Positions 1 through 64,000 of a stretch of DNA of 64,000 nt are shown here, piece by piece. The notes under the pieces were generated by a model that saw only the letters and a list, made by a program, of their open reading frames with translations, ran no database searches and was not told the DNA's origin. Each line of letters opens with the position of its first letter. The first letter of the stretch is position 1. Position numbers and translations under genes: made by a program. Source of the stretch: Magnetococcales bacterium (GTDB lineage: Bacteria > Pseudomonadota > Magnetococcia > Magnetococcales > Magnetaquicoccaceae); the NCBI GenBank assembly GCA_011089965.1, contig JAANAU010000006.1:1-64000 (forward strand), read 5' to 3'.

Positions 1-656
1 GCCAATACACAACCTGTCCCGTGAAACCCGGAACCAACCAAACGCTCTCCATGCCAGAATCGGGATCCCGTGCCATACGCCAACCAATCCATCACCCCCT
101 CACCCTCCAAATGCCCCCCCTTGACCAACACAGCCCGGGCACCCAATTCCCGCAACCGAACACCCGCCATCACCATCTGCTCCGGAGTCGCCACCGGCAA
201 AGCCGTCAAAGCCGCTGCCTCCGGCAGATTGGGCGTCAACAACGTCACCAACGGAATCAACAACTCCCGGTAACTCTCCAGAGCACCCGACTCCAACAAC
301 ATCCCCCCCCCGGTCCCGGCCAAAACCGGATCCGCCACCACCGGAATACCCGGATGATCCCGCAACACCCCAACCACCGCACGCACGATCTCACCCGTGG
401 CCAACATGCCCAGTTTGATGGCATCTGCCCCGACATCCGCCAAACACACCCGCATCTGCTGCGCCACCAACTCAGCGGACAACGGCTCAACCCGCACCAC
501 GCGCGCCGTATCTTGTATCGTGATCGCAGTCACCGCCGTCATGCCATACACCCCCATACCGGTCGCCACCTTGAGATCGGCCTGCATGCCCGCCCCGGCC
601 ACCGGATCCGAACCGGCCACAATCAACAAACGCGCCAAACGCGGCTTGTCGTCCAA
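1..656 (-). CDS. thiD: Hydroxymethylpyrimidine/phosphomethylpyrimidine kinase ThiD (3' end outside window)
   Basis: Kinase that phosphorylates HMP and HMP-P in thiamine synthesis. Read on the minus strand, 218 codons stay open to the window edge. They carry the ThiD substrate loop (AGSDPVAGAGMQADLK), a GMTAVTAITIQDT stretch, the VADPVLAGTGGGMLL phosphate-binding segment and VTLLTPNLPEA, in family order. ThiD is usually about 260-270 residues, so some 45 are missing. No ATG lies in frame at the 5' end; a TTG at 656 is the likely start. It is divergent from serA with about 80 bp between the starts. The other thiamine gene here, thiL, is about 19 kb away. Confidence 0.88.
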   Translation of the reverse strand, partial: MDDKPRLARLLIVAGSDPVAGAGMQADLKVATGMGVYGMTAVTAITIQDTARVVRVEPLSAELVAQQMRVCLADVGADAIKLGMLATGEIVRAVVGVLRDHPGIPVVADPVLAGTGGGMLLESGALESYRELLIPLVTLLTPNLPEAAALTALPVATPEQMVMAGVRLRELGARAVLVKGGHLEGEGVMDWLAYGTGSRFWHGERLVGSGFHGTGCVL

Positions 657-737
657 GGATGCACATGCTAGAATAGCCGGATTTGGGTCATGTTGAGTTT
701 TCACTGGATTGTCCGCCACCTGCAAGGATCTGCCGCC

Positions 738-2321
738 ATGCCAAAGGTTCTCATTTCCGACAAGATGTCCTCCGAAGCCGAAGCCGCCCTCACTGCACGC
801 GGCGTGGAGGTGGATTATAAACCGGGTTTGACTCCGGAGGAATTGAAATCGATCCTGCCCGCCTACGACGGCATTGCCATCCGCTCGGCCACCAAACTGA
901 CAGCCGAACTGATCGAAGCCGCCACCCGGTTGAAGGTGATCGGTCGCGCAGGCATCGGTGTGGACAATGTGGACATCCCGGCTGCCTCCAAACGCGGGGT
1001 GATCGTCATGAACGCCCCGTTCGGCAATGCCACCACCACGGCTGAATTGACCGTGGCCCTGGCTCTGGCCGCTGCCCGCCACATCCCGGCAGCCACCACC
1101 TCCACCCGTCAGGGCAAATGGGAAAAAAACGGCTTCATGGGACGGGAACTGGCCGGCAAGGTGCTGGGCATCATCGGCACCGGCAATATCGGATCACTGG
1201 TGGTGGAACGGTTTCTGGGTCTGAAAATGCGCGTTGTGGCCTTTGATCCGTATATCAGCAAACAGCGCGCCGAAGATCTGGGGGTGACCCTCTGCCCAAC
1301 CCTGGACGAATTCTGGCCCCAGATCGATGTGTTGACCGTGCATACCCCGCTGATGGCCACCACCAAACATATCGTCAATGCCGCCGCGTTTGAACGGATG
1401 AAAAAAGGGGTGATCGTGGTCAACTGCGCACGGGGCGGCATCATCGACGAGACTGCCCTGTACAACGCCTTGAAATCCGGCAAGGTGTTTGCCGCCGGAC
1501 TGGACGTGTTCGAAAAGGAACCGGCAAAGGAAAGTCCGTTGTTCGAGTTGGACAACGTGGTCTTCACCCCGCATCTGGGGGCATCCACCCATGAAGCCCA
1601 GGTAAAGGTCGCAGTCCAGATCGCCGAACAGATCGCCGATTTTCTCCTCAAGGGAACGGTGCAGAACGCCCTCAACATCCCGGCGGTCTCGGAAGGGGAA
1701 CTCTCCACCTTGCGCCCCTATCTCAACCTGGCGGACAAACTCGGCTCCACGTTGGGACAACTCAACGAATCCGGAATTCGCCGCATCGAGGTGCTGTACG
1801 AAGGGGAGGTGGCTGCCCTGAACCGCAAACCGATCACCAACATGGTGCTCAACAGCCTGTTGAAACCCATGCTCGACGGGGTCAATCTGGTCAATGCACC
1901 GCTGATTGCCGAAGAGCGCGGCATCGAAGTGGTGGAGGCGGTGCGGCGTCACTCCCACAAAGGGTTCACTTCCGCCTTGGGCGTGACCATCACCACCGAA
2001 ACCCGGGAACGTTGCATCACCGGCACCCTGCTGTATGGCAAGGAACCCCGCATCGTGGCCATGAACAACATCCCGATTGAAGCCAACCCGGAAGGCAATC
2101 TGCTCTTTGTCGCCAACAACGATGCCCCGGGCCTGATCGGACGGGTGGGCACCATCCTGGGCAATGCAAAGATCAACATCGCCAACTTCCATCTGGGACG
2201 CAAGGATATTGGCGGACGGGCCATTGCCTTCATCAATGTGGATCAGGATGTCCCGCCAGAGATCATCGAACAGTTGACCACAGTTCCCAACGTGCTGGAG
2301 GTGAAACTGGTACGCTATTGA
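738..2321 (+). CDS. serA: D-3-phosphoglycerate dehydrogenase SerA
   Basis: Oxidises 3-phosphoglycerate to 3-phosphohydroxypyruvate with NAD, the first step of serine synthesis. The 527-residue product is the long type: substrate/NAD domains, an intervening domain and a C-terminal ACT domain (about residues 450-527). Visible motifs are GIIGTGNIGSLV (about residue 145), the catalytic-Arg segment CARGGIIDE and the catalytic-His segment TPHLGAST. The ATG at 738 is chosen over one at 690 because AAGGA lies 9 bp upstream and the family begins with PKVLISDKM. Its product feeds GlyA, encoded further along the window. Confidence 0.96.
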   Translation: MPKVLISDKMSSEAEAALTARGVEVDYKPGLTPEELKSILPAYDGIAIRSATKLTAELIEAATRLKVIGRAGIGVDNVDIPAASKRGVIVMNAPFGNATTTAELTVALALAAARHIPAATTSTRQGKWEKNGFMGRELAGKVLGIIGTGNIGSLVVERFLGLKMRVVAFDPYISKQRAEDLGVTLCPTLDEFWPQIDVLTVHTPLMATTKHIVNAAAFERMKKGVIVVNCARGGIIDETALYNALKSGKVFAAGLDVFEKEPAKESPLFELDNVVFTPHLGASTHEAQVKVAVQIAEQIADFLLKGTVQNALNIPAVSEGELSTLRPYLNLADKLGSTLGQLNESGIRRIEVLYEGEVAALNRKPITNMVLNSLLKPMLDGVNLVNAPLIAEERGIEVVEAVRRHSHKGFTSALGVTITTETRERCITGTLLYGKEPRIVAMNNIPIEANPEGNLLFVANNDAPGLIGRVGTILGNAKINIANFHLGRKDIGGRAIAFINVDQDVPPEIIEQLTTVPNVLEVKLVRY

Positions 2322-2332
2322 TCCAAAGCCAG

Positions 2333-2363
2333 CCGGTCAGGAGTCAGACCATCTCCTGACCGG
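2333..2363. terminator. Perfect 11-bp hairpin between convergent serA and larB
   Basis: An 11-bp inverted repeat (ccggtcaggag / ctcctgaccgg) with a 9-nt loop lies between the convergent 3' ends of serA and larB. There is no clear U tract on either side, so it may be a bidirectional stop or an mRNA 3'-end stabiliser rather than a classical intrinsic terminator. Confidence 0.5.
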
Positions 2364-2376
2364 ATGCCAAAGATGA

Positions 2377-3141
2377 TCACAACCGGTTGATCAAGCCAGC
2401 CACATACCCTGCGCCAAAACCGTTGTCAATGTTGACCACCGTGACATTGGATGCACAACTGTTGAGCATGCCCAGCAGCGCAGAAACCCCACCAAAAGCC
2501 ACCCCGTAACCCGTAGAGGTGGGAACCGCAATCACCGGCTTGTCCACCAACCCCCCCACCACGGACGGCATGGCCCCTTCCATGCCCGCCACCACCACGA
2601 ACACCCGCGCCGTGCGCAACAGCTCGCCCGCAGCCAACAAACGATGCAAACCCGCCACACCGGCATCATAGTGGGTCTCAACCCGGGCACCCATCAACCT
2701 GGCCACCAGCGCCGCCTCCTCTGCTACCGGAATATCGCTGGTGCCAGCACACAACACCCCGATCAATCCCACCGGCTCATCAACCACCGCAGCCGCCCGA
2801 TACAGACAACCCGTGCCCGGAGCCTGCTGGAGCGAGGGAAAACGGCTGTGCAAATGGGCAATCCGCTTGCGGGTCAACCGGGTAATGAGCAGCGGGGTTT
2901 CCGTCTGACTCAAGGCGCGCTCGACAATGGCGATCAGATGATCCAGGCGTTTGCCCTGGGCCAGGATCACTTCGGGAAAACCGTGACGTACGGCCCTCTG
3001 GGTGTCCAAACGCCCCACCACCGCGCCATCCTGCCGACACAGCGCCACCGGGAACCCTTCCAGACGCTGCATGGCTTCATCCACCGTGGCACGGCCCGCC
3101 ACCAGATCATCCAACAGTTTACGCAGTATCTGAGAAGTCAT
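2377..3141 (-). CDS. larB: LarB, pyridinium-3,5-biscarboxylate mononucleotide synthase
   Basis: LarB carboxylates and hydrolyses nicotinate adenine dinucleotide, the first step of the nickel-pincer nucleotide cofactor. The 254-residue product has the C-terminal AIR-carboxylase (PurE-like) domain: GVLCAGTSDIPVAEEA, a VFVVVAGMEGAMPSVVGG segment and VPTSTGYG. Its N-terminus (LRKLLDDLVAGRATVDEAM) is typical of the family. The ATG at 3141 is preferred to a TTG at 3159. It overlaps the larC stop by 23 bp, so the two are co-transcribed and probably translationally coupled. Neither larE nor larA is in the window. Confidence 0.9.
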   Translation of the reverse strand: MTSQILRKLLDDLVAGRATVDEAMQRLEGFPVALCRQDGAVVGRLDTQRAVRHGFPEVILAQGKRLDHLIAIVERALSQTETPLLITRLTRKRIAHLHSRFPSLQQAPGTGCLYRAAAVVDEPVGLIGVLCAGTSDIPVAEEAALVARLMGARVETHYDAGVAGLHRLLAAGELLRTARVFVVVAGMEGAMPSVVGGLVDKPVIAVPTSTGYGVAFGGVSALLGMLNSCASNVTVVNIDNGFGAGYVAGLINRL

Positions 3142-4357
3142 ATTGCTTGAACTCAACAACTGGAATTAACTTTTCTCCGCTGGACTCGGCCAGAAACGGT
3201 GTGAGATGCTGTTGGGTCTCCGGCAACGACCACTGTTGACGCTGGGCCAGGGCCACCAGATCGTCATGCTCCAGCCGCCACACCCCTCCCGCCTCTTTGG
3301 CACGGATCGCGCCCCACGGCGTTTTCACGACCCGCTCCATGCGTGGCAACACAAAACGGTCCATGCGGGCAGAACGTACCCCCAAGGTGGTGGTATGGGT
3401 CAGGATGATACGGGCCACACTCTCCTCATCCTCCACACGCGCCACCACCTCCAGCCGTACGCCTGGCCGCCCTTTTTTCATGGTCATGGGGATCAGGGCC
3501 ACATCCAGCGCTCCGCCAGACAACAACCGATCCCACAACGGACCAAACCAGGCCGGGTTCATGTCATCGATATGGGCGGATAAGACCGCCACCTGTTCCC
3601 GTTCCAGATCCGAGGTCGCAACAGGCGGCTCATCCCGCAGATCCGATGCCAGAATTCTGAGAATGTTCGGACGCCCCGGCAGATCGCGACTGCCCAGGCC
3701 ATATCCGACCCGATCCACGCGCTTGATCTCCGGCGGTCCGTACTGTTCGGCCAAGGTGACCAGAATGGCGGCACCAGTGGGGGTGACCAGTTCGGCCTCC
3801 ACCGGATCGGGTCGCAAAGGTGCCCGAAACCGACGCAACAACTCCACCACCGCCGGAACCGGGACCGGCATGCGACCATGGGCACACTGCACGAATCCGG
3901 ATCCCGTGGGTACAGGCGAAGCGGTCACGCGCGTCACCCCCAACCGCCAGACGGCAAAGGCTGCGGCACAAATGTCGATGATCGCGTCCACAGCCCCGAC
4001 TTCGTGAAACTGCACCTGATCCACCGGTATGCCGTGAACAGCGGCCTCGGCTTCGGCCAGGTTGACAAAGATGGTCACGGCCTGTTTCTTGACCGGATCC
4101 GGCAACCCCGAACCATGGATCAAGGCGAGGATCTGACCGAGCGACCGGTGTTCGGAGTGGGGTTCGAGCAGACGCACGGCAGCATGGATGCCGCGAATCC
4201 CTCCCCGCCGTCCGCGTTTGAGATCCAGCTGCCACCCTGGCAGATTCAAACCGGCCAAGGCTGCACGCAACACCTTGGGTTCCAGCCCCAACTCCAGACA
4301 GGCACCCAGAAACATGTTGCCGGAGATTCCGGCTTCCAGATCCAGATGGATATGCAT
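3119..4357 (-). CDS. larC: LarC, nickel-insertion protein (CTP-dependent cyclometallase)
   Basis: Inserts nickel into the pincer cofactor precursor in a CTP-dependent reaction. The 412-residue product begins with HLDLEAGISGNMFLGA, the usual LarC N-terminal motif. It has the histidine-bearing QVQFHEVGAVDAIIDICAA stretch and a C-terminal domain with MNPAWFGPLWDRLL and KKGRPGVRLEV. In the lactobacillus reference system LarC is made from two frames by programmed frameshifting; here it is one open frame. It lies 6 bp after fliR and overlaps larB. Confidence 0.9.
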   Translation of the reverse strand: MHIHLDLEAGISGNMFLGACLELGLEPKVLRAALAGLNLPGWQLDLKRGRRGGIRGIHAAVRLLEPHSEHRSLGQILALIHGSGLPDPVKKQAVTIFVNLAEAEAAVHGIPVDQVQFHEVGAVDAIIDICAAAFAVWRLGVTRVTASPVPTGSGFVQCAHGRMPVPVPAVVELLRRFRAPLRPDPVEAELVTPTGAAILVTLAEQYGPPEIKRVDRVGYGLGSRDLPGRPNILRILASDLRDEPPVATSDLEREQVAVLSAHIDDMNPAWFGPLWDRLLSGGALDVALIPMTMKKGRPGVRLEVVARVEDEESVARIILTHTTTLGVRSARMDRFVLPRMERVVKTPWGAIRAKEAGGVWRLEHDDLVALAQRQQWSLPETQQHLTPFLAESSGEKLIPVVEFKQYDFSDTA

Positions 4358-4363
4358 ACGCGA

Positions 4364-5161
4364 TTACAACCTCATGACCCGCAGACCGGCGGTCAGGAAG
4401 GCATCCAGCTCACGCACCATGACCTGCCCGAAGATCGCCATGGTCAACCCCATCACCACAAAACCCACGATCTGGGCAATGGGCATGGCCACAAAAAAGA
4501 CCTGAATCTGAGGAGAGGCACGGTTGATCAGACCCATGCCCAAATAGAGCAGTTTGGTCACTCCGATCACCGGGGCAGCCACGAGCAGGGCCAGCTTGAA
4601 CATGCGCACCAGCAGTTCCACGCTGCCGCGCAACAGCTCTTCGGAATGGGGCAATCCGCCTCCCAGTGGCAAGGTGGTAAAGGATCGGGCAATCCCTTCC
4701 AGGAGCAGATGATGACCGTTGAAGGCCAGAAAGATCATCAGAGCGGTCATATACATCAGGTTGGAGAGCACACCCTCCTGCACCCCCGAGGTCGGATCCA
4801 TGACCATGGCCATGGAGAGTCCCATCTGAAACCCCATCAAGCCACCAGCCACCTGCACCGCCACCAGACCCCAATGGATCAGCATGCCGAAGATGGCTCC
4901 GATGATCACCTCGGTGACGGCAGCATAGCCCAAAGCCAGCATCGTCGCCTTTTTGCCCTCACCAGACCAGGGGGTCACCAAAGGAAAGATCACCACGGTC
5001 AAGGCAATGAGCAAAACGGCCTTGATGCGGTTCGGACCGACACTCCGGGAAAAGAAGGGGGCCGAGAGAAACATGCCGGAGAGCCGGGAGAGGATCAACA
5101 CCAGCCGTTGAATTTCGCCGGTAGTCAGACCGAACAGATCCATGAAGGCGGAAAGATCCAT
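4364..5161 (-). CDS. fliR: Flagellar type III export protein FliR
   Basis: Integral membrane part of the flagellar export gate, working with FliP and FliQ in the basal-body MS ring. The 265-residue product matches the family length and has about six hydrophobic segments, the LSRLSGMFLSAPFF N-terminal signature, GFQMGLSMAMVMDP and a C-terminal KLLYLGMGLINRASPQIQVFF. It follows fliQ by 23 bp and precedes larC by 6 bp. It is separated from fliP by about 29 kb, although fliP-fliQ-fliR is contiguous in many bacteria. Confidence 0.95.
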   Translation of the reverse strand: MDLSAFMDLFGLTTGEIQRLVLILSRLSGMFLSAPFFSRSVGPNRIKAVLLIALTVVIFPLVTPWSGEGKKATMLALGYAAVTEVIIGAIFGMLIHWGLVAVQVAGGLMGFQMGLSMAMVMDPTSGVQEGVLSNLMYMTALMIFLAFNGHHLLLEGIARSFTTLPLGGGLPHSEELLRGSVELLVRMFKLALLVAAPVIGVTKLLYLGMGLINRASPQIQVFFVAMPIAQIVGFVVMGLTMAIFGQVMVRELDAFLTAGLRVMRL

Positions 5162-5184
5162 AGGGAGTCTGCCTGTCAGAGGGG

Positions 5185-5454
5185 TTACATGGACATGCGC
5201 GGAATGAGGTCAAACAGTTTGGCAAAATAGTCCATCAGGATTTCCATCATCCAGGGGAGGGTCAGAGAGAGGGCCAGAAAGGTGGCCAGAATCTTCGGGA
5301 TGAAGGTCAGGGTCATCTCCTGGATCTGGGTGACGGACTGAAACAACGAGATCACGATACCGACCACCAACGCGGTGAGCAGCATGGGCGCAGAGATCAG
5401 CAGAGCGATCTTGAGCGCATCGTTCACCAACTCCAGAACCGTGGTCACAGGCAT
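5185..5454 (-). CDS. fliQ: Flagellar export protein FliQ
   Basis: Small two-helix membrane protein of the FliPQR export channel. From the ATG at 5454 the product is 89 residues, exactly the canonical FliQ length. It contains VLELVNDALKIALLISAPML, a LVVGIVISLFQSVTQIQE segment and TLTFIPKILATFLAL, the core FliQ motifs. An ATG at 5475 in the same frame would add 7 residues. The longer open frame upstream is only the antisense of the neighbouring permease. It is the first gene of fliQ-fliR-larC-larB. Confidence 0.93.
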   Translation of the reverse strand: MPVTTVLELVNDALKIALLISAPMLLTALVVGIVISLFQSVTQIQEMTLTFIPKILATFLALSLTLPWMMEILMDYFAKLFDLIPRMSM

Positions 5455-5558
5455 AACGATGAGGCTCCGTAGCATCAAAGGAAACAGGCGAAAAAAACCG
5501 GAAATCTCTCCACAGCATGTTACTCCAATCCGGATGCCATGCCAAGTGTCTGGTCTGA

Positions 5559-6695
5559 TCACGAACGATCGAGCAGATCGCAATGGATCCGTTCGTACAC
5601 CTCCAGCACGGAAATCGCCATGGCGGCAATGATCGGACCGAAAAACAGACCGAGAATGCCGAACTGAAGCAGGCCACCAAAAGTGGAAAGCACGGTGAAC
5701 AGGGTATAATTCAGGACATGCAGCTCCCCGGCAGCGCAGTCGGCCTGCTGACTGGCCAACCACCGCATCAACAGCGGGCGGGCCAGGTTGTCGATCAGAA
5801 AGCCTGTGACCAGGGCACCCCAGCAGACCAGGAACAGCGCCTCGCCAGGTCGGCCATGGGCCTGAAGCACATAAGCCGTTGGTCCCCAGACGATCAATCC
5901 CCCCACCACCGGAATGAACGATGCCGCAGCCACGGCCACCCCCAGATAGAACCAGGGCAGCCCCATGAACGCGGTCACCAGCGAAAAAGAGAGTCCCTGC
6001 AACAAGGCAACACTCACGGTGCTGATGGTCAAAACCGTGGCCAGTGCCGAAAAGCGGCCAAACAGCAGATCGTCATAATGGTTGTTGAGGGGGGAGAGGA
6101 TCTTCAGATGGCGCGCCAGAGCCGGACCATCCCGATAGAAAAAAAACAAGGCAAACACCACCAACAGAAGGGACGAGACAAAGGCCAGCCCATTGTTGGT
6201 AATCCCTTTGAAAAGCGCCAACAAACCCAAACCAATGGATTGACCCAATTCGGCACGATGGGCGCCCACCCAGGAGATCAGGGCTTCGCGGGGATAGGCC
6301 GGGATGGAGAGGGTGGTCAGCATGGCACGCAACTCCTGGCTCAAGGCATCTGCCGTGGCAAAACCGGCCAGCCAACTCTGAATCTCTTGCGCCAGGGTGC
6401 CGGCTTTGATGGCCGTGGCAACCAGAAGATACAAAATCGGGGTCACCACCAAAAAAAACATCAAAACAGTCATGATCAGCGCCGGTCTGACCGATGCATT
6501 AGGCAAGCGGGACTGAATCCGCACATAGAGCGGATTGGTCGAAGAGGCCAAGAGGGCGGCCAGGAACAGACCGGGCAGAAACGGGGCGAACAACCACCCC
6601 ATGCCGACAATGGCCAGCAACAACAGGGTCAGAAGAAACCCCTCCTGATAAGGATGGGTGGTATCCATTATGGAATTGACGTTTGTGTGATCCAT
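5559..6695 (-). CDS. AI-2E family transporter (PerM/YdiK-like membrane protein)
   Basis: A 378-residue polytopic membrane protein with about eight hydrophobic segments. It has the family features: paired N-terminal helices (TLLLLAIVGMGWLFAPFLPG), a soluble middle part, a FFFYRDG motif, then GLPWFYLGVAVAAASFIPVVGG and a C-terminal GLLQFGILGLFFGPIIAAM. Members have been linked to autoinducer export or ion/proton transport, so the substrate here is unknown. The ATG at 6695 has no strong ribosome site; an alternative lies at 6668. It is divergent from the secreted-protein gene at 6768. Confidence 0.88.
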   Translation of the reverse strand: MDHTNVNSIMDTTHPYQEGFLLTLLLLAIVGMGWLFAPFLPGLFLAALLASSTNPLYVRIQSRLPNASVRPALIMTVLMFFLVVTPILYLLVATAIKAGTLAQEIQSWLAGFATADALSQELRAMLTTLSIPAYPREALISWVGAHRAELGQSIGLGLLALFKGITNNGLAFVSSLLLVVFALFFFYRDGPALARHLKILSPLNNHYDDLLFGRFSALATVLTISTVSVALLQGLSFSLVTAFMGLPWFYLGVAVAAASFIPVVGGLIVWGPTAYVLQAHGRPGEALFLVCWGALVTGFLIDNLARPLLMRWLASQQADCAAGELHVLNYTLFTVLSTFGGLLQFGILGLFFGPIIAAMAISVLEVYERIHCDLLDRS

Positions 6696-6767
6696 TTAAT
6701 GATCGAACCATACCTCATTGCATGAGGGCAGAACCACGGAAGAGAGAGAAGAGCCAAGGAGAAGACT

Positions 6768-7379
6768 ATGAAAATATTTCGTCATGCCTGCCTGTCCCTG
6801 TTATTGTTGACAGCACCGCTCTCCATGGCCTGGGGCGATGGCCTGGACAAGGTGAATGCACCGGCAGCCAAAAGCGTCTCCAAGGAGGGAGTACGCGCCG
6901 CCCGGATCCAGAAAGACAAAGACAAGGTGCGCAAGATCGTGCTCGCCAAAAAACTGCAACGCCAGTCCGGGTACAAAACCGTCAAGAAAGGGGTCAAGAA
7001 AAAAGAAAAAGTGGCCAGCAAATCCAAACCGGCCCCCAGAAAACTGCAAACCAACGCCAAACGTTCGGGTGCCGCTCCGGCCCGCATGGGGATCCGCACC
7101 TGGGCCTTTCCGGAGACCTCCGCAGAACGGACCAACAAGATCAACGAACTGTCCACACACATCCGCGCCACGGAAAATGCGTATGATGCGGAAAATGCCA
7201 GATATCAGAAGCTCATGAAACCTAGCAAGGAACAGGCCAACCCAACTGCCAGCAAAGGGGCAGGTGATGTCCATTCCTCCCAGCGCCGCATGGGTGAGAT
7301 CATGCAGCAGTTGGATGCCTTGCATCAGCATCGCAACGCCGTCTCGGAGATCGTCTTTCTGAAGAGCGTGCGGGATTGA
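6768..7379 (+). CDS. Small secreted, highly basic protein of unknown function
   Basis: The product is 203 residues with a clear Sec signal peptide (MKIFRHACLSLLLLTAPLSM, then AWGDG). A Lys/Arg-rich central part (about residues 35-100, with KKGVKKKEKVASKSK) follows, then a probably helical C-terminal region (about residues 115-200). It has no cysteine pair or catalytic motif that I recognise. An AAGGAG ribosome site precedes the ATG. The basic linker suggests binding to an anionic surface such as LPS or nucleic acid, but this is inference only. Confidence 0.72.
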   Translation: MKIFRHACLSLLLLTAPLSMAWGDGLDKVNAPAAKSVSKEGVRAARIQKDKDKVRKIVLAKKLQRQSGYKTVKKGVKKKEKVASKSKPAPRKLQTNAKRSGAAPARMGIRTWAFPETSAERTNKINELSTHIRATENAYDAENARYQKLMKPSKEQANPTASKGAGDVHSSQRRMGEIMQQLDALHQHRNAVSEIVFLKSVRD

Positions 7380-7402
7380 TGTGCATTGCACAAAAAAAAG
7401 GG

Positions 7403-7430
7403 TTGCCAGTGGCCCTGTCTTGCGTATAGG
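7403..7430 (+). promoter_or_regulatory. Candidate sigma-70 promoter for the riboswitch-GDT1 unit
   Basis: TTGCCA (7403-7408) and TATAGG (7425-7430) are separated by 16 bp. Transcription would start near 7437, a few bases before the riboswitch P1 stem. The position fits well, but the -10 match is imperfect. Confidence 0.5.
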
Positions 7431-7444
7431 ATGGGGCCACGTTT

Positions 7445-7592
7445 TCAAGGGGAGTAGTCTCCTTTCGTGATGATCAGGGATGGATGGTTTTGATCACGAA
7501 AGGGCGTGCGTCAACACACCTGATTCGTTCCGAATCATGGCGCATGCGGTCCGGGAATCCCACAGGTTCCCGATTCTGGCGAGACTTTGGAT
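7445..7592 (+). ncRNA. yybP-ykoY (manganese) riboswitch
   Basis: The 5' conserved block (aaggggagtag, 7447-7457) and the 3' conserved block (ggcgagactttgg, 7578-7590) of the yybP-ykoY family are both present. A 7-bp P1 stem closes the element (7445-7451 with 7585-7591, including G-T pairs). A CATGCG loop segment lies near 7540-7555. This family senses Mn(II) and typically controls MntP, TerC/Alx and UPF0016/GDT1 transporters. The next gene is a GDT1 protein, which supports the assignment independently. Expected behaviour is gene activation at high Mn(II). Confidence 0.85.
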
Positions 7593-7679
7593 GGTAACGG
7601 TCCACCGACGGGGGTCGGGCGGGATCGTTTTCCATCTTTTGTTCTTGTCCAGGCCCGACCCCAAAGAAAGGATTCCCGC

Positions 7680-8291
7680 ATGAGCAGTACCGCCTTGGCT
7701 GTCACCGATTCCGTCACTTTTCTTTCCACCACAGGCACCACCTTTGCCCTGATCTTTCTGGCCGAGATGGGGGACAAAACGCAGCTCGTCTGCATGACCC
7801 TGGCAGCCAAACACCGGGGGTGGCCGGTCTTTCTGGGTGCCACCGGAGCATTTGTCGTGCTCAACGTCCTGGCAGTCGCCTTTGGTGCCGCTCTGGCCCA
7901 ATGGCTGCCCCATAACGTCATGGTGCTGATTGTGGCCGGACTGTTTGCCGCCTTCGGGATTCAGTCCCTGCGTGCATCCGGTCAGGACGAAGAGGAGGAA
8001 GAGAACGCCGAACCCAAAAGCGGCAAAAGCATACTGTTGAGCGCCTTCCTGTTGATCTTTGTGGCCGAACTGGGCGACAAAACCCAGATTGCCGTTGCCA
8101 CCCTGGCTGGTGCTGCCCCGCCGGTTCCGGTCTGGATCGGCGCCACATTGGCCCTCGGCACCTCAGCCGGATTGGGGGTGGTGGCCGGTCGCCAGCTCCT
8201 GGCGCGCATCTCGATCAAACTGTTGAACAAAATCAGCGGGATCTTCTTCCTGGCCCTGGCAGCCCTGGCCCTGACCCGGCTGGAGTGGTAG
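7680..8291 (+). CDS. GDT1/TMEM165 (UPF0016) family cation exporter, likely Mn(II)
   Basis: A membrane protein of 203 residues made of two homologous halves. Each half carries the family signature E-x-G-D-K-T-Q: AEMGDKTQL near residue 32 and AELGDKTQI near residue 137. About six hydrophobic helices flank an acidic loop (QDEEEEENAEP). Bacterial members such as MneA export manganese. AAGGA lies about 7 bp before the ATG at 7680. The manganese riboswitch in the leader makes Mn(II) efflux the most likely role. Confidence 0.93.
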   Translation: MSSTALAVTDSVTFLSTTGTTFALIFLAEMGDKTQLVCMTLAAKHRGWPVFLGATGAFVVLNVLAVAFGAALAQWLPHNVMVLIVAGLFAAFGIQSLRASGQDEEEEENAEPKSGKSILLSAFLLIFVAELGDKTQIAVATLAGAAPPVPVWIGATLALGTSAGLGVVAGRQLLARISIKLLNKISGIFFLALAALALTRLEW

Positions 8292-8769
8292 TTCTCTCCG
8301 CCCCCTGTCCCGTGGCTGCGGGATGGGGGGCAAGCCATTGCAGAATCTCCTCCATCACCAGATAGACCTGGGTTCCCACCTGATGCGGCCACCGTTCCCC
8401 TGCCGGCACAGGTCGTTTCCTGGCTTCTTGACAGGCATGTGCCACACGCTCCAGAAAGGGTTGGGGATCAAAATGAGAACTGTTGTAACCTCCCAAAAAA
8501 GTACGCAGATTCTGCTTGACCTGTCTACACGTCACGGTGCCATCCGGCAATGGTTGAAAATGGCACCATAACCAAATCTCAAAGCAGGGGTTGCTGATCG
8601 CCAACCGGAACTGCTGCTCCTTGGCCTGCCTGGCCACATCACTCAAGGCCTCTTCTGGCCAACGATCCGTATCGATCATCAGCCAAAGTTGATCCAGACT
8701 GCTCAACTCATACTGTTTCCGGAACTCCTTCAATCTCTCCAGCACATGGTTGGGAGCGGACTTATTCTC
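8233..8769 (-). pseudogene. RloB-like C-terminal remnant
   Basis: The frame is open from the MITE-like element down to 8233, with a GTG at 8745 as the only obvious internal start. The encoded part resembles RloB: SSLDQLWLMIDTDRW (acidic toprim-like strand), then AISNPCFEIWLWCHF, the strongest family motif, and a closing THxVY-like QVGTQVYLVMEEIL. The normal N-terminus of about 40 residues is missing and is replaced by the inverted-repeat end of the element at 8770. The last 59 bp overlap the GDT1 3' end antisense. RloB normally partners the RloA ATPase in AbiL-like abortive infection; an rloA fragment lies on the other side of the element. Confidence 0.72.
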
Positions 8770-9029
8770 AGAGGCTATTTGGTGATTCTTGTATGATCAG
8801 TAGAGAGTCAATACACCATTTCAGGGGTCCAGGGGGGCTACCCCCCCTGGTGGGGTCCAGGGGTGAAACCCCTGGGATTTTAATCTTTTAAATCTTTTAA
8901 ACAAAAATATTAATAATTTATTTTTTTAACCGTTAAAACATTAAACCATGGGGATGATCCCCCAGACCCCCTCTTTTCTTTCAATAATTGGATATTCATA
9001 CGCGACTCAGGAATCACCAAACAGCCTCT
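8770..9029. repeat. MITE-like palindromic element, copy A
   Basis: A 260-bp noncoding element bounded by 19-bp inverted ends (agaggctatttggtgattc at 8770-8788; gaatcaccaaacagcctct at 9011-9029; 18 of 19 pair). Inside are two GC-rich hairpins (ccaggggggctacccccc-type and ccaggggtgaaacccctgg), an AT-rich stretch, and a third hairpin (gggatgatccccc) followed by a T-rich tail. Related copies lie at 48900-49189 and 59022-59258, with fragments at 25736, 56661 and possibly 12428. It separates the rloA and rloB remnants. No clean target-site duplication is visible. Confidence 0.75.
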
Positions 9030-9243
9030 TATTGGATCGGCTCCCCTCGACGATCAACCGCCTGGCCAAGGCCATGGACTCCAGAAATTTGGATTTGCCA
9101 TGGGCATTGGCCCCGTATATTACGGCCACGCGGACGGCTGCATGACTCCCGCACGCCAGAGCCGCATGTGGTTGTGCATCTTCCTGTGCTGCCACCAGAG
9201 AAAGCACCGCCTCATTGGCAAAACAGAATGAATTTTCCACCAA
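9007..9243 (-). pseudogene. RloA-like ATPase, N-terminal remnant (copy 1)
   Basis: About 70 residues of the N-terminus of an RloA/AAA_15-type ATPase. They include NEAVLSLVAAQEDA and a Walker A segment GANAHGKS (residues 44-51), then FLESMALARRLI. The frame then runs into the inverted end of the MITE-like element, which supplies the last residues and stop. Intact RloA is about 400 residues, so most of the gene is lost. The 5' end is fused to a duplicated pyrF tail. Probably not functional. Confidence 0.7.
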
Positions 9244-9413
9244 TCTGCGACCCGTTGGGACAAAAGCGCGGGCCAGTCGGATCCAGAGAGTTCTTCCGGT
9301 TGATATGGATAGATCACCCCGCGCGATGAGGCGGCATAGGCCCCCACCCCACCCGAATCCGCTGCCACGGCAATGGCCTCCAGGGAGCCGCCCTGGGCAC
9401 CGATGCCAGGCAT
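9082..9413. repeat. Direct repeat, copy 1 (rloA fragment + pyrF 3' end)
   Basis: This segment is repeated in the same orientation at 11315-11659. The pyrF-derived part (9245-9413 versus 11491-11659) differs at only 3 of 169 positions. The rloA-derived part (9082-9186 versus 11315-11420) is more diverged, with small indels. The inner portions differ because this copy keeps rloA 5' sequence where copy 2 keeps the last codons of pyrF. The pair brackets the ATPase-PIN cassette. Confidence 0.9.
9245..9413 (-). pseudogene. Duplicated 3'-terminal fragment of pyrF
   Basis: On the minus strand this encodes a stretch nearly identical to the PyrF C-terminal part (MPGIGAQGGSLEAIAVAA... to WPALLSQRVA). 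Within the PyrF reading there is one Gly-to-Asp change (AADSGG for AAGSGG). It has no start region of its own and is joined to the rloA fragment after RVA. It begins 19 bp after the PIN-gene stop. Confidence 0.9.
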
Positions 9414-9432
9414 GAGAAAATACGCCAGTGGT

Positions 9433-9951
9433 TTACGATTTTCTCCTTGGAACAGGAGTGGCTCGTGATGTTGGCTGGAATTGCTTCAATCCAAAATCAG
9501 CCGTGACAATATCAACCGGAAACCCCATGCTTGCATAATGTTCCGCAACGGTCTTGATTGTGGCATCTCCCATGGAGTGGCATCGATTGCCTTCTGTAAG
9601 GGCAGGCCAGCTATCAGCAAGTTTTATGAGATGTTCTGGTTCCCAGAGCAAGGACTGATCTGAAAACACCGCCCAGGGTGATTGTCCTTCGCAACTCAAT
9701 TTAATGATGTCAGACAATTTCTGAGCAAATTGTTGTCGCTGATCTTTTGAAATTTTGCAGATCAGATTCCCTGCTTCAATAATGGTTGCAAGAGGAAGGA
9801 CATAGATTGCATCTTTATATTCATTAATTAGTTTTTCAACACGGCCATGGTCCCATAGATCATGTTTCGGCCCCGCTTCTTCCAGCCCAGGAACCTTCAG
9901 CCATACGACGAGAATACTGGTATCGAAAACAAGAACTTTGTCCACAGTCAT
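9433..9951 (-). CDS. PIN-domain nuclease coupled to an ABC-type ATPase
   Basis: A 172-residue protein with the four acidic positions of a PIN-domain ribonuclease: Asp10 (VLVFDTSILVVWL), Glu59 (LATIIEAGNL), Asp129 (HSMGDATI) and Asp152 (IVTADFGLK). The order and spacing fit the fold. The ATG at 9951 overlaps the stop of the upstream ATPase gene as ATGA. A strong GGGAGG ribosome site lies just before it. Most likely the effector of a two-gene ATPase-nuclease defence or toxin module. No antitoxin gene of the usual VapB type is adjacent. The exact PIN subfamily is not known to me. Confidence 0.78.
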   Translation of the reverse strand: MTVDKVLVFDTSILVVWLKVPGLEEAGPKHDLWDHGRVEKLINEYKDAIYVLPLATIIEAGNLICKISKDQRQQFAQKLSDIIKLSCEGQSPWAVFSDQSLLWEPEHLIKLADSWPALTEGNRCHSMGDATIKTVAEHYASMGFPVDIVTADFGLKQFQPTSRATPVPRRKS

Positions 9952-11195
9952 CCTCCCTTCTGTGCAGAAAGGGCAGATTCCAATCGACCTGATGCCGAAA
10001 GTTTCCCAACAGGGCCTATGGCTAAAAGTTTTGCCAGATGCGTAACATCTTCCAGCAAAGTCAAACAACTGTGACCGTATTCACTGTCGCGGTGGGCAAT
10101 CGTGACGAATGGCGTTATCTCTGGACCCAATGCATCCAGCAAGGCTGGATTATGCGTGGTAATCAGAATATCAACTTCTCGCCTTACCCCTAATTCCCGA
10201 AGCATGCGAACCAGCAAATAGGCGCGAGAAGGGTGCAATCCATTATCCACCTCTTCGATAATCAACAAACTTCCCGAAGGTCGCGTCAATAGCGCGGTCA
10301 AAATCGCCAAAAAACGAAGCGTCCCATCGGACATGCCGCGCGAGTCCACTGTTTGAACCGGTATTTCCGGATTTGCTGGCCAATGCTCGTCACAATAAAG
10401 AATCGCATCCGTTTCGAAACGGCCCACTTTTTCCGCCCAGAGGCGTTGGATATCTCTTTCTGGCAAATGGCGGACATACTCCTGGACCGCTGATTCGATT
10501 TCTTGTTGCTTACCATCAGGAAGAGCGGCAATGACGCCAGCAATGTTCGCAGCATCCTGACTCATTTGTTCGGAGAGAGGAACGTAGCCCCGCATATTGG
10601 AGGGAATGGGGTCAAGGATAAAAATATTTCGAATATTGGACAGAACGGCGTCAACACCTTCCAGAATTTCCTTACGCTCGTTCTGCTTTTCCAGTTGACT
10701 TAAAATAGAGTGAGTGCGGTTGGAGGGGCGAGGCCGTCCCATCTTTTCATTGTAGAGCCTGGCTGTGATGCTCGGGCTGTCCAGAGGGCAATCATCAGTT
10801 CTGAAAAGGTAGACTTCATAGGGTCTGCCAACACGATTTGATTGACGATATTTCTGACGTTTCAACGATTCATCAATAATTTCACACTTCGCCCCATTGA
10901 TGGCTGCCCGGATAGAATAAACAAAATCCGTTTGGACAGAACCAGATTCGCTAATCGTCACAGAAAGAGAGAAATCTTTACTCCCTTTAAGGATGGCCCA
11001 CTCAAGTCCACCCCTCAGTCCGGCAAGGGCATCTGTCAGGCTGATTCCTCGGGAGATTCGATGCAGAAACGAAAAGGCATCCAGGGCGTTGGACTTGCCA
11101 CTGGCATTGGTTCCGATCAACACCCCTAACGAATCAATATACAACCTGGCATCGGCAAAACTTTTCCAGTTTATCAGCGTCAATTGTCTGATCAT
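9948..11195 (-). CDS. SMC/ABC-type ATPase (AAA_21-like) of a putative defence module
   Basis: A 415-residue ATP-binding protein. Visible motifs: Walker A GTNASGKS (28-35), ABC-like signature DSRGMSDGTLR (284-294), Walker B LLIIEEVDNGLHP (310-322) and the H-switch ITTHNP (His348). The N-terminal strand pair (IRQLTLINWKSFADARLYI) is typical of OLD/RloA/AAA_21 ATPases. There is no transmembrane segment and no TOPRIM domain. The start at 11195 overlaps the stop of an upstream truncated gene (ATGA), and its own stop overlaps the PIN-nuclease start (ATGA). The pair therefore looks like an intact ATPase-sensor plus nuclease-effector unit. Confidence 0.85.
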   Translation of the reverse strand: MIRQLTLINWKSFADARLYIDSLGVLIGTNASGKSNALDAFSFLHRISRGISLTDALAGLRGGLEWAILKGSKDFSLSVTISESGSVQTDFVYSIRAAINGAKCEIIDESLKRQKYRQSNRVGRPYEVYLFRTDDCPLDSPSITARLYNEKMGRPRPSNRTHSILSQLEKQNERKEILEGVDAVLSNIRNIFILDPIPSNMRGYVPLSEQMSQDAANIAGVIAALPDGKQQEIESAVQEYVRHLPERDIQRLWAEKVGRFETDAILYCDEHWPANPEIPVQTVDSRGMSDGTLRFLAILTALLTRPSGSLLIIEEVDNGLHPSRAYLLVRMLRELGVRREVDILITTHNPALLDALGPEITPFVTIAHRDSEYGHSCLTLLEDVTHLAKLLAIGPVGKLSASGRLESALSAQKGG

Positions 11196-11314
11196 GATCC
11201 ATTCTCCAACACGATCCGAACCTTGCCCGGTTCCTTGCCCTTGACCAGCCCGTTCAAGAACTGATCGAACCTTTCCCGCAACTCGTCGACTGATGCAGGA
11301 GCGCCATTGGCGAA
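11192..11314 (-). pseudogene. 3' remnant of an unknown gene upstream of the ATPase
   Basis: An open frame of about 40 codons ends FDQFLNGLVKGKEPGKVRIV plus LENGS. It shares ATGA with the ATPase start, so it is the tail of the gene that once preceded the ATPase in the operon. Its 5' side is replaced by an rloA fragment at 11315. The tail reminds me of the C-termini of very large defence ATPases (DUF6079/BrxC type), but this is memory and unverified. Confidence 0.5.
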
Positions 11315-11436
11315 CAGAAATTTGGATTTGCCATTGGGCATTGGCCCCGTATATTGTGGCCACGCGGACGGCTGCATGACTCCCGCACGCCAGAGCCGCA
11401 TGCGGGGTTATGGATCTTCCTGTTCTGCCACCACGC
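11315..11436 (-). pseudogene. RloA-like N-terminal remnant (copy 2)
   Basis: Second copy of the rloA fragment, encoding HAALACGSHAAVRVATIYGA. One extra base in the Walker A region (relative to copy 1 at 9007-9243) shifts the frame. After KSKFL the sequence changes abruptly to the tail of another gene. It lies directly after the pyrF stop, so the ancestral order was probably pyrF-rloA-rloB. Confidence 0.7.
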
Positions 11437-11659
11437 CTCAAGAGCGGGTCAACACCCCCATCACCGCTGCCCGCAAGGTTTCGGCAGCCTCTGCGACCCG
11501 TTGGGACAAGAGCGCGGGCCAGTCGGATCCAGAGAGTTCTTCCGGTTGATATGGATAGATCACCCCGCGCGATGAGGCGGCATAGGCCCCCACTCCACCC
11601 GAACCCGCTGCCACGGCAATGGCCTCCAGGGAGCCGCCCTGGGCACCGATGCCAGGCAT
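11315..11659. repeat. Direct repeat, copy 2 (rloA fragment + pyrF 3' end)
   Basis: Same-orientation partner of 9082-9413. Here the pyrF portion belongs to the complete pyrF gene. Together the two copies bracket the 1.9-kb segment with the unknown gene tail, the ATPase and the PIN nuclease. That is the expected outcome of a duplication accompanying insertion by recombination, and recombination between the copies could delete the cassette. Confidence 0.88.
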
Positions 11660-12370
11660 CAAAAACAAGGCATGGGGTGCCACCTGACGCAAACGGGCTG
11701 CGGTCTGGGGATAGGTGGCACCCACCACGATCCCCACATTGGAATAGCCATGACTGCCGATGGAGTCCTGACCCCACTGGGCAGCCAATCGGGCCATGCG
11801 GTCGGCCACGCTCCCTCCGGAACTCAGCTCCAGATCCTGCAAATCGCCCGAAGAGGGATTGGAGGTTTTGGCCAGGATGAACAATCCGGCCCGGGGATTG
11901 GTCTGCAAAAACGGGGTCACCCCATCTGCACCCAGATAGCCGTTGATGGTCATGGCATCGGCCCGCCAGGGATTGGGCGTGCCGAAAAGCGGGTGATCCG
12001 GTGCCAGCCAAGCCGTAGCATAGGCTTTGGCCGTATGGGCCACGTCGTTGCGTTTGCCGTCCAGAATGATCGGCAGGTGCAAATCGCGCAGCAGCATCAA
12101 GGTCCGACGCAAAGCCACATGACCCGCCGTACCATACTGCTCATAAAACGCGGCCTGGGGTTTGTAACCCACCGCCACGGAAGCGGTCGCCTCGATGATC
12201 AAACGGTTGAAGGTAAACAACGTCTCTTCCAGCCGTTCTTCGCACGGCTCGGCCCGCAACCGTTGCCGCATGACACCGGGAAACCGTTCCACCTCCGGAT
12301 CCAATCCCACGATGATCCGGGAGTTCAACTGCAAGGCACGTTCGATCAAGCGATCCGCAAAATGGTCCAT
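11438..12370 (-). CDS. pyrF: Orotidine 5'-phosphate decarboxylase (type 2)
   Basis: Decarboxylates OMP to UMP, the last step of de novo pyrimidine synthesis. The 310-residue product fits the long, type-2 family. Motifs: SRIIVGLDPEVERFP at the N-terminus, the catalytic LPIILDGKRNDVAHTAKAYA, then FILAKTSNPSSGDLQDL and the phosphate-binding FLMPGIGAQGG. The ATG at 12370 has GAAGGAG 4 bp upstream and is preferred to upstream in-frame starts that would run into the hairpin repeat. Its 3' end is duplicated at 9245-9413. Confidence 0.95.
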   Translation of the reverse strand: MDHFADRLIERALQLNSRIIVGLDPEVERFPGVMRQRLRAEPCEERLEETLFTFNRLIIEATASVAVGYKPQAAFYEQYGTAGHVALRRTLMLLRDLHLPIILDGKRNDVAHTAKAYATAWLAPDHPLFGTPNPWRADAMTINGYLGADGVTPFLQTNPRAGLFILAKTSNPSSGDLQDLELSSGGSVADRMARLAAQWGQDSIGSHGYSNVGIVVGATYPQTAARLRQVAPHALFLMPGIGAQGGSLEAIAVAAGSGGVGAYAASSRGVIYPYQPEELSGSDWPALLSQRVAEAAETLRAAVMGVLTRS

Positions 12371-12427
12371 AAGCTCCTTCCCGTCCAACCAAACCGCACC
12401 CGTGACGGGATGCGTCGTTCCTATCAA

Positions 12428-12477
12428 AGGGGTCCAGGGGCCTGTGGCCCTTGGTGGGGTTTGGGGCAATGCCCCAA
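12428..12477. repeat. Palindromic repeat fragment between bioA and pyrF
   Basis: Two short hairpins (caggggcctgtggccctt-type and ttggggcaatgccccaa) lie in the 150-bp gap between the bioA stop and the pyrF start. The ggggtccagg and ccaaaccccacc blocks resemble the dispersed element. The inverted ends and AT-rich core are absent. On the minus strand the first hairpin met after bioA could act as a weak terminator. Confidence 0.5.
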
Positions 12478-12520
12478 CAAAACACATAACACATTCAAAA
12501 ACGATTTTGATTTAAAAACT

Positions 12521-13834
12521 CTAAGCTGTTGAAAAACAATCGATAGCCTCCTCGATCACATCCCAGCCCCGATGCAAATCCACATGATCGATGCCATAGG
12601 GTGGAACGAGATAGATCACCGCTCCCAGGGGACGGATGATCATGCCCCGATCCAGAAAGAATTGGATCAAACGGGGTGTAAAGGCCGAACCATAGGTCTG
12701 ATCCGACAGCCTCAACTCGAACGCCGCCACGGCCCCCATGACCCTTGGAGCCAACACCCGTCCACCCAGTGCCGCCATGCGCTCCCGATGCAGGGCTTCC
12801 AGGGCAGCCACCCGCTGCAACGTGGCCTCGCTCTCAAACAGCCCCAACGAGGCCAGGGCTGCCGCACACCCCAGGGCATTGGCGGTAAACGAATGACCAT
12901 GGGCCAAGGCACGGTCAAAGGTCGGTCCCAGAAACGCCGCATGGATCTCTTCCCGACAGACCGTCACGGCCATGGGCAGAAAACCACCGGTCAACCCCTT
13001 GGAAAGACAGATCATGTCCGGTGCAATCCCGGCCAGCTCGCAGGCAAACAAGGTTCCGCACCGCCCGAAACCGGTCATCACCTCATCGGCAATCAACAAC
13101 ACACCCGCAGCACGCAGACGCTCTGCCACACCCTGCAGAAATCCGGGACGACACATGCGCATGCCGGCTGCCCCTTGAATCAAGGGTTCGATCAGCATGG
13201 CAGCACAGCTTGCGCCATGTTCTTCCAGAAACCGCTCCAGGGCTGCCAACGCCCCCTGCTCTTTTGCCTCCACCTCCGCATCCCCATCCCAGGTGGCCGG
13301 GAACGGAATGGTATCCACAGCAAACAACAGCGATCCATACCCTTCAAAAAAACCCGCCGAACGGCTGGCCGACATGGCCCCAGCCGTATCGCCATGATAA
13401 CCACCGGAAAAAACCAGAAAACGTCCCCGCTGCCGCCCCAGATTGCGCCAGTAGTGACAGGCCATCTTCATGGCCACCTCAACCGCCGTGGAGCCATCAT
13501 CCGAGAAAAACACCCGCGTCAAACCAGGAGGCAACCTCTTGACCAACCCGGCAGCCAGACGCACTGCCGGTTCATGGGTCAAACCGGCAAAAATCACCTG
13601 TTCCAGGGTCATGGCCTGTTCGGCAATGGCGCGGGCGATCACCGGATGGGCATGACCGTGAATCGCCACCCACCAGGAGGCAATCAGATCCAGGTATTCA
13701 CGACCCTCCACATCCTTCAACCAGGCCCCCTGCCCGGAGGCAATCGGTACAGGGGTCGGGGCGGTCGACTGCTGGGTATAGGGATGCCAGATGTGTGCCC
13801 GATCCAGGGCGATCAACTCCGCACTGCGACTCAT
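12521..13834 (-). CDS. bioA: Adenosylmethionine-8-amino-7-oxononanoate aminotransferase BioA
   Basis: PLP enzyme that converts KAPA to DAPA with S-adenosylmethionine as amino donor in biotin synthesis. The product is 437 residues. Motifs are the N-terminal HIWHPYTQ, FFSDDGSTAVEVAMKMA, SGGYHGDTAGAMS, the Asp of LLIADEVMTGFGRCG and the PLP lysine in CLSKGLTGGFLPMAVT. The start overlaps the bioD stop as ATGA. It is the last gene of bioB-bioD-bioA. No bioF, bioC or bioH is in the window. Confidence 0.96.
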   Translation of the reverse strand: MSRSAELIALDRAHIWHPYTQQSTAPTPVPIASGQGAWLKDVEGREYLDLIASWWVAIHGHAHPVIARAIAEQAMTLEQVIFAGLTHEPAVRLAAGLVKRLPPGLTRVFFSDDGSTAVEVAMKMACHYWRNLGRQRGRFLVFSGGYHGDTAGAMSASRSAGFFEGYGSLLFAVDTIPFPATWDGDAEVEAKEQGALAALERFLEEHGASCAAMLIEPLIQGAAGMRMCRPGFLQGVAERLRAAGVLLIADEVMTGFGRCGTLFACELAGIAPDMICLSKGLTGGFLPMAVTVCREEIHAAFLGPTFDRALAHGHSFTANALGCAAALASLGLFESEATLQRVAALEALHRERMAALGGRVLAPRVMGAVAAFELRLSDQTYGSAFTPRLIQFFLDRGMIIRPLGAVIYLVPPYGIDHVDLHRGWDVIEEAIDCFSTA

Positions 13835-14493
13835 GGCCCACCGACCTGCTCAAGGAGCCGCGCCCACGCCACCGGATCCCATGGGGCAATCCGGGCCAGA
13901 TGCTCCGGGGTCAAAGGGTCCAGCCAGGGGATCTCGGCCAGGATCGCCACAGCCCCGAATTCCAGAATGGCGTCACGATTGCCCGCATTGGGGGGGCCGG
14001 ACAGAATCACCCCTGCCACCTCCAACTGCCGGGCGCGCAACGCTTCCAGGGTCAACAAGGTGTGATTGATGGTTCCCAAGGCAGTCCGGGCCACCACCAC
14101 CACCGGCAGACGCAACCGCACCATCAGATCCACCATCTTGCAGGTGGCATTCAACGGCACCAGCACGCCACCCGCTCCCTCCACCACCAACGGTCCCGTC
14201 ACATCAGGCCGGATGAATGACTCCATGCGGATTTCCACCCCATCCAACCGCGCAGAGGCGTGGGGCGAAAGCGGTGCATGCAACCGATAGGTTTCCGGCA
14301 GAATCGCTGCTGCCGCCACTCCGGACAACCGTTGCACCACAGCACTGTCGCTCTCTTCCGTCAACCCGGACTGCACCGGCTTCCAGTAGCACCCCTGCAA
14401 CGCACGCACCAGCCAGGCCGCTGCCACGCTCTTGCCCACGCCGGTATCGGTGCCGGTGACAAACAGCCCCTTCTTCCGATCACTCATGCTCAT
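13831..14493 (-). CDS. bioD: Dethiobiotin synthetase BioD
   Basis: Closes the ureido ring of dethiobiotin from DAPA, CO2 and ATP. It has the P-loop LFVTGTDTGVGKSVAAAWL at the N-terminus, the VVEGAGGVLVPL segment and VVVARTALGTINHTLLTLEA. About 220 residues, a normal length. Two in-frame ATGs (14493 and 14487) overlap the bioB 3' end; a third at 14520 would overlap more. I chose 14493 for its spacing to GGAACGGA. Its stop overlaps the bioA start. Confidence 0.94.
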   Translation of the reverse strand: MSMSDRKKGLFVTGTDTGVGKSVAAAWLVRALQGCYWKPVQSGLTEESDSAVVQRLSGVAAAAILPETYRLHAPLSPHASARLDGVEIRMESFIRPDVTGPLVVEGAGGVLVPLNATCKMVDLMVRLRLPVVVVARTALGTINHTLLTLEALRARQLEVAGVILSGPPNAGNRDAILEFGAVAILAEIPWLDPLTPEHLARIAPWDPVAWARLLEQVGGP

Positions 14494-15508
14494 CGATCCG
14501 TTCCACGGTAAAACCGGCATCCTGGATCATCTGGATGGTTTTGTCCGCCCCATGGCCTCCGGTATTGAGATACCCCTCGGCAAACAGCGAATTGGCCGGA
14601 TAGAGGGCCAATGCCTCCAGAGAGCGCAGATTGACCTCACGTCCGCCCGCAGCCCGCACCTCAGCCGACGGATTCAAAAACCGGAACAGACACAAGGCCC
14701 GCAAACAGGCTTCCGGGGTCAGACGCCGCTGCTCGCCCAACGCCGCACCCGGGGCATGGACATAGAAATTGACCGGAATCGAACGGGCATCCAGACGGTT
14801 CAGGGTCAACGCCACTTCCACGATCTCCTCCGGCCCTTCCCCCATGCCGATGATCAGACCGCTGCACACCTCCAGACCGACGCTGCGCGCAGCATCCAGA
14901 GTGGCCACCCGGTCGGCATAGGTGTGGGTGTGACAGATGGTGCCGTAACGGGACTCGGAGGTGTTGAGATTGTGATTGTACCGGTCCAGTCCGGCCTGTT
15001 TCAAACGGGCAGCCTGTCCGGAATCGATGAACCCTGCCGACAGACACACCTCCATGGGCAAGGTCGCTTTCAATCGCTGCACCAGAGCGGCCAGATGTTC
15101 CATCCGCTCCTCACCCGGACCACGCCCGGAGAGTACCAGACAATAACGATAGGCCCCGGAATCATATGCCCGACGCGCCTCCTCGAGGATGGTCTCATCC
15201 GACTTCATGCGATAGACCGGGACCGCACCCGAACTGCTGGTCGATTGCGCGCAGTAGTTGCAATCCTCGGGACACAGCCCGTTTTGCACATTGTTCAGGA
15301 TATGCACCCGCACCCCCAACCCAAAATGGTGGCGGCGCACCTGCAAGGCCGCATCCAGCAGCGGCAACAACGGCAGCTCCGGATCGGTCAAAACCCGCAA
15401 TGCCTGATCCCGGTTGATCTGTTCACCACGCAAGGCCGTGGCTGCCAATTGCTGACAAAACCGATTGGATTCGGGCATCCCTTCCACAGTCAAACCCCCT
15501 TCTGTCAC
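14480..15508 (-). CDS. bioB: Biotin synthase BioB
   Basis: Radical SAM enzyme that inserts sulfur into dethiobiotin. The 342-residue product carries the SAM-cluster motif CPEDCNYC, then YRYCLVLSGRGP, VCLSAGFID, the RYNHNLNTSE segment, GLEVCSGLIIGMGEG and a C-terminal GGREVNL with YLNTGG. First gene of the operon, with an AT-rich upstream gap shared with the divergent cas3 remnant. I see no BirA-type operator in the leader. Confidence 0.96.
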   Translation of the reverse strand: MTEGGLTVEGMPESNRFCQQLAATALRGEQINRDQALRVLTDPELPLLPLLDAALQVRRHHFGLGVRVHILNNVQNGLCPEDCNYCAQSTSSSGAVPVYRMKSDETILEEARRAYDSGAYRYCLVLSGRGPGEERMEHLAALVQRLKATLPMEVCLSAGFIDSGQAARLKQAGLDRYNHNLNTSESRYGTICHTHTYADRVATLDAARSVGLEVCSGLIIGMGEGPEEIVEVALTLNRLDARSIPVNFYVHAPGAALGEQRRLTPEACLRALCLFRFLNPSAEVRAAGGREVNLRSLEALALYPANSLFAEGYLNTGGHGADKTIQMIQDAGFTVERIDEHE

Positions 15509-15751
15509 GCACCTGGTGTTTTATACGCAAACCTGCCCCATTGTGCCCCAATCCACCTGTTCCCACCAGGGCTGGGACGCTCAAATCGCCATCCGGCCAC
15601 CTGATTGGTTGTATTATCCAGTGAATTTATTCCAGGCATATTCATGATTTTTTGAAAATCAGTTACATTAAAGAAGATTGACAAACCGGATGAATGGCTC
15701 TATTGTCACCAGAAATATCACCTAACAATTTCTTAATATATTATATAATAA
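15509..15751. promoter_or_regulatory. AT-rich divergent intergenic region (bioB / cas3 remnant)
   Basis: 243 bp without a gene. The right half (15640-15750) is strongly AT-rich and carries TATAAT-like text at 15744-15749, almost touching the cas3 start. This probably is the old cas-operon promoter region. Since the array now starts only 8 bp after the cas3 remnant, transcripts from here would run into the CRISPR repeats. No binding site could be assigned with confidence. Confidence 0.4.
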
Positions 15752-15925
15752 ATGAATACAACCAACCCAACCCGATACCATGCACACAGCGGCAATCCTT
15801 GGAATCAATGGCATCCATTGCCCGATCATCTGCGCGCCGTGGCTGCATTGGCCACAAGCTTTGCCCATGGTCTGCCCTGGGAAAAAGAGGCGGGACTGGC
15901 TGGCCTGCTGCACGATCTGGGCTGA
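15752..15925 (+). pseudogene. cas3: Truncated cas3 (first 57 codons of the HD-nuclease domain)
   Basis: The frame from ATG 15752 reads YHAHSGNPWNQWHPLPDHLR, then LATSFAHGLPWEKEAGLAGL and LHDLG followed by a stop. This is the N-terminal HD-nuclease start of a Cas3 protein, ending exactly at the His-Asp motif (His54, Asp55). A normal Cas3 is 700-900 residues. The helicase and all other cas genes are missing, and the first CRISPR repeat begins 8 bp after the stop. The simplest reading is one deletion that joined cas3 codon 57 to the array, removing the rest of the operon and the leader. Confidence 0.8.
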
Positions 15926-15933
15926 AAGCAGCC

Positions 15934-16618
15934 GTCTCACCCGGCCTCCGGGCCGGGTGCGGATTGAAACTTGGAATGCATTCATTTATATCTGCTGCAT
16001 GCCTGCGTCTCACCCGGCCTCCGGGCCGGGTGCGGATTGAAACACCATGATCATGGGACAATTCGGGCTGAAGGCCGAGTCTCACCCGGCCTCCGGGCCG
16101 GGTGCGGATTGAAACTCTCAAGCTTCGGACGCCATTGCCAGTCTCCTGGTGTCTCACCCGGCCTTCGGGCCGGGTGCGGATTGAAACATTTGAATGCCTC
16201 CTGTCCACGCCGGGCAACCCCGTCTCACCCGGCCTCCGGGCCGGGTGCGGATTGAAACCCACACAAGAGGCTGAACGTCTCCGGATATTATTGTCTCACC
16301 CGGCCTCCGGGCCGGGTGCGGATTGAAACCTATGTGCGCATGTGCGGCAGTTCACATGTTCGGGTCTCACCCGGCCTCCGGGCCGGGTGCGGATTGAAAC
16401 TTTCGGTTGGGGTGGCCCCGCCGGATGCCGGAGGGGGTCTCACCCGGCCTCCGGGCCGGGTGCGGATTGAAACGCACAACATCACCGGCAAGGACTCCTG
16501 CTCCGTGAGTCTCACCCGGCCTCCGGGCCGGGTGCGGATTAAAACAGTTCTTGCAATCTCCAAATTTCCTGTGGGATCGATGTCTCACCCGGCCTCCGGG
16601 CCGGGTGCGGATTGAAAC
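15934..16618 (+). CRISPR. CRISPR array, 10 repeats of 37 nt and 9 spacers (type I-C-like repeat)
   Basis: Repeats start at 15934, 16007, 16079, 16151, 16222, 16293, 16364, 16437, 16509 and 16582; spacers are 34-36 nt. Each repeat is GTCT, a 9-bp stem (CACCCGGCC/GGCCGGGTG) around a 4-nt loop, then CGGATTGAAAC. Processing at the stem base would leave an 11-nt handle, as known for type I-C. Repeat 4 has loop TTCG instead of TCCG; repeat 9 has A for G in the handle. The handle orientation implies plus-strand transcription. No adaptation, Cascade or complete cas3 gene is present, so it is an orphan array here. Confidence 0.97.
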
Positions 16619-16644
16619 ACACGTATACCGTGTTTCCCCGCACA

Positions 16645-16680
16645 CAAAAAACCCCGCAAGCCTTGATTCTTGCGGGGTTT
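16645..16680 (-). terminator. Rho-independent terminator after tRNA-Leu
   Basis: A 12-bp stem (aaaccccgcaag / cttgcggggttt) with an 8-nt loop. Read on the minus strand it is followed by seven T residues, so it terminates the tRNA-Leu transcript. On the plus strand it lies 30 bp after the last CRISPR repeat and, with a weaker T tail, could also end pre-crRNA. Confidence 0.85.
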
Positions 16681-16713
16681 GTGTACTTCCTGGAACGTCC
16701 TGAAACTCTGATT

Positions 16714-16800
16714 TGGTGCCCACGCCCGGAATCGAACCGGGACGACCTTGCGGTCAGCGGATTTTAAGTCCGATGCGTCTACCTGTTCCGCCACGAGGGC
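16714..16800 (-). tRNA. tRNA-Leu (anticodon UAA)
   Basis: An 87-nt cloverleaf with encoded CCA. Anticodon stem CGGA/TCCG around loop CTTAAAA gives anticodon TAA, for leucine UUA codons. The T arm is CCGGG-TTCGATT-CCCGG-like, and a long variable arm (CTGACCGCAAGGTCGT region) is present as expected for class II tRNA. The acceptor stem has one T-T mismatch at the fifth pair. The terminator follows 34 bp downstream. Confidence 0.95.
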
Positions 16801-16812
16801 TTACCGACACCA

Positions 16813-17214
16813 TCACTCACGAATCGTGATCTCCTGCTGTTTGACAACTCCGGCAGAATGGATAAAACCGTTCATCTCCAACCGCCCCTCGGTCTCCATA
16901 CCCACGATCAGCATCAATGCTTCCGGGTAGGCGATCCACTCCTGATCCAAAGGGGATGGAAATGCCGCTCCTTTGGGGTGACTGTGATAGATGGCCACCA
17001 CATCCAGATCCTGGGCACGCAATTTTTTGAAGAGTTGGATCTGCTCGGTCGGATCCGCCAGAAAGGTGGTCTCCCCCTGGGCAATATTGGTCAACGGATG
17101 CCAGGAAACAGCTTCCCGCCCCTGTCCGGCCAGCACCCCCACGCACTCGCGCGGCAGCGATCTTTGGGCATGGGCAAAGATTTTATTGACCAGTGAACGG
17201 GAAATGATCCACAT
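16813..17214 (-). CDS. JAB/MPN+ domain metallopeptidase-like protein
   Basis: About 133 residues with the JAMM zinc motif: a Glu in the first strand (RECVGVLAG) and HSHPKGAAFPSPLDQEW, matching H-x-H-x(7)-S-x(2)-D. Stand-alone bacterial JAB proteins act as isopeptidases on sulfur carriers (cysteine or molybdopterin pathways) or deubiquitinase-like enzymes. No sulfur-carrier gene is adjacent. The ATG at 17214 is preferred to a TTG at 17256 that would add 14 residues. Divergent from the WGR gene. Confidence 0.85.
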   Translation of the reverse strand: MWIISRSLVNKIFAHAQRSLPRECVGVLAGQGREAVSWHPLTNIAQGETTFLADPTEQIQLFKKLRAQDLDVVAIYHSHPKGAAFPSPLDQEWIAYPEALMLIVGMETEGRLEMNGFIHSAGVVKQQEITIRE

Positions 17215-17283
17215 CTGCTTGTTGCATCTTTCAAAGGAGAGCCATTTGTTAGACAATAGGCGATCTTGAAAAAAAAATCAACC

Positions 17284-17625
17284 ATGCGGGTGGATCATCT
17301 GCGCCCAGGCAACCCTTCTGCTGACGGATTCTTGTCTGACCTGTTCATGAAAGTTTATCTGCAACGGCCCAATCCCCTGACCGGGGTAGTGCTTTATTAT
17401 TCTCTTCAGATTCAACGTGATTTGTTGGGTCGCTGGCATGTGATCCGCGAGTGGGGTCGTTTCGGATCCCCCGGAACCCTGCGCCAGACCCCTTACGACG
17501 CCTATGAACTGGCGGTCGAGGCCATGCTCGCCTTGGAGTCCGAGCTGCTCGAAAAGGGCTATCGGGCCATGATGCGGGAGGGATTGAGTCCGGCCATGGC
17601 CGGATTGCTGACACAAGGAGCTTGA
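17284..17625 (+). CDS. WGR-domain protein
   Basis: About 113 residues. The core YYSLQIQRDLLGRWHVIREW, then GRFGSPGTLRQTPYD, matches a WGR domain, named for its Trp-Gly-Arg motif. The rest is a short helix (AMLALESELLEKGYRAM). WGR domains occur in PARPs, MolR-like regulators and small bacterial proteins, and contribute to nucleic-acid binding. No partner domain is present. The ATG at 17284 is uncertain: a TTG at 17266 and an ATG at 17347 are possible. It ends 3 bp before the MBL gene. Confidence 0.75.
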   Translation: MRVDHLRPGNPSADGFLSDLFMKVYLQRPNPLTGVVLYYSLQIQRDLLGRWHVIREWGRFGSPGTLRQTPYDAYELAVEAMLALESELLEKGYRAMMREGLSPAMAGLLTQGA

Positions 17626-17628
17626 AAC

Positions 17629-18264
17629 ATGACACGTGTACATGAAATTCTGGAAACCGGCCCGCTACAGGTCAATTGTCAGATCATGGGCGATCCAACC
17701 ACGGGTGAGGCATTGGTGGTGGATCCGGGCGGCGATGTCACGCGGATTCTGACCCGCTTGCAGGCCTTGAAACTGAAACTGACCCATATCGTCTGCACGC
17801 ACGGCCATTTCGACCACATCGGCGGGGTGGCAGAACTGAAACGGTTGACGGGTGCCGTTTTTTGGATTCATGGTGCGGATCGGTTTCTGGTGCAGAATTC
17901 CGCCCGTCATGCAGCCACATGGGGATTGCCGTTTGGACCCGTGCCCACCATTGATCAGGAGATCGTGGATGGTGCATTGTTGTCCATTGCCGGATTGACA
18001 TTGCAGGTGATTCACACCCCTGGGCATACTCCGGGCGGGGTTTGTCTGCGCTGCGGGGATGATCTGGTGGTTGGGGACACCCTGTTTGCCGGATCCATTG
18101 GCCGCACCGATCTGCCGGGTGGCGATCATCAACAGTTGATCGATTCCATTCACGAACGGCTTCTGCCTTTGGGGGACGGTGTGCATTGTCATCCCGGTCA
18201 TGGTCCGTCCACGACCCTGGGTCGCGAACGACGCAACAATCCGTTTCTCAATGGTGCATTCTGA
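17629..18264 (+). CDS. MBL-fold metallo-hydrolase (glyoxalase II/YcbL-like)
   Basis: The 211-residue product has the zinc motif THGHFDHIGG (residues about 59-68), a second histidine in VIHTPGHTPGG, the metal Asp in VVGDTLFAGSIGRTD and the final His in VHCHPGHGPST. Length and GSIGRTDLPGGD resemble the short YcbL type, which hydrolyses thioesters such as S-lactoylglutathione. The substrate-binding C-terminal domain of true glyoxalase II is absent. A GGAG ribosome site lies before the ATG. The radical SAM gene follows directly. Confidence 0.9.
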   Translation: MTRVHEILETGPLQVNCQIMGDPTTGEALVVDPGGDVTRILTRLQALKLKLTHIVCTHGHFDHIGGVAELKRLTGAVFWIHGADRFLVQNSARHAATWGLPFGPVPTIDQEIVDGALLSIAGLTLQVIHTPGHTPGGVCLRCGDDLVVGDTLFAGSIGRTDLPGGDHQQLIDSIHERLLPLGDGVHCHPGHGPSTTLGRERRNNPFLNGAF

Positions 18265-18268
18265 AACG

Positions 18269-19198
18269 ATGACAACGCCTGCCGTACAGATGGACTGGAC
18301 CAAACTGGAACAGGTGGAGATCCAGATCGCCTCCTGGTGCAACCGGAGTTGCCATTTCTGTCCTTCCGGAACCTTTCCGACCCCCAAGGAAGGGATGACC
18401 CTGGAGATGGTGGAGCGGATCATGGTCCAATTGGAATCCGTCTCCTTTGCAGGCACCATCGGGTTGCATCTGATGTGTGAACCGCTGATGCATAAAAAAA
18501 TCCTGGAAATCGTTCAACAGTTCCGCACCCGTCTCCCCCGTGCTTTCATTCGCATGGAGAGCAATGGGGATGCGTTGAAAAACATCGAACGGCTTGGATG
18601 GTTGTTTGACCATGGTCTCAACGAAATCCTGATCAACTGTTACGACTCGCCAGAGCAGTTTCAGAGGTTGAACCGTGGGGTATTGGGACTGCGTCCGGCT
18701 TCCGGACCGATCTGGTATTGGAATCTGTGGCGTCACAACCCCACGCTTCCCAAACCCCAGTGGCGGGTCGTACGGGTACGGGCCTTTTTCGGTACAGGTT
18801 TCTCCTTGAAGAACTGGGCAGGTCATGTGGAGCACCAGCGCCCGGATCCGGTGGCATTGCCCTTGAAACTGGGATGCGACCGTCCTTTTGCGCGCATGCA
18901 CATCAACTATCTTGGACAAGTATTATTATGCAATATGGATTGGAAATATGAGGTCGTGGTGGGGGATCTGCGCATCCAGACCATGGCCGAAGTTTGGAAT
19001 GCCCCGCTCCTGCAAGAGTACCGATCCCATCTGTTGGTCAAGGATCGGGAGATGGCGTTATGTCGTCTGTGTGACAGCGGCGCGCCTGCTCCGGTGCAGC
19101 CCGGTTATCCACCAGCAGACCCGTGGGTTTTCTGGCGTTCCAGATGGTTGACCTGGACCCGCTGGCTGCAACGGATGTTGGGGCGGCCCGCTCGTTAA
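18269..19198 (+). CDS. Radical SAM/SPASM-domain protein
   Basis: About 309 residues. The SAM-cluster motif is CNRSCHFC near residue 28, within IQIASWCNRSCHFCPSG. The C-terminal half has SPASM cysteines (GCDRPFARMH, VLLCNMDW, CRLCDSG), so it holds extra iron-sulfur clusters. The motif set resembles peptide- or sugar-modifying SPASM enzymes, but the substrate is unknown. No precursor-peptide gene is visible nearby. The start at 18269 follows the MBL stop by 4 bp; ATG 18251 would overlap it. Confidence 0.82.
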   Translation: MTTPAVQMDWTKLEQVEIQIASWCNRSCHFCPSGTFPTPKEGMTLEMVERIMVQLESVSFAGTIGLHLMCEPLMHKKILEIVQQFRTRLPRAFIRMESNGDALKNIERLGWLFDHGLNEILINCYDSPEQFQRLNRGVLGLRPASGPIWYWNLWRHNPTLPKPQWRVVRVRAFFGTGFSLKNWAGHVEHQRPDPVALPLKLGCDRPFARMHINYLGQVLLCNMDWKYEVVVGDLRIQTMAEVWNAPLLQEYRSHLLVKDREMALCRLCDSGAPAPVQPGYPPADPWVFWRSRWLTWTRWLQRMLGRPAR

Positions 19199-19215
19199 CC
19201 CCTTTTGCATCCTGA

Positions 19216-20226
19216 TCAAAAATGACGCCATCCCTTCTGCGGCAATGACATGGGCTGCCCCTGTTGCCGGATCTCAATCTCCGCAGCAGAAGTGATCACA
19301 CCAATTTCGGTCCAAGGCACTCCGGTCTGACGGGCCAGGGTCTCCAGAATCTCCAACGCCCCTTCCGTGGCCGTAACCAGCAGTTCGTAATCCTCACCAC
19401 CCGTCAACAACAAGGGCCACAACTCCGGATCCCGTTCCACCATGCGACGGGCCGCTGCCGACAAAGGCAACTTCTCCACATCCACCTGCGCACCCACCCC
19501 GCCTGCCTGACACAAATGACCAAGATCCGCCACCAGACCATCGGATATATCCATGGCCGCATGCACGACAGCCGCATCCGATACGGCCAAGCCCATGGCA
19601 ATGCGCGCCTCCGGCAGATCCAAACGCCCCTCCAGATACAACCGGTCTGCCTCATCCACTGCCTGCAACCGCCCCTGACGCACTGCCAAACCCAAAGCAG
19701 CATCCCCAATGGTGCCAGTCACCAGAATCCGATCCCCCACCTGGGCACCGGAACGGGTCAAAGCACGCCCCTGACCCACCTGACCAAACATGGTCACATG
19801 AATGGAACAACCCGCAGACGAAGCCGTGATATTGCCTCCCGCAATCCGCACCCCAAACTCTGCACCGGTCACCTGCAACCCCCGGACAAACTCGGCCAAC
19901 CAGGCTGTCGAAGTGGCCGCAGGCAATCCCAACGACAACAAATACCAGGTCGGCAACCCGCCCATGGCCGCAATGTCCGACAAATTGACCCGCAACGCCT
20001 TCTGGCCAATCCGAAACGGATCGTCCGTGCCGGAAAAATGGACACCTTCCACCAAAGCGTCCACAGTGGCCAACAGTTGTTGCGTCCGTGGCACTGCCAG
20101 AACCGCAGCATCATCGCCAATGCCGACAACCATCCCCGGCGCATTGGTCTCATGCAGTGGAGCAAAAAAATCACGAATGACCGCAAACTCACCCAAATCG
20201 GCCACGGTTGCCATGGACTCTTTCAT
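19216..20226 (-). CDS. thiL: Thiamine-monophosphate kinase ThiL
   Basis: Phosphorylates TMP to thiamine diphosphate. Has GEFAVIRDFF at the N-terminus, the metal/ATP motif VVGIGDDAAVL, the VNLSDIAAMGG segment, AMDISDGLVADLGHLC and the C-terminal TGGEDYELLV. A product of 336 residues is normal. The 5' end overlaps the nusB stop by 4 bp; ATG 20214 is an alternative start. The order ribBA-ribH-nusB-thiL is common in Pseudomonadota. Confidence 0.95.
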   Translation of the reverse strand: MKESMATVADLGEFAVIRDFFAPLHETNAPGMVVGIGDDAAVLAVPRTQQLLATVDALVEGVHFSGTDDPFRIGQKALRVNLSDIAAMGGLPTWYLLSLGLPAATSTAWLAEFVRGLQVTGAEFGVRIAGGNITASSAGCSIHVTMFGQVGQGRALTRSGAQVGDRILVTGTIGDAALGLAVRQGRLQAVDEADRLYLEGRLDLPEARIAMGLAVSDAAVVHAAMDISDGLVADLGHLCQAGGVGAQVDVEKLPLSAAARRMVERDPELWPLLLTGGEDYELLVTATEGALEILETLARQTGVPWTEIGVITSAAEIEIRQQGQPMSLPQKGWRHF

Positions 20227-20756
20227 TCGGCACCTCCTGTCGCAGATCTCCTGGTTCCACGGATCTGACCCGCCACGTTATCCATCACCCCATTGACAAA
20301 CGATCCCGATCCATCCCCGCCATACCGTTTGGACAACTCAATCGCTTCATGGATCACCACCGGAACCGGCAGATCCGGTTCTGCCAGCAACTCGTAGATC
20401 CCCTGGCGCAGGATGTTGCGATCAATGGTGGAGATCCGGGCCAAAGACCAGTTTTTGGCTCCGACGGCAATCCAGCGATCCAACTCCTCCAACCGACTCC
20501 AGGCCCCGGAAGCCACCTTCTGGAAATAATCCAGATCCGCCCGGCCATCGGCATTGTCTTCGCACAACTGCCCGACCGCACGCTGCATGCCATCGCCGGA
20601 GATGTCACACTGATACATGGCCAACAAAGCCAACTCCCGCGCCTTGTGACGACTGCGCAATGGTGGTGTGCCAGGGTCATGCGCCGCATCCATCTCGGCA
20701 CCGGCAGAAGAGGCCTGGGCACGACGGCTCGGCATGGGTCTGGACAATGAATTCAT
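20223..20756 (-). CDS. nusB: Transcription antitermination factor NusB
   Basis: RNA-binding factor for rRNA antitermination with NusE. The core SRHKARELALLAMYQ, then SLARISTIDRNILRQGIYEL and VIHEAIELSKRYGGDGSGSF plus VNGVMDNVA are the family motifs. From ATG 20756 the product is 177 residues, with an unusual 35-residue N-terminal extension rich in Ser, Arg and Pro; ATG 20735 would shorten it by seven residues. It lies 5 bp after ribH and overlaps thiL. Confidence 0.94.
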   Translation of the reverse strand: MNSLSRPMPSRRAQASSAGAEMDAAHDPGTPPLRSRHKARELALLAMYQCDISGDGMQRAVGQLCEDNADGRADLDYFQKVASGAWSRLEELDRWIAVGAKNWSLARISTIDRNILRQGIYELLAEPDLPVPVVIHEAIELSKRYGGDGSGSFVNGVMDNVAGQIRGTRRSATGGAE

Positions 20757-20760
20757 GGGA

Positions 20761-21240
20761 TCAGGATTCCAACTTCTCAAAGAGATTGACCATTTCAATC
20801 ACGCTCAAGGCGGTCTCCCACCCTTTGTTGCCGGCCTTGGAGCCAGCCCGTTCAATCGCCTGTTCCAGGGTGTCGGTGGTCAAAACCCCAAAACCAACCG
20901 GCACTCCGCTCTCCAAGGCCACGGATGCCACCCCTTTGCTCACCTCGGCAGAGACATAGTCAAAATGCGGGGTCGAACCCCGAATCACGGCCCCAAGGCA
21001 CAACACACCGGCATAATGACCGCTGCGCGCCACCTTTTGGGCAGCCATCGGGATCTCAAAAGCGCCAGGCACCCGAACCACCGTGATGGCATCCCGTTCC
21101 GCCCCGTGACGCACCAGGCCATCCACAGCCCCTTCCAACAACCGCTCGGTAATGAAACTGTTGAAACGCGCCACAATGATGGCAAAACGTTTTCCCTGGG
21201 CAAGGAGATTCCCTTCAAGGGTGTACAACTCGGTAGACAT
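20761..21240 (-). CDS. ribH: 6,7-dimethyl-8-ribityllumazine synthase RibH
   Basis: Condenses the ribityl-uracil and DHBP to lumazine. Has the substrate-site segments [53 protein letters not shown] and [11 protein letters not shown]. About 159 residues from ATG 21240 (a GTG at 21249 is in frame). The catalytic His is in TPHFDYV. Part of ribD-ribE-ribBA-ribH. Confidence 0.96.
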
Positions 21241-21258
21241 AACGACCAAACTCCCTGA

Positions 21259-22494
21259 TCACGAACGATTGGGCGCCGCATGGGCGAACTGTTGCAGCAG
21301 GTGACCCATTTTATGCTGTTTCACCTCCAGATAGGCCGCATTGCAGGAACGGGCGGGAATTTCAATCGGAACACGCTCGATCACCTCCATCCCATACCCT
21401 TCCAGACCAATGATTTTCTTTGGATTATTGGTCAAAATCCGCATGCGCCGCACCCCAAGATCCTTGAGGATCTGGGCGCCGATGCCATAATCCCGCAGAT
21501 CCGGCGGGAAACCCAACTCCAGGTTGGCCTCCACGGTATCGCGTCCCTGATCCTGCAAATTATAGGCGTGCATCTTGTTGACCAGACCAATGCCACGTCC
21601 CTCCTGACGCAGATACAACAACACGCCGCGTCCCTCCTCTCCGATCTGACGCATGGCTGCATGGAGCTGGCTGCGACAATCACACCGCTGGCTGCCAAAC
21701 ACGTCACCGGTCAGACACTCGGAATGGACCCGCACCAACACCGGCTCATCCGGATTGATCTCCCCTTTGACCAGGGCCACATGCAGAAAATCATCCACCT
21801 GGTTGGCAAAGACAACCAGGCGCCACTCCCCGCCAAAATCTGTCGGCAGACGGGTCTCCACCTGACGCCGGACCAGTTGCTCATGGGAGGTGCGGAAGGA
21901 GATCAGATCGGCAATGGTGGCGATCTTCAACTGTTTGCGCCGGGCCAGTTCCATCAGATCAGGCACGCGCGCCATGGTGCCATCCTCTTTGAGGATTTCG
22001 CAGATCACGGCTGCCGACTTCATGCCAGCCAGACGGGCCAGATCCACCGATGCCTCGGTATGACCGGCACGCACCAGCACCCCGCCTTCCCGCGCCACCA
22101 GGGGAAAGACATGTCCAGGCCGCACCAGATCGCAAGGCGAAGCCTCATCGGCAATGGCCACGGCAATGGTCCGCGCCCGATCCTGGGCCGAAATCCCGGT
22201 GGTCACACCGGTTTTGGCCTCGATGGAGACGGTAAAGGCCGTTTTGTATTGGGCATTGTTGTCTGCCACCATCAACGGGAGTTGCAGCTGCCGCACCCGT
22301 TCGCCGGTCAGGGCCAGACAGATCAGCCCACGGCCATGCATGGCCATGAAGTTGACCGCCTCGGCCGTGGCGTGTTCGGCGGGAATGACAAAATCCCCTT
22401 CGTTTTCCCGATCCTCATCATCCACCAGGATCACCATGCGGCCCTGACGGAACTCCTCCAACACCTCTTCAATCGAATCAAAGCGCAACGTCAT
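21259..22494 (-). CDS. ribBA: Bifunctional DHBP synthase / GTP cyclohydrolase II RibBA
   Basis: The N-terminal half is DHBP synthase ([26 protein letters not shown]). The C-terminal half is GTP cyclohydrolase II with zinc cysteines in [16 protein letters not shown] and the [16 protein letters not shown] loop, then [16 protein letters not shown]. The two halves give the two precursors of riboflavin. The product is 411 residues. The ATG at 22494 lies 2 bp after the ribE stop. Both active sites look intact. Confidence 0.96.
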
Positions 22495-22496
22495 GT

Positions 22497-23162
22497 TCAA
22501 AAGCCTTGCGAACGTAAATAGACCTCATCCAACCCGCGGCCAGCCCGTGTCGGAGCACAGGCCGGGCCACGGGTCAACAACCGCTCCACATACCGCCCCA
22601 ACAGATCGCTTTCCACATTCACCTCCATACCCGGAGTCAAGGCCGACAGGGTGGTCTTGTGCCGGGTATGGGGAATCAGATTGATGGCAAAGCGGGTCTC
22701 TTCTCCGGCATCGACCACGGCATTGACGGTCAGGCTCACCCCATCCACGGCAATCGAGCCTTTCGGGATAATATAGCGCCCAATCTCTCCAGGCACACGG
22801 AACCATGTTTCCAGGGAACGCCCTTTATGAGAGATCCGTTCCACAAAGCCCACGGCATCCACATGTCCTTGCACCAGATGGCCATCCAGCCGCCCGCCAA
22901 ACGCCAGGGCACGTTCCAGATTGACACGGGCACCGACCTGCAAGTTCCTGAGTGTGGTCACTGCCAGGGTGGTCTCAGAGATCTCGACCGCAAAACCGGA
23001 TGCGGGCATCTGCTCCACAACCGTCAGGCACACCCCGGAGACGGCTATCGAATCCCCCAGTCGCACCCCGGCAAAGCCACTCCCCACCCGCAACACCCAC
23101 TCGGCAGCCGAACGTTCCACGGCGCGAATCACCCCCACCTCTTCGATCAGGCCAGTAAACAT
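22497..23162 (-). CDS. ribE: Riboflavin synthase, alpha type
   Basis: Dismutates two lumazines to riboflavin and the ribityl-uracil. It starts [12 protein letters not shown] and has two homologous lumazine-binding halves: [13 protein letters not shown] with [10 protein letters not shown], then [14 protein letters not shown] and [11 protein letters not shown] product of 221 residues, a normal length. The first 16 bp overlap the ribD 3' end, which fixes the start and implies translational coupling. Confidence 0.96.
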
Positions 23163-24265
23163 CGCGACGCCTCGAAATCCCCTTCGATCAACAGATCCTC
23201 TCCCACCTGGGTGACCCGCATGTTGACCAGACGCTGGGCATCGGCCAACGAGCCGATCCCGATATTTTCCAGCAACCCCCGGGAGTCGTGACCGCCGATC
23301 AACTTGGGGGCCAGAAACAGCGCCAACCGGTCTGCCAGTCCGGCTTCCAAAAGCGCCCCGGTCAGAACTCCGCCTGCTTCGCACAATACACTGGTCAGAT
23401 CCATTTCGCCGAGTCGCACCATCAGATCGTTCAGATTGACCCGGCCATCTGCCGTTTCGCGGCAAGGGATCACCCGCACGTTCGGGCGGGCACCCAAGGC
23501 TTCGGCGCGGGCAAAATTGGCCCCACGGCCTGTGGCGATCCACAATGGCGACTCCACCGACGAATCAAACACCCGGGCCTGCTCGGGAATGCGCAAACGG
23601 GAATCGACCACGATGCGTACCGGATCCCGTCCGCCAGGCATGCGGCAATTCAAACGCGGGTCATCGGCCAGTATGGTCCCGATGCCCACCAACACCGCAT
23701 CATGTTGATCGCGCATCCGTTGCACCCGGGCACGGGCTGCCGGGCCAGTGATCCATTGGCTCTCGCCGGTACGGGTGGCGGTCTTGCCATCCAGGGAGGC
23801 GGCCAGCTTCAAGGTGATCATGGGGCGTTCCTGCTCGATCCAGATCACGAATGGACGGTTCAGCTCTCGTGCCTCTTCGGCCCGCACGCCGACCGTCACC
23901 TCGATACCGGCGTTGCGCAACCGTTCCACCCCGCGTCCGGCCACCTGGAAATTGGGATCGATCATCGCGACCACCACCCGCCTGACCCGGGCACGGATCA
24001 AGGCATCGGCGCATGGCGGGGTGCGACCGTGATGCGCGCAGGGTTCCAGATTCACATAGACCGTGGATCCCTCTGCCCGTTCCCCGGCCTCCTGGAGGGC
24101 AAACACTTCAGCGTGCGCGGCACCGGCATACGGGTGATACCCTTGACCCACGATCTCTTCGTCACGCACGATCACGCAGCCCACAACCGGATTGGGCCGG
24201 GTCCGCCCTGTGGCCCGCGCAGCCAGACGCAGGGCCAGGGCCATGTAGCGACGATCATGGTTCAC
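23147..24265 (-). CDS. ribD: Bifunctional riboflavin deaminase/reductase RibD
   Basis: The N-terminal cytidine-deaminase-like domain has zinc motifs AGAAHAEVFAL and LEPCAHHGRTPPCADAL. The C-terminal reductase domain has LKLAASLDGKTATRTGES and CEAGGVLTGALLEAGL. It makes the second and third steps of riboflavin synthesis. A GTG at 24265 with GGGAACC upstream is the likeliest start (372 residues); the downstream ATG would cut the conserved N-terminus. I see no FMN riboswitch in the 81-bp gap to glyA, and nrdR, often between these genes, is absent. Confidence 0.93.
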   Translation of the reverse strand: MNHDRRYMALALRLAARATGRTRPNPVVGCVIVRDEEIVGQGYHPYAGAAHAEVFALQEAGERAEGSTVYVNLEPCAHHGRTPPCADALIRARVRRVVVAMIDPNFQVAGRGVERLRNAGIEVTVGVRAEEARELNRPFVIWIEQERPMITLKLAASLDGKTATRTGESQWITGPAARARVQRMRDQHDAVLVGIGTILADDPRLNCRMPGGRDPVRIVVDSRLRIPEQARVFDSSVESPLWIATGRGANFARAEALGARPNVRVIPCRETADGRVNLNDLMVRLGEMDLTSVLCEAGGVLTGALLEAGLADRLALFLAPKLIGGHDSRGLLENIGIGSLADAQRLVNMRVTQVGEDLLIEGDFEASRCLLA

Positions 24266-24346
24266 AAGGGTTCCCAAACCGCACCCGGCTTGATCTGACG
24301 CCCAATAAACGGCATATGCCGCGATAGCGGGTGACCGGGCAACGGC

Positions 24347-25612
24347 TCACCCCATCTCGGGATACACCGGAAAACGGTGACACAACCCGGTCACACCGTG
24401 ACGCACCTCGGCTTCCACCTCGGCATCTCCGTCCGGATGGACGGACAACCCATCCACCACCCGCACGATCCACTTGCCGATGGCTGTGAACTCTTCGGCT
24501 CCAAAGCCGCGCGTGGTCGAGGCCGGAGTGCCCAGACGAATCCCGGAGGTGACGAATGGTGAACGGGGATCGTTGGGGATGGCATTCTTGTTGCAGGTCA
24601 GACCGGACCGTTCCAGCGCCTTTTCCGTATCCTTGCCAGTGATGTTGCGCGAGGTCAGATCCACCAACATCAGATGATTGTCGGTCCCGCCCGACACGAT
24701 CCGCAACCCTCCGGCCACCAGGGTGGCAGCCAGCACATGGGCATTGGCACGCACCTGCTGGATATATTGTCGATACTCGGGACGCAAGGCCTCGCCAAAG
24801 GCCACGGCCTTGGCTGCGATCACATGCATCAACGGGCCACCCTGAATCCCGGGAAAGATCTTCGAGTTGATCTTTTTGGCCAGATCCTCCCGATTGGTCA
24901 GGATCATCCCGCCTCTGGGGCCACGCAAGGTCTTGTGGGTCGTGGTGGTCACGACATCCGCATACGGCATGGGATCCGGATGTTCGTCCACAGCCACCAG
25001 TCCGGCAAAGTGGGCCATATCCACCAGCAACGCTGCCCCACATCCGTCACAAATCTCTCTGAACCGGGCAAAGTCGATCACCCGGCTGTACGCCGACGCC
25101 CCGGCAATGATCACTTTGGGCCGATGTTCCCGGGCCAATGCTTCCAGACGATCATAATCGATGCGCTCCGTGGCCGGGTCCAGGCCATACTGCACAGAGC
25201 GAAACAGCTGTCCGGAAAAGTTCGGAGCTGCCCCATGGGTCAGATGACCCCCATGGGCCAGTGACATCCCCAACAGCAGCTCTCCGGGTTCCATCAAGGC
25301 CAACAGCGCCGCCATGTTCGCCTGGGATCCGGAATGGGGTTGCACATTGACATATTCACAGCCGAACAACCGTTTGGCCCGCTCGATGGCCAGATCCTCG
25401 GCCTGATCCACAAAGGCGCACCCCCCGTAGTAACGTTTATGGGGATAGCCTTCGGCATATTTATTGGTCAAAACGCTTCCCTGGGCCTCCAGAACTGCAC
25501 GACTGACAATATTTTCCGAAGCGATCAATTCGATTTGATTACGCTGCCGTCCCAGCTCAGAACGCATGGCCTGAAATATCTCGGGATCCACCGATTGCAA
25601 TACATCGATCAT
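24347..25612 (-). CDS. glyA: Serine hydroxymethyltransferase GlyA
   Basis: PLP enzyme interconverting serine and glycine with transfer of C1 to tetrahydrofolate. It has the [10 protein letters not shown] motif, [26 protein letters not shown], and the PLP lysine in [17 protein letters not shown] product of 421 residues from ATG 25612, which has AAGGA about 11 bp upstream (a GTG at 25621 is in frame). Possibly co-transcribed with ribD. Confidence 0.96.
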
Positions 25613-25735
25613 GGTTGACACGGTCCTTTTGGTGCTTATTGGAGAATCAAAAAAGGAAGAAAAGAGAAAAAAGAAGAATGAAAAAAGAAAATGAAAAAAG
25701 AAAAAATTAATAAAATGATTTGTTTAAAAGGCAAA

Positions 25736-25778
25736 ACCCTGGGGGATGAATCCCCCAGACCCCCTCTTTTCTTTCAAT
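25736..25778. repeat. Fragment of the dispersed palindromic element (terminator-like hairpin)
   Basis: Only the third hairpin of the element (ctgggggatgaatcccccag) and its ccccctcttttctttcaa flank remain, 4 bp after the rpiB stop. In the rpiB direction the hairpin is followed by a short T-rich run. The next 110 bp toward glyA are A-rich low-complexity sequence (gaaaaaag-type) with no gene. Confidence 0.75.
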
Positions 25779-25781
25779 CCT

Positions 25782-26243
25782 TTAATGCGGAACATCCCTG
25801 GTGCGCGCATAATATTCCAACTTGTCCAGCCGACGCTGATGCCGCCCTCCCTCAAACGACTCCTGCAACCAAACATCCACAATGGCACGCGCCACCGCCA
25901 CACCCGTCACCCGCCCCCCCATCACCAAAACATTCGCATCATTGTGCTGACGCGCCATGCGCGCCGTGTACTCGTCATGACACAACCCGGCACGCACCCC
26001 GGCCCAACGATTGGCAGCAATGCTCATACCCAACCCGGTGCCACACAACAAAATCCCCCGATCCATCGACCCCCCGGCCACCAAATGACGACACACCTCA
26101 TCCGCCAGATCCGGATAATCAACCGCCTCACCCGAATGCACCCCAAGATCCACCACCTCCACCGCATGCCGCTCGCGAATCCACACCACCAACTCCTCTT
26201 TCAAATCCCAGGCCCCATGGTCTGCCGCCACCCAGATCCGCAT
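25782..26243 (-). CDS. rpiB: Ribose-5-phosphate isomerase B
   Basis: Interconverts ribulose 5-phosphate and ribose 5-phosphate. Has the N-terminal AADHGAWDLKEEL, the VDYPDLADEVC segment and the catalytic-Cys/anion loop GILLCGTGLGMSIAANR, then RAGLCHDEYTARMARQHNDA. A product of 153 residues from ATG 26243, a typical RpiB length. It follows lapB by 16 bp on the same strand. Confidence 0.96.
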   Translation of the reverse strand: MRIWVAADHGAWDLKEELVVWIRERHAVEVVDLGVHSGEAVDYPDLADEVCRHLVAGGSMDRGILLCGTGLGMSIAANRWAGVRAGLCHDEYTARMARQHNDANVLVMGGRVTGVAVARAIVDVWLQESFEGGRHQRRLDKLEYYARTRDVPH

Positions 26244-26259
26244 CGTCACACCCCTTGCC

Positions 26260-27444
26260 TCATAATGGTTCCATGGTGTCCCACTGGTGACACTGGGGAC
26301 ATTTCCAATAAATATCCTGTGACTTGAAACCGCAACGCCCACACTGAAAAGCGGGTTGCATCGCCAGTTGCTCCTCGATGCGCCGTCGGGCAATCTCCAA
26401 TGCCTCACCCACCCGGTCGCTGCGCGCCATCAGGATAATCCAAGGCACCACCACCGACAAGGAACGAGGATGACGGGAAATCCCCAGCCGCAACAACTCC
26501 AAAGCCGCATCCACCCGCCCGCGCTGCTCCAACAACGCCGCACAATCAATCACCAATCGGGCAGAAGCAGCCAATACCAAAATCGAATCGTTCAAAAAAC
26601 GAAAAAAACCCTCTTCATCCCCAATCTGCCCATAAGCGCGCCGCAACGGATCCATCAACAGAAAAAAATGGCTGGGTCGGGTACTTTTGAGGGCTTCCAG
26701 AATGTCGATGGCCTCGCCAGCCCGCCCCATGGCCAACAACGCCTCTCCCAACAAACGACGCGCCTCCACACACCCCGGAAAAACCCGAATGGCCGCACGA
26801 AACTGCTCCATCGCCTCCCCATCCCCCACACCGGCAGAGGCGGATTGCTGCCGCTCCAAACCCATCCGCACCCGAATATGGGCCTCGCGACGGGGATCCC
26901 CACTGCCGGTGACCGTCTCCAGCCGTTTCAGGATCTCCAAAGCCATGTCCCAACGCCCTTCGTTCTCATGCATGGCCTGCAAACCCGCCAAGGCAGCCCG
27001 ATGATCCGGATCAACCGTCAAGACCTGCCGATAGGCTTCCACCGCCCGATCCACAAATCCTCCCTGCCGGAAATCCTCAGCCAGGGCATGCAAGGCCGCA
27101 ATGCGATGCTCATCCGAAAGGTTGGGACGGGCAATGAGCGTTTGATGAATCCGTATGGCACGCCCCACCTCACCACGCGCCCGGAACAGCTTGCCCAGAG
27201 AGAGATGAATCTCCACCGTCTCCGAGTTGAGCCGTACAAACTTGACAAACTCCTCAATCGCCTTGTCCGGCTCATCGGCCAGAAGAAAATTCAAACCACG
27301 CAAATAGAGCGCCGACTCTTGACCAGGCGCTTCCCGTCGCCGTTGCGCACTCTCTTCCCGTCCCAAACGGCGACCCGCCCCAAAGATGAACGCACCCAAG
27401 GTGACGGCCAATGCCGCCCATCCCACCAGATGAGGAAACTCCAT
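26260..27444 (-). CDS. lapB: LapB/YciM-type TPR protein
   Basis: Inner-membrane TPR protein that coordinates LPS assembly and, in Escherichia coli, FtsH-dependent LpxC turnover. The 394-residue product has an N-terminal membrane helix (VGWAALAVTLGAFIFGAG), about eight TPR units, and a C-terminal rubredoxin-like zinc ribbon with FQCGRCGFKSQDIYWKCPQC. It follows lapA by 16 bp, matching the known lapA-lapB pair. Confidence 0.92.
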   Translation of the reverse strand: MEFPHLVGWAALAVTLGAFIFGAGRRLGREESAQRRREAPGQESALYLRGLNFLLADEPDKAIEEFVKFVRLNSETVEIHLSLGKLFRARGEVGRAIRIHQTLIARPNLSDEHRIAALHALAEDFRQGGFVDRAVEAYRQVLTVDPDHRAALAGLQAMHENEGRWDMALEILKRLETVTGSGDPRREAHIRVRMGLERQQSASAGVGDGEAMEQFRAAIRVFPGCVEARRLLGEALLAMGRAGEAIDILEALKSTRPSHFFLLMDPLRRAYGQIGDEEGFFRFLNDSILVLAASARLVIDCAALLEQRGRVDAALELLRLGISRHPRSLSVVVPWIILMARSDRVGEALEIARRRIEEQLAMQPAFQCGRCGFKSQDIYWKCPQCHQWDTMEPL

Positions 27445-27460
27445 TCAAAAGCCCCTCGCT

Positions 27461-27760
27461 TCACAAATCATTGATCAAGGGGAGAGTACGCAGATTGGTC
27501 ACTTCCCGCTCCAGTGCCTGATTGCGATCACGCAGGGATTGCATATTCCAATAAGGCCGCACCCCGCCAGGCCAACCAGAAGTGACACCAAGCAGAAATC
27601 CCAACAATAAAGGAATGAAAACCACAACAAACAACGGAACCTCCACCAGGAACCACCCCCCGGGAAAGGTCACCGCCACCTCGGCCTGATTGCCGTTGGC
27701 AAACAAAATCGCCACGATCCCCAACAGGACCGCTCCGATCAGACGCATCCAGGCGTGCAT
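27461..27760 (-). CDS. lapA: LapA-domain inner-membrane protein
   Basis: The 99-residue product has two transmembrane helices (RLIGAVLLGIVAILFANGN and VPLFVVVFIPLLLGFLLGV) joined by the short loop found in LapA/DUF1049 proteins, then a C-terminal coiled-coil stretch (SLRDRNQALEREVTNL). LapA works with LapB in envelope assembly. It sits between ihfB and lapB, as in many Pseudomonadota. Confidence 0.88.
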   Translation of the reverse strand: MHAWMRLIGAVLLGIVAILFANGNQAEVAVTFPGGWFLVEVPLFVVVFIPLLLGFLLGVTSGWPGGVRPYWNMQSLRDRNQALEREVTNLRTLPLINDL

Positions 27761-27859
27761 CTCAGACCGTCACACTACCCAAAAATGAAATAAAATCCCT
27801 AAAAGACCGCTGCCGGTCTCCTGCCAGTTGCCCTGAATCCAGGGCCAAACCTCCATACC

Positions 27860-27898
27860 GCATGGCGCGGATCTCACCTGCTGAAATCCGCGCCATGC
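27860..27898 (-). terminator. Long hairpin between ihfB and lapA
   Basis: A perfect 13-bp stem (gcatggcgcggat / atccgcgccatgc) with a 13-nt loop starts 9 bp after the ihfB stop. It has no clear U tract. It may partly stop or stabilise the rpsA-ihfB transcript before lapA. The rest of the 146-bp gap holds nothing I can identify. Confidence 0.6.
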
Positions 27899-27906
27899 CT
27901 TGTCAA

Positions 27907-28182
27907 TCACACATCCACCCGCCGCCGCAGCTCTTTGCCCGCCTTGAAAAACAACACCCGCTTGGCATCCACCAGAACATGATCGCCGGTCTTGGGGTTG
28001 CGTCCGTCCCGGGAACGCCGCTGCTTGACACCAAAACTGCCAAACCCGCGCAGCTCCACCCGATCTCCCCGATCCAGGGAGGCACTGATGGTATCAAATA
28101 CCGTGTTGACCGCCACTTCCGCCTCCCTGCGGGAAAGCTCCATCTTGGCGGCTATGGCACTGATCAAGGATGATTTGGTCAT
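27907..28182 (-). CDS. ihfB: Integration host factor, beta subunit
   Basis: A DNA-bending HU-family protein that acts with IhfA. A product of 91 residues: MTKSSLISAIAAKM, EVAVNTVFDTISASL, the RVELRGFGSFGVKQR strand and the arm with GRNPKTGDHVLV, then KRVLFFKAGKELRRRV. The DNA-intercalating Pro is in RNPKTG. It sits 31 bp after rpsA, the usual rpsA-ihfB order, which separates it from plain HU. Confidence 0.93.
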   Translation of the reverse strand: MTKSSLISAIAAKMELSRREAEVAVNTVFDTISASLDRGDRVELRGFGSFGVKQRRSRDGRNPKTGDHVLVDAKRVLFFKAGKELRRRVDV

Positions 28183-28213
28183 GAGACACCTCTATATGAC
28201 GTACGGAGCTGCG

Positions 28214-29935
28214 TTACCGTTTTCCCAGATCACCGGTCTGTCTTTCCAAAGCCTGGCTCAAAGCCTCGCCCAGGCTGCTGGTGGCACTACCCGGATCCGA
28301 CGTGTACTCCTTGATGCTCTGCCGCTCCTGACTGATCTCCATGGACTTGATGGAGAGCATGACCTTGCGTTTCTGACGATCCACCTGGATCACCTGCGCA
28401 GTCACTTCGCCCCCGACCTTGAAATCCACACCATCCCGGTCATCCCGTGAATACTCGGATTTCCGCAAAAAGCCCTCGATCTCATCCGCCAGCTGCATCA
28501 CAACACCCGCCTGGCTCACCTCTTTGATCACCCCGGTCACAGACTCCCCTTTGGCATGGGCATCGGCCCACTGGGTCCAGGCATCCGGCGTGGCCTGCTT
28601 CAGACCCAAAGAGATGCGCTCCTTCTCCGGATCCAGCGACAACACCACGGCCTCAACCTCCTGACCGCGCTGATAGCTCTTGAGCAGATCTTCCGGAGGA
28701 TTGGGATCCCAAGTCACATCCGACAAATGGACCAGTCCGTCGATATCCCCATCCAAACCGACAAACAGTCCGAATTCCGTGATGTTCTTGATCTCGCCAC
28801 GTACCGCAGTGCCCACCGGATACCTCTCGGCAAAGGTCTGCCACGGATTTTCCAAACACTGCTTGACGCCCAACGAGATGCGACGACGCTCGGCATCCAC
28901 ATCGAGCACCATCACCTCCACCTCCTGGCCCACATTCAAAACCTTGGACGGATGCAGATTCTTCTTGGTCCAGGCCAGCTCCGACACATGAGCCAACCCC
29001 TCGACACCCGCTTCCAGCTCCACAAAGGCACCATAATCGGTGATGTTGGTCACCACCCCCTTGAAACGGGCACCTGCCGGATACTTGGCACCGATCCCCT
29101 CCCATGGGTCGGTCTGCAACTGTTTGATACCCAAAGAGATACGCTGGGTCTCGGAGTTGAACTTGATCACCTGCACCCCAACGGTATCGCCCACCGTGAC
29201 CACGCTCGACGGATGTTTGACCCGCTTCCAGGACATGTCGGTGATGTGCAGCAGACCATCCAACCCCCCCAGATCCACGAACGCACCGTAATCCGTGATG
29301 TTTTTGACCACGCCATCCAGGATCATCCCTTCGTGCAAGGTCTCCAGCAGGGCGGTACGGGCGCTTTCGCGCTGCTTTTCAATGACCGAACGCCGCGAGA
29401 CCACGATGTTGCCGCGCCGACGATCCATTTTCAGAATCTCAAAGGGCTGCTCTTCGTCTTGCAGACGGGTGATGTCGTGAACCGGACGCACATCCACCTG
29501 CGAACCAGGCAGGAAAGCGGCCAATCCATTGATATCCACCGTGTAACCGCCCTTGACCTTGCCCATGATGCGACCACGCACCACCGCACTTTCGTTGAAA
29601 GCCTTTTCCAGGGCAATCCAGGCCTCTTCCCGTTTGGCCTTCTCACGCGACAGCACAGCCTGACCATTCTGGTCTTCGCAGCGCTCCACGAACACATCCA
29701 CCTTGTCGCCGACCGCCAGGGTCAGTGTGCCATCCGCGTTGAAGAACTCCTTGACATGCAGACGTCCTTCCGACTTCAGACCCACATCGATGACAAACTC
29801 TTCACCTTCGCGTTGGATGATGGTTCCGGTGATGACCTGGCCCTCTTTGCCCACACCCTTGCCAAACGACTCCTCCAACAACGCGCCAAAATCTTCATCC
29901 TCAAATTCAAAGTCCAGATTCAATGATTCAGAAGC
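28214..29935 (-). CDS. rpsA: 30S ribosomal protein S1
   Basis: mRNA-binding ribosomal protein with six S1 (OB-fold) repeats, seen as repeated VDLGGLDGLLHITD, VELEAGVEGLAHVSE and VGLDGDIDGLVHLSD units. A GTG at 29935 is the probable start (573 residues, MASESLNLDFEF), with GAGG 9 bp upstream. An ATG at 29983 would add 16 residues that do not resemble the family. Lies between cmk and ihfB as in Escherichia coli. Confidence 0.95.
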   Translation of the reverse strand, partial: ASESLNLDFEFEDEDFGALLEESFGKGVGKEGQVITGTIIQREGEEFVIDVGLKSEGRLHVKEFFNADGTLTLAVGDKVDVFVERCEDQNGQAVLSREKAKREEAWIALEKAFNESAVVRGRIMGKVKGGYTVDINGLAAFLPGSQVDVRPVHDITRLQDEEQPFEILKMDRRRGNIVVSRRSVIEKQRESARTALLETLHEGMILDGVVKNITDYGAFVDLGGLDGLLHITDMSWKRVKHPSSVVTVGDTVGVQVIKFNSETQRISLGIKQLQTDPWEGIGAKYPAGARFKGVVTNITDYGAFVELEAGVEGLAHVSELAWTKKNLHPSKVLNVGQEVEVMVLDVDAERRRISLGVKQCLENPWQTFAERYPVGTAVRGEIKNITEFGLFVGLDGDIDGLVHLSDVTWDPNPPEDLLKSYQRGQEVEAVVLSLDPEKERISLGLKQATPDAWTQWADAHAKGESVTGVIKEVSQAGVVMQLADEIEGFLRKSEYSRDDRDGVDFKVGGEVTAQVIQVDRQKRKVMLSIKSMEISQERQSIKEYTSDPGSATSSLGEALSQALERQTGDLGKR

Positions 29936-30025
29936 CACGGGACCAGCACCTCGGTTAATGGTTGAGGGGTCAACACCCCACACAAATCCCTTTGGATCCC
30001 TCCGCCGGGTATTTCATACATGCAT

Positions 30026-30730
30026 TCAGGAACGACGCATCAGCCGCGCGATCCGGTCGATCACGGCCTGACAACTCTCGGCCAAAGTCATGGCCGTCGT
30101 ATCCACGACCACGGCACCGGGTGCAGCGGCCATGGGGGCATGGGCACGTCCGGCATCGCGGGCATCCCGTTCGGCCATGCGCGCGATCAATTCAGTCAAA
30201 TTAACAGCTTCTCCCCGCTCTTGCAACTCCAGAGCACGGCGTCGTGCCCGTTCTTCCAAAGAGGCGGTCAGAAAAATCTTCAAATCCGCATCCGGCCACA
30301 CCTGGGTGCCCACATCGCGGCCATCGAGAATCAGATCGGTTCCGGCACCATAGCGCCGCTGGAACCCCAACAGTGCGGCACGCACCTCGGACAGGGCCGC
30401 AACCCGGGAGGCCGCCTGCCCCACCTCTTCGGCCCGCAAAGCCAATGTGACCTCTTCCTCGCCCAGGAAAGCGGCATAACACCCGGCACCCAGGGCACGA
30501 TAGGCAAAGGGCATGGTGGCAGCGATCCGGGCCAGCTCCAAAGTTCCGGTCAGGCCCGTGCGTGTGGCGATCAATCCAACAGCCCGATAGAGTGCTCCGG
30601 TCTCCAGATAGCTCAAACCAAACCGGGCTGCCGCACTCCGGCAGACCGCACCCTTGCCGGCCCCAGCCGGACCATCCACGGCCACAACGATTCTCTCCCC
30701 TTTGGGAACAACGGCTTCCATGATCGTCAT
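30026..30730 (-). CDS. cmk: Cytidylate kinase
   Basis: Phosphorylates CMP and dCMP. It has the P-loop VVAVDGPAGAGKGAVCRS, the YLETGALYRAVGL segment, LDGRDVGTQVWPDADLKIFL and RRALELQERGE. The product is 234 residues. The ATG at 30730 shares its A with the aroA stop (TGATG), so translation is probably coupled. The gene order aroA-cmk-rpsA is widespread in Pseudomonadota. Confidence 0.95.
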   Translation of the reverse strand: MTIMEAVVPKGERIVVAVDGPAGAGKGAVCRSAAARFGLSYLETGALYRAVGLIATRTGLTGTLELARIAATMPFAYRALGAGCYAAFLGEEEVTLALRAEEVGQAASRVAALSEVRAALLGFQRRYGAGTDLILDGRDVGTQVWPDADLKIFLTASLEERARRRALELQERGEAVNLTELIARMAERDARDAGRAHAPMAAAPGAVVVDTTAMTLAESCQAVIDRIARLMRRS

Positions 30731-32070
30731 CACTCTTCTGTGCGTTGTTCGATCCGTCCGCCCAAGGTGGCCATGGTGGTGCCAAACCCAGGGAAAGAGG
30801 TCTCCACATTGGCCCGTCCGGTCACGGTCACGGCACGCCGTGCAGCCAGACCCGCCACCATCAGGGTCATGGCAATGCGGTGATCCCCGTAGGCTTCGGC
30901 CCGGGCACCCCCGGCCAATCCCCCCGGGTTGCCACGGATCCGCATGCCATCCGGCAACTCTTCAATATCCGCACCCTGGCGTCCCAACCCCTGGGCAATG
31001 GCCTGGATGCGATCACTCTCTTTGACGCGCAGCTCTTCCGCTCCGGTGACCACGGTCTCCCCGACCGCACAGGCAGCAGCCAAAGCAAACACCGGAAACT
31101 CGTCGATGGCGCGGGGCACCACCTCGGGAGGCACCTGAATGCCGTGGAGACGCGAATGGCGCACGCGCAGATCCGCCACGGGTTCGCCCCCGTCATCCCG
31201 TTGATTCTCCAGGGTGATATCCGCACCCATCATGAGCAGGAGATCCAGAAGACCGGTACGGGTTGGATTGATCCCCACGCCACGCAAAGTGACATCCGAA
31301 TCCGGCACCAGCAAGGCGGCCACCATGGGAAATGCGGCGCTGGAGATGTCACCGGGCACGGTCAACGCCACGCCACGCAGACGCGCACCACCGGTCACGG
31401 CCACAGTCAGACCGTGACGCTCCAGCCCCACCCCATACGCTGCCAGCATCCGTTCCGTATGGTCACGGGAGAGAGCCGGTTCGCTCACCACCGTGCGCCC
31501 GGCAGCATTCAGACCAGCCAGCAGCAATGCGGTCTTGACCTGGGCCGAGGCCACGGGACTGACATATTCGATGCCGGTCAATTCCGTGCCCTGGATGGCC
31601 AGGGGGGCATAACGGTTCTGGTTTCGTCCCAGGATGCGGGCACCCATGCGTGCCAGGGGTATGGCCACCCGACCCATGGGACGGCTGCGCAGACTCTCGT
31701 CCCCGGTCAGAACCGAAAAAAAGGGTTGTCCGGCCAGCAATCCGGCCAACAGCCGCATGCCGGTTCCGGAGTTGCCCATATCCAGGACATCTTCAGGTTC
31801 GCTCAACCCTTCCAGTCCCACCCCGCGCAGATGCCACACCCCGGCATCGGTACGCCGGGCCGCCACCCCCATGGCCTGAAAGGCAGCCACCGTGCGCAAG
31901 ACATCCTCTCCTTCCAGAAGATGATGAATCACGCTCTCCCCATCGGCCAGGGCACCGAAGATCACGGCCCGATGGGAGATCGATTTGTCTCCAGGAAGCT
32001 CAATCTCCCCGCGCAACGGCCCGCCCGGGTGGGCAATCAACATGGATTTCACTGGTATCATCTCCATCAT
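30730..32070 (-). CDS. aroA: 5-enolpyruvylshikimate-3-phosphate synthase
   Basis: Joins shikimate 3-phosphate and PEP in the chorismate pathway. Motifs are the N-terminal LRGEIELPGDKSISHRAVIF, the LDMGNSGTGMRLLAGLLAGQ segment and RVKESDRIQAIAQGL. A product of 446 residues or slightly fewer: the ATGs at 32070, 32067, 32061 and 32043 are all in frame. It overlaps the tyrA stop. The loop sequence DMGNSGTGMRLL has the Gly-for-Ala (GNSGT) context seen in class I or II variants; I do not assign the class. Confidence 0.95.
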   Translation of the reverse strand: MMEMIPVKSMLIAHPGGPLRGEIELPGDKSISHRAVIFGALADGESVIHHLLEGEDVLRTVAAFQAMGVAARRTDAGVWHLRGVGLEGLSEPEDVLDMGNSGTGMRLLAGLLAGQPFFSVLTGDESLRSRPMGRVAIPLARMGARILGRNQNRYAPLAIQGTELTGIEYVSPVASAQVKTALLLAGLNAAGRTVVSEPALSRDHTERMLAAYGVGLERHGLTVAVTGGARLRGVALTVPGDISSAAFPMVAALLVPDSDVTLRGVGINPTRTGLLDLLLMMGADITLENQRDDGGEPVADLRVRHSRLHGIQVPPEVVPRAIDEFPVFALAAACAVGETVVTGAEELRVKESDRIQAIAQGLGRQGADIEELPDGMRIRGNPGGLAGGARAEAYGDHRIAMTLMVAGLAARRAVTVTGRANVETSFPGFGTTMATLGGRIEQRTEE

Positions 32071-32978
32071 CCCTGATCCGCCTTCTTATGCGCCAGGATG
32101 ATGCCGTCGCGGGTACGCTTGGAACGGGCAAACGCCCCGTACAACCCGTCCCGGTCGCCATCCCGCACCCGTTGGGTCAACACCTCCAACGCCTCCCGGA
32201 ACCGGGTCAGAATGTCCAGAATCGCCTCCCGGTTGGACAGACAGATGTCCCGCCACATGGCCGGATCCGACGAGGCGATACGGGTGAAATCGCGGAATCC
32301 ACCTGCGGCATAGCGGAACACCTCGGCCCGGATGTCGTCCTCCAGATCCGACAAGGTGTTGACCACATTGTAGGCAATCAGATGCGGCAGATGGCTGGTG
32401 GCCCCCAACACCCGGTCATGGGTCAACACATCCATGGTCTCGACCCGGGATCCCACCGCCTCCCACATGCGTCGCACCTGTTCCAAGGCCCCCGGATCGG
32501 TCTGTTCCGTGGGGGTCAGGATGGTGCGACTCCCTTCATACAGGGTGGCAAAAGAGGCTTCGACCCCGGAGTGTTCGGTCCCGGCTATCGGATGGCCGCC
32601 GACAAAAAAGGCCCCCTTGGGCATCAAGGCCTCGCAAGGGGCCACCACGGTTCCTTTGACGCTGCCCGCATCGGTCACCACACACCCAGGTTCCAACGCC
32701 TGGGCAAAATCCTCGACAATGCGCGGAATGGTCAGAACCGGAGTGGCCACCAACACCATGGTTGCCCCACGCACCCCTTGCGCTGCCGAGGTGGTCCAGT
32801 GATCGATCACCCCCAGCTCCAGCGCCTTGGTCAACGAATCCCGGGTGCGATTCACCCCGACCACCTCGCCAACCAGATTGCGTTCTTTCAGCGCCCGCGC
32901 CAGCGAGCCGCCGATCAACCCCACGCCGACAATGGTCAAACGGGGAATAAACAGAGAAATATCATTACTTTCTTTCAT
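32067..32978 (-). CDS. tyrA: Prephenate dehydrogenase TyrA
   Basis: NAD-dependent enzyme of tyrosine synthesis. The Rossmann motif is TIVGVGLIGGSLARAL. Catalytic segments are GSVKGTVV, FVGGHPIAGTEHSGVE and LPHLIAYNVVNTL, followed by AAGGFRDFTRIASSDP. A product of 303 residues without a chorismate-mutase or ACT domain. It sits between pheA and aroA, so Phe, Tyr and EPSP steps are clustered. Confidence 0.94.
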   Translation of the reverse strand: MKESNDISLFIPRLTIVGVGLIGGSLARALKERNLVGEVVGVNRTRDSLTKALELGVIDHWTTSAAQGVRGATMVLVATPVLTIPRIVEDFAQALEPGCVVTDAGSVKGTVVAPCEALMPKGAFFVGGHPIAGTEHSGVEASFATLYEGSRTILTPTEQTDPGALEQVRRMWEAVGSRVETMDVLTHDRVLGATSHLPHLIAYNVVNTLSDLEDDIRAEVFRYAAGGFRDFTRIASSDPAMWRDICLSNREAILDILTRFREALEVLTQRVRDGDRDGLYGAFARSKRTRDGIILAHKKADQG

Positions 32979-32990
32979 ATTGTCCGCACG

Positions 32991-34100
32991 TCACAAGGCT
33001 CGGACCGGATAGGAACCGAGAATCCGCATGGTCACCCCGGCCATGGCCATCAACTCCTCCAGGGCACCAGCCACCGGAGGATCGCTCACATGTCCAGCCA
33101 CATCCAAAAAAAACAGATACTCCCAGGCCTGCTTGCCGGACGGACGGGATTCGATCCGGGAGAGATTGATCTGGCGCCGGGCAAAGATCCCCAACACCTG
33201 ATGCAGAAAACCGGGTTGATCCCGCAACGAGAACATCAGACTGGTTTTGTCCTGACCCGAACGGGTGGGTTCACCCCGTCCGATCACCAGGAAGCGGATC
33301 TCCTCGGCACGATCCTCGATATGTTCGGCCAGCCGCTGGCAGCCCAGGTTCTCTGCCAAAGGAGAGGGGGCAATACAGGCCGCACCCGGTTCCGTGGTGG
33401 CCAGTCGGGCAGCCTCGGCCACGTTTTCGACCAGGCGTGTCGGCACTCCGGGCAGGCAGCGGTCGATCCAGTTGCGGCAGCGGGAGAGTCCCATGCGGGT
33501 GCCATGCAGCACCCGGACCCCATCCAGGGCTGTCACACCCGACAAGAGATCATAGGCGACCTCCAGATAGATCTCGCCACGAATCGACAACGGAGAGTCC
33601 ACAAAACGGTCCAGGGTATGGGTGATCATCCCGTCATTGGAGTTTTCCACCGGGGCCACGGCAAAGTCGGCCCGGCTCACCTCGACCTCATGGAACAGCT
33701 CGTCAATGGAGGCAGAGGCCGAGAGTTGACACGACGATCCGAACTGTTTGAGGGCTGCCAGATGGGTGAATGCATACTCTGGACCGAGATAGACCACGGA
33801 GAGCGGTTTTTCCAGACTCAAAGAGGCTGAAATGATCTCCCGATAGATCCGGTGTACAGCCGACAGGGGCAATGCCCCCTGATGACGGGCGGCCAGACGG
33901 CGATGGATCGACGCCTCCCGTTCCGGTCGATAGAAAGAGGGATCGGCACGCACCCCGGCCCCTTTGATTCGTCCCACTTCCAACACCTGTTCGGCCCGTT
34001 CCATGATGAGATCATGGATGCGGTCATCGATGGCATCGATGGCCTGGCGCAGCGCCAACAGGGTATCGGCTTCCGAAGGGGGGGGAAGATCAATCGTCAT
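32991..34100 (-). CDS. pheA: Bifunctional chorismate mutase / prephenate dehydratase
   Basis: The N-terminal AroQ-type chorismate mutase (about residues 10-90: LLALRQAIDAIDDRIHDLI, VGRIKG) is joined to prephenate dehydratase (VYLGPEYAFTHLAAL, VAPVENSNDGMITHTLD, GQDKTSLMFSLRDQPG) and a C-terminal ACT domain with LSRIESRPSGKQAWEYLFFL. The ESRP motif binds phenylalanine for feedback control. The product is 369 residues from ATG 34100. Confidence 0.95.
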   Translation of the reverse strand: MTIDLPPPSEADTLLALRQAIDAIDDRIHDLIMERAEQVLEVGRIKGAGVRADPSFYRPEREASIHRRLAARHQGALPLSAVHRIYREIISASLSLEKPLSVVYLGPEYAFTHLAALKQFGSSCQLSASASIDELFHEVEVSRADFAVAPVENSNDGMITHTLDRFVDSPLSIRGEIYLEVAYDLLSGVTALDGVRVLHGTRMGLSRCRNWIDRCLPGVPTRLVENVAEAARLATTEPGAACIAPSPLAENLGCQRLAEHIEDRAEEIRFLVIGRGEPTRSGQDKTSLMFSLRDQPGFLHQVLGIFARRQINLSRIESRPSGKQAWEYLFFLDVAGHVSDPPVAGALEELMAMAGVTMRILGSYPVRAL

Positions 34101-34196
34101 GGATGGGCGTACACGACTCCGGAGGTGAACGTCAAAGGGCCAGTCGTGCATACTACACGGTTATGCGCCACGACGCCAGAGTTGGACTGCACCGAT

Positions 34197-34973
34197 CTAT
34201 TTGAAGGATTGCACCAGCGAGCCGACCACCAGTGCCCACCCGTCCACCAGGACGAACAGGATCAGTTTGACCGGCATGGAGATCACCAAAGGGGGGAGCA
34301 TCATCATGCCCATGGACATGACCACACTGGCCACCACCATATCGATGATCAAAAAAGGGAGATAGATCATGAAGCCGATCTGAAAAGCGGTCTTGAGTTC
34401 CGAGATCATGAAGGCCGGGACAATCAGACGCAACGGCATGTCTGCCGGGCTTGGGGCCTGTTTGATGCCGGCAAGACGCATGAAGAGTTCCAGATCCTTG
34501 GCGCGGGTTTGACGCAGCATGAAGGCACGCACCGGGGCCACGGCCCGCTCCAGGGCCTGTTCTTCGTTGACGGTCTTGGACAGATAGGGTTGCAACGCAT
34601 CCTGGTTGACCCGATCAAAGACCGGACCCATCACAAAAAAGGTGATGAACAAAGCCAGCGAGATCAGCACCTGGTTCGGAGGTTGTCCCTGCAACCCCAT
34701 GGCCTGCCGGACAAAAGACATGACCACGATCACCCGCGTAAACGAGGTGACCATGATCAGCAAGGCCGGAGCCAATGAAAACAGGGTCATGAACCCCAGA
34801 ATCTGGAGTCCGACCCCGACCTGTTCCGGATCTGCGCGTCCGGCAGCATCTCCGGTGGTGACCTTGACACCCGGCAACGCAATGCTGCCCGCATCCACCC
34901 CGGCTGGCCAGAACAGCCAGCCAACAGCCAGCAGCAGCATCACCACGCCCCAGATTTTGGCACGTCCCTTCAT
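34197..34973 (-). CDS. fliP: Flagellar export protein FliP
   Basis: Core pore subunit of the flagellar export gate. The 258-residue product has a signal-like N-terminus (VVMLLLAVGWLFWPAGVDA) and then FliP signatures: LAPALLIMVTSFTRVIVV, LGLQGQPPNQVL-like text, the AFMISELKTAFQIGFMIYLP helix and MVVASVVMSMGMMMLPP. The ATG at 34973 lies inside the fliO stop region with GAGAGAGG upstream. fliQ and fliR lie elsewhere (4364-5454). Confidence 0.95.
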   Translation of the reverse strand: MKGRAKIWGVVMLLLAVGWLFWPAGVDAGSIALPGVKVTTGDAAGRADPEQVGVGLQILGFMTLFSLAPALLIMVTSFTRVIVVMSFVRQAMGLQGQPPNQVLISLALFITFFVMGPVFDRVNQDALQPYLSKTVNEEQALERAVAPVRAFMLRQTRAKDLELFMRLAGIKQAPSPADMPLRLIVPAFMISELKTAFQIGFMIYLPFLIIDMVVASVVMSMGMMMLPPLVISMPVKLILFVLVDGWALVVGSLVQSFK

Positions 34974-34981
34974 GGCCTCTC

Positions 34982-35380
34982 TCAAGAATTCTTAATCTTG
35001 GGAAGATCCTCGGGATGCATCTCGGCCAGCACGGTCACCCGGTCTTTGGAGACCCCGAGCAACCAGGCACGGGCACCGATCCGCACCAGACGCACCCCGA
35101 CACCAGGGGAGAAGTTGCGGCCATCTTCGATTCGGATCGGCCCTCCTCCACCCATGCCCGGAGTATATTTGCGGCTGACCCGGACGGCAATGGCACCCAG
35201 AGCCATCAGCAATAAAAGATAGCCCACGATGCGCGCCGCTTCCCCGGCCAGATCCAGAGGTTCGGATCCGGCCGACGGGGCCGAGGCACAGGCCATGCCC
35301 ATGCTCCAGCCCCACCAGAACATGGCAACCCACACTCCGGTCCACAGACCAGGGCGCGACTCTCGGGCCAGGGGCCTCAT
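34982..35380 (-). CDS. fliO: Flagellar biosynthesis protein FliO
   Basis: Assembly factor for the FliP pore ring. The 132-residue product has an N-terminal hydrophobic segment, a single clear membrane helix (AARIVGYLLLLMALGAIAV) and a small C-terminal domain with VRLVRIGARAWLLGVSKDRV, the usual FliO core. The start overlaps the fliN stop by 4 bp. Confidence 0.88.
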   Translation of the reverse strand: MRPLARESRPGLWTGVWVAMFWWGWSMGMACASAPSAGSEPLDLAGEAARIVGYLLLLMALGAIAVRVSRKYTPGMGGGGPIRIEDGRNFSPGVGVRLVRIGARAWLLGVSKDRVTVLAEMHPEDLPKIKNS

Positions 35381-35748
35381 CGGCGCAGATTCTCCAGCCG
35401 TTCGGCCAGCGACACGATATCGGTGATGCGGATGCCGAGCTTGTCTTTGATCATCACCACCTCGCCATAGGCCAACAGGCGATTGTTGACATGGATCTCC
35501 AAAGGATCGTCCGCCTCTTTGCCCAACTCGATCAATGCCCCTTTGTTGAGTTTCAGCAAATCACGGATCTGCATCTTGACCTGACCCAGACGGACCGAAA
35601 CCTCCAGAGGAACATCCATGAGGAGTTCCATGTTTTTGGGCATTCCATCCGATCCGACGTGCCCCATGCCGCCGGACGGCTTCTCCCCCCCACCCATCTC
35701 CAGTTCCCGGAGAATATTGGGATCCAACAACGCACCCGAATCGTCCAT
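35377..35748 (-). CDS. fliN: Flagellar motor switch protein FliN
   Basis: C-ring switch protein. The 123-residue product has a short variable N-terminus (to about residue 40) and then the SpoA fold: LMDVPLEVSVRLGQVKMQIR, LLKLNKGALIELGKEADDPL, VNNRLLAYGEVVMIKDKLGI. Overlaps fliO by 4 bp and follows fliM by 39 bp. Confidence 0.95.
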   Translation of the reverse strand: MDDSGALLDPNILRELEMGGGEKPSGGMGHVGSDGMPKNMELLMDVPLEVSVRLGQVKMQIRDLLKLNKGALIELGKEADDPLEIHVNNRLLAYGEVVMIKDKLGIRITDIVSLAERLENLRR

Positions 35749-35787
35749 AGCACTCCTCGTCTCAATTCAATAACCGTTGCACGCGCA

Positions 35788-36780
35788 TTACTTGTCGAGC
35801 GGCAGTTTCTGGGTGATGCGAATGGCACGCTTGCCATCCACGATACCGGCCAGCCCTTTGTATTTTGCCTGCCCCTCCACTTCCACATCCATCTCCTCGG
35901 AGAGGTCGTGACTCAAGGTCAGCACATCCCCCACCTGCAAGTTCAACATCTCCCGCACCGTCATGCGCTCCCGGGAGACCACGGGCGAAAGTTCCAGGGG
36001 CACCAGACCCAATTGATGATACAGTGCTTCGATCCAGGCCGTCGATCCTTCCACCAGATCCTTCTGCTGGAAACCGACCTTCAACTGCTGCTTGAACAGC
36101 TCCAGGATCACCGAGGGATAACAGATGGTCAGAGTCCCCTCCGAATCCCCCACCTCAACGGCGAACGAGATCAAAAACACGGTCTCATCCAGAGGCATGA
36201 CCGCTGCAAACTGCGGCTGGTTCTCCCAGCGGGTCAAAACCAGCTTGAAGGAGTTGTCCAGCTTTTTCCAGGAGAGTTCGATCTGCTCACGGGTCACATC
36301 CATGATGCGATCAATCACTTTCATCTCAAAGGGCGAGAAGTTCCGGAAAGGACGTTCCGAATCCCCGGATCCCCCGAAAAACCCTTCCAGAATGTGATAG
36401 ACCACTTCGCCATCAATGGCCAACAGGCTCATGGATTGCGACGGTTCGACCCGCAGGATGTTGATGAAGATCGGCGGATCCAGACCATGCAGAAAGCGAC
36501 CAAAGATCTGGTTGGTGGTCGATTTCGGCTGCACATGGACCTCGCGTCCCACCTTCTGGGTCAACTTGAAGGAGAGCTGCGAGGCCAGATGCTCGTTGAT
36601 CAGGTCCAGTCCGGGCAAAGCACCCACCCGGATGGCCGTCTTCTGTCCGAAGAAAAAGGAGGTGACCTTTTTTTCTTCTTTATCGGACTTGCTGGTCTCT
36701 TCGCTTTCGAGGTTGAGAGAGCCTTCGTCCAGCCCCGCCATCAGGGCGTCAATCTCTTCCGAGGAGAGGATCTGAGTCAT
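35788..36780 (-). CDS. fliM: Flagellar motor switch protein FliM
   Basis: C-ring protein that binds CheY-P through its N-terminus: MTQILSSEEIDALMAGLDEG is close to the EIDALL motif. The middle domain has SMSLLAIDGEVVYHILEGFF with GGSG and the C-terminal SpoA domain (LQVGDVLTLSHDLSEEMDVE). The product is 330 residues. The CheY binding partner may be encoded at 53442 or 54453. Confidence 0.96.
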   Translation of the reverse strand: MTQILSSEEIDALMAGLDEGSLNLESEETSKSDKEEKKVTSFFFGQKTAIRVGALPGLDLINEHLASQLSFKLTQKVGREVHVQPKSTTNQIFGRFLHGLDPPIFINILRVEPSQSMSLLAIDGEVVYHILEGFFGGSGDSERPFRNFSPFEMKVIDRIMDVTREQIELSWKKLDNSFKLVLTRWENQPQFAAVMPLDETVFLISFAVEVGDSEGTLTICYPSVILELFKQQLKVGFQQKDLVEGSTAWIEALYHQLGLVPLELSPVVSRERMTVREMLNLQVGDVLTLSHDLSEEMDVEVEGQAKYKGLAGIVDGKRAIRITQKLPLDK

Positions 36781-36814
36781 CGTATTTCCACTCGAAGCAG
36801 CAATTGCCCGATGA

Positions 36815-37387
36815 TTATTGAATGACGAATTCCGTGAAATAGACCCGCGTGATGGAGCCGTTCACCAACAAAGCGTTGATGCGCGCCAACAGCTCTTCGC
36901 GCAGCCGGAATTTCCCCTCCAATGCCTGCAACTCCCGCGAGGATTTCGAGGTGAGCAGTGCCAGGATCACATCCTGCAACTGGGGTTTGCGGCGCTCCAG
37001 CTCCTGCTCCAGAGGAGACTTGCCCCCAGCCGCCCCCTCTTTGCCCTCTTCCTTCTTTTCGCCGGGTTTGACATCGCTCTTCTTGCCACCGTCATCCATC
37101 TCCAACTGGATGGAGGTTTTGAGATAGCGATTGCCCTTGGGTTCGTTCAGGTTGACCACGAACGGGTCCAGCTTGAACATCGCCCCAACCATCTCTTCGG
37201 GCTTTTTGGCTTTCTGCTCTGGAGTGGGTTCCAGTTTTTCCGCCTGGGCAGCCTGTTTGCCGCCCATGGACGAGCCGATGAAGTATCCACCGCCCACACC
37301 CAACAACAAGGCCACCAACGGAAGGATGATCTTCATCAACCCCCCACCTTTGCCACCCCCTGACTCCTGTTCCGCTTCGTCTGCCAT
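36815..37387 (-). CDS. fliL: Flagellar basal-body protein FliL
   Basis: Inner-membrane protein that supports stator function. The 190-residue product has one N-terminal helix (IILPLVALLLGVGGGYFIG), a periplasmic domain starting FKLDPFVVNLNEPKGNRYLK, a charged insertion (about residues 98-130, Lys/Glu/Gly-rich) and the closing VNGSITRVYFTEFVIQ. The insertion is larger than in many FliL proteins. Leads fliM by 34 bp. Confidence 0.92.
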   Translation of the reverse strand: MADEAEQESGGGKGGGLMKIILPLVALLLGVGGGYFIGSSMGGKQAAQAEKLEPTPEQKAKKPEEMVGAMFKLDPFVVNLNEPKGNRYLKTSIQLEMDDGGKKSDVKPGEKKEEGKEGAAGGKSPLEQELERRKPQLQDVILALLTSKSSRELQALEGKFRLREELLARINALLVNGSITRVYFTEFVIQ

Positions 37388-37496
37388 GAGACCCTTCCTT
37401 TATTCCGTACCGATTGTGTTGGGATCGGTTTCACGTTAACAAACCGTGACGCCATGCACAAAGCCTTTCTGCCATGAGGCGCAAAAAACGCCCCGA

Positions 37497-38984
37497 TCAA
37501 CGTTTGAGCGAAATCAACTCTTCCAGCATGCCATCCGACACCGACACGATGCGGGAGTTGGCCTGGAACCCGCGCTGGGTGGTGATCATGCGCACGAACT
37601 CTGCCGACATGTCCACATTGGACTGCTCCAGGGAGTTGGAGACAATGGCCCCCAACCGACCGCTCTGGGCCACGCCCACGCGGGGCAGTCCGGAGTTGAC
37701 CGTCTCTTTGTAGAGATTGGATCCCACCTGTTCCAGGGCCAGCTCGTCATTGAAATCGACCATCGCGATCTGGAAGAGCTGTTTGGTCTGACCATTGGAA
37801 TAAGAGCCGCTGACAATCCCATCCGGGTTGATCGACAGCTTGTCCAGGAATCCGGACGGAAAACCATCCTGGCTCAACCGCAGGGTGGCAAAACCGCTCG
37901 ACATCTGGATGCTCCCTTCGCCACCGGTATTCTTTTCATCGGCCTCCATGTTGCCCGCACTGAACAACAGCTCGCTGGTGCGCTTGGTGAAGTCATTGGT
38001 GGAGTCGGCATTGCCACGGGTGATGGCGCCCCCTGTCGTGGTGGTCGGGGTGCCCAAGGCATCGCCGAAATTAAACAGGATCTCCTGCTCCGTGGCCCCG
38101 TCAAACTTGAACAACAGCGGGGTGGAACCCTCGTTCTGGAGTTTGCCCAGGGAGTCAAATTTCAAAATACCTGCCCTATAGTCCGCACCAGTCGGGGCAG
38201 CCTTCACCCGCTCGCCATTATTGACCTCATCAATGGCCACCAGATCTCCGGTGCCGGTTTCATCGGTCACCGCATGCCACTCCCAGGTATTGTCATCAGG
38301 AGTGGCCAGCTTGCGGAACTGCAACTCCACGTTGTGACCGCGACCGCGTGAGTCAAAAACCCGCACCGAGGTGGAGAAATCAAAGGTGGCCGGATCATTG
38401 GGATTGTAGGTGGAGGTGTTGGCCACGGTATTGGAGTCGAGATTGACCCCGACCAGGGCACGGCTGGTGGCACGGGGATCGGCATTGTTGGCGGTGGAAA
38501 GATTGATTCCCGTGGTCCCTCCGGCCTTCTGGTTGCCATCCACATCCAGCTCCCAACCTTGCAGCACCAGACCGCTGGAGTTGACCAGATCCCCCTTGAC
38601 ATCCTTGCGGAACGCACCGGCACGTGTGAAATAGATATCCATGGGGCGTCCCGACACATCCATCTGATTGGTCAATTCAGGATCCCGCACCATGAAGAAA
38701 CCCTTGCCGTCAATGCAGAGATCCGTGACATTGGAGGTGGCGATAAACGCGCCCTGGGACATGTTCTGCTGCACCGAAGCCAACCCCACGCCCGTACCAA
38801 CCTGCATCTGGTTGCCCGAATTCGTGGTGCCTACCGATTGGATCAGCACATCCTCGAACGCCGAAGTGCTCCCCTTGAAGGCCGTGGTGTTGGCATTGGC
38901 CAGGTTGTTGCCGATCACGGTCATGGCCTCGCCGAAATTGATCAAGGCACTGGAACCCGAATACATCGCTTGCATGATGGACAT
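37497..38984 (-). CDS. flgE: Flagellar hook protein FlgE
   Basis: Hook structural protein. It has the N-terminal rod-type motif SGSSALINFGEAMTVIGNNL with ANANTTAFKGS, the middle FlgE D1/D2 domains and the C-terminal EQSNVDMSAEFVRMITTQRG with FQANSRIVSVSDGMLEELI. A product of 495 residues. It follows flgD by 64 bp, consistent with the hook cap being made just before the hook. Confidence 0.95.
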   Translation of the reverse strand: MSIMQAMYSGSSALINFGEAMTVIGNNLANANTTAFKGSTSAFEDVLIQSVGTTNSGNQMQVGTGVGLASVQQNMSQGAFIATSNVTDLCIDGKGFFMVRDPELTNQMDVSGRPMDIYFTRAGAFRKDVKGDLVNSSGLVLQGWELDVDGNQKAGGTTGINLSTANNADPRATSRALVGVNLDSNTVANTSTYNPNDPATFDFSTSVRVFDSRGRGHNVELQFRKLATPDDNTWEWHAVTDETGTGDLVAIDEVNNGERVKAAPTGADYRAGILKFDSLGKLQNEGSTPLLFKFDGATEQEILFNFGDALGTPTTTTGGAITRGNADSTNDFTKRTSELLFSAGNMEADEKNTGGEGSIQMSSGFATLRLSQDGFPSGFLDKLSINPDGIVSGSYSNGQTKQLFQIAMVDFNDELALEQVGSNLYKETVNSGLPRVGVAQSGRLGAIVSNSLEQSNVDMSAEFVRMITTQRGFQANSRIVSVSDGMLEELISLKR

Positions 38985-39048
38985 GAAATGCTCTCCGTAA
39001 TGAATGAACCCGCAAGAGTTTTATTGCTATCGTGAAGTCCGGACCAGG

Positions 39049-39723
39049 TCAGCTCTGCTCGACCTGACGCACATCCGCCAGATTGACCCGCCGTCCGTTC
39101 AATTCCAGGGTGACACCCGTGGAGTCGTTGATCACCGACCGCACCACGCCAGACTCCAGGGTGGTGACCGCCACATCGTTGCCCTCGGCATCGCGCATGG
39201 AGACGGCAAAGCGATAGTTGCCATTGGGCAGGGTCGGATCGTTGAGCGCAAAGCTCTGCATGCCCCGGTCAAAATTCTGGGCCGAAATGTTTTTGACCAG
39301 CACGCCGTTCTCATCGAACAGATTGATGGTCGCCATGCCGGCCTGGGGCATGTCAAATCGGACCCGTCCGGCACCGTTGTTGATCGCAACCCCATCCCCG
39401 GCCACCACAGCCATCTTGCCGATGTAGGAGACGGCCTGATTCATCTGTCCGAGGTTCTGGGCCTTGACCAACTGCTCCAGCAACTGATTACTCTTCTGTT
39501 GCTCGCCCAGACCGGTGAACTGGGCCATCTGACTGGTGAATTCGGTGTTTTCCACCGGATCCAGGGGATCCTGATACTCCAGTTGCGCAGTCAACAGTTT
39601 CAGAAAATCCATCCGCAATTGATCGGCACTCTGACTGGAATTGGTATATCTGCCCGCATTGGTGTCCACCACCGGGATCTTGCCGTATGTTGCGCTTGTT
39701 TCCATGTTCCATGCTCCCATCAC
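39049..39723 (-). CDS. flgD: Flagellar hook assembly (cap) protein FlgD
   Basis: Scaffold for hook polymerisation. The N-terminal motif FLKLLTAQLEYQDPLDPVEN and TEFTSQMAQFTGLGEQQKS is diagnostic. The C-terminal part has the FlgD tudor/Ig-like region with VRFDMPQAGMATINLFDENG. The product is 224 residues. Between fliK and flgE. Confidence 0.95.
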   Translation of the reverse strand: MMGAWNMETSATYGKIPVVDTNAGRYTNSSQSADQLRMDFLKLLTAQLEYQDPLDPVENTEFTSQMAQFTGLGEQQKSNQLLEQLVKAQNLGQMNQAVSYIGKMAVVAGDGVAINNGAGRVRFDMPQAGMATINLFDENGVLVKNISAQNFDRGMQSFALNDPTLPNGNYRFAVSMRDAEGNDVAVTTLESGVVRSVINDSTGVTLELNGRRVNLADVRQVEQS

Positions 39724-39826
39724 GCAATCGAAATCTTAAGCCGAGGCACTCAGGCCATCTGGTGCGTCAACCTTGAGGTAATCTTCATTCAAGAATTACG
39801 CCAAATTCGCAATTCACCATACACCA

Positions 39827-41344
39827 TCAGGCGAACAGACTCAGGCCCGATCCACTGCGCCCCACAACCGGCAAGGGGGGCGGGCCATCGACCGCTGTTT
39901 CACTGCGTTCGGCTCCGCGCCCGCCACGCCAGATCAGACCATCGCGCTGGGCTTCCGGACTCCAGTTGCCCCCCTGAAATCCCCACTCCATGCCCTGACC
40001 ATTGGAACGATCCTCCTCCACCTGCACCGTCACCTCTCCCATCTCCAGGTTTTGACGGGCCAAAGCGTCGCGCAACTGGGAGATCTGACGCTGCAACAAA
40101 TCACGGGTGGTATCCGAGTCGGTGGTGATCAGCAGATGGACCTGGTTGCCCTCATCCACGGTCAGACGCATATCCAGAGCACCCAATTCACGCGGGTTCA
40201 ACGAGATGCGGATCTGATCCGCGCCTCCGGAGCGGGCAATGATCCGCAGCCGCCCCACCTCATCCGCCAGGTCTGCGCCAAAAGTGGGTGAATTGGGCGA
40301 CAAGGATGTCTGGGAGGTGACACCCGGTCTCTCCCCGACCCCCTTGCCAGCGTCAGAAACCAGACGCATGGCAAAGGCAAAATCGCTTTTCTCCTCACCA
40401 CCAGCCAGTTGCGGCGGCAGATGGATTTCGGTACGCGCGGTCACACCACGGTTGCCCATGGTTTCGACCATTTTCTGGGCAGGAGATGTGGCAAGGGTCA
40501 ATTCAGGCAACGGTGGCTGACCAGCCACAGACGCACCCCCCTGTCCCAACGCACCCGCCCCGGGATCAGGGGAGAGCGGAGGAGCGGAAAAAGCGGATGA
40601 AGTCCCGGTCACGTTTGGCAATTGGCCAGATGCCACGGAGTTGACAGGTGCCGGATGGTGCAAGGCCGCAGCCAAAGGAAATGCCAGCCACCCCTCATCC
40701 CCACCTCTCCTTTTGGGGGTCGGGCGTCCATTTTTGCCGGTCGCAGCAGCCATTTCTGGTAACGGTCGCAGAGCGACACCCGCCTCATCGGCAGGAGCTT
40801 CCCCATCGGCCTCGGCTTGCAACAGCTCATGGGATGGATCGGAAGATCGGGTTGTGGATTGGGATTGGGTTTGGGACTGAGATTGGATCTGAGTTTGGGT
40901 TTGGGTTTGGGTTTGGGTTTGGGTTTGGGTTTGGGTTTGGGTTTGGGTTTGGGTTTGGGTTTGGGTTTGGGACTGAGGTTGGGAAGGTTGGGCAGAAGAT
41001 GACCCCTCCCTGTTTTCGATCCGGTCAGACTCCGAACGCGCCGGGCTGTTTTCCGTGCGGTTCTGCCCAGACTCCTCGACAGGTTCCGGACGTTTGGCCT
41101 CAGACTCTGGTCCGGAGGAGCGACTGGTACGCGACTCCTGTGCGTCACGCACCTCGGCGCGCTGCAAAGCCTCCTCGAAAAAGCGGGCACTGGACTCTTC
41201 GGCTGCTTTGGCGACCGAGGGCCGCTCAGAAGAGAGAGAGGGACGCGGCTCTACCTGGGGCAAGGAGAGTTGCAACAGGGTCATGGCAAAGGTTCCCGGC
41301 AACAGAGGTTGAACAAAAGAGTCAAGGATCCAACGACTCTGCAT
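39827..41344 (-). CDS. fliK: Flagellar hook-length control protein FliK
   Basis: Secreted ruler that sets hook length and switches export specificity. The 505-residue product has a long low-complexity N-terminal region, and the C-terminal Flg_hook domain around residues 360-450 (RISLNPRELGALDMRLTVDE, then VHLLITTDSDTTRDLLQRQI). A 13-fold QT repeat lies near residues 125-155. AGGA lies 5 bp before ATG 41344; ATG 41284 would also serve. First gene of the flagellar run, after the MntA/HepT pair. Confidence 0.9.
   Translation of the reverse strand: MQSRWILDSFVQPLLPGTFAMTLLQLSLPQVEPRPSLSSERPSVAKAAEESSARFFEEALQRAEVRDAQESRTSRSSGPESEAKRPEPVEESGQNRTENSPARSESDRIENREGSSSAQPSQPQSQTQTQTQTQTQTQTQTQTQTQTQTQTQIQSQSQTQSQSTTRSSDPSHELLQAEADGEAPADEAGVALRPLPEMAAATGKNGRPTPKRRGGDEGWLAFPLAAALHHPAPVNSVASGQLPNVTGTSSAFSAPPLSPDPGAGALGQGGASVAGQPPLPELTLATSPAQKMVETMGNRGVTARTEIHLPPQLAGGEEKSDFAFAMRLVSDAGKGVGERPGVTSQTSLSPNSPTFGADLADEVGRLRIIARSGGADQIRISLNPRELGALDMRLTVDEGNQVHLLITTDSDTTRDLLQRQISQLRDALARQNLEMGEVTVQVEEDRSNGQGMEWGFQGGNWSPEAQRDGLIWRGGRGAERSETAVDGPPPLPVVGRSGSGLSLFA
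40894..40971. repeat. In-frame hexanucleotide repeat inside fliK (TTTGGG x13)
   Basis: Thirteen perfect TTTGGG units (CAAACC on the coding strand) encode a Gln-Thr dipeptide repeat. Imperfect units flank it on both sides. Gain or loss of units keeps the reading frame, so the ruler length of FliK could vary by two residues per slippage event. Confidence 0.95.
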
Positions 41345-41442
41345 TCAATCCTCATGCCAGATTGCACATCACTCTTCAGCGCCTCTGCGGCATGCACGGG
41401 TGCGGCAAGATCCTCCCTACCGGGAATTTTCTGCCTTCGGAC

Positions 41443-41823
41443 TCAGGGCGGGTTTTGCCTGTCCGGCTCGAATCGCGCATCTGGATTCCATGCGTCTGAC
41501 AAAATTTTCAGATGTGTGATCAACTCAGGCAAACGATCCGCAACGGTATGCCAAACTGTGACCGGATCCACATCGAAATAACCATGAATGAGTCGATTCC
41601 GCATGGCGATCATGCCGCTCCACGGAATCCAGTGTGCCTGCTGACGACAAGCCGGGGAGAGATCTCCTGCCGCCTCGCCAATCACCTCTAAACAACGAAT
41701 GATTGCAAACAGCCGCATGCGGTCCGCATGCAACTCTTCAACCGTTCTGCCATCCAGAAATTGTACGGCATCCGTGGCTGCATCCAATATATGTTGCAAT
41801 AAAATCACATCTTCATGCAACAT
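41443..41823 (-). CDS. hepT: HepT-like ribonuclease toxin (DUF86)
   Basis: A 126-residue HEPN-fold protein with the catalytic R-x(4)-H-x-Y motif: RNRLIHGY. The tyrosine of this motif is the site AMPylated by MntA in the Shewanella system. The N-terminal helix (DVILLQHILDAATDAVQFLD) is typical. It overlaps the mntA stop by 11 bp. The gap to fliK (98 bp) shows no other gene. Confidence 0.9.
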   Translation of the reverse strand: MLHEDVILLQHILDAATDAVQFLDGRTVEELHADRMRLFAIIRCLEVIGEAAGDLSPACRQQAHWIPWSGMIAMRNRLIHGYFDVDPVTVWHTVADRLPELITHLKILSDAWNPDARFEPDRQNPP

Positions 41824-42115
41824 ACTGCACCCTGGATGCAGACAACACCTGATTCCGGAAATAACGGCTCAACTCTCCCGGGGTCCGCAAATCAATGGCG
41901 CGCCCGCCCAACAATCCGGACAACTCCTGCTCAATCTCCGCCAACAGAAAAAAATCCGGGGCATACCCGGCATCAAACTCGACCAGCAAATCCATATCGC
42001 TGTCAGGTTGATCCTCCCCGCGCACCGTGGAACCAAACAGAGTCAAATATCGGATATGCCGTCTCCGACAAAACTCGGTCAATATCGGTTTTGGAAGAAT
42101 CGTACTCTGGTCCAT
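41813..42115 (-). CDS. mntA: MntA-like antitoxin (minimal nucleotidyltransferase)
   Basis: A 100-residue nucleotidyltransferase with LFGSTVRGEDQPDSDMDLLV: the GS motif and the DMD metal pair. Members add AMP to the tyrosine of the partner HepT and so neutralise it. Encoded upstream of hepT with overlap, the standard order. Lies 18 bp after the nitronate monooxygenase-like gene on the same strand and may be transcribed with it. Confidence 0.9.
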   Translation of the reverse strand: MDQSTILPKPILTEFCRRRHIRYLTLFGSTVRGEDQPDSDMDLLVEFDAGYAPDFFLLAEIEQELSGLLGGRAIDLRTPGELSRYFRNQVLSASRVQYVA

Positions 42116-42133
42116 ACCCCCAACCTCTCTCCA

Positions 42134-43123
42134 TCACTCCGCAACCCGCTCCACCAGCTCGCCGATGATCCGGGCAGTCGGCTGGATGGAGCGGACCAGA
42201 CCCACGCTCTGTCCGGCCATCACCGAACCGTACTCCACATCGCCGTCAATGGCCGCACGCCGCAATGCCCCGGCCCAGAAGTGTTCCAGTTCCAGTTGGG
42301 CATCGGCGCGCGCCTTGCGACCCTCCCGCACCTCCCGCACCAGCTCCATCTGCAAACGGTTGAATTGCTCGGTCCCCTTGTTGGCCAAGGCACGCACCGG
42401 AATCACCGGCAGTGCCGGGTCGAACTGCACGGTCACCACCGCATCCCGCGCCTGGGCCTGAATGAAACGCTGCTTGAAATTCTCATGGGCAATGCACTCG
42501 CTGGCGCAGACAAAACGGGTGCCCACCTGCACGCCCGCCGCTCCCAGCAGCACCATGGCCTGAGTCACCGCCCCGTCGGCAATGCCCCCGGCCACAAAGA
42601 CCGGCACCTCGGTAACATGCGGCAGAATCTCTTGCACCAATACCATGGTCGAGACCGGTCCCACATGGCCACCGGCCTCGTGTCCCTCGATGATCAGGGC
42701 ATCGGCCCCACGCTGGATCAGACGTTTGGCCAAAGCCAAAGACGGGGCGAACAACAACACCTTGACCCCGGCAGCACGCAACGCCTCAACCGTCTCCCGG
42801 TTCGGGATGCCGCCCGCCAGCACACAATGGGTCACCCGCTCCTCGATCACCATGGTGACATAATCGGACAAGGCCGGGTGCATGACGATCAGGTTGATGC
42901 CAAACGGCTTGTCGGTCATGGTCCGGACCGCACGCACCTCGGCGCGCGCCAACTCCACCGGCATGCTGCCCGTGGCCAACACCCCGAACCCGCCGGCATT
43001 GGAAATGGCAGCCACCAGATGACGCTCAGACAGCCACGACATGGCCCCGCCCATGACCGCATGTTCCACACCGAGAAACGCTCTTCCCCGTTGCCAGGAA
43101 TCCGCCACTGCTCTCTTGGTCAT
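42134..43123 (-). CDS. Nitronate monooxygenase-like flavoenzyme
   Basis: FMN-dependent TIM-barrel enzyme of the NMO/2-nitropropane dioxygenase family. Family motifs are GGAMSWLSERHLVAAISNAG, NLIVMHP, LIIEGHEAGGHVG (with the catalytic His region), VFVAGGIADG and GVQVGTRFVCASE. From ATG 43123, which has AGGAGGGG just upstream, the product is 329 residues. Similar proteins also include FabK-type enoyl-ACP reductases, so the substrate is not certain. Confidence 0.88.
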   Translation of the reverse strand: MTKRAVADSWQRGRAFLGVEHAVMGGAMSWLSERHLVAAISNAGGFGVLATGSMPVELARAEVRAVRTMTDKPFGINLIVMHPALSDYVTMVIEERVTHCVLAGGIPNRETVEALRAAGVKVLLFAPSLALAKRLIQRGADALIIEGHEAGGHVGPVSTMVLVQEILPHVTEVPVFVAGGIADGAVTQAMVLLGAAGVQVGTRFVCASECIAHENFKQRFIQAQARDAVVTVQFDPALPVIPVRALANKGTEQFNRLQMELVREVREGRKARADAQLELEHFWAGALRRAAIDGDVEYGSVMAGQSVGLVRSIQPTARIIGELVERVAE

Positions 43124-43172
43124 CTTCAGCCCCTCCTGAGCCTTGTATTGACACTTGGATCCACCACCCACC

Positions 43173-43206
43173 AGACAAAAAAACCGGGCAGATCATGCCC
43201 GGTCTT
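43173..43206 (-). terminator. Rho-independent terminator after the 43256-43651 gene
   Basis: Stem accgggca / tgcccggt with a 5-nt loop (43183-43203). On the minus strand it is followed by seven T residues, so it ends transcription from the small unknown gene before the nitronate monooxygenase-like gene. Confidence 0.85.
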
Positions 43207-43255
43207 TGTCCCGTCTCCCACCTGGCCGCCCATCACACCAGTACAGCCATCGGCA

Positions 43256-43651
43256 TCAGGCAGCGGCGGCTATCGGGTCGAGTTCATCATCCAGATCAAT
43301 CGGATCCGGAAGGGAGACCCCGGCCCGTCCGGCCTGCCGCCTGGAAGAGGGACCGATGCACACCTTCAGACGCTCCTCCAGACGATTCAAGGCCCACTTG
43401 GGATCGATATTGACCAAAGAACAGATCCAGTTGAAAGAACCCGGCTCCATGGAAGAGGAGTGGAACCATTTCCGCAACGTGCGGTAGTCATAGCGGAACA
43501 CCGGGTCTTCCATCACTGCCGGATCCTGACGATACCGCTCCAAAGCCACCAGGTCTCGTACGGCCCGATCCATGACCGCCATCCACAGATGGGTATCGTT
43601 GTTGTCCACAGCTGGCTCATGCAACAGTTCTGACACCACCGATTTATTCAT
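43256..43651 (-). CDS. Hypothetical protein
   Basis: A 131-residue soluble protein from ATG 43651, with GGGAGAG 8 bp upstream. Part of the sequence (YRQDPAVMEDPVFRYDYRTL, then RKWFHSSSMEPGSFNWIC) recalls small proteins with an FxWIC-type helix-turn motif (FNWICSLVNIDP) seen near regulators, but I cannot name the family. The C-terminus is Pro/Asp-rich. It has its own terminator and is divergent from cheA with a 406-bp gap. Function unknown. Confidence 0.68.
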   Translation of the reverse strand: MNKSVVSELLHEPAVDNNDTHLWMAVMDRAVRDLVALERYRQDPAVMEDPVFRYDYRTLRKWFHSSSMEPGSFNWICSLVNIDPKWALNRLEERLKVCIGPSSRRQAGRAGVSLPDPIDLDDELDPIAAAA

Positions 43652-44057
43652 AATGCAACTCTCCCTGTTTGCCCAAAGGCCCGTATGATGATTTATAAGG
43701 AGAAAACGCCAAAACCTGACGCTTTGGCACGGCAAGTCCCTGCTTCCGGCCTCCCATTGCAACCCAGTGCTGACCAGGAATGCACCCACCCGGTCGAGTC
43801 CCGCCCCATTTGTAACATAGAGTAAATGGGAAAAATGCACTCAAAGCGCGTCAATCATAGCTGAATCGATGCAAAAATGATATAGAAATTTTCGCTGCGT
43901 TCCATTTTCACCCGGGTCTGGCGTAAACAGGGGGATTTCTCCCCGGTCCAACTTGATTTCTCCGGTGGAATCCCGATACACTGTATAGGGCTGTGCCAGT
44001 GGGCATGGTCCGTAACCATCCGTAACACATGTCGCGCGTTCAGGGGAACATTTCGTC
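43652..44057. promoter_or_regulatory. Divergent upstream region of cheA and the hypothetical gene
   Basis: 406 bp without a supported gene. A candidate sigma-70 promoter for cheA lies at 43953-43982 (TTGATT, 18 bp, TACACT). The rest contains short inverted repeats (for example ggggga/tcccc) but no regulator site I can name. Alternative open frames antisense to cheA have no coding support. Confidence 0.4.
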
Positions 44058-47000
44058 ATGGCCGAGGAAGATGATGAACTATTGGGCATGTTCGTGCAGG
44101 AAGCCACCGAGCATCTGGAGACCATTGAGCCGGATCTGTTGACCCTGGAGGAGCGTGGCGACAATACCGATCCGGAGATCATCAACCGGCTGTTCCGCAG
44201 CGTCCACTCGATCAAGGGGTCGGCAGGCTTTTTCGGGCTGTCCAGCATCACCAAGCTGAGCCATACCATGGAGAACCTGCTCGGCAAGGTCCGGGACAAG
44301 TCCATGTCGGTATCGCCTGCTGTCACGGACAGCCTGCTCTCCGGGCTGGACAAGCTGCAAACGATGATCCACGACGTTTCCGCCAGCGAATCGGTGGATG
44401 CCAGCGAACAGATCGCCACCATCCAGGCCATTCTGGAAGGGAGTGGCGTTGCTCCGGCAGCCAAACCTGCCGCTGCACCCCCGCCGCCACCACCCAAGGC
44501 TGAACCGGCGCCAGCACCCGAACCGGTCGCAGAAGAGGAGCCGGAGGCTGCCGCTGCACCTGCCCCGGCCCCGGCAGAGACCAAAAAACCGGTCACGATC
44601 AAAACCTTCGACTTGCAGAAGTATCCCGAGGCCATCTCCGATGCCGTGACCCACGGACGCCGTTTCTTCTCCATTGCCCTGGATCTTCCTGCCGGCAAGG
44701 ACGAACGGGTGGATCTGTTCAACACCACCAAATCCCTGATGGAGTCGGTCGGATCGATCATTGCCACGGATCCTCCGTTCCAATCCAACAAGGAGCTGGA
44801 GGGGGTCTCGGCCACCAGTCTGTCGATTCTGCTCTCCACCGTACTGGAAGATGATCTGCTGCTCTCTCTGTTGCAGGTTGCACCGGATCACATCCAGAAG
44901 CAGTCCATCCCCTCCGGTGCAGCCCAGGCGGCCATGACGCGCAAATCCGCCGCTCCGGCAACCGCTGTTGCGGTCAGCCGCCCGCAGGATGACGATGACG
45001 ATGATGACGACAACGGTCAAAGACAAAAGGCACCGCACACCCCGCGTCTGAGAAAACCCAGATATGCCCCGACTGCCAAACGGGGTGCTGCTGCCAAACC
45101 CGGCGCCCCGGCCAGCAAAAGCTCCAGCCCCACGGTCGAAGAGACCTTGCGGGTGAGCGTGTCGCTTCTGGATGAGCTGATCAACAACGCCGGTGAGCTG
45201 GTTCTGGCCAGAAATCAGCTATCCCGGGCCGCTGTGGAGGTTCAGGCCAAATTCCCCCACTTCGGACCGCTGGTGCAGAATCTGGACTCCATTACCAGCC
45301 GCATCCAGGAACGGGTCATGCAGGCCCGCATGCAACCGGTTTCGGTGGTTTTCAACAAATTTCCCCGCATTGTGCGCGATCTGGCCCACAAACTCGGAAA
45401 AAAGATCGATCTGGAGCTGCGCGGCGGCGATGTGGATCTGGACAAGTCGGTGATCGAGCATCTCTCCGATCCTTTGACCCACATGATCCGCAACGTGGCC
45501 GACCACGCCATCGAAATGCCCCAGGACCGTCTGGCCAACAACAAACCGGAAGCCGGACAGGTGGAGCTGGCTGCCTACCATGAAAATGGCATGGTGAACA
45601 TCTCCCTGGCAGACGACGGTGGTGGCATTGATGCCGAACGGGTCAAGGCCAAAGCCCTGGAGCGGGGTCTGATCACCGAACGCCAGGCCGACACCATGAG
45701 CGAAGAGGATGCATTGGATCTGATCTTTGCCCCGGGCTTTTCCATGGCCAAAAAGATCTCCGACGTGTCTGGCCGTGGCGTGGGCATGGACGTGGTGCGC
45801 ACCAACATCGAAAAGCTGGGTGGTACGGTCCAGATCCACTCCAAAGTCGGCAAAGGGACCACCATCATCCTCAAGCTCCCTTTGACCCTGGCCATCATTC
45901 CGGCCATGATCGTTTCGGCAGGCAATCAACGTTTTGCCATTCCGGAGATCGGTCTGGTGGAGATCGTGCGCGTGGCCGAATCCGACCGCGCCCAGCAGAT
46001 CGAGATCGTCGGCAATGCCCCGGTTTTGCGGTTGCGCAACATGCTGTTGCCTCTGGTCGATCTGACCGATGTGCTCAACATCCCCCGGGTGCGCAGCGAT
46101 GGCAATGGCCATGAACGCCGCGAACGGCTTTCGGACCGACGCTCCAATGCCAAGAAAACCCAGGAGATGACCCTCAACGGTTACAGCAACGGCAACGGCA
46201 ATGGCAATGGCGAGCGCCGCGACCAACCGAGCGACCGCCGCGATCCCCACTCTCTGGTCGCCTATGTGATGGTGCTCAATGTGGGTGGCAACGAGTTCGG
46301 CATGGTGGTGGACGAGGTGCTTGACAGCGAAGAGATCGTGGTGAAACCCTTGCCCGCCTTTTTCAAGGACAACCCGTGCTTTTCGGCAACGACCATTCTG
46401 GGTGACGGCAGCGTCTCATTGATCATCGACTATGCCGGCCTCATGGAGCAGGCCCAGATCAACTTCAGCAACGTGGAACGGGCCACGCGCATGGATCTGG
46501 ACGAAGAGCGCCGGGCTGCTCTGCGGGAGCGTCAGAACATCATCCTGCTGGAGACCGGCACCGGACTCATCATGGGCATTGTCCACAGCATGGTGCGGCG
46601 TGTGGAGAAGATCTCCCCGAAACTCCTCGATACCATTGGCGGACTCCCCTATGTCCGTTACGACGGCAAGACCTTCCGTGCCATCTATCCGGACCACGTC
46701 CTGGGACTGGAAGGGATGGGGTTGTCCCGCAACCACTCGGAGAGCGAAGAGGAAGAGGATCTCAATCTCTGCATGGTGGTGCCCAACATTCCGGACATTC
46801 AGGCCGGTTTGATCTTTTCGCGCATTCTGGACACCCGCGAGACCAACATCGATCTGGACTGTCGGGCCATTCAAGCCCCTGGCCTGTTCGGATCCGCTCA
46901 GATCGACGACCGGGTGGTTTTGTTCCCGGATGTCAATGCAGTTTTTGAGATGGCCGGAATCCGTCCGCCGTGGCTGCCGCCCCAGGTGGAAGGCTCCGGG

Positions 47001-47357
47001 TTCCGCGCCCTGGTCGTGGACGACACTCCGTTCTTGCGGGTACTCACCAGCAACTACCTCAGCTCTGTGGGCTTTGAGGTGGATCAGGCCGAAGATGGTC
47101 AGGCAGCCATCGGCATGCTCAACCGTGGGGATTACGACCTGTTGGTGACCGATCTCAACATGCCGGTCATGGATGGTTTTGAACTGGCCAATGAACTGAA
47201 TGGCACGCCGCATGCGGAGATTCCGATGATTGCCACCACCTCCTCGATCTCTTCGGAGTTGGAGGATCGGTGTACCCGGGCCGGATTTGTCAGTTGCGTG
47301 CCGGCCATCGACAAAAACCGGCTGCTCAAGGTGGTCTCCACCCTGCGCGCCCGTTGA
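44058..47357 (+). CDS. cheA: Hybrid chemotaxis histidine kinase CheA with C-terminal receiver
   Basis: The 1099-residue protein has, in order: P1/Hpt with phospho-His50 (FRSVHSIKGSAGF), a Pro/Ala-rich linker (about 130-190), an acidic linker (DDDDDDD near 315), dimerisation and HATPase domains (about 360-600), a CheW-like region split by an Asn/Gly-rich insertion (about 690-720), a second CheW-like part, and a receiver (about 983-1099) with acceptor Asp in LVTDLNMP. The N-box reads NVADHAIE rather than the usual DHGIE. The G1 box DDGGGID and G2 box GRGVGMDVV are intact. A multi-domain CheA like those of FrzE/PilL type systems. Confidence 0.93.
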   Translation: MAEEDDELLGMFVQEATEHLETIEPDLLTLEERGDNTDPEIINRLFRSVHSIKGSAGFFGLSSITKLSHTMENLLGKVRDKSMSVSPAVTDSLLSGLDKLQTMIHDVSASESVDASEQIATIQAILEGSGVAPAAKPAAAPPPPPPKAEPAPAPEPVAEEEPEAAAAPAPAPAETKKPVTIKTFDLQKYPEAISDAVTHGRRFFSIALDLPAGKDERVDLFNTTKSLMESVGSIIATDPPFQSNKELEGVSATSLSILLSTVLEDDLLLSLLQVAPDHIQKQSIPSGAAQAAMTRKSAAPATAVAVSRPQDDDDDDDDNGQRQKAPHTPRLRKPRYAPTAKRGAAAKPGAPASKSSSPTVEETLRVSVSLLDELINNAGELVLARNQLSRAAVEVQAKFPHFGPLVQNLDSITSRIQERVMQARMQPVSVVFNKFPRIVRDLAHKLGKKIDLELRGGDVDLDKSVIEHLSDPLTHMIRNVADHAIEMPQDRLANNKPEAGQVELAAYHENGMVNISLADDGGGIDAERVKAKALERGLITERQADTMSEEDALDLIFAPGFSMAKKISDVSGRGVGMDVVRTNIEKLGGTVQIHSKVGKGTTIILKLPLTLAIIPAMIVSAGNQRFAIPEIGLVEIVRVAESDRAQQIEIVGNAPVLRLRNMLLPLVDLTDVLNIPRVRSDGNGHERRERLSDRRSNAKKTQEMTLNGYSNGNGNGNGERRDQPSDRRDPHSLVAYVMVLNVGGNEFGMVVDEVLDSEEIVVKPLPAFFKDNPCFSATTILGDGSVSLIIDYAGLMEQAQINFSNVERATRMDLDEERRAALRERQNIILLETGTGLIMGIVHSMVRRVEKISPKLLDTIGGLPYVRYDGKTFRAIYPDHVLGLEGMGLSRNHSESEEEEDLNLCMVVPNIPDIQAGLIFSRILDTRETNIDLDCRAIQAPGLFGSAQIDDRVVLFPDVNAVFEMAGIRPPWLPPQVEGSGFRALVVDDTPFLRVLTSNYLSSVGFEVDQAEDGQAAIGMLNRGDYDLLVTDLNMPVMDGFELANELNGTPHAEIPMIATTSSISSELEDRCTRAGFVSCVPAIDKNRLLKVVSTLRAR

Positions 47358-47401
47358 CGCTTTGACACCGTGCAACAAGAACCGCCGGAGTAATGTTAGC
47401 C

Positions 47402-47896
47402 ATGCTTGTCAGTACCTTCACCCTGGGGGATCTCTATCTGGGAATCGATATTCTCTTGGTGCGCGAGATCAACCGTTCCATGGAGTGTACCCCGGTTCCC
47501 GGATCTCCGGACTACATCCGTGGGATGTTGAACATTCGCGGACGGGTCATCACCCTCTTTGATCTCAAGAGTCGGCTCTGCTGGTCCAAGCCAGATACCA
47601 GCACCGAGACCCGTGGCAAGCAGTACAACGTCATCATGAAAACCCGTGACGAGGTACTCAAAATCAACCACGAACTGGCCATGACCAAGTGTCCCTGGGA
47701 AGATCCGGTAGGGCTGGCCGTGGACCAACTCGGAGATGTGCGCGATATCGTGGATGACAACATCCTGCCCCCTCCGGCCAATCTGACCGGCATTTCGGCA
47801 GATTTTGTCCATGGTGTGGTGGAATTTGAACGCAACCTGCTGATCATTCTCGACGTGGCAACGGTGCTGGGATTGAACAACCAGGCGACCAGTTGA
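47402..47896 (+). CDS. cheW: CheW-like adaptor protein
   Basis: Couples receptors to CheA. The 164-residue product has [38 protein letters not shown] with FDLKSRL and a C-terminal [20 protein letters not shown], the two halves of the CheW fold. The ATG at 47402 has GGAG 11 bp upstream; ATG 47393 is also in frame but only 2 bp from the ribosome site. Starts 44 bp after cheA. Confidence 0.92.
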
Positions 47897-47903
47897 CCAT
47901 TCC

Positions 47904-48875
47904 ATGACCAGCCGGGACGAACAGTTGCTCCGGGAGATTCGTGCAGAGGTCAAGCGCGAAATCGACAGTGTGCGCCATGAAATGGAGCAGATTCGCTCTT
48001 TGGTGCAGGATGCCATTGTCAAGCTGACCGACAGTTTCAATGGGTTGCGCGACAAGTCGAATGATCAGCATCAACTGGTGGCCTCGTTGACCTCCTCCAT
48101 GGATGTGGCCAAAGATACGGATGAAGGCAAAATCAGCATTCGCAAGTTTGTCTCTGAAACCGACAAGATCTTGCGCACCTTTGTGGATCACATCATTCTG
48201 GTCAGCCGCCAAAGCATGGAGATGGTCCATCGTGTGGATGCACTGGCCGGTCAGATGTACGAGGTGGTGACGCTGATCAAGGATATCAACGGTATTGCCG
48301 AGCAGACCCATGTATTGTCTCTGAACGCGCGCATCGTGGCTGCGCGCGCAGGACAGGCCGGACGCGCCTTTGCCGTGGTGGCTGACGAGGTGCGCAAACT
48401 GGCGAGCAACTCGCACGATTTCAGCGGCAAGATCAGCGAAGTGATTGATCATGCGCGCGAAAACATCCTGGCCACCAAAGAGATCATCGAACTCATGGCC
48501 TCCAAGGATATGAGCTTTGCCATCGAATCCAAAGGGCGGGTGGATTACATGATGGAAGAGGTCAATGAAATCGACCGCTTTACAACTGAAACCATTGGCA
48601 AGGTCTCAGAGATTACGGATGAAATCAACATGCGGGTTGGCATTGCCGTGATGTCTTTGCAATTTGAAGACATGGTGACACAATTGACCCAAAGCATGGA
48701 GCGCAAATTTCTGGTTTTGGAGCAGGTGGTCACGCTGTTGCCCACCGAATATGATGAGCAGCGCGCCCAACAGATGCGCGCGGCATTGGAAGAGCAGGTG
48801 GAACGGTTCAATGTTGCCGACCGCCAGGCTGTGCAGCAGACCAACATGGACGAAGGTGGCATTGAGCTGTTCTAA
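47904..48875 (+). CDS. Soluble methyl-accepting chemotaxis protein-like transducer
   Basis: The 323-residue helical protein has the receptor hairpin tip in degenerate form ([20 protein letters not shown], then [20 protein letters not shown] with KLASNS). No transmembrane helix, HAMP or periplasmic domain is present. Asn-Ala substitutions ([12 protein letters not shown] for LNAAIEAARAGE) suggest altered methylation. The coiled coil continues to about residue 290. Lies 7 bp after cheW. Confidence 0.88.
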
Positions 48876-48899
48876 TCGTGTTCGACCCTGCTTGACAGG

Positions 48900-49189
48900 A
48901 GAGTGTTTGGTGATTCCTGGAGCCTCTTCACAGGTATCCAAGTATTGAAAAAAAAAGAGGGGGTCTGGGGGATTCATCCCCCAGGGTTTTAATGTTTTCA
49001 TGTTTTAATGTTAAAAAAAATAATTTATCAATATTTTTTGATTAAAAGATTAAAAGATTAAAAGATTAAAAGATTAAAAATCCCAGGGGTTTCACCCCTG
49101 GACCCCACCAGGGGGGTAACCCCCCTGGACCCCTGATGATGGTGTGTCTCTCTCGGTCGGAATTTTAAGAGAAACACCAAACAGCCTCT
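48900..49189. repeat. MITE-like palindromic element, copy C
   Basis: A 290-bp copy inserted 25 bp after the transducer stop. Left end gtgtttggtgattcctg (48902-48918) pairs with the right end caccaaacagcctct. It carries the gggggattcatccccc hairpin followed by TTTT, then an AT-rich core with five tandem gattaaaa units (49050-49080) and the two GC hairpins. The gagagtgtttgg left end has lost two bases relative to copy A. Confidence 0.8.
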
Positions 49190-49217
49190 AAACCAACTCT
49201 GAAGACAGGAGAACGAT

Positions 49218-49532
49218 ATGTCTGGAACCATCAACGTCAGCCGTCATGACAAAGAAACCGTCATCAGCGTCAAAGGACGTTTCAACTTTGAAATGCACTC
49301 CCAATTTCGCGCAGCCTATCAGAACGACTCCGGAGAAGACAACCAGGGCAGACGGTTCGTGATCGATCTGGCAGGAACCGAATACATCGACTCATCAGCC
49401 CTGGGCATGCTGCTGCTGCTGCGCGAAGAGGCCGGCGCCAATGAATCCGACATCGAAATCATCAACACCCGTCCAGAAATCCGCAAAATCCTGGAGACTG
49501 CCAACTTTCAACGCTTGTTCAAGATCGCCTGA
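49218..49532 (+). CDS. STAS-domain anti-sigma factor antagonist
   Basis: The 104-residue product is a single STAS domain: TVISVKGRFNFEMHSQF, FVIDLAGTEYIDSSALGMLL and ITRPEIRKILETANFQRLF-like text. The phosphorylatable Ser is in YIDSSALG (Ser59/60). With the following receiver-PP2C-HATPase gene it forms a partner switch like HsbA/HsbR of Pseudomonas, which ties sigma-factor control to motility. A GGAG site precedes the ATG. Confidence 0.9.
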   Translation: MSGTINVSRHDKETVISVKGRFNFEMHSQFRAAYQNDSGEDNQGRRFVIDLAGTEYIDSSALGMLLLLREEAGANESDIEIINTRPEIRKILETANFQRLFKIA

Positions 49533-49556
49533 AACCACGATCATCCTTGTGCATGC

Positions 49557-51269
49557 ATGAAGATCCTGATCGTCGATGACGACCCGATCAACCGAACCAT
49601 TCTGCAACGGTTGCTGGGCAAAGAAGGACATGAAGTCATCACAGCCGACAATGGCCGCGATGGTGTAGACGGTTATGTCCGCCATGAACCAGACCTGGTG
49701 CTCATGGATATCCGCATGCCCGGCATGAACGGCTATGAAGCGGCACGAGAAATCAAATCGCTCCATGCCACACGCTTTACGCCGATCATCTTTCTGACAG
49801 CAGTCACGGACGACGAAGGACTGGTGCAATGCATCGATGCCGGTGGAGATGATTTCCTCACCAAACCCTTCAACCGCACCATTTTGCAGGCCAAAATCGG
49901 AGCCATGGAACGAATCCGTCAACTCCATGCCCGGCTGACCCTGCAAAAGGAAGAACTGGAACAACATCAGGAACGGGTCCATCAGGAACTGGAAGTGGGA
50001 CGCCACATCTTCTCCCACATCGTGAGCGCAGGCCATTTGCAGGATGCACCATGTCTGAACCACTGGACCTCGCCCATGACCCTGTTCAACGGCGATCTGC
50101 TGGTGGCCAGCTATAATCCAGCAGGAGGACTGCACATCATGCTGGGAGACTTTACCGGTCACGGACTGTCCGCTGCGGTGGCGGCCATGCCAGTGGCCGA
50201 CATCTTTTACGACATGACCGCACAAGGCTTTTCCATCGGCGATCTGGCAGAAGCCATGAATGTCAAACTGCTCTCGATCATGCCGCGCCGCATGTTCTGT
50301 GCTGCCTGCCTGATCGAAGTGGATCATCGCCAGAAAAGCATCAATATCTGGAATGGCGGCCTGCCGGATGTGTTGATTGCCGATGAATCAGGCCGTCTTG
50401 TACAACGGGTTGTCTCCAGCCGCATGCCCTTGGGTATTGCACGCATGACACGCGAAGACCGCAAGGTGGAAATTCTGGAGATGCGACCAGGATTCCGGGT
50501 TTTCCTGCTGTCGGACGGTGTGACCGAAGCAACGGCCCCGGATGGAAGCATGTATGGTGTGGAGCGTCTGGAAAGCCACTTTGACGGTCACCACCCACCC
50601 GAACGACTGTTCGAGACCATTCTGAAAGATCTGGAACAGTTTCGCGGCAATGCCGAACAGTCGGACGACATCAGCCTGCTGGAGATCGTCTGCGACCGGG
50701 CGAGCGAAGAACCGAAAGGTGTGGAAGAGAAACGACAACGAACCGCCATTCCCCCCACCCCATGGGAGGTCAACTTCACCTTCAGCGCCCAGACGCTCAA
50801 AACCGTGGACCCTTTGCCCACGATCATTACGGCTGTGATGAACCTCCAGGCCCCGATTGGCCATCGGGAACGGCTCTACACCATCCTGGCAGAACTCTTT
50901 TCCAATGCCCTGGATCACGGTCTCCTGAAATTGGACACCCGTACCAAAAAAACCCCGGAAGGTTTCCTGCAATACTATTCCGAACGCGAAGAACGTCTGG
51001 CACGTCTCAAAGAGGGCAGCATCCGATTGGAATTGAACCACTTTCCCAGATGGAATGGCGCAACGGAAAACGAACCTTCGGGAGGAGAGATCCATATACT
51101 CATGGAAGATACGGGAGCCGGATTTGATCTCAACCAGATCCACACCCAGTTGCACGGCAACCTGGGCCACGGAGGACGCGGCATTGCCCTGGTGAAATCG
51201 CTCTGTCACTCCCTGGACTATCAGGGGCGCGGCAACTGCGCCAAGGCGGTCTATCGATGGACGGCATAG
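49557..51269 (+). CDS. Receiver - PP2C phosphatase - HATPase (anti-sigma kinase) protein
   Basis: A 570-residue three-domain protein. Receiver (1-120, Asp51 in LVLMDIRMPG), a short coiled coil (QKEELEQHQERVHQELE), a SpoIIE-type PP2C phosphatase (about 160-385: NGDLLVASYNPAGG, LGDFTGHGLSAAVAAMP, LLSDGVTEA, NAEQSDDISLLEI) and a C-terminal HATPase (LAELFSNALDHGLL, VLMEDTGAGFDL-like, GHGGRGIALVKSL). It should dephosphorylate or phosphorylate the STAS partner encoded just upstream, depending on receiver state. Confidence 0.92.
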   Translation: MKILIVDDDPINRTILQRLLGKEGHEVITADNGRDGVDGYVRHEPDLVLMDIRMPGMNGYEAAREIKSLHATRFTPIIFLTAVTDDEGLVQCIDAGGDDFLTKPFNRTILQAKIGAMERIRQLHARLTLQKEELEQHQERVHQELEVGRHIFSHIVSAGHLQDAPCLNHWTSPMTLFNGDLLVASYNPAGGLHIMLGDFTGHGLSAAVAAMPVADIFYDMTAQGFSIGDLAEAMNVKLLSIMPRRMFCAACLIEVDHRQKSINIWNGGLPDVLIADESGRLVQRVVSSRMPLGIARMTREDRKVEILEMRPGFRVFLLSDGVTEATAPDGSMYGVERLESHFDGHHPPERLFETILKDLEQFRGNAEQSDDISLLEIVCDRASEEPKGVEEKRQRTAIPPTPWEVNFTFSAQTLKTVDPLPTIITAVMNLQAPIGHRERLYTILAELFSNALDHGLLKLDTRTKKTPEGFLQYYSEREERLARLKEGSIRLELNHFPRWNGATENEPSGGEIHILMEDTGAGFDLNQIHTQLHGNLGHGGRGIALVKSLCHSLDYQGRGNCAKAVYRWTA

Positions 51270-51297
51270 ATCACATGACCAGGATGGAGCCTTAGTC

Positions 51298-52557
51298 ATG
51301 GCGGATTTTCTCAATGCCATGGTGGTGGACGATACCATCACCTACCGCATGATCATGAAAAAGGTGGCGGAAAGCATCCCCGGCATCCGGGTCACCCACA
51401 CCTCATCCAATGGCAAACTGGCCCTGGACAAGATCATTGCCCAGTTTGCCAGCAATGATCCGGAAAAACCGCATGTGGTGCTGCTGGATGTGGAGATGCC
51501 GGTCATGGATGGTCTGACCACCCTCAAGGAGCTGCGCAAACGATTCCCCAAACTGACCGTGGTCATGGTCAGCTCCACCTCCCGCGCCAATGCCAACATC
51601 ATCGTGGAGTGCCTCAATGCGGGCGCTTTGGATTTCATCACGAAACCTTTGGAAAACAATGTGGAACGGGCCAAGACCACGTTGCGTCAAAGTCTGGAGC
51701 CGATTCTGACCCTGCTGTTGCAAAACACGGACAACGAGAGTGGACCATCCGGCCAATCCGCCCCCTCTGCGGCCCACCCGGCACCCCAGACTGCCACTCC
51801 GGGTGCCGGCATGCCAGGGTATCCGACCACACGCACGGCCACGCCCCACAGTCCGTCATCGCGCCCGTCGCGCCTTGCCACCCAACCGGCGGAAGAACGG
51901 ATTGCCCATACCCTCCCCCCACCAATACAAGCCGGACCACGTGTTGCCGTCTCCTTGAAAAACGCCATTCAACCCGATCTGCTGCTGATCGGCTCTTCAA
52001 CCGGCGGACCAGCGGCATTGACCACGATCTTTTCGGTCCTGCGGGAAACACTGCCCGTGCCCACCCTGATCGTGCAACACATGCCCCCGGTCTTCACCAC
52101 CTCCCTGGCCGCCCAGTTGAGCCGCGCATCGGGATTGCCGGTCAAAGAGGCCCGGGATGACCAGACCTTGACCCCGGGCAGCGTCACCATTGCCATGGGA
52201 GGACGACATATGACCTTGCAAAATCGCGATGGAACGTTCAAACTGATTCTGAACGACGGACCCAAGGTCAATGAGTGCCGACCGGCGATTGATGTGCTGT
52301 TCATGTCTGTGGCCGCATCTTTTCATGGCAATGTTCTCAGCATCATCCTCACTGGCATGGGCAGAGATGGAACCAATGGCGTGGATGCACTGAAACGGGG
52401 AGGAAAAACCTGGTGTATCACCCAAGATCGACACTCCTGTGTGGTGTACGGCATGCCCCGCTCTGTTGAAGAGAAGGGATTGTCGGATGAATCGTTGTCC
52501 CTGGACGCCATTGGACCCAGAATCAATCAACTTTGCAACCCAGCAGCGGTCCGCTGA
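51298..52557 (+). CDS. cheB: Chemotaxis protein-glutamate methylesterase CheB
   Basis: N-terminal receiver with Asp64 (VVLLDVEMPVMDG), a long Pro/Thr/Ala-rich linker (about 145-210), and a C-terminal methylesterase: catalytic Ser in LLIGSSTGGPAAL, His in TLIVQHMPPVFTTSLAAQLS and Asp in ILTGMGRDGTNGVDALKRGG. The product is 419 residues. It demethylates or deamidates receptors. The linker is longer than in enteric CheB. Followed directly by cheR. Confidence 0.95.
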   Translation: MADFLNAMVVDDTITYRMIMKKVAESIPGIRVTHTSSNGKLALDKIIAQFASNDPEKPHVVLLDVEMPVMDGLTTLKELRKRFPKLTVVMVSSTSRANANIIVECLNAGALDFITKPLENNVERAKTTLRQSLEPILTLLLQNTDNESGPSGQSAPSAAHPAPQTATPGAGMPGYPTTRTATPHSPSSRPSRLATQPAEERIAHTLPPPIQAGPRVAVSLKNAIQPDLLLIGSSTGGPAALTTIFSVLRETLPVPTLIVQHMPPVFTTSLAAQLSRASGLPVKEARDDQTLTPGSVTIAMGGRHMTLQNRDGTFKLILNDGPKVNECRPAIDVLFMSVAASFHGNVLSIILTGMGRDGTNGVDALKRGGKTWCITQDRHSCVVYGMPRSVEEKGLSDESLSLDAIGPRINQLCNPAAVR

Positions 52558-52559
52558 CC

Positions 52560-53387
52560 ATGGCCATCACCAAAGAAGAATTCGACCTTATCCGTCACTT
52601 TATCCATGAACACAGTGGTATTCAGATCAATCCTGGCAAGGAGTATCTGATCGAAAACCGGCTGACCGTGCTGCTGGTGCAAAACGGCTGTGAGAACTTT
52701 CTCCAGCTGCATGCCAAGCTGCAAGCAGACAGCGGTCCGCTGCGCACCAAGGTGATCGACGCCATGACCACCAACGAAACGTTGTGGTTCCGCGACGACT
52801 CCTTTGCGGCTGCCCTGAGCGATCATATCATACCGGCTCTGGTCAAAAAGGCGCGTACCGTGCCCCAGGTGCGCATCTGGTCTTCGGCCTGCTCAACCGG
52901 GCAGGAGCCGTACTCGATTGCCATGGTGATCCACGAAGAGCTGCGCAAGGTGGATTCACCCCCGCCTGCCAGCAAATTTTCCATTCTGGCCACGGACCTG
53001 TCGCCTTCGGCCATTGTGCTCGCCTCCTCGGGACGCTACAGCCAACTGGCGATCTCGCGCGGCATGCGCCCCGACTATCTGGAGCGCTACTTCAAAAAGA
53101 ACGGCATGGTCTACGAACTGGTGCCAGAGGTGCGCAGCCTGGTCAAGTTCCAGCAGTTCAATCTGATGAGTCCGTTCAAAGAGCACGGAATGTTCGACTT
53201 TCTGCTCTGCCGCAACGTGCTGATCTATTTTTCGGATGAACTGAAACGTCAGATCTATGGCAAAATTCATGACAGCCTGAACAAAGACGGTATCCTCGCC
53301 ATCGGGGCTTCGGAATCACCGCGCGGATACACCAACGGCTTTCAGCAGGTCATGATGGGCAGCGCCGCCATGTACCGCCCGGTGTGA
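52560..53387 (+). CDS. cheR: Chemotaxis methyltransferase CheR
   Basis: SAM-dependent methyltransferase acting on receptor glutamates. The 275-residue product has MTTNETLWFRDD, the SAM site VRIWSSACSTGQEPYSIAM, LATDLSPSAIVLA and DFLLCRNVLIYF. No TPR tail and no C-terminal pentapeptide-binding extension. The ATG at 52560 lies 3 bp after the cheB stop; a TTG at 52533 would overlap cheB. Confidence 0.94.
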   Translation: MAITKEEFDLIRHFIHEHSGIQINPGKEYLIENRLTVLLVQNGCENFLQLHAKLQADSGPLRTKVIDAMTTNETLWFRDDSFAAALSDHIIPALVKKARTVPQVRIWSSACSTGQEPYSIAMVIHEELRKVDSPPPASKFSILATDLSPSAIVLASSGRYSQLAISRGMRPDYLERYFKKNGMVYELVPEVRSLVKFQQFNLMSPFKEHGMFDFLLCRNVLIYFSDELKRQIYGKIHDSLNKDGILAIGASESPRGYTNGFQQVMMGSAAMYRPV

Positions 53388-53441
53388 AGCAAAGTACGCG
53401 AGTCGCAACCTGGAAACACGTTCTGAATAAAGTGAACACTC

Positions 53442-53819
53442 ATGAAACTACTCACCATTGACGACTCCAGAACCATTCGTCGCGTCATCAGCGGCATCGG
53501 GGCCATGGTCGGCTTCGAGGTGCTTGAGGCAGAAAACGGCGATATGGGCATCAAGGTCTTGGAACAGCAAGGCGAAGAGGTCGCGCTGATCCTTTTGGAC
53601 TGGAACATGCCTGGCATGAACGGCCTGGAGGTCTTGAAACTGCTCAAGGCCGATCCGCGCTGGGCGCACATTCCGGTGATGATGGTCACAACCGAAGGGG
53701 AAAAAGACTATATCATCAGGGCGATCCAGGCCGGAGCCATCCACTACCAGACCAAGCCCTTCACCCAGGAAGAGATGGCGACCCGCATCATGGAAGCCCT
53801 GGGCATGGGCGGCTTGTGA
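53442..53819 (+). CDS. cheY: CheY-type response regulator (1)
   Basis: A single receiver domain of 125 residues. Acceptor Asp53 (LILLDWNMPGMNG), acidic pair near the N-terminus (TIDDSR), Thr in MMVTTEG and Lys105 (YQTKPF). DWNMPGMNG is characteristic of CheY rather than of transcription regulators. It sits between cheR and the CheX gene, which fits a motor-output CheY with its own phosphatase. Confidence 0.93.
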   Translation: MKLLTIDDSRTIRRVISGIGAMVGFEVLEAENGDMGIKVLEQQGEEVALILLDWNMPGMNGLEVLKLLKADPRWAHIPVMMVTTEGEKDYIIRAIQAGAIHYQTKPFTQEEMATRIMEALGMGGL

Positions 53820-53862
53820 CCAGTGGCACTCCCCTTTCCTTTCCAACCCCACGGAGCAGCCC

Positions 53863-54339
53863 ATGAGCGGATCCGATAGTGCCGAACTGATGAACAAACT
53901 CCTCACGGGTCTGCGCCTGGCCGTGACCGAAATGATGAATTCCATGGCCATGTCCGAGGTGGTCTTTGCCGGTCAGGAGAGCGCCGACTCCTTCACCCTG
54001 GCCAACGAAGTGGTCGGCCTGGTCCGATTGGACGGACAATTGCAAGGCATGGTCGGGGTGTCATGCAGTCAAGCGCTCTTGCGTGAGATCGTCTCGCGCA
54101 TCGTGGGACTGGCACCTGACGATCTGGTCATGGAAGATCTGCTGGATGGGGCTGCCGAGTTGGCCAACATGGTGTGCGGGGGCATGAAAACCAAAGCGCA
54201 GATCGGCAGCGTCACGCTGTCACCACCAGTCTCGATTGTCGGACAAGAGTATATCGCCCAATGGAAGACCAATCGACCCACCACGGTCTTTACCTTCCAG
54301 ATGGATGAAGGGGTGCTGATGGTCCATGCCAGCCTGTAG
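53863..54339 (+). CDS. cheX: CheX-type CheY phosphatase
   Basis: The 158-residue product has the CheC/CheX-type active motif within MEDLLDGAAELANMVCGGMK (Glu99, Asn102), the hallmark of Glu-x2-Asn phosphatases that dephosphorylate CheY-P. The rest (GMVGVSCSQALLREIVSRIV, TVFTFQMDEGVLMVHASL) matches the CheX fold. Only one motif is present, as in CheX. Flanked by two cheY genes, its likely substrates. Confidence 0.88.
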   Translation: MSGSDSAELMNKLLTGLRLAVTEMMNSMAMSEVVFAGQESADSFTLANEVVGLVRLDGQLQGMVGVSCSQALLREIVSRIVGLAPDDLVMEDLLDGAAELANMVCGGMKTKAQIGSVTLSPPVSIVGQEYIAQWKTNRPTTVFTFQMDEGVLMVHASL

Positions 54340-54452
54340 GCAAGGCTACAGAATAAAAAAAGCTTGAACCTGATGCCAATTTTTGCGAAGCTGTTGTTTT
54401 TTACTCAACGGTGTTTCGTTTCAACCAGCCGGATAGATTGCAGAGAGGGAAT

Positions 54453-54827
54453 ATGCGCGTATTGATCGTTGACGATTCCAGCGTCATGCGGAAAATTGTG
54501 GCTCGTGGCCTGCGTCAGGCCGGTTTCAAAATCACGGACATCCTGGAGGCCGGCAATGGCCAGGAGGGCATGGACGTATTGAATGCAGACAGCAATTTCA
54601 AGCTGATCCTGTCAGACTGGAACATGCCGATCATGGACGGACTGAACTTCGTGAAATCGGTGCGTGGCGGCGCTGCGGCCATTAAAAACATCCCCATCGT
54701 CATGGTCACCACCGAAGGGGGAGAGGCCAAAGTCGGGGCAGCCATGGAAGCGGGTGCCAATGGCCACATCAAAAAGCCCTTTACCCCGGAGACCCTTCAG
54801 CAGGAGCTGGAACGTTTCCTGAAATAG
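54453..54827 (+). CDS. cheY: CheY-type response regulator (2)
   Basis: A second receiver of 124 residues. Acceptor Asp55 (LILSDWNMPIMDG), Thr in MVTTEGG and the invariant Lys of HIKKPFTPE. From ATG 54453 with AGAGAGGG just upstream (ATG 54411 would add 14 residues). It resembles the previous CheY but diverges at the N-terminus. A strong terminator follows. Confidence 0.93.
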   Translation: MRVLIVDDSSVMRKIVARGLRQAGFKITDILEAGNGQEGMDVLNADSNFKLILSDWNMPIMDGLNFVKSVRGGAAAIKNIPIVMVTTEGGEAKVGAAMEAGANGHIKKPFTPETLQQELERFLK

Positions 54828-54849
54828 CGGTCAATTTCCCTTTGACCTG

Positions 54850-54894
54850 AAGGCGCCACTGTTTCATGTGAAACATCATGAACAGTGGCGCCTT
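54850..54894 (+). terminator. Strong hairpin terminator after cheY-2
   Basis: A 14-bp stem (aaggcgccactgtt / aacagtggcgcctt), extended inward by CATG/CATG after a one-base bulge, followed by TTTT. It lies 23 bp after the cheY-2 stop and so probably ends the che transcript. Confidence 0.85.
54860..54875. promoter_or_regulatory. parS-like sequence within the hairpin
   Basis: tgtttcatgtgaaaca matches the ParB-binding parS consensus TGTTTCACGTGAAACA at 15 of 16 positions. It overlaps the loop and inner arm of the terminator. Since a palindrome here is expected from the hairpin itself, ParB binding is unproven; parA/parB are not in the window. Confidence 0.35.
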
Positions 54895-55041
54895 TTGGTG
54901 TTTGTACCTGCCTGATCCGACTTTCCGCATGGCCCACGAAAGTGCGGCGCCAATTTTAGACATGGTATGAAATTTGCTTTAAATCCCTCGCCAGATCCTT
55001 GGATCACACCCATGCGGATATATGCGAGCGAGCATTAAGCG

Positions 55042-56634
55042 ATGGAAACTCCACAAGATATCGTCAAGCGGGCACGACCCTTTTTCCTGAACTATTTCAC
55101 GAAACTGGGCAACGACCTGAACACCCTGACCGCTGCTCCCGTGGTCTGCACACTCCAGGAGATTGAACTCAATCGGGGTCGTGATGACTTGGAACTGTTG
55201 TTCGAGTCGGATCGCAGCGTGGCCTACGTCATAGAAGATGGTCTCAAATCCGGTGACATTCATCTGATCTTTGACATCACGACCTCCATTGCCTTGACTG
55301 GTTTGATGATGATGATGGGATCATCGGTCATCCAGAGTCAGGTCAAAAACCGCGAGTACAACGAAGAGATTCAGGAGGGGTTTCAGGAGGTTTCCAACCA
55401 GGTTGTCGGTGCCTTGAATGACCTGGTGGAAAAAAAGCTGCCTGAGGGGGGCCATCTTTTTCTGGAGAGCACCACCCATGTCACCTATGGGGATTTTCCG
55501 TCCAGTTTCAAGGAAGGTGTCACCTATCTGGCAGTAACGGTTCAGATTCAGGTTTCGGATTTTCCGCCGCAAAGCGCCTATTGGGTATTGTCGCGCGGTT
55601 TTGCCGAGACCTTGTTGAAGATCAAAATCCCGGGAACGGATGTTGAAACGGCTGCGGATGCGCAGCGTGGTGGTGGCAAGGCCGGGGGAGGAGCGGCAGC
55701 AGATGAAGCGGCCAAGGCTGCCGAAGCCGCCAAAGCTGCCGAAGCCGCCAAAGCTGCCGAAGAAGCGGCCCGTGCTGCCGAAGCCGCCAAGGCGGCTGAA
55801 GCCGCCAGAGCTGCCGAAGCCGCCAGAGCTGCCGAAGCGGCCAGAGCTGCCGAAGCGGCCAAGGCTGCCGAAGCCGCCAAGGCTGCCGAAGCCGCCAAGG
55901 CTGCCAAGGCTGCTGCGGCCAAAGGCAAGCCAGGCATGGCGGGTAATGCCGGGGCAGAGTCGGACAAGGTGCGTCTCAAGGGCGGATCGGCAAAAGGGGA
56001 TGAGAGTGACATCACCTTCCTGGATCCCTATGACGCTGGCGTTGATCCTGGTCGGGAAGTGCTGGAAGGCGGATTCCCGGAGGGAGAGCCGCCGCGCGGT
56101 GGTTTGGCACCAGGCGGCAAGGCAGGAAGCAAGGCATCGATTGCCACAGGTCCGATTTTCGGTCCGTTACCCACCATGCAGTATGCCAAGGATTCCCTGC
56201 CCAGTCCCATGGATGCGGGCAGTGTCACTGCGGTCATCACCGACTATCCCTTCACCCTGAAGGAGGATGAACGGGTGATTGTGGCCATCAATGCCATGCG
56301 GCTGGATGGTTACCGTTTCATGGGGATTGTACGTGGCGGCAAGTTGATCCGGGTGATCAGCCAGAGCGATCTGCGTCAGATCATGGGGCCATTTTTTGGC
56401 ACCAAGGCCATGAATGCCCGTGACAAGGCGTTGTGCAATCTGCCGATTGGCAAGATCAACGCCACGCAAAAAATGGTTACCATTGGTTTGGACAGCACGG
56501 TGGCGCAGGCTGCGGATCTGATGATGGAGCATCGTTTGCATGCCTTGCCGGTCATCAGTGCCCAGGGCGTGCTACGTGGTTTTGTCACCGTGCATGGTCT
56601 GCTGGACTACTATCGCCGCAAAAAACAGCTCTGA
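55042..56634 (+). CDS. CheC/CheX-like domain - Ala-rich helix - CBS pair protein
   Basis: A 530-residue protein. The N-terminal part (1-200) resembles CheC/CheX/FliY: IQEGFQEVSNQVVGALNDLV has the Glu116-x2-Asn119 pattern of CheY phosphatases. A 95-residue Ala/Lys/Glu repeat (about 215-305, AAKAAEAAKAAE-type) forms a probable long single helix, followed by an acidic/Gly linker. The C-terminus (about 395-530) has two CBS motifs (VTAVITDYPFTLKEDERVIV; VTIGLDSTVAQAADLMMEHR). CBS pairs bind adenosine nucleotides, so a nucleotide-regulated phosphatase or scaffold is a plausible guess. Starts 147 bp after the cheY-2 terminator. Confidence 0.82.
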   Translation: METPQDIVKRARPFFLNYFTKLGNDLNTLTAAPVVCTLQEIELNRGRDDLELLFESDRSVAYVIEDGLKSGDIHLIFDITTSIALTGLMMMMGSSVIQSQVKNREYNEEIQEGFQEVSNQVVGALNDLVEKKLPEGGHLFLESTTHVTYGDFPSSFKEGVTYLAVTVQIQVSDFPPQSAYWVLSRGFAETLLKIKIPGTDVETAADAQRGGGKAGGGAAADEAAKAAEAAKAAEAAKAAEEAARAAEAAKAAEAARAAEAARAAEAARAAEAAKAAEAAKAAEAAKAAKAAAAKGKPGMAGNAGAESDKVRLKGGSAKGDESDITFLDPYDAGVDPGREVLEGGFPEGEPPRGGLAPGGKAGSKASIATGPIFGPLPTMQYAKDSLPSPMDAGSVTAVITDYPFTLKEDERVIVAINAMRLDGYRFMGIVRGGKLIRVISQSDLRQIMGPFFGTKAMNARDKALCNLPIGKINATQKMVTIGLDSTVAQAADLMMEHRLHALPVISAQGVLRGFVTVHGLLDYYRRKKQL

Positions 56635-56660
56635 CAGATCTGCAAAATCCAATACATGCA

Positions 56661-56798
56661 TTAAAAAAAAGAGGTGGTCTGGGGGATTCATCCCCCAGGG
56701 TATTGATTTTTTTGTTCTTAATTAAAATAATTTTTAATATGCAATTTGTTTTGTTGAAGCGTTGCCCAAAACCCCACCAGGGGGTTAACCCCCCTGGA
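56661..56798. repeat. Fragment of the dispersed palindromic element (copy D)
   Basis: Retains the ctgggggattcatcccccag hairpin followed by a T-rich tail, and one GC hairpin (ccagggggttaacccccctgg), with a different AT-rich core. The 19-bp ends are not visible. It starts about 27 bp after the CBS-protein stop, in terminator orientation. Confidence 0.75.
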
Positions 56799-56822
56799 GC
56801 TGTCATCAGCAGACTCACAACT

Positions 56823-58784
56823 TCAACTGGCCACCATCACAATGGCGCTGGCCGTCATACCTGACCCCGCATTCACAGTGGCCATGGTCATGGCCACAGC
56901 CGGACCCGTCCCATCCGGATCATATTTCAAAACACCACTGGCCGTGTTGAAAAGAAAATTCTGCCTGGATGTGGTTGCCCGACCTGTACTATTGGCGACA
57001 AATCGACTGGATGCCAAAACTCCTGTCGGAAGGAACCCGAAGTTCGGGCTGACAAAATACAGCCGATCCCCCTGAGCAACGTTAAAATCAGTGATCACAT
57101 CCCTACCCTCTGTCGGACGACTCCAATGGAATTGATCCGCACCCGCCTCTCCACTCAACCGGTCCACACCACTCCCACCCATCAACCGATCATTGCCGCC
57201 CCCACCGCGTAACAGGTCCGCACCACTGCCACCATTCAAGGTGTCATCCCCTGCCCCTCCATACAGCTCATCTCCACCCCCACCGCCCATCAGAATATCG
57301 GCTCCACCTTCGCCACGCAGAATATTGGCCGCACCATTGCCGGTGATGGTGTTGTTCAAACTGTTGCCAGTACCGTTGATGGAACCGAATCCGGTCAACA
57401 ACAAATTGGCCGTATTCCCGGTCAAAACACGACTGCTGCTGCTCTCCAGAAGAGCATCATTGTCCGTAATCGTGATGGAGAGCGACGACCCATCACCCAA
57501 AAGCGCCCCGCCACCCGGATTGGAAAGCACAACAGAAAAACGTTCACTCAACTCGGATCGCCCATCATCCAGAATCGGCACCGCAAACGTGCCACTGGTC
57601 TCCCCGGCACGGATGGTCAATGTGCCACTGGTGGCCGCAAAATCCTCGCCAGCCACAGCCGATCCAGAAGAAGTGGCATATTGAACCGTCACGGCAGAAC
57701 TGGACGCAGCAGAAAGACGTACCGTGCAATTCAACACCCCCTGCACCTCGGAAACCGTACGCGCACCGGCCAGTGACAAGGTCGGGGTCAGCGCGTCATC
57801 GTTGCGAATGGTCGTGGTGACCGCAACCCCGCTTCCCAACAGCGCCCCATTTGGAGAACGCAACGTCACGGAAAAACGCTCATCCGACTCCTCAGTACCA
57901 TCCCCATGCACCAGGACCTCAAAAGTACCACTGGTCACACCAGCAGGAATGGTCAAAGTACCGTTGGTCGCCACAAAATCGGATCCGGCTGAAGCCGTAT
58001 CACCAGAAACGAGATACTCCACAGTCACCGCAGAACTGGCAGCCGCAGAGAGCCGCACCGTGTAGGCATGGGCCGAACTGCCCGCATTTCCCTCCATGAC
58101 CGATGACGGACCAGACAGGGTCACCGTGGGCAGAGCAGCACCCGCCAGCAACTCTTGCAGCGAGCGTGCCCCTCCTCCTCCCTGGAACTCCACCCGCTCC
58201 ATACTGGTGAGGGTATGGCTTTCGCTGCGGTCATAACCGGTATAGGTCACCAGGACGGTGTTGCCATTTTGCGCAAAACGGTATTGGGTGGACGCACCAG
58301 CCAACACCAGGGTATCCTCGCCGCCGCCTCCATCGATGACATTCTGGCCGGATCCCCCATCCAGCCGATCATTGCCGCCCCCACCAGAAAAACTGTCATC
58401 CCCGCCATACCCCTGAAAGACATCCGCACCATTCGAGCCGACAAAACGGTCTGATTCCGCATAAAACCGGGCCAATGTTGCCGCATTCACCTGGGTCGGA
58501 TCGGAAACGGTCATGGCGTACTGCACCAGACTCGGAGAGATCTCGTCCACCACCAGATAGGGATTTCCATTCTTGGAGATCTGTATGTCTGAAATATACT
58601 CTTGCTCATAATCTCCCCGCACCAGGAACCCGATCAGATTCCCGTTCAGATCCCGTGCCGAAAAGTTTATATAAGAGTAATAATCAGTATCGAAACTGTC
58701 AGGATCTACCGATGCCAGATTGATCACCACATTGTTCGGATTCAAAGGCATTGCATAGGAGTCGTAGGCCGTCAATCGGGTCAT
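56823..58784 (-). CDS. RTX/Calx-beta calcium-binding surface protein
   Basis: About 653 residues. From the N-terminus: a globular part, a first RTX-like Gly/Asp array (about 120-165, GGNDRLDGGSG), two Calx-beta domains (about 225-440; repeated GTLTIPAGVTSGTFEVLV-type strands), a second RTX array (about 480-560, GGAGDDTLNGGSGADLLRGG) and a C-terminal strand-rich end. Such proteins are exported by type I systems and fold on Ca(II). No type I exporter genes are adjacent. The ATG at 58784 has AGGAG 9 bp upstream; ATG 58793 lies too close to it. Confidence 0.88.
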   Translation of the reverse strand: MTRLTAYDSYAMPLNPNNVVINLASVDPDSFDTDYYSYINFSARDLNGNLIGFLVRGDYEQEYISDIQISKNGNPYLVVDEISPSLVQYAMTVSDPTQVNAATLARFYAESDRFVGSNGADVFQGYGGDDSFSGGGGNDRLDGGSGQNVIDGGGGEDTLVLAGASTQYRFAQNGNTVLVTYTGYDRSESHTLTSMERVEFQGGGGARSLQELLAGAALPTVTLSGPSSVMEGNAGSSAHAYTVRLSAAASSAVTVEYLVSGDTASAGSDFVATNGTLTIPAGVTSGTFEVLVHGDGTEESDERFSVTLRSPNGALLGSGVAVTTTIRNDDALTPTLSLAGARTVSEVQGVLNCTVRLSAASSSAVTVQYATSSGSAVAGEDFAATSGTLTIRAGETSGTFAVPILDDGRSELSERFSVVLSNPGGGALLGDGSSLSITITDNDALLESSSSRVLTGNTANLLLTGFGSINGTGNSLNNTITGNGAANILRGEGGADILMGGGGGDELYGGAGDDTLNGGSGADLLRGGGGNDRLMGGSGVDRLSGEAGADQFHWSRPTEGRDVITDFNVAQGDRLYFVSPNFGFLPTGVLASSRFVANSTGRATTSRQNFLFNTASGVLKYDPDGTGPAVAMTMATVNAGSGMTASAIVMVAS

Positions 58785-59021
58785 GCGCGTCATCTCCTGT
58801 TCAAAAGAGAAAATCCAACCGAAAAAAAATCTGAATTGCCCGCAAACGATGACTGTTGCACCATGATTGTCCACAAAATCACGACATTCAATCGTTCATT
58901 GCGCTTATTTTAATTCTTAAAGAAATTATCAAACATCAAAAGCAATCACGAATCCCCAATTCATTTTATTATGTACTCATCGACCCTCCCCATGTCAACT
59001 CAAAACCGTCAAGACTGCCCA

Positions 59022-59258
59022 AGAGAGTCAATCACAATCATCAGGGGTCCAGGGGGGTTACCCCCCTGGTGGGGTCCAGGGGTGAAACCCCTGGGACTTT
59101 AATCTTTTAAATCTTTTAAAATAAAAATATTAATAAATTATTTTTTAAGCATTAAAACATAAAAAATTAAAACCCTGGGGGATGAATCCCCCAGACCCCC
59201 TCTTTTCTTTCAATCATTGGATATTCATACTCGGCTCAGGAATCACCAAACAGCCTCT
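59022..59258. repeat. MITE-like palindromic element, copy B
   Basis: Closest relative of copy A: same order of two GC hairpins, AT-rich core and third hairpin (ctgggggatgaatcccccag), ending in gaatcaccaaacagcctct (59240-59258). The left 19-bp end is missing; only agagagtcaat remains. The deacetylase stop codon overlaps the last bases of the element. The 237 bp between here and the RTX start (58785-59021) is AT-rich and holds no gene. Confidence 0.8.
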
Positions 59259-60360
59259 AATCACTGACAATGGTGATGGGCAACAAAGAGGGAATCACCG
59301 GATCGATCACCTGCGAGACCACCGGCTCCTCCCCGGTCTCCCCGGTTTCCCCGGTCTCCCTCTCCTCGGCATTGGCTGCCGGCTCCTCTTCCTCTCCCTC
59401 GGAATCACCCGACTCGGATTCCTTCTCGTCAGACTCTTGTACCGGCACGGACGCCTTGACCGAACGCGCCGGTTTCGACTGGACAGCCGCCGCCTTGACT
59501 GCCGGAGAACCCTCCTTTTTGACCTCAGGCTTGACAGGTACACGAGCAGCCACCGCAACCCCGGTGACACACCCACCCTCGCCTTTCATCCGACAATTGG
59601 CCGCCAACACCACCTTGCGCCAATCCTTGAGCGATACAAAACGATACCCCTCCCGCTCCGCCGCCTCCAGAATCATGGGCAAAGCCCGCAACGTCACCGC
59701 ATGCTGACTGTGAAACAACAACACCGCTCCCGGATGAAAATGACGAATCACATTCCTGGCCATGGCGTCAGCCCCGATCCCGGTCCAATCCCGGGAATCG
59801 ATGGTCCACAACACCGTCTCCATCCCCTGCTCCTTGGCCTGCCGCACCATGGCATCGGAAAAATCACCATACGGCGGACGAAACAGTTTCAGGGAGACCC
59901 CCAGAGAGGACAATACATCACGCCCTTGACGAAAATCATCCGACAAACCGGACTGCGAAAACCAACGTAACCGCTGATGGCGAAAGGAGTGATAACCGAT
60001 ATCATGGTGACGTGCATGCACCTTTTTGACGATCTCCGGCATGGCCTTGACCTTGGCACCCAGATAAAAAAAGGTCGCCGGCAACCCGCCATGTTTTTCC
60101 AACAAGGAGAGGATCTCCAGATCCTGCAACTCCGGCCCGTCATCAAACGTCAAAGCCATGACCCGCTCCTCAGGCCGGGTCAACCAATCGACATGCAACA
60201 CCACCTCGCCACCCGGGTAAAGAAAACGCGGGGTGAATTGCGAGGTGTCATACCTGCCCCCACCCCCGGTGGCAGCATCGACCCCGGAAAGCGGCCACAG
60301 CACCCACCCAAACACCAGCCAGAAGAGCAACCGGCACCAAAATCGAGACATCGCACTCAT
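59257..60360 (-). CDS. Secreted polysaccharide deacetylase with acidic C-terminal tail
   Basis: The 367-residue product has a signal sequence (FWCRLLFWLVFGWVLWPLSG) and a NodB deacetylase domain: catalytic TFDDGPELQD, the zinc histidines in HDIGYHSFRHQ, FRPPYGDFSDAM and a closing LFHSQHAVTLRALPMIL. The last 120 residues are low-complexity, Glu/Ser/Lys-rich (SEGEEEEPAANAEERE). Probably acts on cell-wall or capsule sugars outside the inner membrane. The start is uncertain: ATG 60360 is used; GTG 60372 and ATG 60351 are alternatives. Confidence 0.88.
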   Translation of the reverse strand: MSAMSRFWCRLLFWLVFGWVLWPLSGVDAATGGGGRYDTSQFTPRFLYPGGEVVLHVDWLTRPEERVMALTFDDGPELQDLEILSLLEKHGGLPATFFYLGAKVKAMPEIVKKVHARHHDIGYHSFRHQRLRWFSQSGLSDDFRQGRDVLSSLGVSLKLFRPPYGDFSDAMVRQAKEQGMETVLWTIDSRDWTGIGADAMARNVIRHFHPGAVLLFHSQHAVTLRALPMILEAAEREGYRFVSLKDWRKVVLAANCRMKGEGGCVTGVAVAARVPVKPEVKKEGSPAVKAAAVQSKPARSVKASVPVQESDEKESESGDSEGEEEEPAANAEERETGETGETGEEPVVSQVIDPVIPSLLPITIVSD

Positions 60361-60629
60361 GAATGCTTTCACAAACCCAGGATGAGAAGACACGGTTGAC
60401 CAACTTTCCGGACAGATGAACCGTCCATGATATACAGAAATGACGCCCGGACGCCAGGAAGGAAACAGGGATCCACGGATGAAATCAACATCCATGCCAG
60501 GATTCGGTTTCCATTGGCTTGGGGAAAATGGTATACTGCCATAAATGTGTTCACTTCGTATCGCATCCTCATGAACCACATGAGATTCACCCTTTTTCAC
60601 CTCTTGCCAGCCACACGGGAATCCACGCA
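60361..60629. promoter_or_regulatory. Divergent region between deacetylase and cyclase genes
   Basis: 269 bp without a gene. TATACT at 60532-60537 is a possible -10 for the rightward cyclase transcript. A TTG-started extension of the cyclase frame (from 60519) would cover part of it but is not preferred. Nothing else could be identified. Confidence 0.35.
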
Positions 60630-63600
60630 GTGAATTGCACCCAATGCCATCTGGACAATCGTCAAGGGGTCCGCTATTGCACCCGTTGCGGCACCCCGCT
60701 GGTTGCCATCTGTCCCCAGTGCCATGCACCACGGACACCAGAAGATCTCTATTGCGGCGCCTGCGGCATCCGTCTGCCCATTCCCTCGACCAACCGCATG
60801 CTCCCCCAGACCGCACTCGTTGCTGCAAGTGGCATGGCACCCCAGGTCGCCGCCACTCCGGCCATCCCCATGGAAGCGGAACGCAAAAACGTTACGGTGC
60901 TGTTTGCCGACATCTCCGGATTCACCGCCATGAGCGAAAAAATGGATCCGGAAGATGTCACCAACATCATGAACGGCTGCATGAAGATGCTCGCCGACAT
61001 CGTCCACCGCTACGAAGGCCATGTGGACAAGTTCATCGGCGATTGCATCATGGCCCTGTTCGGTGCCCCGGTCACCCATGAAAACGACCCGGAACTGGCC
61101 CTGCGCGCCGCACTCGACATGCAAAAAGAGATGGAAGAGTACAATGTCCGACTGCACGGACGGATCGAAAATCCTCTGGCCCTGCATACCGGCATCAACT
61201 CCGGCATGGTGATCGCCGGTGGTGTCGGCTCGGATAAAAAAATGGAATACACGGTGATGGGCGATACCGTCAATCTCGCTGCCCGCCTGGAATCTCTGGC
61301 CAAAAACGGTCAAACTTTTGTCTCCGGATACACCTACAACCTGACGCGCCACCTCTTTGAATTCGTGCGCCACGAACCGATCAAGGTCAAAGGCAAAAAG
61401 GATCCGGTGGCGGTCTACGAACTGATCCGCGCCAAAAGCCGGGAAGAGTTGAGCATCGAAGCCGGTCATCCCACTTCCCCTCTGGTAGGTCGCGGACGGG
61501 AAATGGAGACCTTGCGCACCTGTCTGGACCGGCACGCTGCCGGACAAGGCATGGCTGCCTTTCTCATCTCCCAGGCCGGAGTGGGCAAAAGCCGCATCCA
61601 CCAGGAGATCAAAAAACAGTATCTCAAAGGAGAACGGATCCAGGTGCTCGAAGGGGTGTGCCGCTCCTTCAACCGCGATACCAGCTATGCGGTCTTCATC
61701 GAAATGTTCCGTCAACTGTTCAACATCGACTCCGAAGATCTCGACGAGTCCATGGCCACCAAGTTGACCACCAATCTCCCGCTGCTGTTGGGCACCAAAA
61801 CCGACACCCTCTCGGACGAAATGCGCAAGGCCCTGGTCTTCATCGGTGCAGCCATGGGGCTGAAACTGGGGGAAGAGTTCGATGTCCCGCTGGAACGGAT
61901 GAGTGCCCAGGAGGTCAAAATGGGCATTTTCCGCGCCACAGCCTGGTTCATGCAAAACCTGGCCGCCCGCAAACCGCTGATCCTGACCTTGGAAGATCTC
62001 CACCTGGCCGATGCCACCTCGGTGGAACTGACAGCCTCGCTCTTCGAGTCGGTCAAGCAGGCCCCGATCCTGATGCTGCTGCTGATGCGCCCGCTCCCGG
62101 ATCATCCCTCCAGCAAACTCCCTTTGATCGCCGACAAAGAGCTGGATGAACTGGCCATCGAAATCCACTTCAAACAGCTCACCCCTGCCGAATGCGACGA
62201 ATTGACCCGGCGGCTGCTCAATGCCGAAGAGGTTCCGGAGGCGGTGTTGCACCTGATCCGCAATCGCGGCGATGGCAACCCGATGTTCATCGAAGAGATC
62301 ATCCGCAACCTGGTGGACGAAGGGATCGTGGAACTTGTCCCCGGAGAGTCCCCACGGGTGGTCAAAAACCTCGATGAGGTGACCATCCCCTCCTCGATCC
62401 AGGGGATGTTCATTGCCCGCATCGACAAACTGCCCGTGGAACTGAAAGAGATCCTGCTCACCGCTGCGGTCATCGGTCCCAACTTCCGCATGTCGCTTCT
62501 GGCCCGGCTCTTTCCCAACAGCGAACTCGATGCCAAACTGATCCGACTGGTGGAGATGGGGCTGATCTTTGAATCCAAATCGTTCCCGGAGGTGGAGTAC
62601 AGCTTCCGCAACATCATGATTCAAGAGGCGATCTACTCCACGCTGCTCCACAAGAAACGACGGGAACTGCATGCCGAAGTGGCTGCGGAAATCGAGGCAC
62701 TCTACTCCACCCGTCTGGACGACCATTTTGAGATTCTGGCCCAACACTATCTGCGCGCCGACCACCCGGAACGGGCCTATCTCTATCTGGTACGCAGCGG
62801 CCAGAAGGCCAAGGCCAGCTATGCCAACAGTGCAGCCCTGGCTGCACTCGACAAGGCTGCCGAACTGGGTCGCACCCTGCCCGCCCCTCCGGTGCCACTG
62901 CTGGAAACCCTGATTTTCCTGTCAGACGTACAGGAACTGTGCGGCGAATTTCAGGCCGCGATAGCCACCCGTCGCGAGGTGATCGCCGCCATCCACACCC
63001 CGTTGACCCGTATCGATCACATGCGACGCATTGGTCGTCTGCACGAGAAACTGGAAAATTATGATCAGGCCATGGAGGTCTACGGCGAAGCCCATGGAGA
63101 ACTGGCTGCCTTCCCGGACTCCATCCAGATGGGGCTGCTGTTGATGAACGAAAGCTGGATCCTCAACCGTCTGGGACAGCGCCGCGACGAAGCCGAGATG
63201 CGCGCCCGCCGCGCTTTGGAAATCTTTGAAATCCACCAGGCCAAAGAGCAGATCGCCATGGTCTGCAACAACCTCGGGGTGATCCTGGAGCATCGGGGCG
63301 ATTTGCAGCAGGCCTTGGAATTCAATGAAAAAAGCCTGCAACTCTTCTCCGAACTCGGAGACAAACGCCAAACCGCCAATCTCTATCTTTCCATGGGATT
63401 TTTGCACGAAAAGACCGGCGCATTGAGCGAAGCCCTCAAGTTCTTTGAACTCTCCCACGAGATCATGCAGCGTATCGAAAACCCGTTCGGGGCCGGAACC
63501 GCCCTGATGCGCAAAGGGATCTGTCTGAACCGGCTCAACCGGTTGGGAGATGCGGAAAAATCCCTCAAGGAGGCGTTGCGCATCCACCGGCAACTCAATC

Positions 63601-63902
63601 TGACCCGCAAGGTGGTCTCAAATCTCTGGACCTTGTGCGAGTTGTATCTGGCTTTGGGTTCGGCCTCCAAGGCGCGCAAACACATGGAAGAGGCCAAAGC
63701 CATTGCCGCAGCCCGGGAGGACACCCCGGATCTGGCCCAATGCTCCCTGCTGGAAGCGCGCATCCTGATCCAGGAACGCCGCCTGCCCGACAACGCCTTT
63801 GAAGAGGCGATACGCCTGTTCCGGCTCTGTGGTCGCCAGACCGCTGCCGAAGCCGCAGAGTTGGAGTTGACCCGGTTGCGCCAGGAGAAAAGCACCCCAT
63901 GA
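60630..63902 (+). CDS. Zinc-ribbon / adenylate cyclase / AAA ATPase / TPR protein
   Basis: About 1090 residues from GTG 60630. N-terminal double zinc ribbon (CTQCHLDNRQGVRYCTRCG, CPQCHAPRTPEDLYCGACG). Class III cyclase (about 85-270): metal Asp in VLFADISGFT and FIGDCIMALFGAP; YTVMGDTVNLAARLES with the Lys/Asp pair expected for ATP use, so adenylate cyclase. AAA/STAND ATPase with Walker A SQAGVGKSRIHQ and LILTLEDLHLAD; then about nine TPR-like repeats (about 760-1080). No membrane segment. Its stop overlaps the start of a response regulator (ATGA). Confidence 0.9.
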   Translation: MNCTQCHLDNRQGVRYCTRCGTPLVAICPQCHAPRTPEDLYCGACGIRLPIPSTNRMLPQTALVAASGMAPQVAATPAIPMEAERKNVTVLFADISGFTAMSEKMDPEDVTNIMNGCMKMLADIVHRYEGHVDKFIGDCIMALFGAPVTHENDPELALRAALDMQKEMEEYNVRLHGRIENPLALHTGINSGMVIAGGVGSDKKMEYTVMGDTVNLAARLESLAKNGQTFVSGYTYNLTRHLFEFVRHEPIKVKGKKDPVAVYELIRAKSREELSIEAGHPTSPLVGRGREMETLRTCLDRHAAGQGMAAFLISQAGVGKSRIHQEIKKQYLKGERIQVLEGVCRSFNRDTSYAVFIEMFRQLFNIDSEDLDESMATKLTTNLPLLLGTKTDTLSDEMRKALVFIGAAMGLKLGEEFDVPLERMSAQEVKMGIFRATAWFMQNLAARKPLILTLEDLHLADATSVELTASLFESVKQAPILMLLLMRPLPDHPSSKLPLIADKELDELAIEIHFKQLTPAECDELTRRLLNAEEVPEAVLHLIRNRGDGNPMFIEEIIRNLVDEGIVELVPGESPRVVKNLDEVTIPSSIQGMFIARIDKLPVELKEILLTAAVIGPNFRMSLLARLFPNSELDAKLIRLVEMGLIFESKSFPEVEYSFRNIMIQEAIYSTLLHKKRRELHAEVAAEIEALYSTRLDDHFEILAQHYLRADHPERAYLYLVRSGQKAKASYANSAALAALDKAAELGRTLPAPPVPLLETLIFLSDVQELCGEFQAAIATRREVIAAIHTPLTRIDHMRRIGRLHEKLENYDQAMEVYGEAHGELAAFPDSIQMGLLLMNESWILNRLGQRRDEAEMRARRALEIFEIHQAKEQIAMVCNNLGVILEHRGDLQQALEFNEKSLQLFSELGDKRQTANLYLSMGFLHEKTGALSEALKFFELSHEIMQRIENPFGAGTALMRKGICLNRLNRLGDAEKSLKEALRIHRQLNLTRKVVSNLWTLCELYLALGSASKARKHMEEAKAIAAAREDTPDLAQCSLLEARILIQERRLPDNAFEEAIRLFRLCGRQTAAEAAELELTRLRQEKSTP

Positions 63903-64000
63903 ACCCGTTCCGCAGCGCCCTGGCCATCGACGATGATCCGGCCACCCTTGCCCTGATCCGCTCCCTGCTGGAAAAGGGCGGCTACCGCTTTCTGGAAGAG
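63899..64000 (+). CDS. Response regulator, N-terminal receiver (cut by window end)
   Basis: The first 34 residues (SALAIDDDPATLALIRSLLE, KGGYRFLEE) are the start of a receiver domain with its acidic pocket (DDD). The ATG shares ATGA with the cyclase stop, so the two are translationally coupled. The output domain lies beyond the window. Confidence 0.85.
   Translation, partial: MNPFRSALAIDDDPATLALIRSLLEKGGYRFLEE

Follow-up and report, generated by a model that had tools for sequence, protein, structure and literature searches.

The CRISPR locus identified in the analysed window (a stretch of 64,000 nucleotides from a Magnetococcales bacterium) is probably the residue of a dismantled type I-C locus, in which a deletion of about 8.3 kb left a leaderless relic array next to a fragment of cas3, with part of an operon of the same kind retained on another contig of the assembly (C46). 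The locus is located between bioB and a tRNA-Leu(TAA) gene, and it appears to be a conventional CRISPR system that was broken up, not a novel type of system. The array itself (15934-16618, forward strand) comprises ten repeats of 37 nt (GTCTCACCCGGCCTCCGGGCCGGGTGCGGATTGAAAC) and nine spacers of 34-36 nt, all of which are unique. The repeat is of the I-C type and is predicted to form a strong hairpin (-23.8 kcal/mol, z = -4.9); its end, GGATTGAAAC, orients the array such that the leader side is the cas3 side. The same 37-nt repeat type is found in the I-C loci that are nearest to the Cas7 of C46, for instance GTTACACCCGGCCTCCGGGCCGGGTGAGGATTGAAAC in L059 and GCATCACCCGGCCTCACGGCCGGGTGCGGATTGAAAC in L118. 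Eight of the ten repeats are identical, with a single substitution in each of repeats 4 and 9, which bears out the sequence-only reading that the array is well conserved and implies that the loss is recent, or that the array is still selected or used by something. The assembly is a draft of 3.66 Mb in 80 contigs (98.9% complete, with about 1% contamination), and no second copy of the repeat was detected in it. As the only cas sequence adjacent to this bona fide repeat-spacer array is a 57-codon remnant of cas3, the array belongs among the orphan arrays.

The remnant is a 5' fragment of a type I-C cas3 gene (15752-15925, forward strand) that encodes 57 amino acids with the C-terminus GLLHDLG, followed by TGA, 8 bp before the first repeat. 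It had been described as ending at His-Asp; its length and position agree with that description, whereas its actual end is two codons further on, at His-Asp-Leu-Gly. The remainder of the HD nuclease and the entire helicase are lacking, intact relatives being about 764 amino acids long. Judged from profile and pairwise comparisons, the similarity of the remnant to Cas3 is far above chance. The best PADLOC match is Cas3c (E=7.6e-8), followed by Cas3 HD (E=1.2e-7), and the match to the NCBIfam cas3_HD profile (21.8 bits) is aligned from profile position 1, the start of the HD domain. The corresponding 57 residues of the Cas3 of an intact relative score just 32 bits, so the low score of the remnant is due to its length. 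Identity to the N-termini of intact I-C Cas3 proteins reaches 63% over 49 amino acids. The protein search, which had been named as a possible refutation, thus identifies the fragment as Cas3 of type I-C, and the possibility that it is not Cas3 is rejected by these matches.

To collect intact relatives, 84,980 species were screened with the C46 Cas7 as the query, which yielded 80 I-C loci. In the intact relatives with 37-nt repeats, the order of the locus is cas3-cas5-cas8c-cas7-cas4-cas1-cas2-leader-array, and the distance from the cas2 stop codon to the first repeat is 169-192 bp in 24 of 26 relatives, the two exceptions being 144 and 618 bp. Their leader, of about 178 bp, contains three conserved motifs: CGCGAACC, which lies no more than about 16 bp after the cas2 stop codon; GG(T/A)TCGCG, about 32 bp past the former; and GGTTCGCG, which is positioned at -55/-56 from the first repeat in nearly all relatives. 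These motifs are common to I-C loci of many phyla (37-nt-repeat loci L057-L136; e.g. positions 14156-14333 of L133), and CGCGAACC and GG(T/A)TCGCG constitute an inverted pair. The intact loci of Parasulfuritortus (L118), a member of Pseudomonadota (L133) and Gallionella (L105) resemble the Magnetococcales genes in the Cas3 N-terminus, Cas7c, Cas4, Cas1c, Cas2 and the repeat type; however, they possess a full operon and the leader with its three motifs, both of which are missing at the window array.

In comparison with these relatives, the window junction lacks about 8.3 kb, namely the rest of cas3, all genes through cas2, and the leader except for about 11 bp; in L118, cas3 codon 57 lies this distance, about 8.3 kb, from the array. 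The 11 bp in question (TGAAAGCAGCC, 15923-15933, forward strand) may be the terminal bases of the old leader, with the deletion junction at or just before them. They agree with the leader ends of L133 and L065 at 8 of 11 positions, but the support is weak, as 165 of 5000 segments drawn at random from the window match the whole set of leaders equally well. None of the three conserved motifs precedes the array. GGTTCGCG does not occur at 15500-15933, and CGCGAACC is matched with one mismatch at 15526, a position that precedes the cas3 promoter region and is not part of the locus. The leader that relatives carry between cas2 and the array is therefore missing here, as it is after the cas2 gene of C46; the paired exact motif was found nowhere in the assembly, and neither was a contig with a leader plus a repeat. 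Given the absence of the motifs before the array, the junction is accounted for by a single deletion of about 8.3 kb. The earlier proposal that a single deletion removed the whole cas operon and the leader holds in this respect, but part of the operon is still present in the assembly, as C46 demonstrates. The undeleted arrangement that was to be sought in close strains was not found in ten genomes of the same genus, and of 200 genomes searched, no other contained the array repeat; with no undeleted sister locus, the deletion is deduced from the anatomy of intact relatives.

It is improbable that cas3 and the array were joined artificially, as a chimera of assembly or amplification, and that a normal operon resides on the chromosome. 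Such an artefact could arise in a draft of 80 contigs with some contamination, and a portion of the missing genes is indeed present on another contig, but C46 and the window do not share a single 15-mer, the junction contains no repeat that would mislead an assembler, and the join coincides with a plausible leader-repeat border and has the correct orientation. Moreover, the assembly contains neither the cas3-cas5-cas8c half of the operon (about 4.6 kb) nor the leader. For the signature protein Cas8c (Csd1) and for the crRNA endonuclease Cas5c (Cas5d), no matches to TIGR01863 and TIGR01876, respectively, were obtained at E<=1 in the assembly, and no cas3_core match above the cut-off was obtained for the Cas3 helicase, of whose gene only the 57 codons in the window were found. 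Of two weak cas3_core matches, the better one, on contig C50, was rejected as it corresponds to Mfd. In the relative L133, these models recover all three proteins (Csd1, 277.6 bits; Cas5, 127 bits; and the Cas3 core), hence the absences are meaningful at the assembly level, although the missing cas genes could be located on unbinned contigs.

The surviving part of the operon, on C46 (L025; 3184 bp), consists of a cas8c tail of just the last 27 or so codons followed by cas7, cas4, cas1 and cas2. Profile matches were obtained for Cas7c (306 bits) and Cas1c (500 bits), as well as for Cas4 and Cas2, so that a complete absence of type I-C cas genes from the genome is rejected. The search for a type I-C operon elsewhere in the genome was therefore successful in part: among the components of a functional I-C system, Cas7c, Cas4, Cas1c and Cas2 are present at a site away from the array, and Cas8c, Cas5c, Cas3 and the leader are not found. 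Likewise, the suggestion that the array might be served by cas genes elsewhere is supported for the adaptation genes and Cas7 but not for Cas5c, Cas8c and the Cas3 helicase. The similarity profiles of the cas3 fragment and the C46 Cas1 across 58 I-C loci agree with a Spearman coefficient of 0.78 (rank 4 of 59), against a median of 0.27 for loci evaluated on genes of their own; this agreement places the cas3 remnant and C46 in one I-C subclade and, most simply, in one ancestral locus.

A dispersed intergenic repeat begins right at the cas2 stop codon of C46, and no leader is present in the 82 bp assembled past cas2, which shows that this operon is cut off from a normal leader and array, at least over these 82 bp. 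The end sequence of C46 occurs twice on contig C27 (L053, 612-685 and 9697-9778), where it runs into a short repeat, and its occurrence elsewhere in the genome indicates that C46 belongs to the organism's own lineage. The dispersed repeat is palindromic and REP-element-like, with a GGGGGTCCAGGGGGATTATCC core; the genome has some 40 related sites, and the repeat lies downstream of genes, cas2 among them. These data also bear on the possibility of a mixed population, in which the deletion allele (contig C8) predominates and a minority of cells carry an intact operon, of which only C46 was assembled and binned. This possibility, although unlikely, is the most credible of the alternatives, as C46 is a short piece from the right subclade and the organism's own lineage, has no array attached, and would fit exactly within the missing stretch of an intact locus. 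However, a dispersed repeat follows cas2 directly on C46 where 26 relatives have a leader, so that C46 does not simply represent the intact allele, and no contig combines a leader with a repeat. In a two-step history, the dispersed repeat would have separated or displaced some of the operon genes, and a deletion would have brought cas3 and the array together; this would fit better than a simple intact allele in a subset of the cells.

For the preferred reading of a dismantled locus, the following course of events may be envisaged. The ancestral locus, cas3-cas5-cas8c-cas7-cas4-cas1-cas2-leader-array, would have been situated between bioB and tRNA-Leu, and the deletion, as judged from intact relatives, would have fused cas3 codon 57 with the leader's final bases. 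The array would thereby have kept its repeats and lost the leader together with the adaptation motifs and its own promoter, and part of an operon of this kind, either a separate copy or a displaced piece, would have persisted, leaderless, on C46. With the leader lost, the array should no longer gain spacers, and since Cas3, Cas5c and Cas8c were not found, both I-C crRNA processing by Cas5c and interference have most likely been lost, leaving the array as a relic. Any remaining transcription of the array would presumably start from the old cas3 promoter and pass through the 57-codon remnant. A sigma-70-like match upstream of cas3 (TTGACA-17-TATTGT, 15678-15706, forward strand) is a candidate driver of the array, with 10 of 12 consensus bases; the signal is weak, as two such sites were seen against 0.7 expected by chance. 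The earlier idea that the old cas promoter region now drives the array is thus upheld to the extent that a promoter-like sequence is kept there, and it could, as a guess, direct transcription through the remnant into the array. On the other side, a hairpin resembling an intrinsic terminator (16649-16680, reverse strand) lies downstream of tRNA-Leu, between the array and the tRNA gene, and it could also stop transcripts coming from the array side.

The tRNA-Leu(TAA) gene (16714-16800, reverse strand) and the neighbouring JAMM-WGR-MBL genes, of which the JAMM gene is beside the tRNA, are kept in eight genomes of the same genus, and the sequence beyond the tRNA varies by species, which marks an accessory site and suggests a hotspot. 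Judged by eye, one of the regions in L159, L160 and L162 holds an integrase-like ORF, and others hold ORFs similar to defence-type proteins. No close I-C Cas1 was found in the genomes of the same genus, whose Cas1 matches are only about 51% identical, and the nearest I-C relatives belong to other lineages; this distribution suggests that the I-C locus was horizontally acquired and subsequently decayed.

No spacer matched I-C cas genes better than shuffled spacers did, diverged relatives' genes being the targets, and anti-cas spacers were rejected as the cause of the operon loss on the basis of this comparison. In 182 kb of the own genome, no self-targeting spacers were detected except for a spacer-to-spacer match on contig C58. 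Spacers 3, 5, 6 and 8 have no exact 22-nt match among viral contigs, no degenerate match was found for spacer 1, and the sole phage match of the target search is at chance level. The match on C58 involves spacer 1 (15971-16006) and a spacer of a type III-A system (L027, 8962-9003), which agree at 26 of 34 positions, with a score of 18 versus a best of 16 in 300 shuffled sets. The differences are mostly at third codon positions (GMHSFISAACL vs GLQAFISGACL). It seems that the I-C and III-A systems both acquired a spacer from the same gene in related phages.

This type III-A system is encoded on contigs C58 and C24 of the same genome and includes Cas6, Csm2-5 of the Csm complex and a CARF protein. 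The two contigs (C24, L026; C58, L027) carry closely similar modules with Csm5, Cas6, the CARF protein and Cas1, and the two Cas1 proteins are nearly identical over their shared part. It is very doubtful that the array is still in use through processing or loading of its crRNAs by the III-A machinery. The good preservation of the array, the presence of a Cas6-bearing system in the genome, the agreement of the crRNA-handle bases (the last 8 nt of the repeat) at 7 of 8 positions (ATTGAAAC vs ATTGAGAC) and the origin of spacer 1 and one III-A spacer from homologous coding sequence are consistent with such use, but the rest of the two repeats is unrelated, their predicted folds differ greatly (-23.8 vs -8.0 kcal/mol for I-C and III-A, respectively), and the repeat of I-C systems is cleaved by Cas5c, not Cas6. 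Still more remote is a functional fusion, in which the cas3 promoter and the 57-codon remnant would supply a substitute leader transcript and the crRNAs would be taken over by III-A; if true, one immune system would have inherited the memory of another.

Orphan arrays have been described as products of cas loss (PMC8616872), and the window array, like the orphan I-F array of E. coli (PMC8616872), has intact repeats and no working cas operon alongside. It differs from the orphan arrays of that study in that 57 cas3 codons abut it and a partial matching operon exists elsewhere in the assembly, and from the E. coli I-F array in that none of its spacers matches cas genes. Leaderless arrays tend to be short, according to Alkhnbashi et al. 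2016 as cited in PMC12814883, and the window array too lacks a conserved leader and is short, with nine spacers; in contrast to the arrays as presented in that citation, the cause is visible here as a join from within cas3 to the end of the leader. In a full-text search of open-licence papers, no report of a cas3 remnant joined to an array was found. As a system, this orphan leaderless I-C array is not new, and it is the junction that is unusually readable. It provides a clear case of the origin of an orphan array, with both pieces of the broken locus in one assembly and a lost leader that is identifiable through motifs that hold across many phyla. The locus also lends itself to the question of whether an orphaned I-C array can be used by a type III-A system in the same genome.
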